Shown piece by piece: positions 1 to 64,000 of a stretch of DNA of 64,000 bases. The translations under genes were made by a program, and so were the position numbers. The notes under the pieces were generated by a model. The model was not told the origin of the DNA. It ran no database searches and saw only the letters and a program-made list of their open reading frames with translations. Positions within the stretch are counted from its first letter, which is position 1. Each line of letters begins with the position of its first letter. The stretch covers positions 1-64,000 of the forward strand of contig JNDT01002264.1 in assembly GCA_000697055.1 (NCBI GenBank). Direction: 5' to 3'. This DNA comes from Saksenaea vasiformis B4078. Lineage: Eukaryota; Mucoromycota; Mucoromycetes; Mucorales; Saksenaeaceae.

Positions 1-1125
1 GTTGGGTGTATTTATCAGTGGCGCACAATGAAAAGCGGGATCTGAAAACTATTTGATTCATTGTCCCCACTTTGATTTCTCTTCGTTTTTCTCAATGGAC
101 ATGCTTGAATGAGCACCGCTTGATATCAACGGCAAACATCCTTCAAATGACCTTTCTGAAAGAAACGAATACTCGTTATTACAAACGTTTATATTATTAG
201 ACATCGCCGGTCATTTCCATCGACTGTGTCCTTCGAAAACACAAGGATGCTTGGAAGCTGCATATTCGTTTGTCATTTCTGTTTGGAGAGTAGTTTCGTG
301 TCTACAAGACTTTTGAATACCTTCAAAAACCCTTACTTTATATTTTAGTCGTTTGTTGCTCATGCTGGGCCCAACGAATGTGGAGTGACCTTTTGAGGTG
401 GCTCCCAATAAAATGGAACAAGACAACAACAACCATTGCAAATACCTTCAACTACGCCATTTTGAAGGTAAGGGTGCGCCAGTGCAGTGCACGTAGAAAA
501 ACCCAGAACTATGAACAAGAAGGTGATGTCTTTAGATCATTTCTTTTTATAGATCTTTGATGGTGAGCACTGAGAGAAAACAAAGATGGAGAATCGGGTA
601 AATCATACATATATTGTACTTGGTAGAAAGAGTCATAATGAAAAGAAACGATAAAAAATTTTCTACACCAAAATAACGATTACTGAGTTGATTCTAGGTG
701 TCAACTGCATTGGATGATGACTGCATTATCGATGATGATCTCTACCTCTTTAGAGATTACAACTAGCGTACGTCAGATAGTGTGTCATGAATCTTAATGC
801 AATATAGGACGTTCCATATTGCACACTGTAACAAAATAATATACGTACAATAGGACGTTACTAAACAAAACCAAGTTCATATTCACATAGAGTATCACTC
901 GGCATCACTGTCGTATAGGTCACATATGAGGACATAGATCCACATCTAAAGATCGGTATTATATCAAAGTCAAGACCATCTCAGGAACACAGATGTACTG
1001 ACCAGGGTCAAGATTACGATCTCCGAATGAATAGAACAATAATAAGGACGGACGCGTAAATATATATACAGTCATCTTTACTTTACATCCCAATAAAGAA
1101 AGAGTCTCAAAGGATTTCCTGTCTG
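1..1125. other. AT-rich intergenic DNA without a supported gene
   Basis: Only short overlapping frames occur here and none has recognisable domains. The region lies downstream of the decayed MULE transposase, so it may include the unrecognised end of that element. I found no terminal inverted repeat by eye. Confidence 0.5.
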
Positions 1126-2171
1126 TCAAGCTATCACTAAACAAACCGAAATCCACAAGTACTGATAGTATTTACCTTCACATGGGATTAAGGTAGTGAC
1201 ACGTCTCTGAAGCAAGTACATATGCTTACAGGCTAGCTGACGTTTTTGAAAATCCTTGCACTCACAAGATGTCATTTGTTGTATTGGTATCAACAGTAAC
1301 TGCATAGTCAACTCCTTCTATGCTGAAAGAGCGTACTTTGTATCCAGCAGTCATAGCGTCTTCAGCAACCCAGCTCTCCAGCACATCTTCAGCTACGTGA
1401 GAAGCATCGATTTCTCTTCTGCGACTTTGTCGTTCTGCCGGAGACATGCGTCCAACGTTCAGGCGAAGGCGATCTGTTGTGCGCTTCAAATCAAATTCCA
1501 CATCATTAACTAAGATGTGAATTAGACGATCCACGCGTTTGTTCTGTTTTCGATGTAAATATGATGTTTTTAGCTGATTATGCCAACTTTCGATGTAATT
1601 GTTTGTTGCCATGAATCGATATATGTCCGGCTGGAAGGCTGCACTCCATTGGAGAAACTTGTCATCAACGAGCCAAGTTGAATGGAAATAGTTCATGAAT
1701 TCAGTATGTTGGCAGTACTCGTTGATAAAGCAACGAAGTTTATAATGGAATACCGTCGTGGATTCTTCCCACATCAACGACTTCAAATCAGCGATCATCC
1801 TCTTACGTTCTGCACTGGTTTTGGAAGAATCATCTAGAACGTCTCACAGTATATTAATTCTTTACTGCTGGTTCTGCTAACTCAATTATTTGAACTCTAC
1901 CTAAGCTCACTCGTTTACGAATATTTTCCACCCATGCCCGCGAGACATGGAAGAGACATAGCTGTATTGTAGCAGAAGGAAACACTGTGCGAATGGCCAT
2001 ATTTTCAACGACGCTGCAAGCGATGGTGAACCTTTCTACATGGCGCAGTCCATGATCTTTGAGAAATAGAAGCCAATGCTGCACTGGCACCGCTGTCGGT
2101 TGATAGTTTGACATCATTCCTGGATAGCCAGTTTGATTGGATGCACACAGTGAATGCGAAAGTGTCTTCAT
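1126..2171 (-). pseudogene. Decayed MULE-type (Mutator-like) transposase with SWIM zinc finger
   Basis: Three minus-strand frames together resemble one MULE-family transposase. The upstream part (about 2171-1857) has the DDE-domain pattern ending in LCLFHVSRAWVENIRKR. The middle part (1798-1262) carries the conserved block around TNNYIESWHNQLKT. The last part (about 1270-1215) carries a SWIM zinc finger, CECx(9)CKH, which in this family follows the DDE domain. The DDE start is missing, a stop interrupts 1857-1800, and the SWIM motif sits one frame away from the preceding block at about 1270. It is therefore a frameshifted relic rather than an active gene. Living members cut and paste DNA using an RNase H-like fold. 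I saw no terminal inverted repeats or target duplication. Confidence 0.8.
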
Positions 2172-3330
2172 CTGCGACAGAGTTACTCTACTTCAGTAAA
2201 CATCCTCTGCGCTGAAAAAACCGTGCCTAGACGAATGAACGGTTTTGGATAAAGTGGCCTCGCGTTTGTGGAAAGTAGGAAGGTTCTGGCTTTGAATCTC
2301 AGTTTTATTTTTGTGAGTCTAGCCCGGATTGTGAGAGACGCTTTTTGCACAAGACGGGGCGTTTGAGGTGGCAGTGAACAGTGATGGTCACTGATAAGCT
2401 GTTATCAGTGTCCCTTGGAAACTGTGAAACGATCCTGGTTGATACTTTTCAAGCAGAAGAGATAATATATAGTACATGTCAGCCACGCGTAAATAATACA
2501 TCAGTCGGCACCAGCCAATTCTGATTATACTATTGAGATGATGTTCAGGGAGACAGAGATCCGGTTTCAAAGTAAAGCAAATTGGCTAACGGATAGCATC
2601 AAATTTTCCAGTACGTAAAGACCGACGGCATAGCTTTTGTCTCCCCGGAAGGGCGCTCTCAATGATTAAAAAAACGCCTTGTTAAGGGACAGCTGGCCGT
2701 TGAGGACAGAAAAATGTAAAGCAGTGCATCCGCGATTCAAGACGCGTTTGTAACGGATACACGACATTGCGTCACTTCGCATGAATGAGTATCTCGCAAT
2801 GCAAATTCCCTTCAAAGATTATGTAGTATCTGTCAAACTGCAAGAATTTCTTGGACTAATGCGTACTTTACAGACGCCCATCAAGTTTCCGTCACAATGG
2901 CACTCACAAGATATCCATACCGTGGTTACTATCTGACTGCACTATGACCATATCTCTCTCTCTCTCTCTATCAGATGGCCTTTTACCTCTGCTATTGGTC
3001 ACCAGCAAAAAAAAAAAAAAAAAATATACTGCGAAGTTAGACGGCTCCTGATCCGTAACCGTACCCTGCTATTCCTTTGACGTATGGCCAATAATTATGA
3101 AGTCCGATGAAGCCATGCACCTCATAAAATAAAAGACCTCAGTATAGATATGACGCATGATTTCAAATACCGACTTAACTAAAAAAGGGGTTATCGCCGT
3201 GGGGCACAGACATGCAAGCAACTTTTTTAATGGAGAAAGGGGAAGAAAAACTTTAACGAGATGTTTCTATATGTACAAATTGGAAAGGAGGGGAAGAAAT
3301 GTATATATGTGTTTTGTGCGATGGAGATGG
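2172..3330. other. Intergenic region with microsatellites
   Basis: I see no supported gene here. There is a short CT dinucleotide repeat near 2954-2970 and an A-run near 3007-3024. Upstream sequence of the MULE relic may continue into the first part but is not recognisable. Confidence 0.5.
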
Positions 3331-3845
3331 TTATAAACGTAAAGCTTGGGTATGGTGTTGGATTGTAGCGAGAGATGGTTTTTGCTGTGATGCTTTAGGA
3401 CACGTCGTGGCAAAAGAATAGTAAGGCGTTTCAACTAGATGTGACGCTGTTGTATATACGGAGGAATAGGAAGAAGAGGACGTTGCAGATAGAGCAGGTG
3501 AACAAGAGAGTAGTTTGGCTGAAGCACCGGCAGTATCGGTACTTGTGGTGATTGGTTGTGGTTTATGTACGATGGAAGACAAAGAGGACAGCGAGGACAA
3601 AGAAGAGGAGGATTGCCGGCTACGTGGTTGCCGTGGAAAGTCTCGCAGATCGGCAAAGTCGTAGCCTAGTATTGGATGATGTGATAAAGCGTCTTGCTTC
3701 AGACAATCTTCAGAGCAGTACAACGAATCCTTCAAAGATAGTGTAAGCTAAAGTCATGCATAAAGAGAGAGAGAGTATGATAACTTACAGAATACGGACT
3801 GATGGCATTGTCACAAAATGTACACCAGTTTGTATCACACATCAT
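3331..3845 (-). CDS. Ecl1-family (life-span regulatory factor-like) zinc protein, 157 aa
   Basis: Two exons, complement(3331-3747, 3789-3845), joined in phase 0 across a 41 nt intron (GTAAGT...TTTAG). The start is MMCDTNWCTFC. The N-terminal 35 residues carry two cysteine pairs, CTFC and YCSEDC, separated by about 18 residues. This is the pattern of the small fungal Ecl1/life-span regulatory factor family, whose yeast members extend chronological life span and respond to nutrient stress. The intron falls between the two cysteine pairs, so neither frame alone shows the motif. The rest is a Ser-rich low-complexity tail (SSSSLSSLSSLSS and similar). Zinc binding is inferred from the cysteines. 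The family call is good; the physiological role here is inference. Confidence 0.75.
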
Positions 3846-4632
3846 AATGGTAAAGAAGAAGAAAAAAAGAGGAAGATCTGTTGTAACAAAGCTTAGCAAG
3901 GTCAAACCTGTTACTTTTATAGGGCCCACGATGCACCCTCCCCACCTTTACGCGGCCGCGTTCCAGACCGTGGCAAAACACGAGTCATTTGGGGGTTAGG
4001 TGGCGTATCACTTTTAAATGATTGGCCAATGTTTCATTACTCACAGTCGAGTTACACCAGCAGCAGCATTATTTCTTCTCTCTACCTTAAAACAATTGTC
4101 ATCATTGTTTCAAGCAACAGGGTGGAAACATGGTCTTGGTTGGGAGGTGGCTTGTTTCTCTAAACTCTTTTTTTTTTTTTTTTTTACTTTCTCGACCATA
4201 GCCCCGAACGATCAGGGGATCGTGTGCGCGGCAAATTCATCCTTCCGATGGTTCCGGTGTATCGAATTTCTTCTGAATGATCTGTGTGACAGAGACGTAT
4301 GTAGGCAACCGGAAAAAGGAAAGGGGGTTATGATCAAGTGTTTCACCTATTTGTGTAAGAGAGAGAAAGAGATTGGGATTGTATGCGTGCATATGTACAT
4401 TGAAAAGCTTTTCCCCTGCGTTTTTTTATTCGCTTCAGGGTTTAAATGGATACAACGTATATTTCAGGGAGTAAAAAGGAAGTATACGTATTTATTCTCA
4501 CACCCCTTAGTTTTTTTTTTCTTTGGGGACAAGAACTTGGAGATTCTACATCTTTTTGTACTAATTCTACCCTTTCCCTTGTTGTGAACTAATCAAGGTT
4601 GCATGCGGGTTTAATGCTAAACGTATGTTTCT
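3846..4632. other. Intergenic region upstream of the Ecl1-like gene
   Basis: This gap contains the 5' flank of the Ecl1-like gene and the 3' flank of the thiolase gene. It has long T-runs (4169-4186, 4510-4520), a GGGCCC site near 3922 and a NotI-like GCGGCCGC near 3952. A 189-codon plus-strand frame (4018-4587) is rich in Phe from the T-runs and looks accidental. Confidence 0.5.
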
Positions 4633-6074
<1,442 letters not shown>

Positions 6075-6967
6075 GTTTTTGAAAGCGCAGTGATGTAGGT
6101 GCTTTTTTTTATTTATTTATTTGTTCCGTCCGCAATGAACCTTACATAATGCTCAATGAGTCGGCCAATCGTTTAATCCTGTGCCAGTGGACTTGCATTT
6201 CCCCAAACTTTTGTGGGGTGCATAAGTTTTCACACGCGAAAAGAGAGGCATACTCGTCATGGCGTACAGGAAGTCATGGCGAATGGTTACGTGGATTGAA
6301 CATCCTCATGATCATCTTCATCATGCAAGACATTGATTGCGTGATTATCTTCCTTCCTTAGTTTACTGCTATTTATTCTCCACCGTTTTTAAACTGTTTG
6401 CCGTTAGCTCCAAATAAACTTTACGTTGTCTGTATTCCTGTCGCGTGTTGCGCTCTTGAATCTTGCGTGGGAAGCATAGTTTAATGCATCAAGCTCAAAG
6501 TACCGTTTCGCTGGTGTACTACTGATTCACTGTATTGATTATTGGTCTCAGTTTCCAGCTGCAACGTTTGTGCTAGATAATGAGATGCGATGGATATTTA
6601 AAGGTATGCATAAAGCTTTCGGATCTGTTTTTCTCTTCTGTGTCTGGTATGCACATTTGATGGAGTGCAGATCCAAAGTCACCGATACCTGTTTTGCCTG
6701 TCAATTAGCCTGCAAGGCCTCTGTCTATGGTGCTTGCTTTTCGCTCATTATTAAACTAAGCAAACATTGGCGATAGAACGCCAGGCGTTACAAAACTTCA
6801 AGTCCTCTACAGTGCACAATCCTTTACCACTGGCAGCCAGCGTGGGGATCACACTACTTTAGACGGATGTGTCCTGATGACAGGTTTTTATTTCTAACAA
6901 AGAGGCAGATGTACAAGTAGGGATCGTGTAAAACGATATGTTTGGGCGACTTTTCTATTGGATTCGT
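6075..6967. other. Intergenic region between thiolase and Hsp110 genes
   Basis: This is the thiolase promoter side and the Hsp110 3' flank. There is a T-rich ATTTATTTATTTG stretch just upstream of the thiolase start. Small frames here have no recognisable features. Confidence 0.5.
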
Positions 6968-9477
6968 TTAATCGATATCCATGTCGTCCTTTTTTTCATT
7001 TTTGGCATCCGTCATGGGGGTATCAGCAGTCGCTTCAACCTTCGGTTGCGGCTTAGGTTTGTTTAGAACAGATGCAGCATACGTTGTAAGATCGGTCTCT
7101 TCCTTTGTTATGTCACGAACCAGCACAGTGGGAGTCTCATGTTTGGCAATGTGCTCTTGTTTTGCGAGTTGGTCGTTCAACCAACGGCGCACACGATCAC
7201 AACGATCAACAACCTCTTGCTTCTCCATAGCTGGGATATGGCTGTACTTTTCGCCGGGTGTCATCGCTTCTGCCATCACACGTTCCACAGTAGCACGTAG
7301 GCTACGTTCCGCGCGAGGACGTTCTTCTGCTTCACGGAATCTCTCCACTACAGGTGTGCCGATCTTTCTCAGATTCTCAAGCTTTTCTACATAGACGGAC
7401 TTCGCCACGTCTTCCCCTTCTTCATAAATCCAATCAATGACCGCGTTAAGATCCTCTGCAAATTTGTCTTTGATCTGGAAAAAGAAAAAAGAAAGGCTAA
7501 GGACAAAGCACAGGGAATTTACACTGAGTGTACTTACTGCGGGATCAATATAGTCGCTATAAGGTCCAAGCAATTTGTCGCGCATGTCATAACCATACTC
7601 TTCCAAGGAGTTTTTAGCTGCCTCAGTTGCAGCAACCAACCTATCGTTGGCAACCATTTGACTCTCTTTCTCCATGTACTTTTTGATCAGTTCTCTGGAA
7701 ACCGAAGTGTTCTCCGTCTCTACTCTGAGATCTCCCGTCTTGACGACCTTCTTGATTTTCTTCGTCTTCTTCTCTCCATCCGGCCTCGTGATTACTTCCT
7801 CTTCCACTGTTTCCTGCACTGTATGGGCAGATTCGACTGACAAAATACCATGAATGTTAAGTCTGACCTTCACCCTGACTTCGGCCGGGTCATCCCCAAC
7901 GGGGTTGACATCCTTGATATGGAAACGGCCAATCCACGGAGCAATTCCACGTGGAAGATCTTCCGGAATGGCATAGAGAGCATCGATAGTGAATGGCTCA
8001 CGTCGGTAGAAGGTCAGCATCTTGGTAGAAGGGATGTTGTTATTTGGGCCGAATGCGAGAATCTCTGTTCCCTCTTCCTCTGCGGTAGCGGCCCACTGGA
8101 ACTTGATGGGATAGCTACAGATATCATATACCCGGAAATCACGGACCTTAAACACAGGCGACAGCATTGCACACTGGAATGCTGCGCCGCGTGCCACTGC
8201 CTCGTCCTGGTTCAGCGTGGTCGAGATATCCTTGCTGAAGAATTTGGAGATGGTCGCCTTGATGGCCGGGATACGAGTGCATCCGCCGACAATCTCCACC
8301 GCATCGATGTCTTCCGGTTTCATCCCGGCATTTTTCAATGCTTTTTCGAGAGTGATTTCGGTTCGGGTAAACAGCGGCGCAGCCCATGCCTCAAAATCGG
8401 TACGATTGACGATGGTGGATACATCCCGGTCGTCTATAATCGACTCGATATTCACTGGAGCTTGAGGATTCGCTGAAAGAACCTTTTTGCAGCGTTCCGC
8501 GGCTGTTCGGAGCCGTAATAGAGCTTTTGGATTGCTGTATACGTCTATTTTGTACTTTTCCTTGAATTCCGCTGCCAATTTTTCAACAATGACCTGATCA
8601 AAGTTCCGACCCCCAAAATGCAGGTCATACGCTGTACCGCGGACATTCAACTGCCCCTTAACGAATGATACGATGGCGGTAGAATAGCTCGAGTGGCCGA
8701 TGTCAACGAAGGCCACGATACGTGCTTTCTCCTCAGGAAGATCAGCCTTCGTGATCCCATGACCCAGTGCAGCTGCAGTCAAATCGTTCACCAGGCGCAA
8801 ACAGTTTAAACCCACGAGCTCAGCCGCATCCAGTATGGCCCGGCGCTGGACTTCGGTAAACCATCCAGGAACAGTAATCACACAGTCCGATACAGGGATG
8901 TTCAGCTCAGCAGCAGCCGTTTCCTTCAGCCTATTCAAGTACATGGCAAAGAGTTGGATACCAGAGAAAGTTGCTTCTTCGCCCAGGTAGTTCACCTACC
9001 ATCAATCATTTTTTTTGTTCAAAAGACATCTTCAGGTTAATGTGTTTCTCCTACCTTCACCCCCAGTTGGCCATCGACATCTGTCAACTCAGCTGTCAGA
9101 AACTCTTTTTCAAACGTTTGTATCTCTTCGTCATTAAAGGTTCGACCCATCAAACGCTTCAAGCTGCACACAGTGTTTTTGAAGTTGCTCATCTCTTGTG
9201 TTTTTGCAGCTTCACCGAGAAATCGCTGCTTAAACCCAAACGAGACGAGAGATCTAACAAAAAACATGATGCGTGGACCGTTTCGTGATGATAAACTTTC
9301 TGCTTACGGCGTTGTCCGATTCGAGACCTCATTACACACGACATCGATGCCGCGGTTCCTTGCCACAGCAATAATAGATTGGAGATTTCCCAAATCAAAA
9401 CCCTAGGGAGCTTTTAGTCCGTGATAAACAAAAAATAACATAAAAGAAGGGATGATGATTATTACCACAACAGACAT
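6968..9477 (-). CDS. Hsp110/Sse1-type Hsp70 nucleotide exchange chaperone, 756 aa
   Basis: Five exons: complement(6968-7474, 7538-8995, 9055-9253, 9308-9402, 9466-9477). The first coding exon is only 12 nt (MSVV). The N-terminal ATPase domain begins [19 protein letters not shown] and includes [18 protein letters not shown] and [13 protein letters not shown]. This is the Hsp110 version of the Hsp70 fold. The C-terminal half is the extended substrate-binding and helical region, with an acidic linker containing [11 protein letters not shown]. The protein ends in DDMDID. Sse1-type proteins act in the cytosol as exchange factors for Hsp70 and as holdases. The final intron (7475-7537) is 63 nt, in frame and without a stop, so an unspliced product with 21 extra residues after about residue 588 would be translatable. 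Strong antisense frames over 7850-8476 are shadows. Confidence 0.95.
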
Positions 9478-10170
9478 GGTTCAAGAGGAAGAAAAACGGT
9501 CTAGAATGAAGTAAGTTTAGTTCATTTAAATCACAAAATTGTGTACACTTATCACCTTCTGTATTCGGAGTGGCCCATACAGTTTTCTAATAAGTCACAA
9601 AAACCTTGTCGAAAAGAAACATCTTTCTGTTCGTTTGGTGTCCGTTTAGGCGATGACGAGGTATAAGCCAGTGCCATAAATTGAAACAGCGATAGAAGCA
9701 TCAAGGATGACTTTACGCTATCCAGTTCTGTCTCTCTGCAAAAATAGTATCGAACAAATAGCTATTTCTGTAAGCATACTGAAAATCCGGATAATTTGTT
9801 AACAAATGTTTTTATGCCCGCTTCATTAGTTATTTAGCATGTGAAATAGCTTTTGCCAAGTGATTTTATCCATGGAACTAGTGGCACCCAATCGGTAAAA
9901 AGTTAGGCTTTCAAATGAGTGGAGCCCTTTTTTCTGGTTGGTCCGAGCGCTCTCAGAAATGACAGTGGTATGCTTTTCCTAGCGGCTGTTTAATTATCCG
10001 ATGGCGTTACAAATACTACTGTACTTTTCACACATCCTTTTTTTTTTTTTTAGCTATGTACAAAACCAACGATATATATATTTTTGAAAAAAGTAAGAGG
10101 AAGAGTGGCAAATTATACACAACGTGAAAAATACAAGGGGAATTTTAGGGCGGAAGAGTATAGGTATAGA
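9478..10170. other. Intergenic region upstream of Hsp110 gene
   Basis: This is the presumed Hsp110 promoter region and the 3' flank of the small gene at 10.2 kb. I looked for clustered heat-shock elements (alternating GAA/TTC) and saw only scattered GAA/TTC triplets, nothing I would call. Confidence 0.4.
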
Positions 10171-10449
10171 TTATGCTGTAGAGAAAGATCGCTGTTTCGT
10201 AGATCGATCTGGCTTTCTTGGACCAAGATTATTCAGGAACCGCTTCAATTTAGTTGCAAGTGCACGTTCAGATTCCGTAGAAGATGCTGAGACATTGGAG
10301 GAGGTAGAGGAAGTAGAGGATGATGAAAAAAAGACATGTCCGTTAGAATCAAGGTCAAGCGAACTCTTGGATAAGCTGGTTGTAGGTGGTGCCAATTGAT
10401 GTAAATCAATATCAAAATGCTCCGTAAACCTTGAGGTGGTTTGCGACAT
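10171..10449 (-). CDS. Small Ser-rich protein of unknown function, 92 aa
   Basis: I do not recognise this protein. The chosen start is MSQTTSRFTEHF at 10449. An upstream in-frame ATG at 10530 would add a 27-residue hydrophobic leader, but a TATA-like element (TATAAAAAG on the minus strand, near 10535) sits just before that position, so the downstream ATG is preferred. The middle is a serine-rich tract (about residues 42-60). The C-terminus is basic, with KLKRFLNNLGPRKPDRSTKQR. No intron, membrane segment or cysteine pattern is evident. It could be a lineage-specific regulatory protein or a chance frame. Confidence 0.45.
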   Translation of the reverse strand: MSQTTSRFTEHFDIDLHQLAPPTTSLSKSSLDLDSNGHVFFSSSSTSSTSSNVSASSTESERALATKLKRFLNNLGPRKPDRSTKQRSFSTA

Positions 10450-12606
10450 TGTATAAAGAGATAATAGTAACAAAGAAAAAAAGAAGAGTGTTTGTAATGT
10501 GTCTTTTATTTTTCTGTTCTGGGGAATCACTCGCTTTTTATATTCCCCGGTTGTGATCCTAGGAGATGTTAAACTCCGACAAAATCAATCGCCTTGTCCC
10601 ACTGCACCCACGTCAAAAAACGCGTACAAAGCATGTTACACTTTGTTCTAGATCCTTTATCAGTACTAGAACTAGTATCTTTTTGACTTTCGGCATGTCT
10701 ATGGGATTTATCCAAGCTGTTTGCGCGTTTAGTGATTTCAGACAGAAAAAGGAAACCAGAAACCACTCAGCAATGTCCAATGACGAAAGAGAAAAGATTT
10801 CCGTCTTCTTGGTTTGTGTAGCACGTGGTTTCCATTTTAACTGAACCAATGTTGTTCAGCGATGATTCCGCGGATCCGGCCAGAAACGAATGAAGGGGAA
10901 AACAGTCGATTATGGAAATTCTCCAAAGATGCGCGTCATGTACTAAGCATGTGAGCTTCTCTCCCTTTCTTTCTTCTAGTAAAAAAGAAAACATTTTTAA
11001 AATGATGATGATGTGTGTGGAAATCACAAAATAAAGTGGATGGCAAAATTAAAGTTATCGGATGCTTTTTTTTTCTCTTTCTCTCTCTTGCTGTTCGGGT
11101 GTCCCTTTCTCCACTAACAGGATGAGAAATGAAGTGTAACCTATATAGCGGAGAATGAACAGTAACTGATCTTTATTCCAGTCCCACTTTTAGTTAAGGC
11201 CTGCTCAACTTGAAAGGTTGGCAAACCCTAATATCACTAACAGCCAACGCCCAAAAGAAAAAAAAAAGAGACAGCCTAGCCCATCGGAAGCAGCGCATCA
11301 TGTAGAAAGTTACCAAAATAAAGTGGAGAAAAAAAAGGTGTTTATGTAAGCATCTTAGTCACCAGCCATTTTTCAACGCTGTTGGAGCTCCTCCACCAAC
11401 AGTGTCACTTAAAGTTCATACAGCTTGAGCACTATTGATCGCGTTTGAACTTAATAATCATGTGCAGGTAATTTTTAAACTTTTTATGCATAACCCCATC
11501 TTTCATTTAGGTTGAACGCTTATTACAAATTCCATATCTTTTACACATTCTCATGTTATAAGCAGAAGCTTATCGTATAAACCAAGCTCAGAGAAAAATG
11601 TAAATAGACGGAAGGCCTTTGCAGCTTAGATAACTATACTGAACTCGCTAATATGTCAAATGTGATTGCGGTCTGACTGACCTGCTCATATTCCTCGTGT
11701 TGGGTCGCGTAGTGTCTTGTTATTCTCGTCGTCGCTACACTGCAGAAAGCATAAAAGCACCAAGCATGTTACACAGTAAACATGTTGAGCCAATAGCAGT
11801 TGTCAAATTATGGCACGCACGAATCGTTAGATCCTTCAACTCTAAAAATAATACCCTTTTCTTCCGCTGAGAACTGCTCCTGAAATATGATTGAGGGTTA
11901 ATTTTATGATGATATCTGATATAATTTGAATATGCTACGCTGCTGTCAGATGTTTTTTAAAAGAAGCAGGAGCTGATCCAATACAAAGAGCCAATCAAGC
12001 AGTATCCAACAGAATTAGCAACAGAGAAAGGCGCAGAAACATCCATAGCTATATTTACTTAGCTGCTTGGAAACAACTGACCTCGCCTTCAGATTCTCGA
12101 CTCAATACCTCGCATCTCCATGCATTATCAAGTCACCTGGTTGACGGTTCAATTAGCATTGCGGTAAGGGCTATGAAAAGAATTATCATGGAATTCCGTG
12201 ATCGGTCATGTAATTAACCATAGAAGGTGATCATAGAATCAATCACAGAAATGTACTTTTCTATGATTATTCCATGAATAGTGAATACCATGACAGTTAG
12301 AATATTGATAATTGTAGAATTATAGGTTGCGGCTCCTGCTATTGGACGATATATTCGTTATACCAAGCCAAATGCAACATGTTCTTAGCAAATTCTTTGA
12401 AACGCGCCATGGTATGCGTTATTCCCATTCAAGCGTTAGCCTGTAAATATGGATTCGTAGTGGAACACCTCATCCACATTTAGCCAAGAATAGACCAACT
12501 TTCCTATGTATGTATGACTCATATTATTTAACAATCATTTTAATAAATCTCGTAGACATAAATAAATAAATAAAGTACAAACTATTCCATCAAGCCCGAA
12601 AACATA
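10450..12606. other. Long intergenic region without a supported gene
   Basis: About 2.1 kb of AT-rich DNA with T- and A-runs. Repeated CATAGAA/TCATAGAA and CCATGAAT-like words occur around 12160-12310. The TAAATAAATAAATAAA stretch near 12558-12576 lies just beyond the flippase stop codon and may belong to its 3' end. No tRNA-like box B or conserved coding frame was found. Confidence 0.5.
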
Positions 12607-15600
12607 TTATAATCGTTCCTTTTTACCACCGTGAACCAGTTCTATTTCACGCACAATGTCGTTATCATACGGATGGTATTGATGTAGATAGTACTTGGCT
12701 ACCACCCGCGGGATAAAACTTGAAACAACCGTTAATATAAGACTGAGCCAATAGACTCCCGGAGCAAACAGACGAGATTGCCCTGCAAATATAAATGTGT
12801 TGAACTGAGCGTATACGCAAACGAACGCATAGTAAACCAGGATGGAAAGCGCAATGATACCCAGCTGAATCCACGTATAGCTGTAAAGGGAGAACGCAAC
12901 AAAAAGATTGGCAACAATAACTGTGATACTCGACACAATCGTCCCGATCTCATATACACCGTTCGCATCATAACCATGCGGATCTATCGTGCCTCCCAAC
13001 AAAATCAGCATGTAGGGGAAGAAGAAGCATATGGCAGATTGGAACATAGCGTCCACACAAGTTAACCAGAATCGCCACACCTTGAATTTGTCGTTGCGGA
13101 GACCCATACGATAAAGTTCCGGGTATCTTGCTGAAATAGCTGCAGAAACATCCTGATCCCAAATACCTGCGAAGAAACAGTAGTGCGTAAGTACAATTCT
13201 GTGGTGACGAGATAACTTACCTAAAAAGATAATGGGAAGCGACGTGAAGATCAGATTGTAGAGCGTCACTAACGCATAATCAAACATCATCGTTCCATTA
13301 AATCTATTTTGTGTTTTCAAGAGTTCATATTCTGTAATCCAAACGCATGGTAACTTACTGGCAGTATATCTGATACCAGAACAAAACGAATGTCCAGACA
13401 ATGTTTTTAAAGAAAAAGCCCATAATCATCTCGGCCGTACGAAGGTAAGACCACCGCCCATGAACCAGCAGAAGTTTCTGAAGAAAGCGAAATTGCGCAA
13501 TAGCATAATCCGATGCCATTACTGCCTGTCTTCCTTCGACACCTGAAATACCAACACCAACGTTGGCAGCCTGGATCATAGATACATCATTGGCTCCATC
13601 ACCAATTGCCAACGTCATGGCACGAATTCCTTTCTTCACCAGTAACACCACTTGCGCCTTTTGTTTTGGGCTTACGCGACAGCATATCACGCTTGAGCAA
13701 CGCATACCAATCGCAAGCATCATCTCTTTGTTCTTAGGTTCAAGGGCGTATTTCAGTGTAGTGCCGTCAATGACGAGCGCGCGTTTCTTCGTCTCATCTG
13801 TGGTGGTTTCTGAAGTCTTTTCTAGCAGCTCTGTCACGTCTTCTCTTGTATGTGCGCGAATGACAAGCAACTCCATGTCGTTGGTGATGAGATTACATGC
13901 GTATCCGATATTGATTGCCGTTTCCGTCTTGTCGCCTGTGAGAATCCATAGCTTGATGCCAGACTGCGCGAGTTCGGCAATGGTCTCGGGGACACCGTCC
14001 TGTAGTCTATCTTCAATCGCTGTACCGCCCATTAAAAGCATCTTGCACTCAATCTCCTCGCATATTGCGTCGAGTTTCTCTTCACGACTATGGATGCTGG
14101 CGCTAGCTTCAAGATAACGTCTATTCCACGGCTCATATTCTTCAGGAGAAATAAAACGATAGGCAAGACACAGAGTACGGAGACCTGACTCCCGCCAATG
14201 AATCGACATCAACCAGTACAAAAGAAGAGCTTACCTTCGTTAGCAAATTCTTCCAAGTGATCGGAGGTAATCTCTTTCAAGTGCTTCTGCTCCTTCTTTA
14301 GAGCATCCTGGCTACCAAAATCCACACAGAGCCGGTCATAGATAACTGAGTCGGCACCTTTACATAAAAGTACAATCTTATCGCTATCTTTTGGCTTGAC
14401 AATGACACTCATTCGTTTGCGAGACGAGTTAAATTCCAGCACGTTCAGCAGCTCGAACGTCTTCTCTTCTCCCATGATCTTTACTTTAAGTTTGTTGGAT
14501 TCTCGCCCAAGGAACACAAATCCAAGATCGCGCGCTGTAGATACCAAAGCAGCTTCATCAGGTGACTGAGCCTTATACTCAACGACATCCCCATTTTCCT
14601 TGTCTGGATATTCGGCGAGTACAGTATGGCATAGAGCAAGAGTAGAATAAAAGTGCGTCAATGCAGTGGCATGCGAATCGTTCTGTCCAAGATCGTCGAA
14701 GAATTTGGGGTCCACAAACGTAGGCTTCGGTCCAATGTGCTTGTTTTCAAACAGCGTAGCTTGCTTTTCATACATTTGAGCTTTGGCCTGTTCAAGATCA
14801 TCATCTTCCGCTACTTCCTCCACTGGATTCTCTGATGATTTTTCACATCGCTCGCGAATCTTTGCACCTATTGCAGCTTCCGTTGTTCCCATGCCGTAGG
14901 CTACACCATTAATCGTACATTTTCGAAACTCCATCACGTTCTGGGTAAGCGTTCCGGTTTTGTCTGAAAATATATACTCTATCTGGCCAAGATCATCAGA
15001 AATGTTCCACGTTCTAGGAATACAAGGTGTATCTGTCTTTTCGTAGTAGATATCGATATCAGCAAAAATAAAGTACGCCTAATGAAGGGTGAGATGAAAT
15101 GAATTTTTGGTAGCAAGCTCCTTACAGCAAATGTTTTTACGATTTCCACAGAGATATAGAGAGAGATTGGAACAATATTCTGATAAAGGATGAGTGTAAC
15201 CCTGCGAAATTGATGTTTAGAATTAGGAACACGTTTCGTACTGTAGATTTTTTTTCTGTACCAAAATGTCAGAAATCCGGCATAGCTTGCATTATTGCCT
15301 TCGATCCCATAATCAAAGTAGCGTGACGATCCTGGCGCGTTAAATTGAGCGCTGGCAAGGACGGAGCTTACAATACACATGGCAGCCAGGATGCAGAAAT
15401 TAGCAATAACCTACTCATGCTGTCAGTGATAATGTTCTACTCTGTAATAAATAGCGTACATGAGGATTGGTTCCTTTTGCTATTTTGCTTCGTTTCGATG
15501 GCGTCTTCCCAGAATTTAGCATGATTTTTGTTTCGTCTCCAGTATAAATGACTACGCCAATGACCCATTTTGTATTCCGCAACACGCATCCTCTCAGTAA

Positions 15601-16923
15601 CAGGTTATTGTAGGTAACCGCTTCCGTCTTTTGATGTGATACTGTCGTCTCATTATCTCCAGGTTGTTCGATTTCCCACCGCAAAACGCCATTGTACTGG
15701 TATATGTTAGCATGTGGAGGTTCACTTTCGATATAGAAACGCGCTCGTTCACAATCATGGACGGAGCGCAGATCACTCGTTGCAGTCAGGCCCTGTCGAG
15801 CCTTGAGGTTAGTCTCACCATCCAGATTTTGAGTTTCGACATAGGCTAGATTATCCGTTTCCGAAGTTGAAAGAATTACAATATCAGCCGGAACGTCGTC
15901 CTCATCACGAATCATGATGTAATCGCCAACTCTGATATCCTGCCACAGCCTCTCTTCCCAAGCAACCTTGCAACAAGAGGCAGGTGGATCGCCTGCATCA
16001 AGATCGGAGCACCGCGCCCCAGGTGGACACACCGTAGATGGTCTGCGATCACTCGTCGTGGGCATGCGATATAACACAGAGTGCGGCACGGCACCAGGGC
16101 GGTATGGTATTTTCTTCTTTGTAGGTTTAAAGATGTTACTGAGCTCCGAACGCAGGGTATCGGAACGCTGTCGTACAGTACATAAAAATTTATTGGGACC
16201 GACAGCTGCAGGAGTCTTGATATCCGTATTATTGGTAGATGGCGAAGGCTGCGGAGTAGGCGATGCATTACCAGCAAGGGGCGCCGTGTCATCTCCCCGG
16301 GGCCGTTTTGCCGCCTTGTCTTTTGCAGTGGATTGGCGGTACGCTTGTGCATAACGATTTTCAACGCCAGCAAGGACACAAAGAAATCCTAAGAAAACAT
16401 ATACAAAATGAAACTTTCCCCTCCGTTCGCTTGGCACATTAACGTTGGACCAATGGCTCAATGTTAATGTCTTTGCATGATTGACCCGCTGATCGCTTTG
16501 ATTTCGTTTCCAATCCTCAACGCCATCCTTAATACCGGTAATTAGAAGAATAGCAATCAAGGGTAATGCCGAAACAGCAGGCTCTGTCACGCCGAAAGTA
16601 GGAATGCATTGTAAGATAACGAGGAACAAAAAGTACAGATTGGCGACATTGCGGAATTGCTCGAACAGATTTTTTGGTATAAATGTCAGTGGCGTATATT
16701 TGGCGGTTCGTACTCGATTTGGAACATAATGACCATGAAGCAATTGTCCCTTCTCATCGTACTCGTATTTCGGTAACTCCATATTGATGTAAATCTTTCG
16801 TCGCTGTTGCATATACGACGACGTCGACTCTGTCCTCCGCAATTCCCTCTGCTGCTTCTCGTCCTCGAGGGATTGTTTCGCATGGCGCGAAAACAATGCT
16901 TTTAATCGCAATCGCTTGCTCAT
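12607..16923 (-). CDS. P4-type phospholipid flippase ATPase, Dnf1/Dnf2-like, 1333 aa
   Basis: Seven exons: complement(12607-13166, 13221-13303, 13359-14184, 14235-15078, 15126-15201, 15262-15410, 15460-16923). The protein pumps phospholipids from the outer to the cytosolic leaflet. The N-terminal block RTAKYTPLTFIPKNLFEQF resembles Dnf1/Dnf2 more than Drs2 or Neo1. The actuator motif is DGETN. The phosphorylated aspartate is in FSDKTGTLTQN, split from upstream helices by two introns. The hinge motif is GDGANDVSMIQ. The C-terminal exons encode the M5-M10 membrane helices. Between the first transmembrane pair and the actuator domain lies a long Ser/Thr/Pro-rich insertion (about 16370-15990), as Dnf proteins have at this place. 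One hydrophobic stretch near 16385-16430 could hide an unrecognised intron, but the frame stays open. A Cdc50-type partner is expected elsewhere. Confidence 0.92.
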
Positions 16924-17392
16924 TCTAAACCACGTGCTTGGTACTATAACAAAGAAAAAATTCGTTTTAAGTATTGTTTATATAACTTTGCCATATTTTA
17001 CGTTGGTACTACGTACAAGCTGCATACAGAGTACTACTGTAAAAGGTGAGGTATTCACTCAGCAAGTGGGACTGTGTTCAAGAGTGTCCTTTGCAACTTT
17101 TTCAAGCATGGCTTTTTTTTTTCGTTCGGCGGCGATTCAATCCATGACGTTTGGAGTTTCTGACGGGAAACATTGACCAATGGTCTGATTTCATTGGTTT
17201 AGTTTATTCTCCTTACTGTTGGGCCTTTAGCCGTAACATGATCAATTGGACCCTGGGTCACTTTCTTTTCTTATCATATGTCCAAAAAGCCAGCATGTAG
17301 CCAACTCTTCAGGTACAAAAACACATTCTATTTTGGTTACACAGTTTTACAAGCACAGACCAAGTCGGAGCAAAAAACGTTTTTTTGTTACT
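16924..17392. other. Intergenic gap between flippase start and PRMT5 stop
   Basis: This 469 bp gap holds the flippase 5' flank and the PRMT5 3' flank. It has T-rich runs and no conserved coding frame. I see nothing else in it. Confidence 0.5.
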
Positions 17393-19811
17393 CTACAATC
17401 CTACCCAGTAAGAGCGTCCGCCTACGTTGTGGATCGGCAATACGGTCAAGTCGCTTCGTTTTTCTTGCGGAGTCACCATGACAGACCATTCATACCAGAC
17501 CTTTTTGCGATCTGTTTGGCGCCAGATGTCGACCGTCACTGTAGCGCCTTTCGGGACCTGGATAGGTGTCTTGATGGGGAAAAAGATAGGGAACCAGCTG
17601 AACATCCCCGGTGAATGGGTCTCAGGATGAATGGAAATCATCACATCTTTGTATAGAACGGATTCAAAGTAGCCTGCAAGGCCATGCATTGTCATGTCAT
17701 GCTTCACTTCGAATTCCACTTGCTGATACCGCACGTTATGCAAGTTATTCACTGGGTCACCATCCGCGGGAACATCAGTCGTGTTTGGGTGTGAGAAAGT
17801 CCACAAAGGTTTCGGTCGCGCCAGTTCACAAACTTGCTGGAACATGACTACATAAGGTGTCTCAAAATGTACCAGATCCTTGTAGGCTGCCACTTCGTTG
17901 TAAAGCTTCGTGGATGCCATTGGTGAAATAAAAGCAGTATAGGATGCAGGGATAGATATGCCGTTTGCTGTATATCCACTATTAACTTTTTCCTTGAAGT
18001 AATAGGAAGACACTTACGTTTTAAAAACTTTTGCGCACCATCAAGACATTCAGGTGAGAGTTCATTATCACCAAAAGAACCCAGGAGTTCGCTCACAAGA
18101 ATATCGCACTATAGCCACGTGCATCAGATGAGCAGCCTACTCGAGATATTACACTTACTTTTCGCGAAGGTTTCCATTTACGCATATCTGCAAAGACAAG
18201 GGTTACCTTGTCCTGCCACACATCGGCCTTTGCGTTCTGCAACCTATTGAGGTATTAACTCATGAAGGATTGTGCGTCATGGTCCCTACGTTACGAATGC
18301 GTTGGGGTTCTTTTCGAGGGCGTAAATGTGAATTTTACGTTGCGCTTTTTCTGCCGCACGCAGGCAGCAATTCACAAGGGGTCCTCTACCAGCTCCAACA
18401 ACCATAATTAAACTATCATTTTACATTCACATGGTTAGCTCCATAACCTCACCCATGACGATCGAACACTTACGATTCGTAGTCAGAACCGTACTCCACA
18501 CGATCCAGCAATGCATGATACACAGCCTACTAGCGTGCTCAGCTCAATTTTGTCCGGTCCTTTTTTTTTTCTTTGTTTTACCTTTTCGTATTGTTGATAT
18601 TTTATCGGGTCCTTTTCGAAAGTCTCGTATGTTTGGTTGTCCAGGTTATCCATGAGGGGTTGAAGTGGCGCCTGAAGATAATCCTGGTATCCCACTGCAA
18701 ATTTTTCAACTTCATTCAGCTCAGGCAAATTTCTGTTCAAATAGCGAATGTATTCCTGATAAGCTGAAGGTTCGACTCCCGTATGAATTTGTGTCGTAGG
18801 CATGGTTACAATCATATTTGGTCTCAGCTATTGTCGGTTGCTTTCAATAAGATCTCGCTCGCTAACGTGAATCCTCACCTTGTTCATAATTGTCTTGATA
18901 AATTGCTGATGTCGCTTACTCAGTACCGGGTATCCCTTTGGATTGTAGACAAAGATTTCGGCGGGGACAATGACAGCCTTAACTGGTTCTGACAACCATA
19001 CATCCAGCAGCTGATCGTCCAATGGCAGATCAGTAGTTAATTCCAATGCTGTTCACAAGATAAATAACGATACGTACAACTAGTGTGACGACGCCTTACC
19101 AACATGAATTTTGGGATTGTGATCTGTCAGGGCACGAAGGCGGTTCCATTGACGCCATGACAGGTTACCGTCAATATCCTCACTGCCCGTTAATGGCACT
19201 TTAACCCACAGCTGTCAACAGCATGTCAGATTGCTATAGTTATTAATACAAAAGTACTTGTTACCTGAGTGTAAGACATGGTCATTACAGCATTTCCTAG
19301 TATTCTTGCTGTATTCGATAGCGATCCCGTTGGCAATGAGGGGAAAATGACAGCCAATAGACCCAGGTGACATGCCCACATCAATTCTTGTTTCAAAGCC
19401 TATGTCATTAGGTGTGTACCTGAGACAATCGTTGCGTACCAGTTCTGAATTGACTCGGTGTAATTCATTTGTAGATTCCAGTTCGAGCCAGTTGGATAGA
19501 ATACCAACAACTGCATCGGCCCAGTCTGAATTCCTCCGTTAATGCTACATCTTATCCCTCGATCCCTTACCAGCTGACTTCAAGATCAAATCCTCTCGTT
19601 CAAAATGTGGGCAATCTCTCCAGCTATCTAACGCTTCCTTGGTCATGCCTCCCTCGCCGAGGACGCGTTGGAATCGTGGCTGTGCTATGGGTGTAGCGAC
19701 GAAATCGTGACCTGCATCGGTAGCTTCGTGAATAAAGGTGCTGAGATTGTCATAGTAATCTGTTGTCAACAACCCAACAGGGCAAGCACGAGAAGGGCCC
19801 AGATCTTCCAT
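17393..19811 (-). CDS. Protein arginine N-methyltransferase 5 (PRMT5/Skb1/Hsl7), 638 aa
   Basis: Eleven exons: complement(17393-17967, 18018-18108, 18159-18243, 18290-18412, 18474-18526, 18582-18827, 18879-19048, 19100-19211, 19265-19399, 19440-19525, 19571-19811). This type II enzyme makes symmetric dimethylarginine on histones and spliceosomal Sm proteins. The N-terminal half is the TIM-barrel region (start [21 protein letters not shown]). The SAM-binding motif is [10 protein letters not shown], and the double-glutamate catalytic loop is [18 protein letters not shown]. The C-terminal beta-barrel ends GGRSYWVGL, like other PRMT5 proteins. Length matches the 637 aa human enzyme. Introns are 45-61 nt with GT-AG ends and no disrupted motif. 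No WD-repeat partner (MEP50) lies in this window. Confidence 0.95.
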
Positions 19812-20305
19812 GGCGAAAAGAATAACTGTGATACATGAAGGATGGCTGCTTGATTTTTTTATTTACTTTCAACGCGTTTGAATCGGAGCTTTTGAACGGG
19901 TTGCCTTCAAGAAAAAGCCTCAGCAAGGGAAATGGGTATCCAACAACTGCTATAAGACTCAAAAGATGTATCATTTAGCGACTGACAGAAAGGATTCCAG
20001 ATTCTTTACATTAGCACCCGGCTAACTAGTCAAGATGAACGAAGAGTCTACTGTTTTGCATTCATGCGCATGTATTGCGCTAACGCAGTCCACGAAATCC
20101 TTAGAACGTGTTAGATGCCGTAATAGATCATTGAGTGACAGTCCAGCTAATACCACATACGATGAAAGAGAACTCGCTTGATTAACAAAGTTCGGGAGCA
20201 GAAGAAAAAGGACCAGAGCAGAGGTCAGTAATTGATAGTCCTCCATAATCCCACAAAATGTAAAGAATGAAAATGAATCCTTTTGTTTATTAATGTGAAT
20301 TAACT
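19812..20305. other. Intergenic gap between PRMT5 start and eL24 stop
   Basis: This holds the PRMT5 promoter side and the eL24 3' flank. A 74-codon minus-strand frame (20246-20022) begins with a hydrophobic leader (MEDYQLLTSALVLFLLLPNF) but has no other support, so I do not annotate it. Confidence 0.4.
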
Positions 20306-21025
20306 TTAACGCGAGGTAGCGGCAGCCTTGGGAGCAAAGCCCTTGGCTTGTTGCTTGCTGACCTTGGGAGCACCCTGGGGAGCCTATTCTCCACATTAGC
20401 AACATGCTCATTTCAAACGAATCATAACACTTACAGCAGCCTTCTTAGCAGCCTGAGCAGCCTTCTTGGCTTCCTTGCTCTTGGCAATAGCAGCCTGGCG
20501 GGCGGCAGCACGGGCTTCAGGCTTCATGGAGCGCTTGGCACGGATAGCATCCCACGAGGCACCAACAACGGCACGATCGTGCTTGACGGTGCGGCGAGTG
20601 CGCTTCTTGGCGATCTCCTCAGTGATACCCTTCTTGTTCAAGCGACGGTAGATTACGGTCCACTTGATCTTGCGAGGGTTCAACTTCTGAAGGAAGTACG
20701 ATTCGGCCTTGCCGTTGATGAAGCGGAAGGTCTAAAATACAAATTCAATCGTCCTGTCCTGTCTCCTTCATTTTTTTTCAGGGTTCGAAAATGGGGCACT
20801 TACTCTGTTACAAAAGAAAAAAAAGGGAGCGTCAGAAACCCAACTCTATGAACACCAAGTTGCAACATACCTGCTATCGATACGGACATAGGTCTTACCC
20901 TTACCAGGGTAGATCTTGTAGCCAGAGAACGAACAAATCTCAAGCCTGCAAAAAATAATCGGTTAATCTCTTGTCGTATCAATGGATGGACTCGTTATGT
21001 CGATGGATCGATAGGTTTACTTCAT
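20306..21025 (-). CDS. RPL24: Large-subunit ribosomal protein eL24, 151 aa, with apparent 1-nt microexon
   Basis: Five exons: complement(20306-20383, 20435-20731, 20804, 20871-20945, 21021-21025). The N-terminus [19 protein letters not shown] is the classic eL24 zinc-ribbon-like domain. It continues with [35 protein letters not shown] and [18 protein letters not shown], then an Ala/Lys-rich tail. The first coding exon is only 5 nt (ATGAA). Between exon 2 (ending GATAGCAG) and the ACCTTCCGC exon, direct splicing would shift the frame. A single A at 20804, flanked by a T-rich tract, AACAG and GTAAGTG, restores it and gives DSRTFRF, the length seen in other eL24 proteins. See the findings. The protein sits at the 60S interface and contributes an intersubunit bridge. 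Confidence 0.95.
20804..20804 (-). other. Predicted single-nucleotide microexon of eL24
   Basis: The base A (T on the plus strand) lies between a strong acceptor (CTTTTGTAACAG) and a strong donor (GTAAGTG). The flanking introns are 66 nt (20805-20870) and 72 nt (20732-20803). Including it turns AG plus A into an Arg codon and keeps the downstream frame. The codon just before the downstream exon is TAG in the required frame, so no upstream alternative acceptor can work. Confidence 0.7.
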
Positions 21026-22439
21026 CGTGCAATCAGAGAAAGGACCGGAACATCTTCATCCTCGATACCAACTTAATTGCGAAGAACGACTGACATTCAA
21101 ATTGATTCCACTCGGACGCCGGACCGCAAAAGGTCTAGTTACCCGGATAAACCCGGAATATTTCCGGGTTGTCCGGGAAACATTGCCGTGCTGCAACACG
21201 ACGCATCGCAAATGAACCAAAGAAGCGACCAAGGAAAGCGTAATTTTTCTTTTGGCAAAGATACCATCAGATCCAAATAAACATGCTTTATAGGTAATGT
21301 ACTCTATATAATAAAGAACTTGTTAGAGGATCAAACAGGTGTCTGGTCAAACCACGACAGCTGTTTTCGATAATCTCACTCTGCTATTTTCGATACAATG
21401 AAAGCTATGATATTCTCAGCAACTGATATCACCTCTCGAAATACATCTTGCAATATCTATCTTTTGTCATATGATGTCCGTTTTGTACGGAGCATGTACC
21501 AATATACATTTTTCTTTCACGTATTATTTTCCACTGCATCATATTGCACACTGCTGTTCATGTTTCTTCGTTTCTATCCATTGTATCTTTTGAAACGTCC
21601 CACTCTTAATATTCCTCAAGGATTTTTGAGACAGCGGAGGGGTCTTTTTTTTTCTGCATGGTAACGACGATGCAACTGATCGCCGCTTCACGAAATTGTA
21701 TTTCAAAGAACATCGGAACTGCCAATACTTTTATCCAACATTTTTTTCTTTTCAATCCCTCGCTTCCTTTACCAAGAATCTGGGGCTTTCTCCCCCAGGA
21801 GCGCGAAACGCGAAACACCTAATCGATTTGAAATACACGGTCTCATTGGCAGGCTACGTTACAACCTCGGTTCCCCTTCGCGACGCTACTGGCCGCCTGA
21901 TACAGAGTTGCAAATACCTACGGAGTGAATTTTGCACCTGAAGCTTTTCTTTTACTTCAGTTTTAACATGCCACGCGCTTTCCCATTACTGCAACCAAAC
22001 TGGTCATTCTCGTATCACTAGCTGATTGTGTCCTTGCAATCCAAGAAACCGCTCGAGAACGCGGAGATCACGACCCTGACTCATTGCACCTGCTGCCACG
22101 CCACTTCATCCGCCTCCTCCTTCTCTTTTCATCGTTCCTTCCGTCAGACTAGCTGATACCCAAATGCAACATGAGCACGAGAGAGCTTATCAATTTCGCA
22201 GAATTGTGTCTGCTGTTTCTGCCACCACAAGGTATTGATATATCTGTCAAGGATTCTGATCAAATTTCACATATTATGCAGCAATGATAAATTGTTACGG
22301 ATATTTTGATGAAAACGAGAATTGTCGCATCAACGTTGACTCCAGCACTTCTACTGAGACACGTCCCACTACTTGTCGAATTGCCTGCCAACGTGTCTTC
22401 AATGGATCGACCGCCGGAGGGCACGATGTCGTGATACGT
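21026..22439. other. Intergenic region between eL24 promoter and Helitron relic
   Basis: Besides the palindrome at 21150-21170 (separate entry), this 1.4 kb has no supported gene. The part from about 21950 onward may be the 5' side of the Helitron, but no defined end is visible. Confidence 0.5.
21150..21170. promoter_or_regulatory. Perfect CCGGAA palindrome upstream of eL24
   Basis: Arms AACCCGGAA and TTCCGGGTT are exact reverse complements with a TAT spacer. They lie about 125 bp upstream of the eL24 start codon. Flanking half-sites ACCCGGAT (21141-21148) and GTCCGGGAA (21171-21179) extend the symmetry. The position and symmetry suggest a dimeric transcription-factor site for the ribosomal protein gene. 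No known factor is assigned; the function is inference. Confidence 0.45.
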
Positions 22440-23634
22440 TTACCTTGTAATCGTGCGAATTGTGGGCATTGTGGAGCAGGCATGTGGCTATAGGAGAGAG
22501 AATCACGCTCCACCAGGGCCAATCCTAAATTTAATTTGTGCTGTCGAACTGGCAAAATAAGTATCCCGCAGAGGCGTGCCCCTCCTGAGCTTTGCGTGAA
22601 CTCTTGGCTGTAGACGCTTCATCTGCAAGACACTTTCACTACAATATTAGGGCTTATAATAATGTACTTGCATTTGCTTCTATGGGAGTCGAACTCGATG
22701 AATCAGTGGCAAATGCTGTCGGTGAATCGTATACGTTTCGTATTTGCGGCCAAGCGTATCAAAAGATCGGTCCTTCTCCTGAAAGTGGCTGTCAAACGGT
22801 CGTTACGCAAATATATGTGTGTGATTCGCAATCTCAAGTGAGCCATCGCAGATCATACCCCGATCTTGTGGAACCAGAGGTTGTAGCATCAATCCAGCAA
22901 CTTATTTCTGAAGTGATTTTTTTTTTTGCACTCACACTTCAATCACCTGCGGAACGTCTACGGAGCGAGTCCAATATTGATCCCGCGATCCGAATCTCTG
23001 GAGACGTTGCGAGAGAAGGCCGGCAGTACCCCATACTACTACTGCAGAAGTGGCTGTTATTGTTCCCGGTGGTGCGGATGATAAGAGTAAGCCATTACGC
23101 GACATCATGTATATGTAGAAGCATGGCGGACTCAACAAAATATGATCCAGGCGATGTGCGATATGTGACGACTCCCGAGTACTATGCGTTTATGCTGCAA
23201 GAGCGTCGAAATTCATTTCTTCGCCACTATGGACGATTATTTCGTGAATACATAATGGATATGTACGCCAAGATCGAATCTCGGGGACTCAATTACCCCC
23301 GCCGTAATCTGGGCACACTGCGCGCTGATCTGTATAATGAATGTGCTGACGTTTGGGTAGACGGATCATATTGCCATCCTCGTTTACTGGCGGCCTACGA
23401 TATATGCATCAGAAATTCCAACATGCTAAGGCAATTGTGCGGGCATTAGGAAAGCCGGACCTTTTTATAACTTTTGCGTGCAATCCTCGTTGGCCCGAAA
23501 TCACTGAAGCTTTGTCGGCACAACAAACTCCTTCAGACCGTCCAGGTCTGATTTGCAGAGTGTTCCATCAAAAGCTTAAGCCTTTAATGGACGATCTCAT
23601 AAAGAAGCAGATATTTGGCAAAGTCGCCGGTTGA
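22440..23634 (+). pseudogene. Broken Helitron Rep/helicase protein (N-terminal Helitron-like region)
   Basis: Successive plus-strand frames match the conserved start of fungal Helitron proteins. First comes a CGHCGAGMWL motif (about 22462-22491). Then NPKFNLCC followed by GKISIP in another frame (about 22521-22565). Then DASSARHFHYNIRAYNNVLAF and TFRICGQAYQKIG (22592 onward). Then LYNECADVWVDGS followed, after a frame change near 23355, by RRIILPSSFTGG, KPDLFITFACNPRWPEIT and FHQKLKPLMDDLIKKQIFGK. Living Helitrons encode a HUH endonuclease and helicase for rolling-circle transposition. This copy has at least three frameshifts or stops and ends abruptly after QIFGK, before the HUH catalytic motifs. 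It is inactive. Confidence 0.85.
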
Positions 23635-23890
23635 ATATCTCACGTCGCAAAGCGTGTCCACCGTACAACAACTGGGAATTAAAGAAGCAAAAAGAGTGAC
23701 CGAATGCTCACCGAAAAGCGGGTGCACAACTACATGCTGTTCTTCGGTGTGATATTTGCGCTATGCATTGGAATCGTGACGTTCTCGGAGCTAAAAACAT
23801 CCTTACAACATTTAAACACATGATGCAAAACAATAACGAACGACCAGATCCATTCAAAAGGCCGATATCCATAAATAATTGTCTAAACGC
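23627..23890 (+). pseudogene. Fanzor/TnpB-like nuclease C-terminal fragment, frameshifted
   Basis: Starting immediately at the Helitron break, one frame reads SPVEYLTSQ. Frames around 23705-23880 read NAHRKAGAQLHAVLRCDIC, then AMHWNRDVLGAKNIL and ERPDPFKRP. The pattern Tyr-Leu-Thr-Ser, a CxxC zinc-finger pair, then WNRDVxxAKNI is the zinc-finger plus RuvC-III end of TnpB and its eukaryotic relatives, the Fanzor proteins, which are RNA-guided DNA nucleases carried by eukaryotic transposons. The upstream zinc-finger half (CPPY near 23660 in a third frame) has decayed and stops occur between parts. Only the last 80 or so residues are present, so no activity is expected. Confidence 0.6.
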
Positions 23891-24516
23891 TCCGTAATAA
23901 GGAAATTCGTTAAGAGAACCAAATCCAATCGAGCAAACTTAGCCCAAGCTCAAGTGCACATCGAAAATCGGAAACAGTCGATTCATTCGGAACACAATCT
24001 CCAAATACGGTAAAAATCCGGCAGATGGGAACTCGCAAAGGTCGTTTGTGATTTAAAAATAAAAGATGATATCTAATTACAGCAACATGTTATGATATTA
24101 CCAATGATGGTAGGCATCACATTGTCAACAGTCTCACAGTTTTACTTGTGAATACGTTGATATTTTTCAACAGTCTGGAACTCGGAAGACTCTAATGTAG
24201 ATTCTGGTCTCGACCTGCACAAACCCCATTTTAAACTGATTAGACTAGCGCTATTGGCGCTAAATTGGCAGCTGTACAACTCCGGGCAGGACGAGGCTGA
24301 TGTTACGTCGTATCTCATTTTCCTAATCGTCCTCCCTTTTTACTTGTTTGTCACTTTTTTCGTAGGCAGCTACACGCGGTAGTTTTCTCGAATACACGAG
24401 CCAAACCCCTCAAGAGAGAACCCCTTGAATCACGTCATACGGTTAAATACTTTTTCCTTTGTGGAGTACTTTCAAACAGCGGTTTAACTTCTAACATTCA
24501 CGGCTGAGCCTTTCCC
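23891..24516. other. Intergenic region upstream of RhoGAP gene
   Basis: No supported gene. It may contain the remaining 3' end of the mobile-element composite. A small hairpin-like TAGCGC-TATTG-GCGCTA lies near 24246-24262. Confidence 0.4.
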
Positions 24517-26172
24517 ATGGAGCAACCATTATCGCCCGACAGCCCCCAATTCAAGACCATTTCTGCTTTAAATATCATATATGAAGCCGGTAATTTCTCA
24601 AAGGTTGTGATTTGCGATCTCATTTTCTGATTTAGGTGTTGACAAGGAAAGCAGAGCTGTATTGGTGTTAAGCGCTTGCAATTTACCAGACCCAGAATTT
24701 ACGGACTATGACTTAATTTTGGCGTAAGTGTGCGTATGGTTATGGTTATGAGGTGTGAGTTTGTATGTATGCGAGTGGGACAGCAGTTTATGGTGGTCCC
24801 TGAAATATGACTGATTAAACCTCCGTGAACCTTAGTTACCTCCTAGCGCGACTGTACGTATCCTGTGAACTTTAGGAAAGATAAGATCTGATTATGACAA
24901 TAGGGATGAATTTGTTGAGAGCGATTACGTCCTGGTGTTCCTTTCTTCACCAGCATTCTATCGTCCACCATGGCTCTGGTTATTGCAAGCTTATCGCGCC
25001 CTGGATCGCAGGTAAGAAGCAGGAAGAAAGAAAAAAGAAAAGGACTACAAACCTAACCTGTTACATGGCTCAGATACAAAAAGAACTTGAAGGCTCTCTA
25101 TGTTGTACATTTGGCTTTCAGCTACCGCCTTATTTTTGAACTTGCGAACAAGATCATCAGCCCAAAATTCGCCAGCAAATTGCACTATTTATCGGATCTA
25201 GAAGAGCTGGATGACATTATCAGTCTATCGCAGTTAAACATCCCACAGCCTGTTGTTGACTATGAATTACAGTTGTCAAGGGCAAAACCCGTTCGCCGAG
25301 CATCTCAATCAGCTGTTAGGACACAACAAGAACCAAAAGCAATGTCTCTGGCATTTGGAAGGAGGCTAGAAGATCTCGCGGCGATAGACCAATTTCGGGC
25401 AGATACGTCCCAACAGACCTATATTCCCGGTGTGGTACGACAATTAGTAGAGCATTTAAAAAAGGAGGGTACGTCATATCTAGTCTAGCTTTTCATAGAA
25501 ATTTACGGGTTGGTTTTAGGGTTGGATCAACCTGGCATTTTTCGAAAATCACCTGCCAGCACACAGCTATACCAAGTCAAGAAAGAATTGGATCAAGGTG
25601 CGATACATGTAATAAAAGAAAAAGGAAGAGTTAACTTAAACCAAATTTAGGCTTGGACGTGAAACTTGAAGAACACGATATAAACGTTTCTGCGTCATTA
25701 CTCAAAGTGTTTCTTCGTGAACTTCCTGAACCATTGATATCATCGGATTTCGTTCAAGAATTGGGCAATCTTACAGGTAGACTACTTTTTCAAGTTCGCC
25801 GGTTTGATTAACAGGACGATAGGAACAACCACATATACTGATGACCTCATTAATCGAGTCCGGTCGAAGCTCGATGATGCGCATCAACCTCTTCGTGTTG
25901 CACTTTTAAGCTATCTTTTTGATTTCCTTGGACAAGTAGCTGGACACTCCGAGGTCAATTTGATGACAGCTCATAACTTGGCTATTGTATTTTCTCCTGC
26001 TCTTGTCCGCGATGCCTCGATGCCACCTGCCACTGGTTACGGTCCAGTAGTAACTTCGCTATCTCAAGATACTCTGGCAACTGCAACTGAACGTGTTAGA
26101 CAGATGAATGAAGAGATGGGGCTAGTACGCATGCTAATCATTGAACGAGAACGGATCTTTTCGCGCGTATAA
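24517..26172 (+). CDS. CRAL-TRIO(Sec14-like)-RhoGAP protein, 411 aa
   Basis: Eight exons: 24517-24589, 24636-24723, 24836-24853, 24904-25011, 25074-25468, 25520-25597, 25651-25776, 25823-26172. Residues 1-200 resemble the divergent CRAL-TRIO/BCH fold found in p50RhoGAP/ARHGAP1 proteins (YVLVFLSSPAFYRPPWLWLL, KALYVVHLAFSYRLIF, ISPKFASKLHYLSDLEEL). The RhoGAP domain follows. Its arginine finger is in GIFRKSPAS, then LKVFLRELPEPLI, and MTAHNLAIVFSPALVR near the end. It should accelerate GTP hydrolysis on Rho/Cdc42-type GTPases. Exon 3 is only 18 nt (ends ...GCGCGACT), chosen because it alone joins TYR-LEU-LEU-ALA-ARG-LEU to ASP-GLU-PHE in frame. Acceptor GATAG at 25821-25822 is preferred over a nearer AG that would bring a stop. 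Confidence 0.88.
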
Positions 26173-26453
26173 CAGTGCAATCTTTATTTAGTACCATGTC
26201 TGTATATCTATCAACTTGAATATCTTATGCTTTAAAAAGTCAATAACGATCAGCAGTATGAAATGCGGAAGGAATCTGCATGGGCCCATTCTTCTGATTA
26301 TACCCATCTAGATTTGTATGAGAGAGGTAATATTGTCCTAGATGCAGCGGTCTTTCAGATACCAAGGGCTATGACAAAAATAGTTTATGCTTGCTTAGAA
26401 TTAAAAATATACATTTTTTTTTGGATGATGCATTTGGTGTAGTCAGTATCACA
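26173..26453. terminator. Convergent 3' flanks of RhoGAP and RPC8 genes
   Basis: The two stop codons are 281 bp apart and the genes converge here, so both transcripts must end within or just past this gap. No single polyadenylation signal can be assigned with confidence. Confidence 0.35.
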
Positions 26454-27353
26454 CTAAGCACCCCACCATGAAAGTAGACCCAGACCATCTTCTTGAATGG
26501 TACACTGAGGAGGAAAATGATTAGTAGACGATCGATAGCTTTTGATGACTTACTGTTAATGAATATGGTGATATCTTCGTGGAATTCGCAGCAAGATCAT
26601 TGCTTGCTAATGTATCTGCAATGGAATGTCGTCGATGGCCGGCTGGAGGATGTGTTGTTGGTGTTGTGTCTGTGAATACTTCACGTAAAACTCGAAATCG
26701 GATCGGCTCCTCAATATCCATGTACATTTTTTCGCCATCGTAATTCCACACCCATACTTGTTCTGCTGGATCACTAATTTCTTGATTACCAAAAAGAAAC
26801 AATGGTGTTTTCTGTTTGCTTACAATTCGGAACCTGCCTGAAGTGCTATACCAGGAATATGAATATCATCGAAAAATCCCATCGTCACTGAAAACAAACA
26901 CCTTTCAGTACCCTTATACTCTATCTCTCCTATTTACCTCGAACACCTTTGGGAGAGCAACTTTTAATTTTACCCGTCAAAACCTCACCGACAAACGGTC
27001 GGAAAACGACGAGTCGAAAAGTGACTACGGATGCGATTCAGTTTTGGCTGATGCAAACAGATCTCTCTCTCAAGTACCTTTCATGTAACTGCATCCATCG
27101 CCATATAGAATGAGACCTTCGGACGTTTTCAATATATCAAATACGCAAATACACAGGCCAACTTCTTGCACCACCTATCGCAAAACAAGCTAGGTGTTCG
27201 ATCGGAAGTCATTCCCAAAGGACTTTTGTTCTGCGTTCTTACTTTGTTGGCAAATTTGTGATTTAGGACATCGACAATGGCGTCTTTATCATCTTTTCTG
27301 AAATCATTCGGTACAATTTTAACCGTGTCTTCCAGCTCGGTAAGGACAAACAT
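26454..27353 (-). CDS. RPC25: RNA polymerase III subunit RPC8 (Rpc25), 209 aa
   Basis: Six exons: complement(26454-26504, 26554-26773, 26824-26887, 26938-27024, 27078-27174, 27243-27353). The start [18 protein letters not shown] and [19 protein letters not shown] form the Rpb7-like N-terminal (SHS2) domain. [20 protein letters not shown] and [13 protein letters not shown] begin the OB fold, followed by [21 protein letters not shown]. The C-terminus [10 protein letters not shown] matches the conserved end of Rpc25. The partner is RPC9 (Rpc17), with which it forms the Pol III stalk used in initiation. A Pro/His-rich stretch with [13 protein letters not shown] is inserted near residue 160. All introns are about 50 nt with GT-AG ends. 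Confidence 0.93.
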
Positions 27354-27766
27354 GCAGTAGATATAATATAATAATGGTAAAGACAAACAAAGGGCGGTAC
27401 TTCAAAACGTTGATCAAACCTTTGTGACGTTTTCATCCGTCCTCGCTGCCCGACACTTTTTCCTCTCCGGAAGCAGTTTTCTTTCGCGTCGATACACCAT
27501 GGAAATGGTTTATGTTGGGTAGAAATTATAAATCAATTATTATCCTTACGTGCATAATATCTTGCATGTAGGTTAAGGTGTACTGAGCCAGACAGTTGTG
27601 ACGACAAATACGATAGAATTACCATATAACCTGGTATATGAACTTGATCAGATGTTATGTGATTGTATTCTTCCCTTAAGGTTTATATATTGACTTCATA
27701 GATAGCGTGAACAAATGCTTTAATGAGGATAGATTGTGTTTTTTTAACAAAAGAACGGTAGGTAAC
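27354..27766. other. Intergenic gap between RPC8 start and tricalbin stop
   Basis: This is the RPC8 promoter side (413 bp). I see no gene or clear element in it. Confidence 0.4.
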
Positions 27767-30700
27767 CTATTTCATCCCGAAGAGGCCACCGAGGCGACTG
27801 GACGTGTCTGATTCATGGATCAGTTCCAGACGTACGTGGACTTCACCTGTGCCTTCGGGTGTAAGCGGCAACCAACCCTCAAACATTTTCTGATCCTGGA
27901 GAACTTTCCAGACGTCAAGATAGGCATCACCAATGTCGACGTCGTTTATCTTGTTGTAGTCTTTGACTTTGATCTCCAATGTCGCACGTCCGGCGCCAAT
28001 CTTGGTGGTGAACGATTCATCCCTTAAAGAAAAGTTAACTTGCCAATCCTTGGGAATATTTAATCCTTACCATGAAGGAGTCAGAGTCTTTTTGATATGG
28101 CGTGTCTTGTGAAGGACCTTGCTACCAAGACGCACACGGGCATAGGGATCGCTAAATCCGCTACGGTCCATTGCCTTCAGATTTCTTGCTCCAATTAGAG
28201 TAACTTGAACCATGCCTCCACCGATGCTATCATCTGTGCAGATCATGTAAGTATGGAAGCCCTGTTTCTTCTTCCTTCTTTCTTACCGGTACTCTGCAAT
28301 GCAGAGCTTCTGGATGATTCGACACTCCGACGGTCGATTGTGGAGGAATGCGTTGGTTCTGGCGTATCTGGTACGGTTTGTGTAGTTGTTACGGTTGTAG
28401 TACTGGTATAATGATGCTCCTCAGTCTTCTCTTTCTTGTGGAACATGCTCATTTGACGGAAGCCGCTGCCGATACCATTGCCTATAGCAGACACACCGCC
28501 TCCAATGGCATGCACACCACCACCAATAACTGACACACCACCACCGATGACCTTGCCGCCTGCACCGATAACCTTGCCGCCTGCGCCGAAACCAGCACCA
28601 ACAACTTCTTTACCGACATGGAATGCTGTCCCTGGAGCATGTGTGAACACTCTCGTTGTGGCAGAGAAAAGCGATGTGTTGGTGCGTTTGCGAGCAAGCA
28701 GCTGGGGCTGCCAAAGAAGTCGCACGCGCAGTGTGGATCCTTCTTGGATCGGAACTTCAACATCCTTTGCTGCAAAGCTTTCTAGACTGTCGCTTGAGAA
28801 TGGAATCTCACATGTTCCTAGAAGAGTATCTTTGCCGATTTGATCCCAGTCATAGATTTCGGCTCTCAGGCTCGCTTCGCCACGTTTGTGCTACAGATCG
28901 GGAATTTAGAACTTTGATGCTCTTCTCTTTCTGTGCTTACCACAGGGACGGTGAATTTCTCGTCTTTAAACACTGGGTTCAGATCCTTCTTATGCACAGC
29001 CGTCTTATGTATCTTGGCATCGTTCATGAAGAACACAACGTAAGGGTCACTCGTACCCGATCGGTCGGCGGCAGGCAAGTTGTTGGCCCTCAAGGCGGTC
29101 ACAGTCAGGTTGCCCTGATCTAATTCATAAACAATGAGCTGCATTTGAATAATATTTTACTTGTGCCTTACTTTCTAAGCTCTCGCTTGGGTCCAGCTTA
29201 AACTTGACGACAGGCATAAACTTGAAACTCAAATGAACAGTCGCACCGTCGCCATTGAGAAGCTGATACTCCTTCTCGGGGCTTTCCTCGCCTTCATTGT
29301 TTTGGATCTGTCTCACAATGTCTCTTACAGAGCCCTTCCAGTATCCCAAGTTGGAATCGTCCTTATCGTCCTTGACTGGCTTAACACGCACGATCACGGA
29401 GGAGAAATCAAGTTCCTTGACAAATGCGTCACCTGTTTCGTTGAACGGTAAATCGAGACCCTTGGCTTGAACAGTGCGGTACTGCGGGTCATTGGAATCC
29501 ACAAGAATATCGGCAGTGACCTTTACTCGTTCAGGAAGCTTCACTCTGTGAATGGTAACCGAAAGAACACCTGATTCGTAGGCAAGCAGATCAATCTTCT
29601 TGTCCTCGGTGTACTTGATAACTTCTCCATGTAACTCGTTCTCAGGGAGTTCAGGGATCTCCTCTTCCTTCTCTTCTTTAGTCTCGGTCTGAGTGGTCTC
29701 CTCGGTTTGAGCTGGTGTTTCCGTTTCGCGTGGCTTCTCGCTATTCTCGGTCGTTTCCTTTTTCTCGTTTTCCGCAGGCTTCTTCGGGAGAGCCATGGTA
29801 GGAATGAAGGATGCTGCATAATGAAGTACACCTTTACCCTTTTTGTGATCGCTACTCTTCAGCTCCACATGTCTAGCACGAACATGAGCTTTCTATCCAC
29901 AGAAAATGAGAAGAAGTTTTTTGTTTACCTCTCTAGTGGTTCAAGGGCTTCATAAACCGTTTGATTCGCCTCAGTGGTTACTTCTTTCACGATGTCCTTC
30001 AAGATAAATTCTGCAATGCCGAGAGTCTTGTCTTTGGAGATATCATTGTAGTCCATCACTTCAAGGACCAAATCTTCGCGCATAGAGTGTACAGGTACAT
30101 ACAGCACCGAGTTCCACTCGGGATCAAGATTGTCGTTCACATAGTCTGTCTGTCCACGCACCTGCATGCCTGACAAAACACGCACATAAGGGTCGGATTT
30201 TCCACCAGTCAACGCCTCAACGTTCTTGAGGTCCTTGGCGCCGAAGAAGTGGAGACGCACAATACCAATTGGTTCGCCTAAACGAAAACCTTATGTTCAG
30301 CAACAACAACAACAAAGAAAAAGAGTGTTGCACAAAACTTACGGTAGGCTCCGCGACCTAAAGTTTCGGTATATCCAATCATCGGCACTGGCTTCCAGAC
30401 AGAAGACAAATGAATCTTGCCCACACCATCTTTTAAGGTCCACCAATCAATGCCTTGAGTCGCCTCTTCCTCCATCGTGACCAGGCTTGATTTCCATCGA
30501 CCAAGCACCTCATCATCTGAGAATTCTTTGTTGTTCATAATAATCACATTCAAATCCAGCTTGGTCTTGTCAGCCACAAAGACTTCAAAGTACTTGTCCC
30601 AACGAGGGTTGACACTTCGCTTGAATGTCTTTGTGCGGAGTTTTTCAACGCCATTCACCCTGACCAACGCATATGCATCGATATCGGAACCGCCCACGCC

Positions 30701-32814
30701 AGGGATGGGAAGGTTGAATCCACTCTTCTTCGCATCTCCTCCAAGTCCCTTGCACTCATGAACGTTGAAGCGCAATACGCCACTGTCTGTAGCACGTTCA
30801 GGACAGTGCAACCCTTACTTTGTTTACTTACTCGATTCGGCTGGTGGAACGATCGTGCCATCTTCTTGTTTTTCTGCGCGAGCCACGGGGAAGTAGCGCA
30901 TGTCACATTTAAGCTCTCCAACAGGTTTTCCATTTCTCAGGACAACAAGGTTTCTAAAAGCAGAGGCTTAGCAACCTTCCAAGTCTATGGGTAGAATACA
31001 CTTACAGGCCTTCCACGATATTGTTGGATTCGGAAATCTCTTTCAGCTCGAAAACAGCAACACCCACATCAGAGTCTTTACGTCCAGTGTTGCGGTCCAT
31101 CAACTGAAGACACAGCATGTCATTTAGGTTATTGATCAAAAGGAAATGCGTCTCGTCCCATTTAGGGTTGGATGTGTTTTCGTGGGCGGATGTACGACCC
31201 AACTCTGGGTTACGTATATCCCCAACGTGAAACGTAACATAAGGATCCAAACTACCAAATACATCGTTGCTCTTGAGATTGGCACCGGAGTGTATCGTTA
31301 ACGCCAGAACGCCGTTGGCAGAATCTATACACATACAAACAAAAGGTGGTTTACTTCATGACACTTTTTTTTTGGGTGACGAGGCATGAAATTTACCCAA
31401 ATCAGGGATGGTACCAGCCATCATACCGGCCACATCAACAGTATATACGTTGGGTGCATACATCATCGGGCCCAATGTTGCGTGGACCTGTTCTTGGACA
31501 AACGTCTGCAATCCAGGGATCTAATAGACGACGAGTGTAAGATACATCGACAAACATACAATAACGCGCCTACATTGTTGATATCAAATCCAAAGGTTTC
31601 ACCGCCGACGGGTTTAAGAGAATAATCAAAGTGGGGCTTTTCAAGGAACGAAGCCTCAACAGTCTTAACGTGTGGGAACTCGCTGATCAACTTGAACTTG
31701 AGACGAAGTGTACCACTGAAAGCAATATCTTCCAGCAACACAGGCATGCCTGCGCCAATCATACCCTTACCCACACGGATGGTAAGGATAATTTTAGGGT
31801 TGACTTTGCTTTGGAGGTCACGTTGCGAAAGATCAAGCACATCGTTAGGAATGAACGATAACTTCCAGTCCATGCACTAAGAAAAACGAGCTTGTCAGAC
31901 CTGTTGTTTCCAAAAAAGGAAAATCGACCTACCACCACATTTGGTTCGGTTCTTGGATAAGTCTTGATACCATCGATGCGAGGAGCCTTTGTGCCCAATG
32001 TGAATGTGGTAAGACGAATAGAATCCAAGAAGCTTGGGGTGCTTTCAATCAGGATGGCATCAGCAGTACCAATGATCTGCTCAGAGAGGACCGGTTCATA
32101 GATCAGCCAGAACCGAGACAAAAAGTGGTTAATCCAACCCGCAGACTCGATATCCGTTTCCAGTTTGTTAGTCATTAGTTCACGTTGCACATCGTCCCGA
32201 ACATTACGTCGGAGCCTTCGGATCGAAGTTTGGTAATACGTAGCTGGGAAAAAAGGGGAGTTTTAGGCGGTTTTTCGAAAAAAAGGAAAAAAAGCCAAAA
32301 ACTGCTTACCCAAAAAAGCGCAAACCACCAAGCAGGCCATCAACCCACCACCAAGGCGTGTCAATAGCCAGGTAAACACCACGGCGAATAAAAGAGCAGC
32401 GGTATTGTGGTACCATTCACCATAATAAGCTTCACTCAAAAACTGGCTAACGAGATCCTCCTTGTATTGGGGGTGGGAACTTTTATACAACTCAACCAAC
32501 GCGTCTGTGCCAAACTTGTTGGATAAGGCTTCCATGTGCTCTTCGTTCCCTGGATTTGGTAACTGTGAGAATGCTGTCCATCCCACGCTATTCAGGTTAG
32601 AAAGGCTTGCGGGTGATCCTTCTGAGTAACTGCCAGGGATTCTTTTTGACTCCTCATGCGCTGTCACACTCGCTGCTATCTCTACCGTTTCCGTGTTATG
32701 GTCATTGATTTTATCGGTATGGAGAGAAGCCGTCTCGCTTTTATGTTCTACGGCACCATTTGTTACAACAGGAGTAATTTGTTCAGTAGGGGTCGGCGTT
32801 GAAGGTTCGGCCAT
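27767..32814 (-). CDS. Tricalbin / extended-synaptotagmin-like ER-plasma membrane tether, 1459 aa
   Basis: Thirteen exons: complement(27767-28022, 28071-28233, 28287-28890, 28941-29119, 29172-29872, 29929-30277, 30343-30786, 30832-30953, 31006-31324, 31397-31520, 31574-31876, 31933-32243, 32310-32814). A cytosolic N-terminus is followed by a hydrophobic hairpin (about residues 140-170) that would anchor it in the ER. Next is the lipid-transfer SMP domain (about 175-400, RFWLIYEPVLSEQIIGTADAI). At least five clear C2 domains follow (FGSLDPYVTF, GGSDIDAYALVRV, GGKSDPYVRV, GTSDPYVVFF, GFSDPYARV), plus a degenerate one near residue 950. An acidic Glu/Thr-rich linker and a Gly-rich repeat (about 1217-1263) separate C2 blocks. 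Known tricalbins tether ER to plasma membrane and move lipids in response to calcium. The acceptors chosen at 29873 and 29120 are the only ones keeping the frame. Confidence 0.92.
28461..28602 (-). repeat. Glycine-rich seven-residue repeat inside the tricalbin
   Basis: Four to five tandem 7-residue units of the type GKVIGxG, VSVIGGG, VHAIGGG, VSAIGNG lie between the fifth and sixth C2 domains. The DNA units are 21 nt and still similar, pointing to tandem duplication. Alternating small and branched hydrophobic residues suggest a flexible or weakly membrane-seeking linker (inference). Confidence 0.75.
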
Positions 32815-35468
32815 AAGGGAGCAAAGAAGGTAGAGAAACGGAAAGAAAGAGGAAACATGGAAATTGGAATTGATACTTTAGGTATTCTAAGGACACAACA
32901 CCACTGAGGCTAAATTTTGGTACCTTTTTCGGGCACCACAAGAAGATATGGGAAATCATTTTTGGGTTTGAATCGGCGTAAGGAACAGAACAATTTGGCG
33001 TATGGATTCCATCCAGGATTTTTACGCTCAGGTCAACTTACGCTTCCCACGTTCATGGTATGCGGCTTAGCATCCTTCTGAGTGTCCCATCCGCTTCGAT
33101 GAGATACTACAAGTCTGCATTTACGAACAACCTACGTTTTCAGCCCGTATCGTGAATACCACGTGTTACGCTCGCATTTTTGATGAAAGATTTATAGATA
33201 GATTTCAGCGGTGATGAAAAGAAACACTATTGGATCAAAAATAAGTTCTAAATTTGCAGTTAGTTTTGGTGATTCAGCTTCGTTATGAAATGAGCTGATA
33301 AAGATAGCACCTAATAAGGGAGGAGACGTGATAGCAACTTCGAGGTTGACCTTTACAAGCTGAAATAACCTATTGATCCATTGGTAGAAAACATAGGAAT
33401 GATATTTCTGGAGTCTCCTTTTTAACTGCTCTTGTCTTTTCAAGCCATTCGAGTACATTCCTAAATGGCATTCAATTCTACGAGGTTGAATTAAGATCAT
33501 TCCTTAAGATTGTGTCGTCTGTAATGAATATGCATGCCTATGATGACACAAGAATCAGTTCACATACGTGCTGCTAACAATGGATCTTCGAGTCAGTCAT
33601 CAATATATGGATGTTGGCCGTACCTTATGAAAGAGTGTTTCTTTCACCTAGCAGTACAGCCAACTGCAACATCGGATTGGACAAACAAAGCTCTGGGGAA
33701 ATTCAGGACGCATAAGTGGATTCCGTTATAAGTATCACAATTTCATTGTCTAGCTCCTTTTTGTCCCAGAAATCTGGTTCGATGATGGTGTTCCTGACTA
33801 GCTATTTCGCGTTTTGCCATCCTGGCAGAACTCTAAGCTTGTTTAAAGAAGCGAGTAATTAAGGAGAAAGAGGAAGAGACCTTTGGATAAAGGACCGACT
33901 GTTACGACGCGTAAGTAAAATTCAGCTTGACAAAGGATGGTCAAAAAAATCAGTAACTGAATAGTATGTATCCTCGTTCCTATAAAAAAAGAAAACGACT
34001 TTGCTGTTTTAGGTAGTCTCGAGGAATAGCAAGAAAATGTGTTATAAGAGACGCTTGCTTAGACAGCGCTTATGTAAGAAGGTTTATCATAGGAGAAACT
34101 TCATAGAATAAAGCTACTGCAAGAATGTGCATTGTAAAAAAATAACTCCGCAAGAACGCACGCTGCAAAAAGTAAATTACCAAAGGAAATGTGACCAAAA
34201 GTAGATGTTTACATTAGGATTCTAATGAAGCAGAAATGTATGGCAGTAAGACGATGTAAAAGGTAGGTCGCGGAGGTCGAGGTAAGAAGACTTGTGCAGA
34301 AATCGCTGCATGAACATGTATTAGAGGGAACCTTGGATATGTACAGTGGAGGCACGGCGCCAGTGGTACATATGAAATATGGGTGCAGAAACGCACATCG
34401 TATGAGGAGAGATCACATAAGGACTCATTATGGCGATATGTTGACTAGTTTCTCACAGTAATAGGACGTACTACGAGAATTTTTTTCGAAAAGAAAGTTT
34501 CAAAGCTTGAATGACGGAAAGAAATACAGGTGGCAGGAAGATATATCAGGTAATTGTGGCATTGCAACTAGCAATTCATCCCGACTTTCACACTGTCCAT
34601 CTCCATTTGTATTGGACGATACACTGACTGTAGTACAGAGACGCTCGGTTATCTTGGAAGCTTCTCATTGCTGATAGTGGGGCAGTCGCGCAGAATTCTA
34701 TGGCAAACGTAATGACTACAACGGAGGTGGCCATGTGATTGCGAATGCGACAAGTCCATCTTGACTTTGATGCAGGCATTGTCTCCTGGGTCATCAAAGA
34801 GAGAGTGCTTTTGTCGTCCAAGCACGGGGTATACTGAGTGTGGAGGTCAGCAAGCCAATCAGAAGGCAGAAAGTTATTTAATATAACTCTCTTCTGAAAA
34901 ATTCTACAATGCAGCCTAAATACACAGAAATACGCAAGTCATAGCAACATAAATTACTGCGAATGCTTCCTATAAAGTCTATGTTCTGTGATCAAACAAA
35001 TGAAAGGTGTGATAGGTTATTCTCCACCGGGTGGTCACCATGAGGTTACGCCACTTTTCATCAAACGCCGTTCGCAGATCATGTCACACAACGTTGGTAT
35101 GGTATCACTTACCTGCACAGATCCAAAAAAAACAAAGATCGCCGGCACGGGACAATCATAAGGAAAAAAAAAGAGAAATAGGCTATTCCATTCTCTTCTT
35201 TTCTCATTGACAGATCCAATAGCATATCTTTGGTGTAGCATTATTCTGGACGAATGGTAACTAGCATTCGGTCGGACATGAAACTGAAAACGTAGTGGGT
35301 TTTGGACATGAAATCGCTCCTTTTTTGTCTTTGGTAACTTCTTTAGGTTTAAACTAGTTGTACCAACTCAATACACAAGTTGATTCCCGCGGCGGTGATC
35401 TATCGTCTCTTTAAATTTTCTAAAAGTAAAAATGTTTTTAATTCTTCTTCTTCTCGTTTCTGCGCTCT
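32815..35468. other. Long intergenic region between tricalbin and mucin-like gene
   Basis: About 2.65 kb with only short frames. The first 200 bp are the purine-rich 5' flank of the tricalbin gene. No conserved domain, tRNA or repeat with clear ends was seen. Confidence 0.5.
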
Positions 35469-37055
35469 ATGGGTGTACGCTTGTCGATTCCTTGTATCAT
35501 TGTCTGCGTTACATTTATACTGTGCATAAATGATTTTGCAGATGCAGACCTTAGAAAGCCCATCGATGGCTTCTCTGCAGATTTACAGGCTATCAATGCT
35601 AGAATCCTAGTTTCTCGTGCTGCACAATCAGACACGAATACTACAACTGCACATGAAAAAACATCAAGTGAAGCGGCTCATGAGTCTACCACGCCTAGCA
35701 AGCCTTCTACTACTACAATTATTGATTCCACGTCTTCTGATAACCCAAAAGAATCGTCTACCAGGACTACAGCGGAGACTACCACGACCTCAGTTGAGAC
35801 TACCAAAACAATCACCACCTCCGCCGCAGTGACCACCACCAGCCCTCCTACCACGACTACTACTACTGCTGCTAATCGCCCGTCGCCTGAGGCCACTACA
35901 GAACCCACAAAGGATCCGCATCCTCCGCCTCCACCATCCTCTTCGTCGTCTCGCCTGCCACCATCAATTTCTTCTGCACCACCTCCACCGCCTCCTCCTC
36001 CTACAGAACATACTGCTACATCGGAAATCTCACCGGATAAAACCAGAACAGAAAGTAATCTGCCTCCTAACACTCAACCTACAACATTCAATACAGCATC
36101 TCCTGTACAAACGGAACCTAGACAGAACACTGATACTGCATCACCCCAATGGAGCCAATCAATCACTCTGACCTCTGAGGTAACACCAACATCAGCAACA
36201 GTTCAATCACCGACCACCACTCATTCCGTCACAACTGGAGGAGATGCATGTGCTAACGATCCTCTCGCATCCGATAAGCGATGCCCTTCTGGTTACTTCT
36301 GCGTTGCCGCAAGCGGGAAGTGTTTGCAACAATTAAATAACGGTGACGCTTGTGAGGACGATATTCAGTGCAGGTCCCTCATTTGTCAAAACGCGCAATG
36401 TGTACATAAACCGGCACAGCTTGAAGTCGCACCCATCGCAGGCGCCATTGTAGGGTCTTCTATAGGTGTGATAGTTCTCTCAATAGCTTTGATAGCGTGT
36501 GCTCGAAGGATACGGCAGCGAAAAATGTGCCAGTTTCATTTGTTCCACAACGATGACAGCGAAAACGGCGATGTAGGTGCAATCACATCCACGAAAGAGC
36601 AAAACAGACCTTCGTCTGGTATGGATGCCTCAGTCTATGAGGACCATCAATTTTATGGGGACGTGGCACTTGCTGCTCTCTCGCCATCTCCAAGGCCCTC
36701 CGACTTACGCCCCATGTCGCAAGTCTCCAGATGTTCCACACCGGATCCATACAATTCGATGGATGAACCACAGCTAACCGTGTTACCACCATCGCGGGTT
36801 TCGACCCTTGTTCCACGTCAAAGTTGGATGGCAGCTCAAGATTACAATAATAATCTCGCACAATCACCAGAAATTGATGCCTTGAGGCTATCACAACGCT
36901 CCTATGCACACGCTCCACCATTAATACCTTTCCCACCAGCAACGATTGGGGACGCATGGAGTAATGAAGACCGAGTTTCTCTGGCACAACCGTCTTATTA
37001 CAGCGAGGTATCATCTCGAGGGTCATCAACGCATTCTGGTACACATCGACGATAG
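35469..37055 (+). CDS. Mucin-like single-pass membrane protein with two four-cysteine modules, 528 aa
   Basis: One uninterrupted frame. Residues 1-26 look like a signal peptide (MGVRLSIPCIIVCVTFILCI...). Residues 50-255 are a Thr/Ser/Pro-rich stalk with TTTT and PPPPPP runs, likely O-glycosylated. Residues 257-317 hold eight cysteines in two modules that both begin GDAC (GDACANDPLASDKRC...; GDACEDDIQCRSLICQNAQC). A transmembrane helix follows at about 322-345 (AGAIVGSSIGVIVLSIALIA), stopped by ARRIRQRK. A 180-residue cytosolic Ser/Pro-rich tail ends the protein. The layout resembles fungal cell-wall stress sensors (Mid2/WSC type), but the cysteine modules are not a WSC domain. Function as a surface sensor or adhesin is inference; I do not recognise a named family. 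Confidence 0.8.
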   Translation: MGVRLSIPCIIVCVTFILCINDFADADLRKPIDGFSADLQAINARILVSRAAQSDTNTTTAHEKTSSEAAHESTTPSKPSTTTIIDSTSSDNPKESSTRTTAETTTTSVETTKTITTSAAVTTTSPPTTTTTTAANRPSPEATTEPTKDPHPPPPPSSSSSRLPPSISSAPPPPPPPPTEHTATSEISPDKTRTESNLPPNTQPTTFNTASPVQTEPRQNTDTASPQWSQSITLTSEVTPTSATVQSPTTTHSVTTGGDACANDPLASDKRCPSGYFCVAASGKCLQQLNNGDACEDDIQCRSLICQNAQCVHKPAQLEVAPIAGAIVGSSIGVIVLSIALIACARRIRQRKMCQFHLFHNDDSENGDVGAITSTKEQNRPSSGMDASVYEDHQFYGDVALAALSPSPRPSDLRPMSQVSRCSTPDPYNSMDEPQLTVLPPSRVSTLVPRQSWMAAQDYNNNLAQSPEIDALRLSQRSYAHAPPLIPFPPATIGDAWSNEDRVSLAQPSYYSEVSSRGSSTHSGTHRR

Positions 37056-38170
37056 AACTTAGATTTTCTTTGGCTTGTACGAGAAATGATCATATACATC
37101 TTTGATTTTTTTTTGTTTTGAGCAATAAACATCCAGCATTTATGAATAGAAACCAATAACCAGTTCCCACTTTACAAGATAATTGGTGTTGGCTTATCAG
37201 TTAGAAAAGTTCTGGTCTTCTCTCTATAGCACAATCTACGTCAGCCTATGGATCGCCCGTCTTATCTCGAAGGCGGAGTTCCGCCCATCGTCATAATGCA
37301 CAGGTCGTCAGCAGACTTTTCATTGGGCAATACGAAAATCTCGGGAGGCTTCAACCCTTGACGTCGTCTTTCCAGCGATCCGCAACTTGTCTTGTTGATT
37401 CCAACGTTCAGCTTTTTTTTAGGCCCTCTGCCTCGTTAGCAAGCGACACTGACATCGTTTCGCTCAAGACTAAGAATAGTACATGTGTTAGCAGGAAAGC
37501 AAAATAAACCGCAGATATCACGTGCAACTAGTTATATTTCATGCTTTTGAAAAAAAAATGTAGATGTATTACAAGCTGATATCAGTTGCCTATTCGCAGG
37601 CTGTGTTGGGTTACCGAGAATGACCTGTTCCAGGCAGTGGAGTTGAACAGACGTCTGATATCCTGTACCTTGGTATGTTTTCATTTAGCTTTTTTGTTTC
37701 AGGGGGAAGGCACCTGCGTTTCAGATTTTTTTTTTTGGACACGCGACATAACCACTACAAGAGGATCGAGTATGCTTTATCTTCTCAGAGTAATATGAAA
37801 GTTGTCTTGAATATATAAGCAGAAGATGTGCTGTATATGGAGCGTCCTTGCTCTTTTTATTTGTACGTTTAGGTTCTTCCACTGGGTGTCGTTCTTTGTA
37901 GAAGTTAAAGTGGTTCGTTTTTTTCCTTTACTTTTTTTGTGGCATGGTTTTAACTGGTTTGACAGCCATCAATCTTTCGAAAAGGAAGCGATCTGTTTTT
38001 CCTTTGTGAGTGTTGCACAACCCTGACGGAAACTCTATCAAAGTATTACACTGAAAGGCGCTAATGAAAAATGATGCGCCAAGCCCACATATGGGGTAGC
38101 AGAAAAATTTAGGGACGTGCACCAGCTAACCTAAAAACCACCATTCCTCTGTCTTTGTCATTCACTTCTC
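37056..38170. other. Intergenic region between mucin-like and NIPA-like genes
   Basis: Contains the 3' end of the mucin-like gene (AATAAACATCC near 37123) and the upstream flank of the NIPA-like gene. Frames at 37586-37798 and 37826-38026 are T-rich and unsupported. Confidence 0.45.
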
Positions 38171-39929
38171 ATGAGCACACCCAATTCTACAGCCAACCCA
38201 TTTCTTGGAAATGCAAATGACACACAAGGATCCCTATATAAGGCTATTGGTGTCTCTTTGGCTGTAGCAAGTGGTCAGACTAGCAAGAGGAGAAGTGAAA
38301 ATTTCTCTCCGTTATTAACCTTTGCCTTGTAGGTATCTTTATCGGGAGCAGTTTTGTGTTCAAGAAAAAAGGGCTATTGCAGTCAGGTAATACTGCTGAA
38401 CAAACGCATCACTGGGTCTAAAGGACCTATTCAGGGGGCATTGCGGGAGAAGGATACAGTTATCTCAAGTCAGCTATGTGGTGGACTGGCATGATTTTAA
38501 GTAAGCCACGGATGAAGTACACACGCACGCACAAAGCCAGAGGCACTTAATTTTATTCTTATGAAGTGGTTGTGGGGGAGTTTTGCAACTTTGTTGCCTA
38601 CGCCTTTACACAAGCTATTCTGGTCACCCCACTCGGTGCTCTCAGCGTGGTTATTAGGTAAGAGAACATGGTGAATGGCACCTTTTGATATGCTATTACT
38701 GTTCAGCGCGATTTTATCATCAATTTTCTTGAAGGAACGACTGACGTTCCAAGGAAAGATTGGATGTTTACAATGCATACTAGGTGCCGTGGTCATTGTT
38801 CTGCATGCACCTGAAGAAAACGCGTCGGATACCTCCGTAGAGACATTCAAACGTTATGTCTTATCCGTTGGTATGGACCTTGATAATATGACGAAACAGA
38901 CGTTTAAACAAGGACAATCTAGGATTTCTCATTTATGCAGGTCTCTGCGTTCTGTTATCTCTTATCTTGATATTTTACGCTGGACCGCGATGGGGAAAGC
39001 ATAACATGCTGGTCTACATCGGTGTTTGCTCGCTGATCGGATCGATAAGCGTAGTCTTCACCCAAGGCCTTGGCTCTGCCATCGTACACTCCATCACAAT
39101 CCAGAACCAGTTCACTCACTGGTTTATCTACTTGGTTTTAGCCATCGTTGTTGTGACGCTTGTTGTGGAAATCGTGTACCTGAACAAAGCTCTCAACTTG
39201 TTCAATACTGCCATGGTGACACCGACATACTATGTCGTCTTCACTACACTGACCATTGTCAGTGCCACAGTTCTGTACCGTGGATTTGAGGCATCTGGTA
39301 CTGATATTGCAACCTGTGTCATTGGGTTTCTGTGCATTTGCTCTGGCGTAGCACTTTTACATCATTCACAAAGTGAACAAGCCCCGGGCAGCCTGATGCA
39401 TATGCTAAGCACCCGAAAAGATGACCGCGAGAGAAAATCGAGTACAGGCGAGGTTTCCTCAGCACCAGGTGTAGGTGTATACAGATACGCTAGCACAACC
39501 AATCGCCACAGGCGTGGTACACGCTCCGGATCACAGCAGGCCGAATCGCCCCTTTTACTAACTACCACGCAATCACTTGGCGTTGGTGATACCGAAAAGG
39601 GTGAAAATGGCCACGAAACGGATATACAATGGAAGGGCCAAGTGGTAGCTGACAAGAAAGCACCTCCCCAAAACATCGGTAAGTATTGTTCTCATACAAG
39701 TATGCGTTCCTAATTAAACATAAATGCAGATCAAAAAGAGTCCAATCCGCATGACCATTTAGTTACTAAAGATGTCTCTGTCACGACATCCACTACAGCG
39801 TTTCAACCATCAAGCCCTGTAACCGGACACCGTGCACAAGATGGTATGGATCCATTTAGTGCTCACCGGTTAGGATTAAATCGCGAAGACGATGCATCCG
39901 ATCAAATAGTACTTGTTGAGAAAAACTGA
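38171..39929 (+). CDS. NIPA-type magnesium transporter family protein, 471 aa
   Basis: Seven exons: 38171-38273, 38333-38386, 38435-38500, 38567-38657, 38707-38870, 38941-39678, 39730-39929. Family motifs are [16 protein letters not shown] in the first helices, GEGYSYLK before [22 protein letters not shown], and [25 protein letters not shown]. These are the NIPA (DUF803) hallmarks. Several further hydrophobic segments follow, up to [18 protein letters not shown]. The C-terminal 150 residues are a hydrophilic cytosolic tail rich in Ser/Thr. Characterised animal members carry magnesium at plasma or endosomal membranes; the substrate here is inferred. Intron 1 uses the weak donor GTCAGA, the only one that joins SVASG to IFIG in frame. 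Confidence 0.9.
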
Positions 39930-40912
39930 GTAAAACAGTCATCCTTGTTCATATCACCTATCTTATTGTGTGTATTACTGCTATCTCTTTATGCATTGCG
40001 CATTTGAAGAGCGAGATCGAACGCTTTCCGTGATTGATAGAAAGACCTGGGATTGTAAAACAGCATCTGCTTTGAAGCTGAGACCCAGAATGGGGTTTAT
40101 CCAATTTAATATAGCCCAGTTGGGCGGGGTCAATCTGCTAGGCGGCCCGCTAAGACCCGCACGTTGAAAGCCTTGGTTCTTCATAAGGTTCAAAGATATG
40201 AAAAAGGAAATATAAGTAACAGTCTGTACAGATAGCTAATATCCTGTTTGTACTTTACTACTACATCAAAACGACAAATTATTCTGACAGAAGGTCAGAG
40301 CGTTGAAAGGGATGGAGCGCGCTAGTGTATGCTCTTTGTGGAGGGATCAATAGTGGGCTTGATAATACTTGCTTAAACGATGAATAGGACTTACGCACTC
40401 ACAGCCAAAGCAGATTGCGATGAAAAGCATGCAAACTAGATGGCATCGAAAGATCATGCTATGTATTGAACAGAAATACATACGAAGATGCAAATAGGAC
40501 ATTTCTCCGTTGATATGATCATCACTCTTATTTTACGATATATCACCACGTGTTTCAAGCGCTCTGGTTGCATCAATAAGCACAGTGAGAGGACTCATCT
40601 CATCCCCCCACATGTTACACGATATGACTACCTTTCTATTAAGCAATATGACATTGCGGTACTTTTCTCATCTACTAAGAGTACCTAAACAGGTTGAATA
40701 AATTTTACGTCTACCGAGGCATCAAATCCATGTAAGTAAATAATTAAGCTTCTATTGATGTAGTAATTATGCAGACCAAATGACACTCCAGTGCCGATCT
40801 GGCTCTCCATGAACACACATACCTTACCTTCTTGTTAGAGTAGTGTAAATGACGGCACATGACCGCAATCCCACCAATAGTGACTATTTATTCCAGAGGA
40901 TATGCTGCTTAT

Positions 40913-41095
40913 TGAATGCATCTTTACGCTGCTCTATGTAAATTTTGCGTCCATCAAGAGCCATTTTTGCGCTAAATAAGGGATGAAATACGCGGTTATC
41001 AGTACATAAATTGGCGATAAAATAATATTCCACTTACATCAAGTTGGTCCCCAGATGGACGCAAAATTTATTCGAGCAGCATAAAAATTCATTCA
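40913..41095. mobile_element. MITE-like element with about 43 bp terminal inverted repeats
   Basis: The left arm (40913-40955) and the reverse complement of the right arm (41054-41095) align over about 43 positions with few differences. The shared inner block is AAATTTTGCGTCCATC and the shared outer block GCTGCTC. The 98 bp centre has no coding capacity. Size and structure fit a non-autonomous DNA transposon. A target-site duplication is not certain, and no related transposase is visible in the window. Confidence 0.65.
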
Positions 41096-41212
41096 CAGTA
41101 AGTAAATGGAAGATACTTTGATGCCACTTCACTTACCTCCGAGGGGCATAGCCACCCAATGGCGGCATCCTTCCCCGCATCTGACCGATGGGGGTTTGGC
41201 AGGAGAGATTAT

Positions 41213-41230
41213 ACTGGTATAAATACCAGT
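41213..41230. repeat. Short perfect palindrome
   Basis: ACTGGTAT and ATACCAGT are exact inverted arms around AA. It could be a protein-binding site or a random AT-rich palindrome. Confidence 0.4.
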
Positions 41231-41547
41231 TTGGGTTTTGACGCCGTGCAGAGGACTTGAAACGATGCAACGTCTGGCGAGGTTCTGTCGTGGAAGTTGG
41301 AGCGAGGCTGCGTGTGACAACATTTACTTACATGGTGGTGAACAATGGGCTACACCACAGCCGAGACGGTTCGGGACAGAGGACATGCAGGTTAAAGAAT
41401 AGACATAAAAACATGAATATCCTGTATGTATATAAATCGACATCCTTACCGGGGATGCCTTTTTGAAAAACAGAGCCGAAGAATTTAAAATGGTTCATGC
41501 GAGCCTTTAAATACGGATCATTTTAGATGAAACCTATTCTTATCTCG

Positions 41548-41719
41548 AGACATTTTTACCGCTTTCTGACAGAATATTGGGAAGTCGATCACTGAAGCAC
41601 TCAACGCAAAAATAATGTTCTTGCTTCAACGGAACGTTTGCCTTAGCTTCAGACATTTTTACTGCTTCTGGAAGAATATCGAAAACCATCGCTGAAGCAC
41701 TTTAATGCAAAACTGAGGT
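41548..41719. repeat. Diverged direct repeat, two copies about 103 bp apart
   Basis: Copies at 41548-41614 and 41651-41719 share AGACATTTTTAC, AGAATAT, CGCTGAAGCAC/CACTGAAGCAC and GCAAAA in the same order. No coding function is seen. It may be an old tandem duplication. Confidence 0.55.
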
Positions 41720-42134
41720 TACCCAGGCGCGAACTATTTCTTGGATTAATGCAAATGAACCACTTCTTCACGCCAAGACGCATCACTCTCCAGCGCTAAA
41801 ATTATTTGGTTTGAACGTCTCATAATATTCATCTGACGCAAACGCGGATTCCAAATCCAGTATTTTGTTATACCCAGATGGTCCTTTTATCCTTGACTAT
41901 TACCTGTTGAGTATAACGTTGAGCAGTAAGGCCTTTAACAGAGTTAGCAAACTAGTTAACAGCTACGCGGGCTTCTTTCACCACTTTGGTCTGCACTATC
42001 TAGTTTTTCGAGAAGAAAGGTGCTTTAAATGCCTGGGAGAACTACCATTCCTAGCATTCCATGACTTTTCCCGTCTTTAAACATGATATCAGTATTTATA
42101 GGGAAGGTAAAAGAAAGACAGCAACTGAACAAAT

Positions 42135-44286
42135 TTAGTGATTTGCATGTCGATACCCTGCAGTAGCGATCTCTTTGGCTTTCTTTTCCGGGTCAGCATA
42201 CGCATACCAGACAATGGAGGCAATGCCTAACAGAGCGGCAATAATGCACGCTGCCATTGCGCCTTTGCCTTTGGCCGTAAAGCCATCATAGATTCTTGTC
42301 ACACCGCCTGGTGCTCCGCGCAAATCGTCGCCTTGTCTTCCAGCAGCATTTCCCTCGGGTGGTATCCCACTGGCGATACAAAGATCATACATAGACTGGT
42401 GTAACATCATACGCTCTTGGGCGACCCTGGGTGCTTCGATAAATGTTGCTGCTAGACCCGATTCTAAATGCCACTCGATATGACAATGGAAAAACCACAC
42501 TCCAGGGTTATCGGCTCTAAAGCGGATAATGACAAAGTCCCCAGCATCTACTAGGACAGTGTCACGCCTAAGTGGATTATTTAGGAACCATGTGGCTGTG
42601 CTTTCTGCGCCATTGTACACACCACTACCTTGGGCTACCACTTGGAACGAATGCCCATGCAGATGGACTTTATATATATCTACGTGAGTGACAGATAGAA
42701 GAGAATAACTCCCACTTACATGGGTGGCCACCAGCGTCGAGGTTGTTAATGACAACTTCTACCATAGCCAAGTGGTCAAGGATGTAGGCAGCAGTTTGTG
42801 GGCCATATACAATGGGGGACAACGCATAATCGCCCTGCGTGAGCAGTGTGTTCAATGATGGCACCTTTGGAGGCAGGTAGGGCACGTCATTGAAGAAGCC
42901 ATGGTTGAGACCGTCGCTCATCACGCTGAAGTCAACAGTCAGATTCAAATACTGGTCAGGTGGCACTACGTCTTCGTGTACTAGTGGATGGAGATCAGTA
43001 TCGCTAAAGATGGTCTCCTCCCCTATGTTTTGATTTGGCGCAAATTGATCACTGCTTCGATTATAATAGATAGGTACAGTGATATCTATTGGCGTGAAAG
43101 AAATGAATAATAGCGACAAGAAGCAAATAGCATACTGGTTTTCAAGTCGGGAGGAACCGTATCAAACATTCCAGTATCCATGTCAGCATGCAGGTAGTAG
43201 TTGAGCGACGTGGTGTTCTTGGCTGTGACAAGTACAGATATACGCTGCGCTGCGGCGAGGTACAGGCTTCGGACAGTAGTACGCTGTATATCTACCTTCC
43301 AACTTGTCTTAGACCCTATTTTCCGTGTAAAGTTCATTTTACCCCATCGGTTTCAATCACATCCATATCGTGTCCGTCGATGCTAAGGTAAAACAAGGTA
43401 AAAGCGGAGACATTGATCAGTCGCAGTCTGTATGTCTTTCCTGGCACAAAAGTTAAGCTCGCATTCGCACTATCCATGATCAACCCAGACTCTGTAAAGG
43501 TGAGAGAAAATTCAGGACATGAAAAAAAAATCATGATCATCGTCTTACGTGGAACAGGTTCTGCCCCCGTAGGATTGTTTACACTAAGAAAGTTTTCCAA
43601 GTTCTCCGAGCTTTGTGCATGGTACCAATCTAAATAACTAAATTAAGCTCACTTCATCACAAATACGAAATTTAGATCACCAGAGATTGTCACCGCGAGA
43701 TCCTCGTCGTACTGGTAAGGTTCATCAATGTGATGTAGAATCAAAGGTGCCCGAAGTCCATCAACGTATTGGCTCTATTATCGGTTCTAGCACGCAAGCC
43801 TAATACGGAAGCTTTACCTTGTAATGACTATGAATCCAGTAGGTGCCGGTCTGGGTGATGTTGAATTCGTAGGTAAAATCGTATCCAGGAGGGATTGGGC
43901 TATGAATGACCAGGTTCAACATTACTTCTTTTTTCATTACGACTTCCTTCTACCATTGTGTAACCATGGAAGGACCATCCATGTAACCGGTATTGTTTTG
44001 GTACATCCCATGGCAATGAAGCGTTGTTGGTTCATCCAACGCATTGTGAACATTTATCACGAGTGTATCGTTGATTGTTACATCCAGCTGTGGGGGTCTG
44101 AAAGGCTGATTTTAGTATGCACGGATAAAACAGGAACACATACGGCCAATTTCCATTGACGCCTACAACACGACGTTCAAAGAGCCCGTCGGGGTTAGCA
44201 TTGATGTAGGTAATATTCCAGTCATAGGTCACTCTGGCAGCATGAACAAGAGAGACGCATATGCTCGCAACGATATATAAGTACAT
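42135..44286 (-). CDS. FET3: Fet3-type multicopper ferroxidase, 587 aa
   Basis: Nine exons: complement(42135-42679, 42720-43085, 43136-43295, 43343-43491, 43549-43629, 43681-43774, 43818-43899, 43954-44097, 44144-44286). The chosen start gives a clean signal peptide ([16 protein letters not shown]). Copper-binding motifs are [26 protein letters not shown] and [15 protein letters not shown]-terminal transmembrane helix ([20 protein letters not shown]) and basic tail anchor it with the oxidase outside, as in Fet3 rather than secreted laccase. It oxidises Fe(II) to Fe(III) for uptake by Ftr1. The FTR1 gene starts 628 bp away in the opposite direction. A laccase is the alternative, but the membrane anchor and neighbour argue against it. 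Confidence 0.93.
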
Positions 44287-44914
44287 GAAGGAAAGATTAA
44301 CAGAGAGAAAGAAGAAGAGGAAAATAAAAACTTCTCGTGATGGATCCCTTTTGTCGGTCGCCTGCCGATAGAAGCCGAGAATGATCAGACGTTTACCAAG
44401 CATCTTTACATATATCAAGGAAAATATAAACCTTTTGGTGCCACAAGATGGTGATAAACTATTGGTATGATCCAGTAGACAGCTTTATAGCGCAGCGTAA
44501 AACCTGACAGCGTACAATTTGACAATCCATAGAGAAAAACATGCTATGAAGCGCAAATAAAGTAGACAGGAGCTATCCTCACAACTCTCGGCCATTGCTA
44601 TTGGTTCAGATATATCAACCTGCCTCGAGTGAGAATTTTATTTCAGAAGTAATTGTCAATTATACGTTTCTTGAATAAAGTAGACTCTCACTATATTCGC
44701 TTTATTCATCTATACCTTTTCCCAACACATTGCAAAAAAAAAAAAAAAAGATGCGTACAATGTGTTTGTGAAAGGGAAATGCGTATATGTTACCGAGGTG
44801 GATGCGACGAACCGCCTATTTCATATTTAGTCAGCCATAGAACAAGTGGGAATTTTTTACTATATCTATTTTTTATCTTCTTTCTTCTTTTTGTTCTCGC
44901 CTTGCTATAGCGAA
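44287..44914. promoter_or_regulatory. Shared divergent promoter of FET3 and FTR1
   Basis: This 628 bp separates the two start codons, so both genes must be driven from it. A TGATAA GATA-type site occurs at 44452-44457; fungal iron regulators of the GATA class bind such cores, but one core site proves nothing. A-rich and T-rich tracts lie near the FTR1 side (44735-44750). Confidence 0.7.
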
Positions 44915-46136
44915 ATGGCGCAAGATCTTTTCAATGTACCTATTTTCTTTATTGTCTTTCGAGAGACAACAGAAGCTGCTATTATTGTATCCGTTTTGCT
45001 TTCATTTCTACGGAAAATGTTTGAGACTGGTTCAACGCCCTACAGACGTCTGCGAAAACAGGTGTGGATAGGAGCAGTCATTGGTTTTGTAATCTGTCTC
45101 TGCATTGGCGCGGCCTTTATTGCACTTTGGTACACCATCGTGGACAAGAATGCGTGGGGTAATACCGAATACATCTGGGAGGGTGTATTTGCTTTGGTTG
45201 CGACTATCTTGATCACCGCCATGGGAATTGCTATGCTCAAAACAGAGCGTATGCAAGAAAAATGGAAATTAAAACTAGCCACAGCGATGGAAAAGAACAG
45301 TGCGGAGCGATCATCCTTGAAAGTGATGTTTCAACGCTACTCATTCTTTCTATTACCATTTATTACCGTTCTTAGAGAAGGTCTCGAAGCAGTTGTTTTT
45401 GTCGGAGGGGTAAGTATCACCTTCTTACCTACGCGGTTTTAATTTTTTCTTTCTCCCAAGGTTACATTGAATGTTCAAGCCAAGTCAATTCCTATCGCTG
45501 TTGTGATGGGGATTGTTTGTGGCTTTCTTATCGGTGTCATTATCTGGCGTGGCGGTTCGCTTCTGAAACTGCGCTGGTTCTTCATTATTTCTACCGTGAT
45601 TCTCTACCTTGTTGCAGCTGGACTCATGTCCAAGGCGGTGGGTTACTTTGAAACAAACGCATGGAATAATGTCATTGGTGGTGAAACTGCCGAAGAAAGC
45701 GGCACAGTTATCCCTTACAAAGTCACAACCGCTGTCTGGCACGTGTCCTGGGGGAATCCTGAGCTGATTACGAACGGTTCGGGTGGATGGTAAGTGACGC
45801 GCCGCCCTTTTCTGCAAGGTTATAGAAAATCATATATTTTCGACAAGGCAAATATTCAACGCGATCCTTGGTTGGAATAATACAGCGACAATCGGTACGA
45901 TTACAAGTTATTGTCTCTACTGGATCCTTGTTATTGTGCTGCTGGCTTTGTCACACTGGAACGAGAGATGTAAAGCCATCAAGAAAGCTGAACGTGGAGA
46001 TTGGAAAGAAGGAGACGATGAACTAGAAAACGCAAAGCAGTATGTTAGTCAATATGGCGAGATTCGTCTTAAAAATGAGGAAGAAGGCAGTGCAGATGAA
46101 GTTAATCAGGCCGAAATTGGACGAGTGAAACCTTAA
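44915..46136 (+). CDS. FTR1: High-affinity iron permease Ftr1, 370 aa
   Basis: Three exons: 44915-45409, 45461-45789, 45848-46136. The start MAQDLFNVPIFFIVFRETTEAA is chosen over an upstream in-frame ATG at 44846 whose leader is T-run derived. The two REXXE iron-binding motifs are RETTE in helix 1 and REGLE in helix 4 (VLREGLEAVVFVGG). Seven or so hydrophobic segments follow the Ftr1 pattern, ending with an acidic cytosolic tail. It imports Fe(III) produced by Fet3 at the plasma membrane as an obligate complex. Length and motifs match mucoralean and yeast Ftr1. It converges with an MFS gene whose stop codon lies 125 bp away. Confidence 0.95.
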
Positions 46137-46260
46137 GTGTAGTTTCTCTATGGCATTATGTTTTTTGCTCATGTAAAATGGGGATAACGTTAAGTCTTGT
46201 TTTTTTCAATCAACTTATCCAGAGTTGTTAACTAAACGGCTACCTAATACTTTTCTTCAT

Positions 46261-48044
46261 CTAAGCGTCTGCAGCTGACATTTGACGACGTTGCGCCTCA
46301 CGACGTGTAAAAAACCAAATGACAGACGTAATGACAGCTCCCAAGGCTGCAAAGCTCATGTTTGCGCCCTTGCCGATATCTACAACAGCAAAAAAAAATT
46401 AGTACATAGTATAGGCTGGAACTACTTACAATAGACAGGCGCATTCGTGGAAGGAAATAGAAAAGAGGCGATAATGCCACCCGTGTTCCCTACGCTTGTA
46501 ATGACAGCCAATGCAATAGCTCTCTCAGTAGGATTTTCAAATGACAGAGCTCCCCAACTAACAAGAGGAGGAACTGGGTTGCAGAGAACATTAGCTTCGT
46601 GGATGCTTCCGACGTTGTACATTACCTGCCAATGCGATACCGCCAGTGGTCATTACAAGCGTTACGTACAATGCTAAAGCTTTTGTTAAAGCGTGAAGTC
46701 TCAACTAAGCTTACCCCAAGGCTGACGTAAAAGGAAGAGCAGCGCGTAGCCAACCGATGTGATGCAAAACCCAATCACAATTAAGAATGGGGTGCAATTG
46801 TATCGGTAGTCCAGGATCCCAGACAAGAAAAGCATGAATCCACCAACCACACTTGGTGGAGCAGAGAGTAGCTGCGATGTCAGCGTTGGAAATCCGAAAC
46901 CTAACCGACAATGGTTGATAAATATCGTAGAAACTTCTCTTACCATCGATGAGGGTTGGTGTAAAGATTGCAACACTTGCAAGTATCGCTGATTCGGTAA
47001 GGAAGACGGTGGAGAAGGCATAAGTTTTCCAATTTAGAAATGCAGCACGAATATCGGCCACTCGGATCGACCGCGAACTGGCATTTCTCGGTTCATGGCT
47101 AGACATCACCATCTTTTTCTGCCATCTTTTCTGATCTTCTGTCAACCAACGAACGTTGTCGATATTGTCGAATAAACAGATATAGGAGACTAGCGCCAAA
47201 ATAACTGTCGGGATGCCCTGGATAATGAACAAATATTGCCATGAATGCAGTCCACCTCGTCCATCCAGGAAGGATGAAGCGTACGCTAAGGGACCACCGA
47301 TGACGCCAGAAAGTGTAGTTATGATCAATATATACGATATTCGTAGACTTAGTGTCTCGGGCGGATAGACGCGCGTCAAATAAAACAACGTTCCTGGCAG
47401 ATATCCACTTTCTGCCACACTGGATTGAATAGCATCACGTTACCTATTATTTATATGTCTGAATGCTTACCCTAACAGTAACCGTGCCGCCAGCAGTGTC
47501 TCAAAATTGGATACGAAGGCTGTGAGGATCGTAATGATTCCCCAGACAAGCATCATGCTCGATAGGCCCATGGCAACATTACTCCTTTTCAAAAGGATAT
47601 TGGATGGTACTTCAAATAGAATCTAAAGTCTCCCAGTTACTTACAACCCTAGTGCTTGCATCTGAAACTTACATAGGTTATATAGAACCCCGATATAACG
47701 AGACTCATCTGGTCGGCAGTGAGCTATGAACAGATTGGCTATCAGTACCTGATGCATTCAGAACAATCGGTTTCTTCTACCGAGAGATTCTCTGGCATCC
47801 CTTGCAACCTGTTTGCAAGTGTTTTGTCAGTATTTACACCACAGATGCACATTATTTACTTTGCATTGCCTATATTGCTCCGGTCAAGGAAATCGGCGAA
47901 GTAGAATAGACCTAGTAGTGGCAGCAAATGCCAGTCAAGAATTCGGATCAGCTTTGCTCGCTCGTGATCTGGAACATTGTCATCGTCGTCCTTGGATATG
48001 TCCGAAAACCTGATCACCGAGCTACTACTGCTATTACGCTTCAT
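46261..48044 (-). CDS. MFS anion:cation symporter (Dal5/Tna1-like), 462 aa
   Basis: Nine exons: complement(46261-46379, 46430-46573, 46626-46673, 46715-46900, 46944-47419, 47471-47622, 47673-47723, 47781-47808, 47860-48044). Motifs typical of the fungal allantoate/nicotinate permease family are LDWHLLPLLGLFYFADFLDRSNIGNAK, ITYILFEVPSNILLKR and GVAESGYLPGTLFYLTRVYPP. Twelve membrane helices are expected. Substrates of this family are small organic anions such as allantoate, nicotinate or biotin precursors; the substrate here is unknown. Its internal exon lengths match those of the transporter at 60-62 kb almost exactly, so the two are paralogs. Confidence 0.92.
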
Positions 48045-50381
48045 GCTGTGAAGATAAGAGGGAGAGAAGGGGAAATTGTATCGAAAAAGCGTATTTTAAA
48101 ATGCCAGCAGCTAATGTTTATGCACCCGCGATCTATACAATAAGCTGGCCTGGATACTTTCATACTTATCTCCTATGATTCGGCAGACGTGTTCTTAGTG
48201 TCCTGGATCCCATCCCAATACCGACTAGAAGTAATGGCATAGATAGTGTGGACATAAATCATCAATAACTACTAGCCACAAGTGTAGTCCAGTTCTATGT
48301 CACCGTTGAGGTGCCGTGGTAAGAGAAGCGCGAAATCTGACATCGTTCCAACTCAACACAGGCTTTATTCAATCCTGAAACACTGACCATCGATGTCTCG
48401 TTAGCAGGATAGAACCGTAGAAAGATGATGTGCTCCATAACACTTGAAACACTGGTCTGAGTCTATGATTTCCCTTGCAGATAATAGCTTACTTAAGTCT
48501 ACTTGTTGTACTTTGGCCTACATTACGAAGATTTATCTGATTTCGCTTTTTGTGCTTTCCTCAGCCATACATCTTACAATATCGTGCTTCCACAATAAGA
48601 TTTTTGCCTATCTAGTAATTGACCGTGTCAACCGTTGATCGGAGTAGGCCGCCCGAATTTTAAAGCCATCCATTTATGCTCGGTAGGATTCCGGTTCTAA
48701 GCTATGGAGAATTTTCTACGCTATTACTTTGATCAATAAAGAATACAAATCCACATATCCCACACATTGATACAGCGACCTTCTTGTATCTATACCTGGA
48801 TAATAATGGAAAGTGAAACAAATCGATAATAATTCACGCTCCCCCACTCATCTTACATTCCGACATGTGCAGCCATCTTTGAATCTTTTGTAACACAGAA
48901 TAGACTGGTTTCTCCTATCCATTGGAAGAATAGGTGCTGTCAGTGTACCATGCCAGTTGATGCAAGTGAGAAATAGGCAACGAGGGTTACGCCATGCTTA
49001 AAAAGTCATATAGGTTGAAACTAATGGATGCTTTGCATGCTCAAAAGAAATTCTTTTGTGGATGTCCAAAGGTAATTACGGCTATCTGATATCTACATCA
49101 GATAAGGCCTTTGGGAGTGAAATTGAGAATGTCGAACCATCAGCTTTTTTTAGAGAGATATGCGATAGTGGCATATCAAAACACGTCTGTTTTACACGCA
49201 TCAAACATGCATTCTATCGTCCTGCAATCTCTGCAGGACTTCCAAACGTTTATAAATAGTCAAAGTACGACGATAGGAATACGTTAGCAAGTATCCCCGG
49301 TAATTCTTTTTGAAGTGTCATGTTTGGATTGATTCAACAGTCGATGAATGAGGAGGTTTTCAAAGAAATGATCAGGATGAGACTGTATTTCAACGCAAAG
49401 GGATATGGCAGCTTGTTGTAAGCACTTTCTGAACGTGGCTTACGATTAGCACGCATATGAGTTTTATTAAGACTTTCATTTGAAGGTTGGGCACTCTAAG
49501 TCGCAGATCAGGGGTACCTTATTGCATGATCATGGTTCCACATGATGGTTATGATCATGTTCTGAATCGCATAAATTGGAAGCAGCTCTTTCTTTTCTGG
49601 TTTGAAATAGACTATTTCACAGTTTCGAGGAGCTGTTGCACTTCCATTCGGCTTGCTCCTGTTTTCGCACTCAGTATTTTAACGACAATAGTCTTCAACT
49701 AGAGAAGACTTGAACTTGGACGTGCGCTGCATGCGAGGGCATAGGACGCTGCATCTCGTTGGAAAGCAAGGAACGAGCTTTTCTTTGCTTCCAGTACTTG
49801 TATATTTATATCTTTTGGAAATGACTACTCAATGGCTTGTGTCAACTTGTATTCTGTGGGAAGCAGCGTTATGCTCGAGATCTTGGCGTTTAGATAGATA
49901 TGTACTCCGCTTAAGGAAAATCGGCCAAAGCACGACAGTGAATGAGACCTGGTTCATTACCGGGAAAACTCCGCCATTACCAATTCCTAACGTACCCACA
50001 GTCTGGATTCTCGTTTCTGTAATACTCAACGCCCGACCTTGGAACCAGTTAAGACATGTTCTCATGCGCAACCATCCCCGCTCGACAGTCACGGGAACAA
50101 AGTAGTGTTGCCAAATGGGCGTTATATTGCACAGATTGATGACTGAAAATCCTGTTACAAAACAGTAGGACGCTAAAAACAATTCAATGCAGACCATTAA
50201 GAAAAAAAAGAATCAACTTGTGCCAATCATTCCACTTTTTTTTTCTCGGCCCCGCTGAGATAAGCCAGTCACCGTAACGAGCCAACCTTAAAGGGAGATG
50301 CTCCATTTATAAGCTGGTTTTAACGCGAAGGACTCAACTTTTACAGTTCTCTTTCGCTTACTTAACTTTTTTTTTCTTACT
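48045..50381. other. Long intergenic region
   Basis: About 2.3 kb. Overlapping frames on both strands near 49710-50197 (131 and 122 codons) are unrecognised and could be an eroded gene or chance. No RNA gene or clear repeat was found. Confidence 0.45.
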
Positions 50382-50912
50382 ATGGCTGCCGTGTCAGAAT
50401 CAAGATACAAATCTATTTTAAAACCCGTTAAATTCTGGCAACGCAGCAACAAGACGGTGCCTGTTCTTGACGAAGAGGAGGAAACGACGAAGCCCACAGT
50501 GGTGACAACCAATGAAGAGGAAACTATGACTGATAGCACCACTACCACCACCACCACTACTACTACTACTACTACTGTGTCATCACCCAAGACCAAGCCT
50601 AAATTATCTATTCATACACCGTTTTCGATACTTAAAAGGTCTGCAACCGACAGCCAGGACAATGTCGCTCTTGTGGAGACGGCCAAGGGACAAGTCTATA
50701 AACTCTCCACAATTAATGACTCGGGCGTATACCTCCCACCTTCACCATGTGAGGACGGAAAACATGATCATTGGCTCGATATCGATCAGGAGACAATGGC
50801 ATTTCGGCTACCAAGCCCTGACCGCCTGACTACGCACTCCGGCGAGGGTCATTGTTTTCATACCCCTTCAGCAACGATCAACATTCAGTCGTCCCTTGTG
50901 GAGAAAAACTGA
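50382..50912 (+). CDS. Hypothetical protein with poly-threonine run, 176 aa
   Basis: An intronless frame starting MAAVSESRYKSILKPVKFWQR. I do not recognise a family. Residues about 52-64 are a 13-residue threonine run encoded by mixed ACC/ACT codons, so it is a coding microsatellite. Two similar short motifs, YKSILKPVKF and FSILKRSAT, occur before and after the run. The C-terminal half is acidic and contains VYLPPSPCEDG and FRLPSPDRL. No signal peptide or membrane helix is evident, so a soluble, perhaps disordered, protein is likely. The start fits a purine-poor leader with T-rich sequence just upstream. The antisense poly-valine frame is a shadow of the repeat. Confidence 0.6.
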   Translation: MAAVSESRYKSILKPVKFWQRSNKTVPVLDEEEETTKPTVVTTNEEETMTDSTTTTTTTTTTTTTVSSPKTKPKLSIHTPFSILKRSATDSQDNVALVETAKGQVYKLSTINDSGVYLPPSPCEDGKHDHWLDIDQETMAFRLPSPDRLTTHSGEGHCFHTPSATINIQSSLVEKN

Positions 50913-52659
50913 ATGATAAAATACGTCGTACAAGCACGAGCTATGACCACTCGTCGACCCTTCGTCTTTTCCCTTCTTCCTACTCCACCGTAAAATTTTT
51001 AGGATCTATCGCTGTAACTCTTTTTCAAAACCATTAATAGCGCGCACCTGTGTTCTGCCGTAACCCGTATTTAATCCCGATAATCTAAATACAATTTGCT
51101 CTCGCTCTTTTTACTTCAAGGTCTTGGACCGTGTGAGATCCACGAGCTCACGTAGCACAGCAGAATCCACTAATTTGTCCAGACTCCCCTGTACATCCCA
51201 TCTGCTTACTGTTCCTGTCCGGGAAACAACCAAATGCAGCAAATAAAATAATAAGGCCTAACTTTACCAATTCCAGCATGGCCAAGTTCAAGATCTAAGC
51301 ATGATGCAATGGCATTGGAATGACCGCATCTTGTTGAATGTGTAGAGCAGACTGTGTTCGTCGAGGCCACGTCCTTACAACTTACTCTGCATAAAAATGT
51401 CGAACGACTGGATTCATTGGCTGGCCGTGTTTTTTTTTGTTTCCTTTTTTTTCGCACCAAAGACAGGCGTCAACTGACGAAAGATGACCGCATCCATCGG
51501 AAAGTTGTCATACCATCATCGTGATACCATGATCATCATCCGGCTGGCAGGCAGTGAGCAATAATCAATGCAATCATGAAAGAGCGTAGATATCTTGTCC
51601 AATGCTTCGGAACCAAGTTCTTACTGTTTTATTGAATTATTAAAGGCTACCACAGCTGAATAAACATGATATGAAGTACGCGTAGATATGTCTGTGAGCC
51701 CAATTTTTTTCAATTAGACGCGCATTTCCATTAGGATTTCAAGCGCCCAACACAAGTTGATTCTGCGTAAATTCACTCTCGTTAAACACCTTAAAAATAT
51801 ACAAAGCGACAGTGCGACGGGTAAATCCAGTATTTGCTTTTTGGTACCTGTTACTTCTTGCAGCTGACAATTATTCAGGTGATGGACGATGTCGTACAAT
51901 GTAAATCGCTTTTAAGTCCCTTTGGACACGATATCCTGCACATGAATTATGCACTGTTGGCGGAAAGTTTGTCAAGTACCGAGGGCATCTCGTGAATCCC
52001 CTATGTACGTCTTCGGGGGACTGTTCACCATTATCCTTGACAGTTACTTTACTACTGAGCATATATCGAAGTGTGGCATACGCTACGCAGAGAAACAAAG
52101 TCGTAGCAACTCCCTATGACGTACGATGAATTCTACGGTTCAAGTGATACTGATATACCTGCTGTTAATGACGAGTTGTATTAAATGAACTTTTAGGTTT
52201 AATCTATATACGTTTTGTCAAGTCCGCACTAATGGCGAATTGGATACATGGTCATTAGTACGTACATCATTCTACTTGCACCGAGTGGGCACCCCGTTGG
52301 ACGCAGAATGATTTAGAACTGACGCAGGATTATGCGAAAAATTCAGCATTCTTATTCGTGTCACCTTGCTATTCTTATTGTATAGTAAGGTTGACAGTTA
52401 TCAATGCCATTGTCATGCTCCCGACTCTTCGGGAAAACAATATTCTGGTTCAGATGGGAGATTTCGGCGGGATCGGCGTAGTGGCGATTTCCCACGGTCA
52501 GAACATACGACCCTGAATAAGAAAAACATACGCTTTTTGATAAACAACAACCAGGTTGTTACGCAAGATCAATCTACCTTCTGACATCTTTCGTCAGGGA
52601 AGCGATGGATACACTTTCGTTGTTATATGATATTCTAAGACTCTAAATATAAAGTACGT
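50913..52659. other. Long intergenic region
   Basis: About 1.75 kb with short unsupported frames. A weak inverted pair ATCATTCT (52267-52274) and AGAATGAT (52304-52311) flanks about 30 bp, possibly a very small hairpin. Confidence 0.45.
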
Positions 52660-53772
<1,113 letters not shown>

Positions 53773-53936
53773 AAGAAAAACGGAAAGAGAAAGCTCCGAA
53801 AAGAGGGAGAGGTGGAACCACTCAGACGATCTCGGAAGGTGAAAGTCTGTGGCTTAGCGCACCATGACAGCCAGCCATGAAGTACCCGTCCAGTGGTGCC
53901 AACACCTTCACGATTCCTCTCAGACAAAGTTAAACG
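53773..53936. promoter_or_regulatory. Short divergent promoter between BNA6-like and small gene
   Basis: Only 164 bp separate the two start codons on opposite strands, so both promoters must overlap here. No specific element is assigned. Confidence 0.5.
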
Positions 53937-54236
53937 ATGAACGTGGCTGGCCGAAACGTCGTTCAACATTTGCTTGCAAAACACGGTCCTCTCACAACCA
54001 AAACGTTGGCATCATACATTCCTAAATACCAACCAGAATTAATATCCAAATCGCAGTTGAAACATCGCATTCTTCCCTCATTAGAGGAAGATGCTATCAT
54101 TTTCAAAAAGATCGACCGCGAGCCATCCAAGATAGAGGGTTTACTTCCAGAAGAGAAGACGCTAAAGCAAGTATGGGTTTGGAATTTTATTAAAGCTGAA
54201 CACGCCAAAGAACATTTGGTACTAAAAAAACAATAA
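53937..54236 (+). CDS. Small conserved-looking protein, possibly mitochondrial, 99 aa
   Basis: Intronless frame starting MNVAGRNVVQHLLAKHGPLTT. The pattern HLLAKHGPLTTKTLASYIP, then SKSQLKHRILPSLEE and IIFKKIDREPSK, looks like a winged-helix fold (helix, helix, recognition helix, beta wing). The second half is Lys/Glu-rich with VWVWNFIKAEHAKEHL. Such short basic proteins are common among mitochondrial ribosome subunits, but I cannot assign a named one. The compact divergent arrangement with BNA6 and its codon regularity argue that it is a real gene. Confidence 0.65.
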   Translation: MNVAGRNVVQHLLAKHGPLTTKTLASYIPKYQPELISKSQLKHRILPSLEEDAIIFKKIDREPSKIEGLLPEEKTLKQVWVWNFIKAEHAKEHLVLKKQ

Positions 54237-55045
54237 TAATTAATGCGGTGATTTGGGTCGACAAGACGAAGAATAAAAAATTCCTCGTTCTGTTATGATT
54301 ATGACGTAGGATGTAGTGTGTGGTGCATGCTTGTCCTGGTTTGGGAAATGGACTTGTGGAATATCCGCCAACAGTGGCAAAGGTGAGGAAAAAAATGGTT
54401 GTTCTATGACCAAAGATGGTAAGACAACGAACAAGAAGATTGTCCCTAGGACGATTGCCCTGACAACATGGTGTTACGTTGCTGCTGCTCTGTGTTTACT
54501 TTTTTGGATGGGGTTACGCATTGACAGGCGTATGTCATTGAGGCTGTTAGATGTGAAAAGATTTCCAATCAAACCGGAAAAACAGGGGAAAGTAGCAAAA
54601 TGACCCATGTTCGGTTACTCCTTGAGGGATAAAGGAAGGGGAAAAAAGGCCCGATTGCGCGAGAAATCGCGTAAAATCTGTGGGGAAAAAAAGAAAAAAA
54701 GAAAAGACAGGGCGAAAAGGATACATCAGCATATTACTGTTGTTAGTCAAACCATGCATTCTATAAAAAGTGGTACAAGTGGAAGGAGTCGGATATCCAT
54801 TTTGTTTTTCATCTCCAGTTCTCCAAGAAGCAAGCAAGGCTGAACGTAGTACAGAAGCCCGGATATCTCCTACGACAATTTTTTTTCTTCTCTTTTTTAT
54901 CCCCTGTTCTCGTTATAACCACCTTTTTTATACCAGCCCATCATCACCTTCATTTACTTTTCTAACGTTCTTCATCCTTGAAGAACTGTAACTCGTATTA
55001 CGACCTCATCTCGAAATTACCTTTCTATTCTTCTGATCGCTGGTC
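54237..55045. other. Intergenic region upstream of coiled-coil gene
   Basis: A 95-codon plus-strand frame (54316-54603) has a hydrophobic segment (TWCYVAAALCLLFWMGL) but no other support. The last 200 bp are pyrimidine-rich, as expected for a promoter and leader of the gene at 55046. Confidence 0.4.
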
Positions 55046-57061
55046 ATGACTACAACAACCGAAATTCATAGCGTGATTCATGTCTTACAACAAGAAGTGG
55101 ACCAGGCGCATAATGAAAACTTAGCTGTAAGTCTTAACATTTATTTCCCCGAAAAAAAAAAAGAAGAATCGCTAAAGCAACGAGTGCAGCTTCAAAGCCA
55201 AATTGAGGAAAACAGAAACCATCAAAGAGAATTGACAAATGATAATGATTATCTACGCAAGGTAGCTTCATCTTTGAAGAACAAAACAAAAAAAGAATCA
55301 AAAAAATTCACATGGTTTCAATTAGAAAATAGCGGCTATTCAACTCGAGAATGCAAATTACAGCAATACCCAAGCACGTCTAGAAACGCAACTTTACGCA
55401 CAAGAACAGGATATTACCGAACTACGTAAGGAAGTCCAAGTCCTCACAAAGAGTCGAAAAGACGCCGAGAAAAAATTGGCTTTAGAGGTAAAAAAATTGG
55501 GTGATTAGCTGTCAATTTCCTTTTTGGTTGACGTGATTTTCGCTATGCAGCTACAGAATTTTGAGACTGACAAATCCAACTGGGTACAACGTGAGGCAGA
55601 GTTGTACAACCAAATCCGAAGTCTCAGTTTGAGTGCTGGTGAACCTCGGACCCCACGCACACCTAGACGACGAAGTGTAACAGCTACCACGCTCAATGCG
55701 GCACCCATGAGTCCATTCACCAGTTATACATTGGGCGAGATAGGTAACAAAGAAATGAAAGAAAAAAAAACACTATGCTTGTTATATTTTTCCATTTTGC
55801 TCATTTCTTTGTATCAGGCGAAAATGTGCAAGATCAGGAAAATGACCATGCACAATCTAACTCGGTGTCACCAAAACTGACTGTCCCAAAATTGGCTGAT
55901 ATCAATTCATCCTATGCCCGGGAGGCCAAAATCGCCCAGCGGACCATCAAAGCACAGGACAAATTGATTGCAGATCTTAAGTTGGAGGTGGAACAACAGA
56001 AATCGGCGATACAGGAACAGAATACAGAAGCGCAACGTCAATCACTGCGCATCGAGCATTTAGAGCATGAAATTGCCAATGTGAAACAACTGAACCAATC
56101 GCTCATGGAAGATAACGAAAGCTACCAAATCTTGTTGCATGAAAAGACCATTAGCGGAGAGTTTATCATGAATCCCATTATGCAGGTCGAACAAGAAGCT
56201 TCTAGTGGGCAAGATAAACGTCGTAGCCTGAAGCCTTCCAGCAGTACAAGCAGCGGTGGACTGAACCTTGCGGCGGAGCTGAACTTGGCAGCGGTTGGTA
56301 CGCCTGATTGGGAAGCTAGTCAGAAGGCAAATGAAACAGAACTCACTATCAAAAGTAAGCAGAGAAGAATAGGCGGATGCAGGGTCTCTTACGGCACATT
56401 GTTTTTATTTTCTGTAGAACTGAATGATGAAAACAAGATGCTGCAGGATACAAATCGTGCGCTGCAACTGTACATGAATAAGATCTTGATGAAGATTATC
56501 AACAACAAGCAACTAGAAGATGTTCTTAGTATCGATCAACCCAAACCCCAGTCACCTGAACCACTAAAAAGGGAAGAACAATCCTCAACCAAAGTTGCTG
56601 CGGGACCAGGACCCGCACCGACCCGCACACTTTCATCCACTTTGATGGGAAAAGCAACAACAGGTCGCCAACGCCGCCGAACTATCTCTTACTGGGGTTC
56701 AAAGAGTACAGCACCTGCAGCAACACCAGAAGCCAACCAAGAAAAGAAGTCAGTAGTCAATGAAGATCGTAACACACGTCGCCATAGTTCCATTACTGGG
56801 TCAAAGGAACCAGAAAGACCTGCAAATGGAGGTTGGGCCAAAGCATTACGTCGTATGAGTGTTATCGGATGGTCTAAACCTACAGAAGAAACGGAGAATA
56901 TCCATGGATCATCCAGTGAAGATACTGAAAAAAGTTCATCCGAATCTATTCGCCGACGAGATTTAGATACATTATCACCTAGCATGAGTCGATCAGGTAG
57001 TTCCACCACTTCTTCTTCTCTTCGTCGAAGCAACGAATTGGCCACTCTCCAAGAAGAGTAA
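55046..57061 (+). CDS. Coiled-coil protein with Ser-rich tail, 566 aa
   Basis: Six exons: 55046-55126, 55178-55261, 55326-55487, 55551-55743, 55818-56354, 56418-57061. Residues 1-150 and 185-290 are heptad-rich coiled coils (VIHVLQQEVDQAHNEN, KIAAIQLENANYSNTQ, DLKLEVEQQKSAIQEQ). A Thr/Pro/Arg linker (PRTPRTPRRRS) lies between them. The block LNDENKMLQDTNRALQLYMNKILMKII resembles the end of fungal coiled-coil proteins of the up-regulated-during-septation type; that match is from memory of the pattern and is tentative. The C-terminal 180 residues are basic and Ser/Thr-rich, with RRMSVIGW and RRRTISYWG phosphosite-like motifs. A scaffold at septum, spindle pole or cell cortex is inference. Acceptor CTAAAG before exon 2 lacks a pyrimidine tract but is the only one avoiding a stop. 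Confidence 0.82.
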
Positions 57062-60048
57062 CAAAAACCTTTCAACAACAACCATTTTCTTTTTATTGTT
57101 TGTATTTTTTTTTATTTTCTTTGTAGAACTTGCTTATCATCTTATCCCAACCTCTTTTTATTGTGTCGCTGATTCTTTTATTTTTGTATTTCGCCAGCCT
57201 CACTTCCTCTTTTTTTTTTCTTTCTTTTTTCCATACATCATTTATTTTATGTATTCTTATGCCAATCTCTTCGTTATTTTCCTCCCTTCAATACCCACCG
57301 ATTATTTCTTTTCTTCTTATGTTAAACAATATTCATACAAAATACCAAAAACTTCTTGGATCATATCAAATCATTTGTCGATACATGACGTTCTTCTCAG
57401 TACAAACACATTACAGTAGCATGGCCATAAAGTCTTTTGGAAAATATTTTTTTATTTCGAGACATATATTCGATAAATTACCATGGATATTTACCTATAG
57501 AGACCAAATGTTACTAAACCAATTCTTCTTTACAAAAAGAAAGATGATCAAAAAGGATTGCATCAGAAAAAGGTAAGCGATAAGGAATTTGTCGTCAAAG
57601 CACTTCAGTAGCAGAACTGACTAAACTTTTCTCTCATCATAACAATCCTTCTTGATCACCATCCAAAAGAAGCGTATGCTCACCTTAATCAGTCCTCCGT
57701 ATTAGCCGCGGTAACTTTCACTTTGATTGTTGTCTTGTACATACAGCTAACTATACACAAATAGGTAATCAGTCACTGATATTCTTTTACAAACAATGTA
57801 AGAGTTTGTATTCAAGAATCAGATGGTGATGCATGTATATACCCATTCTTCATGTGATATCAGAAGTGTGGGGATAATTTCTTCATCTTCTCGAACACAA
57901 ACAACACCAAGTAAAAGTCAACTTACCCAAAGTAAAGCACCGTGTTTGCGACAGTATTCCCACTTATCTCGAAGAAGAGTGGCAGTAGTAAGCTATTTGT
58001 TTTAACCAATAAACAATCAGTCTTTTTGTTCTTAACTCTTTTCCCCCCCAAAAAAAAAAACAAAATAGGTAAAAGGATGGAAGTACTCAGATACGAGGAA
58101 TTCCATTTTGGTTTTTTCCAACACGGCCCTATTCGGTAGAGATACTGTTTCTCTTCATAGCACATCCCTCCAAGAAACCAAAGAAAGGAAATTCGCAAAA
58201 CTCACCTTTTGTGATAGAAACTGGAAAGAAAACAACTGATACCCGCGTCACAAAGACTGCCCTTTTATCTTTTTTTTCGAAGTGAAAAATTTTTTCTTTT
58301 CGCCGTCCCAACTCCGTTGACCACATTGCGGCACTCGAATCGGATATCCATTCCGCCGCGCGCTGCCCCCAGACGCGTTTTTTGCCTAGTTGAGAGAGAA
58401 CACGTTAAACGCGCACAGGTTGAGCTATAATGAAAAATCACGTATCTTCTGATGATGCAGTGACATGGCCGTTAGAGAAGAATTTGTATATTGTTGCTTT
58501 TCATGTTGCGTCCCGAGACGAAGATCAACAGCATGGTTTATACGAAAGGGCATGGTTAAGATTCAGACACGTGTATATATCGCCATACTTTAAGATTCAC
58601 TGACCTGAATTAGATGTACTGTTGCTTGGATCTCATTCATGTAACCTTATATCTGTCAAAAATTTGTTGATGGAGACGTGTTACTCGAAATATCGCCTTG
58701 TTTCAAGGGTGCTTGTCCACCATGATTTTAATTCAGTCAACAAATACTTCCTTCCAAAACCACCCCTATCCACTTACTCTCCAAATGAACGGAGGGTTTC
58801 CCCAACTGCTCTACTTCTCGTGCAATACTAAGCTCCAAATGAGTGGAGCGACTTGCCGACACCAACGCAAGTAGCATATATGTCTCTCTACCGCCATGAC
58901 AACTAAACGCTCTTCATAATCCACAAGATATAAGGATTTTTACTTTAGATGTGATGCTTTGGAACAGTCTTCTTCTCCTCGCGACAGGTTATACAGTCAG
59001 AGGACGTATGTCCAGCCCTTACATTGTGTCAGGGAGGTTGTTAGCAGGCATCTTTCATCGTTTCTCATCTTTCATCGTTTCGCTGAATGGCTACGCCAAA
59101 GGGAACCGGAAGAGATCATGTTCTAACATTCATGGCTGATATTCGTGACAACACAACATTTCCTCTTTTACTTTTTACAAGAGGAAGTTCGTCCCAATAG
59201 AAATCCTTTGCAAATATCGCTGAAATCTCCTATTCACTTTTATTTAAAATACATCGTTTCTCTTTTCCGATTTAGCATGCACTTATACTTTAAGCAGTAC
59301 GCGTACGAAGGTGAATTCTAAAATGATAGAGCATGGTTTTTATACCCATCAACGATTCTAGAACTAGCCGTGCCCTGTCTTTTGCGCAATGCAATTCCAA
59401 TGTGTCCTAAAATCCTTGAGGAGGTCCTGGTACACGGCACTCCAATCAGTTAGCAGTACGCACTGGCCAACATGTTTAGCACAAGATGCGCCACTAAAAA
59501 AGCAAAGAGAGGAGAGAGCAGTTCGTTGACATAAATTAGAGTTACGAAACTCCTCCTAGCAAACTTATTTTCAACTCCTATTATTGTGGTCTTCTGAATG
59601 AAAGATCCTGTTTCCCATAGTCCAATTTCCATATATGCAATCAATATTGGGCTACTGTTTCCCGCAGATTGACTGGCGTTGTCCTTGAGTAATTTACCCC
59701 ATGTTTTCAGTCAAAAATGACACCTGCTATCTAAATATAACAACGTACCGTTTATACCGGCTTTGTGAATGGATGAGTGCTCTTGATGGGTTCAACGCAT
59801 AACTATGGAGACAGTGGCGTTTTGTCGTGGTTACCATCTATGGATGTCTGATAGCTTTAAAGAAAAAAATGGACCCTTTGTAAAACGTGCGCATGGATCC
59901 CAATGCGATTAAAGCCACCATTTTAAATGGTTGATCCTTACTTGGGGATTTATAGGGAAACCACATGGGCTGGATTAAATTTGGATAATAAAAGACATAA
60001 TAGAAAGTGTATATAGATTTTGTCTCTTTCTTCCATTATTTCCACATT
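57062..60048. other. Long T-rich intergenic region
   Basis: About 3 kb. The first 500 bp are very T-rich and produce Phe-rich spurious frames (57096-57576). A short near-tandem ATCTTTCATCGTTTC repeat occurs near 59049-59080. No gene, RNA or clear mobile element was recognised. Confidence 0.5.
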
Positions 60049-61911
60049 ATGATCGTTCATTCAGAGGACGACGGATTGACGTTAACTGATAGCGGTGTCC
60101 AACTCTTCGACGCAAACGAATCCGAAAAAGGAACACCACCGATTCTATCGACACTAGATCGAAAAGCAGAAGAGCGGAAAATCCTCAGAGCACTAGATGT
60201 ACATATGATGCCATTGTTCTGTCTGTTTTATTTCACAGATTTCCTCGATCGAGCAAATATTGGAAATGCCACGTAAATGCCTTACTTCTCTCTCTATTGG
60301 AAAACGGCTAATCTTCAAGTTTATCTAGTTTGGGTGGACTACAACGGGATCTGCAGGTATTTTTGTCTTAATCTAGGCATTCGTTTCCTTTTGACATTCA
60401 ACGTTGTAGTTGACATCGGAGCAACTCAGTACCGCCATTTCAGCCTTTTATATTACTTATGTAAGAAAACAGAAGTAGCACAAAAGAGAAATAATAATAC
60501 AGCTCACTGTCATTCCAGATCTTATTTGAAGTCCCATCCAATGTGATATTAAAGAGAACCAGTGCTTCTATGTGGCTTTCATCCATCATGTTAGTATGGG
60601 GCGCTATTACTTTGGTGATGGCATTTGTTACCAATTTCTCTGGCCTGCTGGTGTGTCGATTACTGCTTGGGTATGTTTTCCTCCTCAACGCAAAATATTA
60701 CTAATCTCAGGAGAATCCAAAAAAAAAAATACAGGGCAGCTGAAAGTGGTTACATTCCCGGAATCCTTTATCAGATGTCGCGTGTGTACAAACCTCGTGA
60801 GCTGAGCTTACGCATTGGGTTCCTTTTATGCATGGCATCTCTTTCCGGTATTATTTCCGGACCCATTGCTTATGCAACCTCATTTCTGGATGGACGCAAC
60901 GGAATGCATGGATGGCAGTACCTGTTCATCCTCGAGGGCGTTCCAACAGTTGTACTTAGCATATTGTCCTATCTATGCTTGTTTGATCACTGTGATCAAG
61001 TTCATTGGCTCACAGATGAACAAAAACAATTGCAACGGATACGTATGTCCGAAGGAACTCCGGAAGATTCCACACAAATTACAAGAACTACTTTTTATGA
61101 AGCTTTTGCGGATTGGAAAACATGGATGTTCGCCGCAGTGTACATGCTTAACGCAGTCAATATTACAAGCATGTCGATCTTTTCACCAGTCATTATCGAT
61201 GGTAAGAGGATAGCAATTTCCGTGTATGCTAATAAGATGGGGCTTGCCGGTAAAGGGTTCGGATTTTCAGTCCTCGCTTCACAATTGATGACGGCCCCTC
61301 CTTACCTGGTGTCGACCATCATGGTACTGATAGGAGGAAAGCTAACGGATCATTATAATCGACGAGCGCCTATGCTCCTCATAGGTTTCAGCACCATGGC
61401 TATTGGCTATGCCATGCTGACCGTCCTAAGGAACGCCTGGGGTAAAAAATTTTTTTTTGATTGGATCCGGGAAATTGGTCTCATCTTTTGTGGAATAGCT
61501 CTTTACGGGTCCTTGTTTATTATCGCAGCTGGAATGGGTATCCAAGGTACACAAATAAAAGAAAAAAGCGAGCTTAACTTTGTCATTAGCACCTGCAGTT
61601 GTAGGCTGGTCTGCGGTCAATTTTCCCGACCTCAGTATCCGTGCTGTAGCCGTCGCTGTGGTTGTCATGTTAGGCAATTCAGGAGGTGTCTGCGCTTCTT
61701 ATCTGTATCCATTATCTCATAGTCCACATTACCGTAAGTATCCAGGACCCAGCAAATACTTGTTAATAGCGCAATAGGTTTTGGTAACTCCTTTAACCTG
61801 GTGTGTGCGGTACTTGGGTCGGTGACCTCAGGAATCACAGGTTACCTCTTGTATCGGGAAAACTGTCGCCAAGCACGTATCGATAGAGAAAGAGGCAATG
61901 AGGTAAGATGA
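60049..61911 (+). CDS. MFS anion:cation symporter (Dal5/Tna1-like), paralog of the 46-48 kb gene, 477 aa
   Basis: Nine exons: 60049-60272, 60329-60356, 60410-60460, 60519-60670, 60735-61201, 61256-61441, 61499-61546, 61590-61733, 61778-61911. Motifs are LDVHMMPLFCLFYFTDFLDRANIGNAT, ITYILFEVPSNVILKR and AAESGYIPGILYQMSRVYKPRELSLRIG. The internal exons of 28, 51, 152, 186, 48 and 144 nt are identical in length to those of the gene at 46-48 kb, and intron phases agree. Sequence identity is moderate, so the duplication is not recent. The gene is complete, with twelve expected helices and no frame break. The substrate is unknown; the family moves small organic anions with protons. Confidence 0.92.
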
Positions 61912-64000
61912 GAAGAACACCGACTACTCTTTTACTAAGACGGTAAATAGAACACATCTTATCGATACTTTTACTAAACAAGTGGCTAATCGAGACCTAA
62001 AATGTTTAAATGCTCCATAGTTTACTGTGAAAACGCTTTTGCGTACCTATCGACTGCTAATTGACTTAAAAATGTATTTTGCTTTTCAACCGGACCTGGA
62101 TAGCACGGTTTTATGTTTCTGATCCACTACATCGATAAAACTGAAGTATATGCGCAGCAACAATATGATGTCAAAGGGCTTTAGGTTCTGTCAGAAGTTA
62201 GCGAGAGAGCTCCCCTGCAGACGTGAATTCCTATCTGTACATCTTTCTGGAAGTTATGCGCATGAAGCATGCTGGGCGGGAGGCGGATCATAAAAATGGT
62301 AGATAGGTACACGATAGCTCTAAAGGGACGCAAAACCGACCTTGAAAGCGTTACTCGTCAACAACAGTTTTTTTTTTTAAAAAAAAGAATATACGCCAAA
62401 TTACAAAGCGTCATATCTATTGGGGAACGACCAACCTAATGACGATTGAACGCACAATACGATGGCTTGTCTATTTGCTAGACTAATTACAGAAGGGTCA
62501 TTCAAGCATAGTCATAGAAACAGGGTAGGCATAATTATGCAGAGCAACGCTCTCCGATCCTAAAAAAATTATTCTTCTAAGATTGAGATGAGCATTGCAG
62601 TAATACGTTCAGGTACTCGACACAATCATCCTATTTCAAATTAGTGGCAGTGCGTACGGAAACTCTTAGTCGGCGGTAATAAGAAAGACCCAACTTCAGG
62701 GTGACTTGCTCTCTTCGAATTTTTCCTTGTTTGCTTGTCGTTGGTTTCTATGTTTAGGATGCCTGTATTTTATAGGCTGAAATTGCTTCATGTGTTCTTG
62801 TGCTATTTTTACAGCTACTGAAACTTTACAAAAGCTCAGAAAAAGGGAAAAAAAAGACGTGGCTAGCGTGGTCCACATTAGCATACGTAGGCGCAGGTAC
62901 GTACAGTAATAGGAATAATCCTAATATACGCTATGAGGCAAATAAAGACTAATCAAACGTCCTACATCCCTATTCGTATTGTTGCTGTAGGCCTTATAGT
63001 AGTATTGAAGAATCATTGTTCTCCCTGATACTGGCTCATCGTTTCCTGTTTCATGCGGAATAGAAGCCAGCTTTCTAAATTGAAGACAAGGAAGCCATCC
63101 GCTGTGGCATGTACTTCATTCTTCCTCTTCTAAAAATATTGAATTTGAGCCATGTCATCCGTTTACTGTTTTATATGTTACACGTATCGTAGTACGCCGA
63201 TACCGATCGTCGGCGATTCTGTACACTACGTCCTGAGGTCGTACTGCTGCTTTCCGTTGTGTATCCCAACAATGAGATAACGCGTTAAGAGTTCGTACCT
63301 ATGAGAAAACCACCTCGAGAGATGATACAGGGAGAATAAGAAATCATCAGCAGAGCGTGCAGCTATCCATCGCTCGGGGGTGTCTATTCATGTCGGTTTG
63401 TGTTAGAGATACGTAGGTTACTTCCGTGGGACTGACTCACTTGGAAGACTGTTAACTTTGTTTAACCTTGTCATTTGCATGGGAGGACATCATGGATATA
63501 GTATTTCAGAATATCCTAGTATAGCTTTCATAACCGTTCTAAGTATAGAGTCCTCCTGCGAAAGCAGTTGGCCCTGCATTCATTCCAAAACGCGTAGATG
63601 CAAACGGTAACATCTATTTGAGCTGGAAGAGCGTTCTATGGTATTTTCTTTAAAAAAAAGTTAAGCTTGGGGAAGTTGTTATTGAAACAAATGGATGTGC
63701 AGGCAAAGATGACATGCAGGTTCTTATGAAACGCCATGTGAAGCATCCAGGTAACTTCTTCCATTGAACGGAGTTCAAACGAAACGGGTGGAGCCATTCT
63801 TCATCCGCTCAGGATGTATCCCCAAAATAAACTGCCCCAGCTTGCCAAGGTGCTAGATGCGGTACAAGGATACACTTAGATTCTTTTATAGATATCCGCG
63901 ATACTGTCTATCCACCCAGAGCTCTCTTATCTACGTGTAGATATACTCAATAGCTACTGGCTGCGCATTTAATATGTTGCGTTAATGTTTCATCCTACTT
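61912..64000. other. Terminal intergenic region
   Basis: About 2.1 kb to the window end with no supported gene. A small hairpin CGCCGA-TACCGATCG-TCGGCG lies at 63195-63215. Short T- and A-runs (62368-62387) occur. A gene starting beyond 64000 cannot be excluded. Confidence 0.45.

Follow-up and report, generated by a model that had tools for sequence, protein, structure and literature searches.

The window, a stretch of 64,000 nucleotides from Saksenaea vasiformis B4078 (contig JNDT01002264.1, positions 1 to 64,000), contained a gene for the ribosomal protein eL24. The coding part of this gene was located on the minus strand, from window position 21025 to 20306. Its features were as follows, where C548 is the contig of the window and C334 and C422 are contigs with two further eL24 copies.

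21021..21025, minus strand: coding part of eL24 exon 1 (ATGAA), from sequence reading, the splice model and translation
20946..21020, minus strand: intron 1, 75 nt, GTAAAC to TTTTGCAG, from the splice model; position identical in both paralogs
20871..20945, minus strand: exon 2, 75 nt, last bases GATAGCAG, phase 2, from the sequence and the splice model
20805..20870, minus strand: intron A, 66 nt, GTATGT to TTTTGTAACAG, with a branch-like CTGAC whose A lies 27 nt before the last base
20804..20804, minus strand: proposed exon of one nucleotide, A, which completes the Arg27 codon (AG+A) as its third base; same base in C334 and C422, between AG and GTANGT
20732..20803, minus strand: intron B, 72 nt, GTAAGTG to TATTTTAG, at a position common to the phase-0 intron of the paralog RLP24
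20435..20731, minus strand: exon 3, 297 nt, starting with ACCTTCCGC and encoding TFRFINGK...KKAA, from the splice model
20384..20434, minus strand: last intron, 51 nt, GTAAGT to GAGAATAG, from the splice model
20306..20383, minus strand: exon 4 to the stop codon TAA, from the splice model

Exon 2 ended in phase 2 at 20871 (GAT AGC AG), and exon 3 was entered in phase 0 at 20731 (ACC TTC CGC), with TTTTAG directly before it. This phase conflict, described in an earlier note on the same DNA, was confirmed, and direct joining of the two exons shifted the frame as the note had stated, with a stop after 43 residues in the translated splice model. The note had also identified a single A at 20804, which is a T on the plus strand. 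This base was indeed located between the acceptor TTTTGTAACAG, ending at 20805, and the donor GTAAGTG, starting at 20803. The length of 138 nt that had been given for the whole interval was incorrect, and positions 20732 to 20870 comprise 139 nt (66 + 1 + 72). Retention of the A completed Arg27 (AG+A) and restored the frame DSR-TFRF, and the full model with this base was a normal-looking eL24 of 151 amino acids. Of 89 matched eL24-like PDB chains, the five whose alignments were printed had no gap at the joint.

When the complete genome (38.7 Mb in 666 contigs) was searched with Pfam, eight exon matches were obtained at four places, which were read as three eL24 copies (C548, C422, and C334) and the paralog RLP24 on contig C394, named from its protein-search matches. 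The three eL24 genes had a common five-exon plan and diverged introns, with 5 to 7 of 152 aligned codons different. The lengths of the first four exons (5, 75, 1, and 297 nt) were the same in all three. Between exons 2 and 3, each copy contained YAG|A|GTANGT, the single base being A each time, so arranged that a canonical acceptor, one base and a canonical donor were flanked by a plausible GT-AG intron on each side. The flanking introns A and B measured 66 and 72 nt in C548, 47 and 176 nt in C422, and 56 and 98 nt in C334. Skipping of the A gave 43 residues followed by a stop in all three copies, and retention of either intron also gave an early stop in all three. A good branch-like CTGAC was present 27 nt from the end of intron A in C548, intron B of C548 and C334 had no branch-like site of the form [CT]TNA[CT], and the short intron A of C422 (47 nt) had only CTCAT near its end.

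Fourfold-degenerate sites differed between the copies at 25/72, 21/72, and 31/70 positions. When the introns were compared with shuffled sequences after the splice sites had been cut off, five of six comparisons gave z values of −1.1 to +0.8. The sixth, intron A of C422 against that of C334, was above the shuffles (z +2.45), so this pair is not wholly independent. In 20,000 random sequences from a first-order model, a YAG-N-GTANGT so placed that an intron would fit on either side occurred in 0.09% (C548), 0.36% (C422), and 0.83% (C334) of trials. Because the motif was kept in three of three copies with diverged introns and is rare by chance, maintenance by selection is its simplest explanation. 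The same observations bear on a one-base assembly or sequencing error at the joint, which the earlier note had itself raised and which would produce a false frameshift of this kind. Such an error is very unlikely, its probability being close to negligible, because three eL24 copies, each on its own contig and with different, largely unrelated introns, agree in the phase conflict and carry AG|A|GTANGT at one and the same place, and because the eL24 models of relatives stumble at the same joint.

Other microexons could be spelled in some copies. C422 and C334, unlike C548, allowed in-phase microexons 10 to 28 nt long, none of which lay at a place common to all copies. A second candidate one-nucleotide A in C422 (ATACAG|A|GTCCGG, with introns of 185 and 38 nt) had a weaker donor and likewise no place common to all copies.

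Single introns that would keep the frame without a stop were listed with GT-AG or GC-AG ends, donors at most 60 nt from where exon 2 ends, and acceptors lying between 60 nt upstream and 45 nt downstream of the exon 3 start. Within this range, six were found in C548, seven in C422, and four in C334, and no single GT-AG or GC-AG intron kept both the frame and the VRIDSR segment in all three copies. Splice sites were scored against 30 putative introns from 34 clusters of contig C548 (YAG acceptors, lengths of 44–110 nt, no homology check), a rough set. Of two earlier intron sets, one yielded a single intron, and the other, which was dropped, yielded 51 with an implausible acceptor profile in which A was commonest at −3. 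On the rough scale, the inner acceptors and donors at the one-base exon fell between the 30th and 53rd percentiles.

Only one frame-keeping single intron in the listed range lay at a place common to all three copies. Its donor, TAT|GTCCGY, is inside exon 2 and would join KTY to TFRF with the loss of VRIDSR. In C548 this donor scored at the 20th percentile of the rough set, within its range, and several deposited models (e.g., P0004, P0020, and P0021) use the junction. However, all 58 of the listed eL24 proteins outside Mucoromycotina kept the VRIDSR segment intact, as did the five PDB alignments that were printed, residues V22, R23, and D25 were invariant in the eL24 alignment A1 (15 rows, chosen among intact models), and the conserved AG|A|GTANGT would be left unexplained. 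This intron is therefore a decidedly unlikely solution. The donor GTTGCA, four bases downstream of the exon 2 end, had been mentioned in the earlier note as an alternative that adds one residue and is far from consensus. It was present in the window copy and would give DSRY-TFRF, and an in-frame counterpart, GTGTTA, was found in C334 but none in C422. Every one of the 30 putative introns in the rough set scored higher than both donors, and the added tyrosine has no equivalent in the five printed PDB alignments, which makes splicing from this site highly improbable.

Non-canonical splicing shifted by one base, either TA..AG or GT..TA/CA, would retain one G (AGG = Arg) and leave the protein unchanged in each of the three copies. 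These junctions need TA donors or non-AG acceptors (TA or CA) next to canonical sites and leave the internal AG|A|GTANGT of all three copies unexplained, and this type of splicing is hardly credible here. The site also differed from a recursive splice site with a zero-length exon, since one base separated AG from GT in all three copies.

The letters at 20799–20806 on the minus strand, AGAGTAAG, also spell the junction of a [D1,2] stwintron (AGAG|TAAGT, with G left at the exon end). The other two eL24 copies spell such a junction as well. Its use would shift the frame, but it could give rise to mis-splicing. As the normal route, such a stwintron would have an internal intron GTANNN..AGAG, after whose removal G + TAAGT or TACGT would rebuild the external donor (G + TANGT), which the letters allow in all three copies. 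However, it removes one base more rather than fewer and shifts the frame in each copy (DSN-LPL or DSN-FPL), so that it is exceedingly unlikely as the source of functional eL24.

The joint was also examined in the protein models of relatives. A protein search returned 623 eL24-like proteins, of which the best 120 were examined, a selection that may hide badly broken models. A model was scored as intact by an author-written pattern, V-R-x-D-x-R/K-x-F-R-F, and clades were assigned from organism names. Among these best 120 of 623, the joint was broken in 37/56 Mucorales, 6/6 Umbelopsis, and 0/58 other models, the last group including Mortierella, chytrids, Dikarya, and unnamed metagenome proteins. 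Public records that looked faulty at the DSR-TFRF joint thus numbered 43 of the 62 Mucorales and Umbelopsis entries among the matches listed. The 19 of 56 listed Mucorales models that were clean may have included the one-nucleotide exon or may come from genes that lost an intron; P0010 (Rhizopus microsporus, DSRYFKF) was scored as clean by the pattern though its Y is odd.

As a control, 51 of the best 120 of 5716 RLP24 matches were examined, namely those belonging to Mucoromycotina by name or ranked among them (P0121–P0170 and P0221, with P0134 carrying no name). Here too, the restriction to the best 120 may conceal models that are badly broken. The joint was intact in 50 and broken in one. 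The errors in eL24 are therefore not general carelessness with these genomes, on the assumption that the two genes are comparable, the intron at the joint having been seen in the RLP24 of this genome only. Fisher tests gave 5e-15 against RLP24 and 6e-18 against the other eL24 proteins, values which serve as a guide only as related species are not independent.

The faulty letters themselves were compared with the reading frames of the two introns. Read-through of intron B in this genome gave DSRVSA (C548), DSRVRI (C422), and DSRVSD (C334), and read-through of intron A gave DSRYVA (C548), DSR-stop (C422), and DSRYVL (C334). Among 13 models picked by eye for foreign residues after an intact DS, seven read R-V-[RCS] (Mucor, Rhizopus, Absidia, and Rhizomucor), as expected from read-through of A|GTANGT, and two read R-Y-[VA]. 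Nine of the 13 were therefore consistent with reading through one donor or the other, and four (P0014, P0015, P0076, and P0093) fitted neither directly. Outside this set, P0003, P0019, and P0073 kept DS and lost the residues after it. The Choanephora model P0037, decoded by hand from its protein letters, had exon 2 in a shifted frame, and its later residues would fit a 70-nt intron of the form GTAAR..TAYAG that had been retained, with A and then ACC behind it. For the relatives, we infer the gene structure at the joint from such faulty protein letters. Some of these species may instead have a plain phase-0 intron at AGA|GTANGT, though gene finders should then have managed it easily.

The closest listed matches of both eL24 and RLP24 were from Apophysomyces ossiformis (95% and 92%, respectively). 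Its three listed eL24 entries (P0001, P0004, and P0022) were all broken at the joint, each differently. Protein similarity thus places the window in Mucorales, with Apophysomyces the nearest among the matches. An eL24 protein deposited under the fern Adiantum nelumboides (P0111) looked almost identical to two unnamed metagenome entries, P0102 and P0116, so that the fern assembly may be contaminated at this protein. A search of viral and genome contig collections with alignment A1 gave 90 and 46 pattern matches, none of which encodes eL24.

A real one-base exon was by far the best reading of the joint, supported by the frame, by AG|A|GTANGT in two diverged paralogs, and by faulty Mucorales and Umbelopsis models next to clean RLP24 models, as the earlier note had proposed from the window copy. 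It is very likely that eL24 has a constitutive exon consisting of the A at 20804, that introns A (66 nt) and B (72 nt) are spliced in turn, and that intron A was gained beside an older intron B. The sequence, the frame, the conservation in three paralogs, and the pattern of faulty models were observed directly, and the actual splicing, its order, and its age are inferred. Removal of intron A would join exon 2 to the A, and removal of intron B would join the A to exon 3. The acceptor of intron A and the donor of intron B are one base apart, and factors bound to both would collide, so the two introns would be removed in turn, by intron definition. The donor context of intron B, AGA|GTANGT, was identical before and after removal of intron A in all three copies. 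U1 could therefore bind at any time, and either order of removal would be workable. Stepwise splicing of the pair, suggested in the earlier note, is a reasonable but unproven account.

The RLP24 gene of this genome (locus L001, contig C394) had a 44-nt phase-0 intron at NDAK|TFRF, a joint homologous to that of eL24 intron B. This suggests that the position of intron B predates the split of eL24 and RLP24, or that it was gained twice. Because RLP24 shares the position, intron B would be the old intron and intron A a later gain one base upstream. The gain of intron A would have preceded the divergence of the three eL24 copies of this genome, and probably also the split of Mucorales and Umbelopsidales, with a probable spread of the one-nucleotide exon over both orders as judged from the protein models. 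It is unlikely that the exon has been kept since before that split as a switch, by which mis-spliced mRNA with an early stop (43 residues if the A is skipped) tunes the output of eL24.

If the constitutive one-nucleotide exon is real, a housekeeping gene of the ribosome relies on the accurate splicing of an exon of minimal size, probably in a whole fungal group. High expression is expected of a ribosomal-protein gene, and the locus would be a natural test of how a spliceosome copes when only one base separates an acceptor from a donor. An old duplicate would allow the exon to be dated, as RLP24 has just one intron at this joint, in the older position. The exon would also account for the apparent faults at one place in 43 of the 62 eL24 models listed for Mucorales and Umbelopsis, and it would show how such models can be corrected.

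Among the open-licence papers listed, there was no report of a one-nucleotide exon in a ribosomal-protein gene or in Mucoromycota, and the known cases come from other genes. The single-nucleotide exon of Arabidopsis APC11 was described as constitutive, and Guo and Liu argued there for intron definition combined with stepwise removal (PMC4674806). One-nucleotide microexons were reported for plant APC11 and VPS55 (PMC8831610). As in eL24, these exons were missed by annotations. They are kept across plant species (PMC4674806, PMC8831610), and in VPS55 the one-base exon is followed by a conserved donor, GTRAGT (PMC8831610). They differ from eL24 in gene and kingdom. One-base exons between two introns were also described in placozoan cox1 (PMC5436844) and in Ophiostoma mitochondrial rnl (PMC12308204), which unlike eL24 are organellar genes, the introns beside the Ophiostoma exon being group II rather than spliceosomal.

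Stwintrons, including the "sensu lato" forms of Lipomyces, resemble the eL24 pair in having two neighbouring introns, consecutive reactions near one intron position, and a proposed gain of a splice site in or beside a donor (PMC9024468, PMC7138796). However, a stwintron leaves nothing between its parts (PMC9024468, PMC7138796), whereas eL24 would keep one coding base and the donor of intron B is intact in the pre-mRNA. The one-nucleotide exon of Fusarium CYP621A, called by its authors the first for a fungal gene, was likewise deduced from exons in conflicting phases and from an AG-N-GT that is conserved, and the whole interval in F. graminearum is also 139 nt (PMC12940212). In CYP621A the base is a G, central in a Gly codon of a P450 gene described as rarely expressed (PMC12940212), whereas in eL24 it is an A, third in an Arg codon of a ribosomal-protein gene of Mucorales present in three copies. 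RNA evidence was given for the plant exons, with GFP-fusion assays for APC11 (PMC4674806, PMC8831610), and RNA reads for CYP621A (PMC12940212), whereas the eL24 exon is predicted from sequence. The eL24 case would join a known but very small kind of exon, among which it stands out by the gene concerned, by its presence in three copies, and by a range that probably covers Mucorales and Umbelopsidales.
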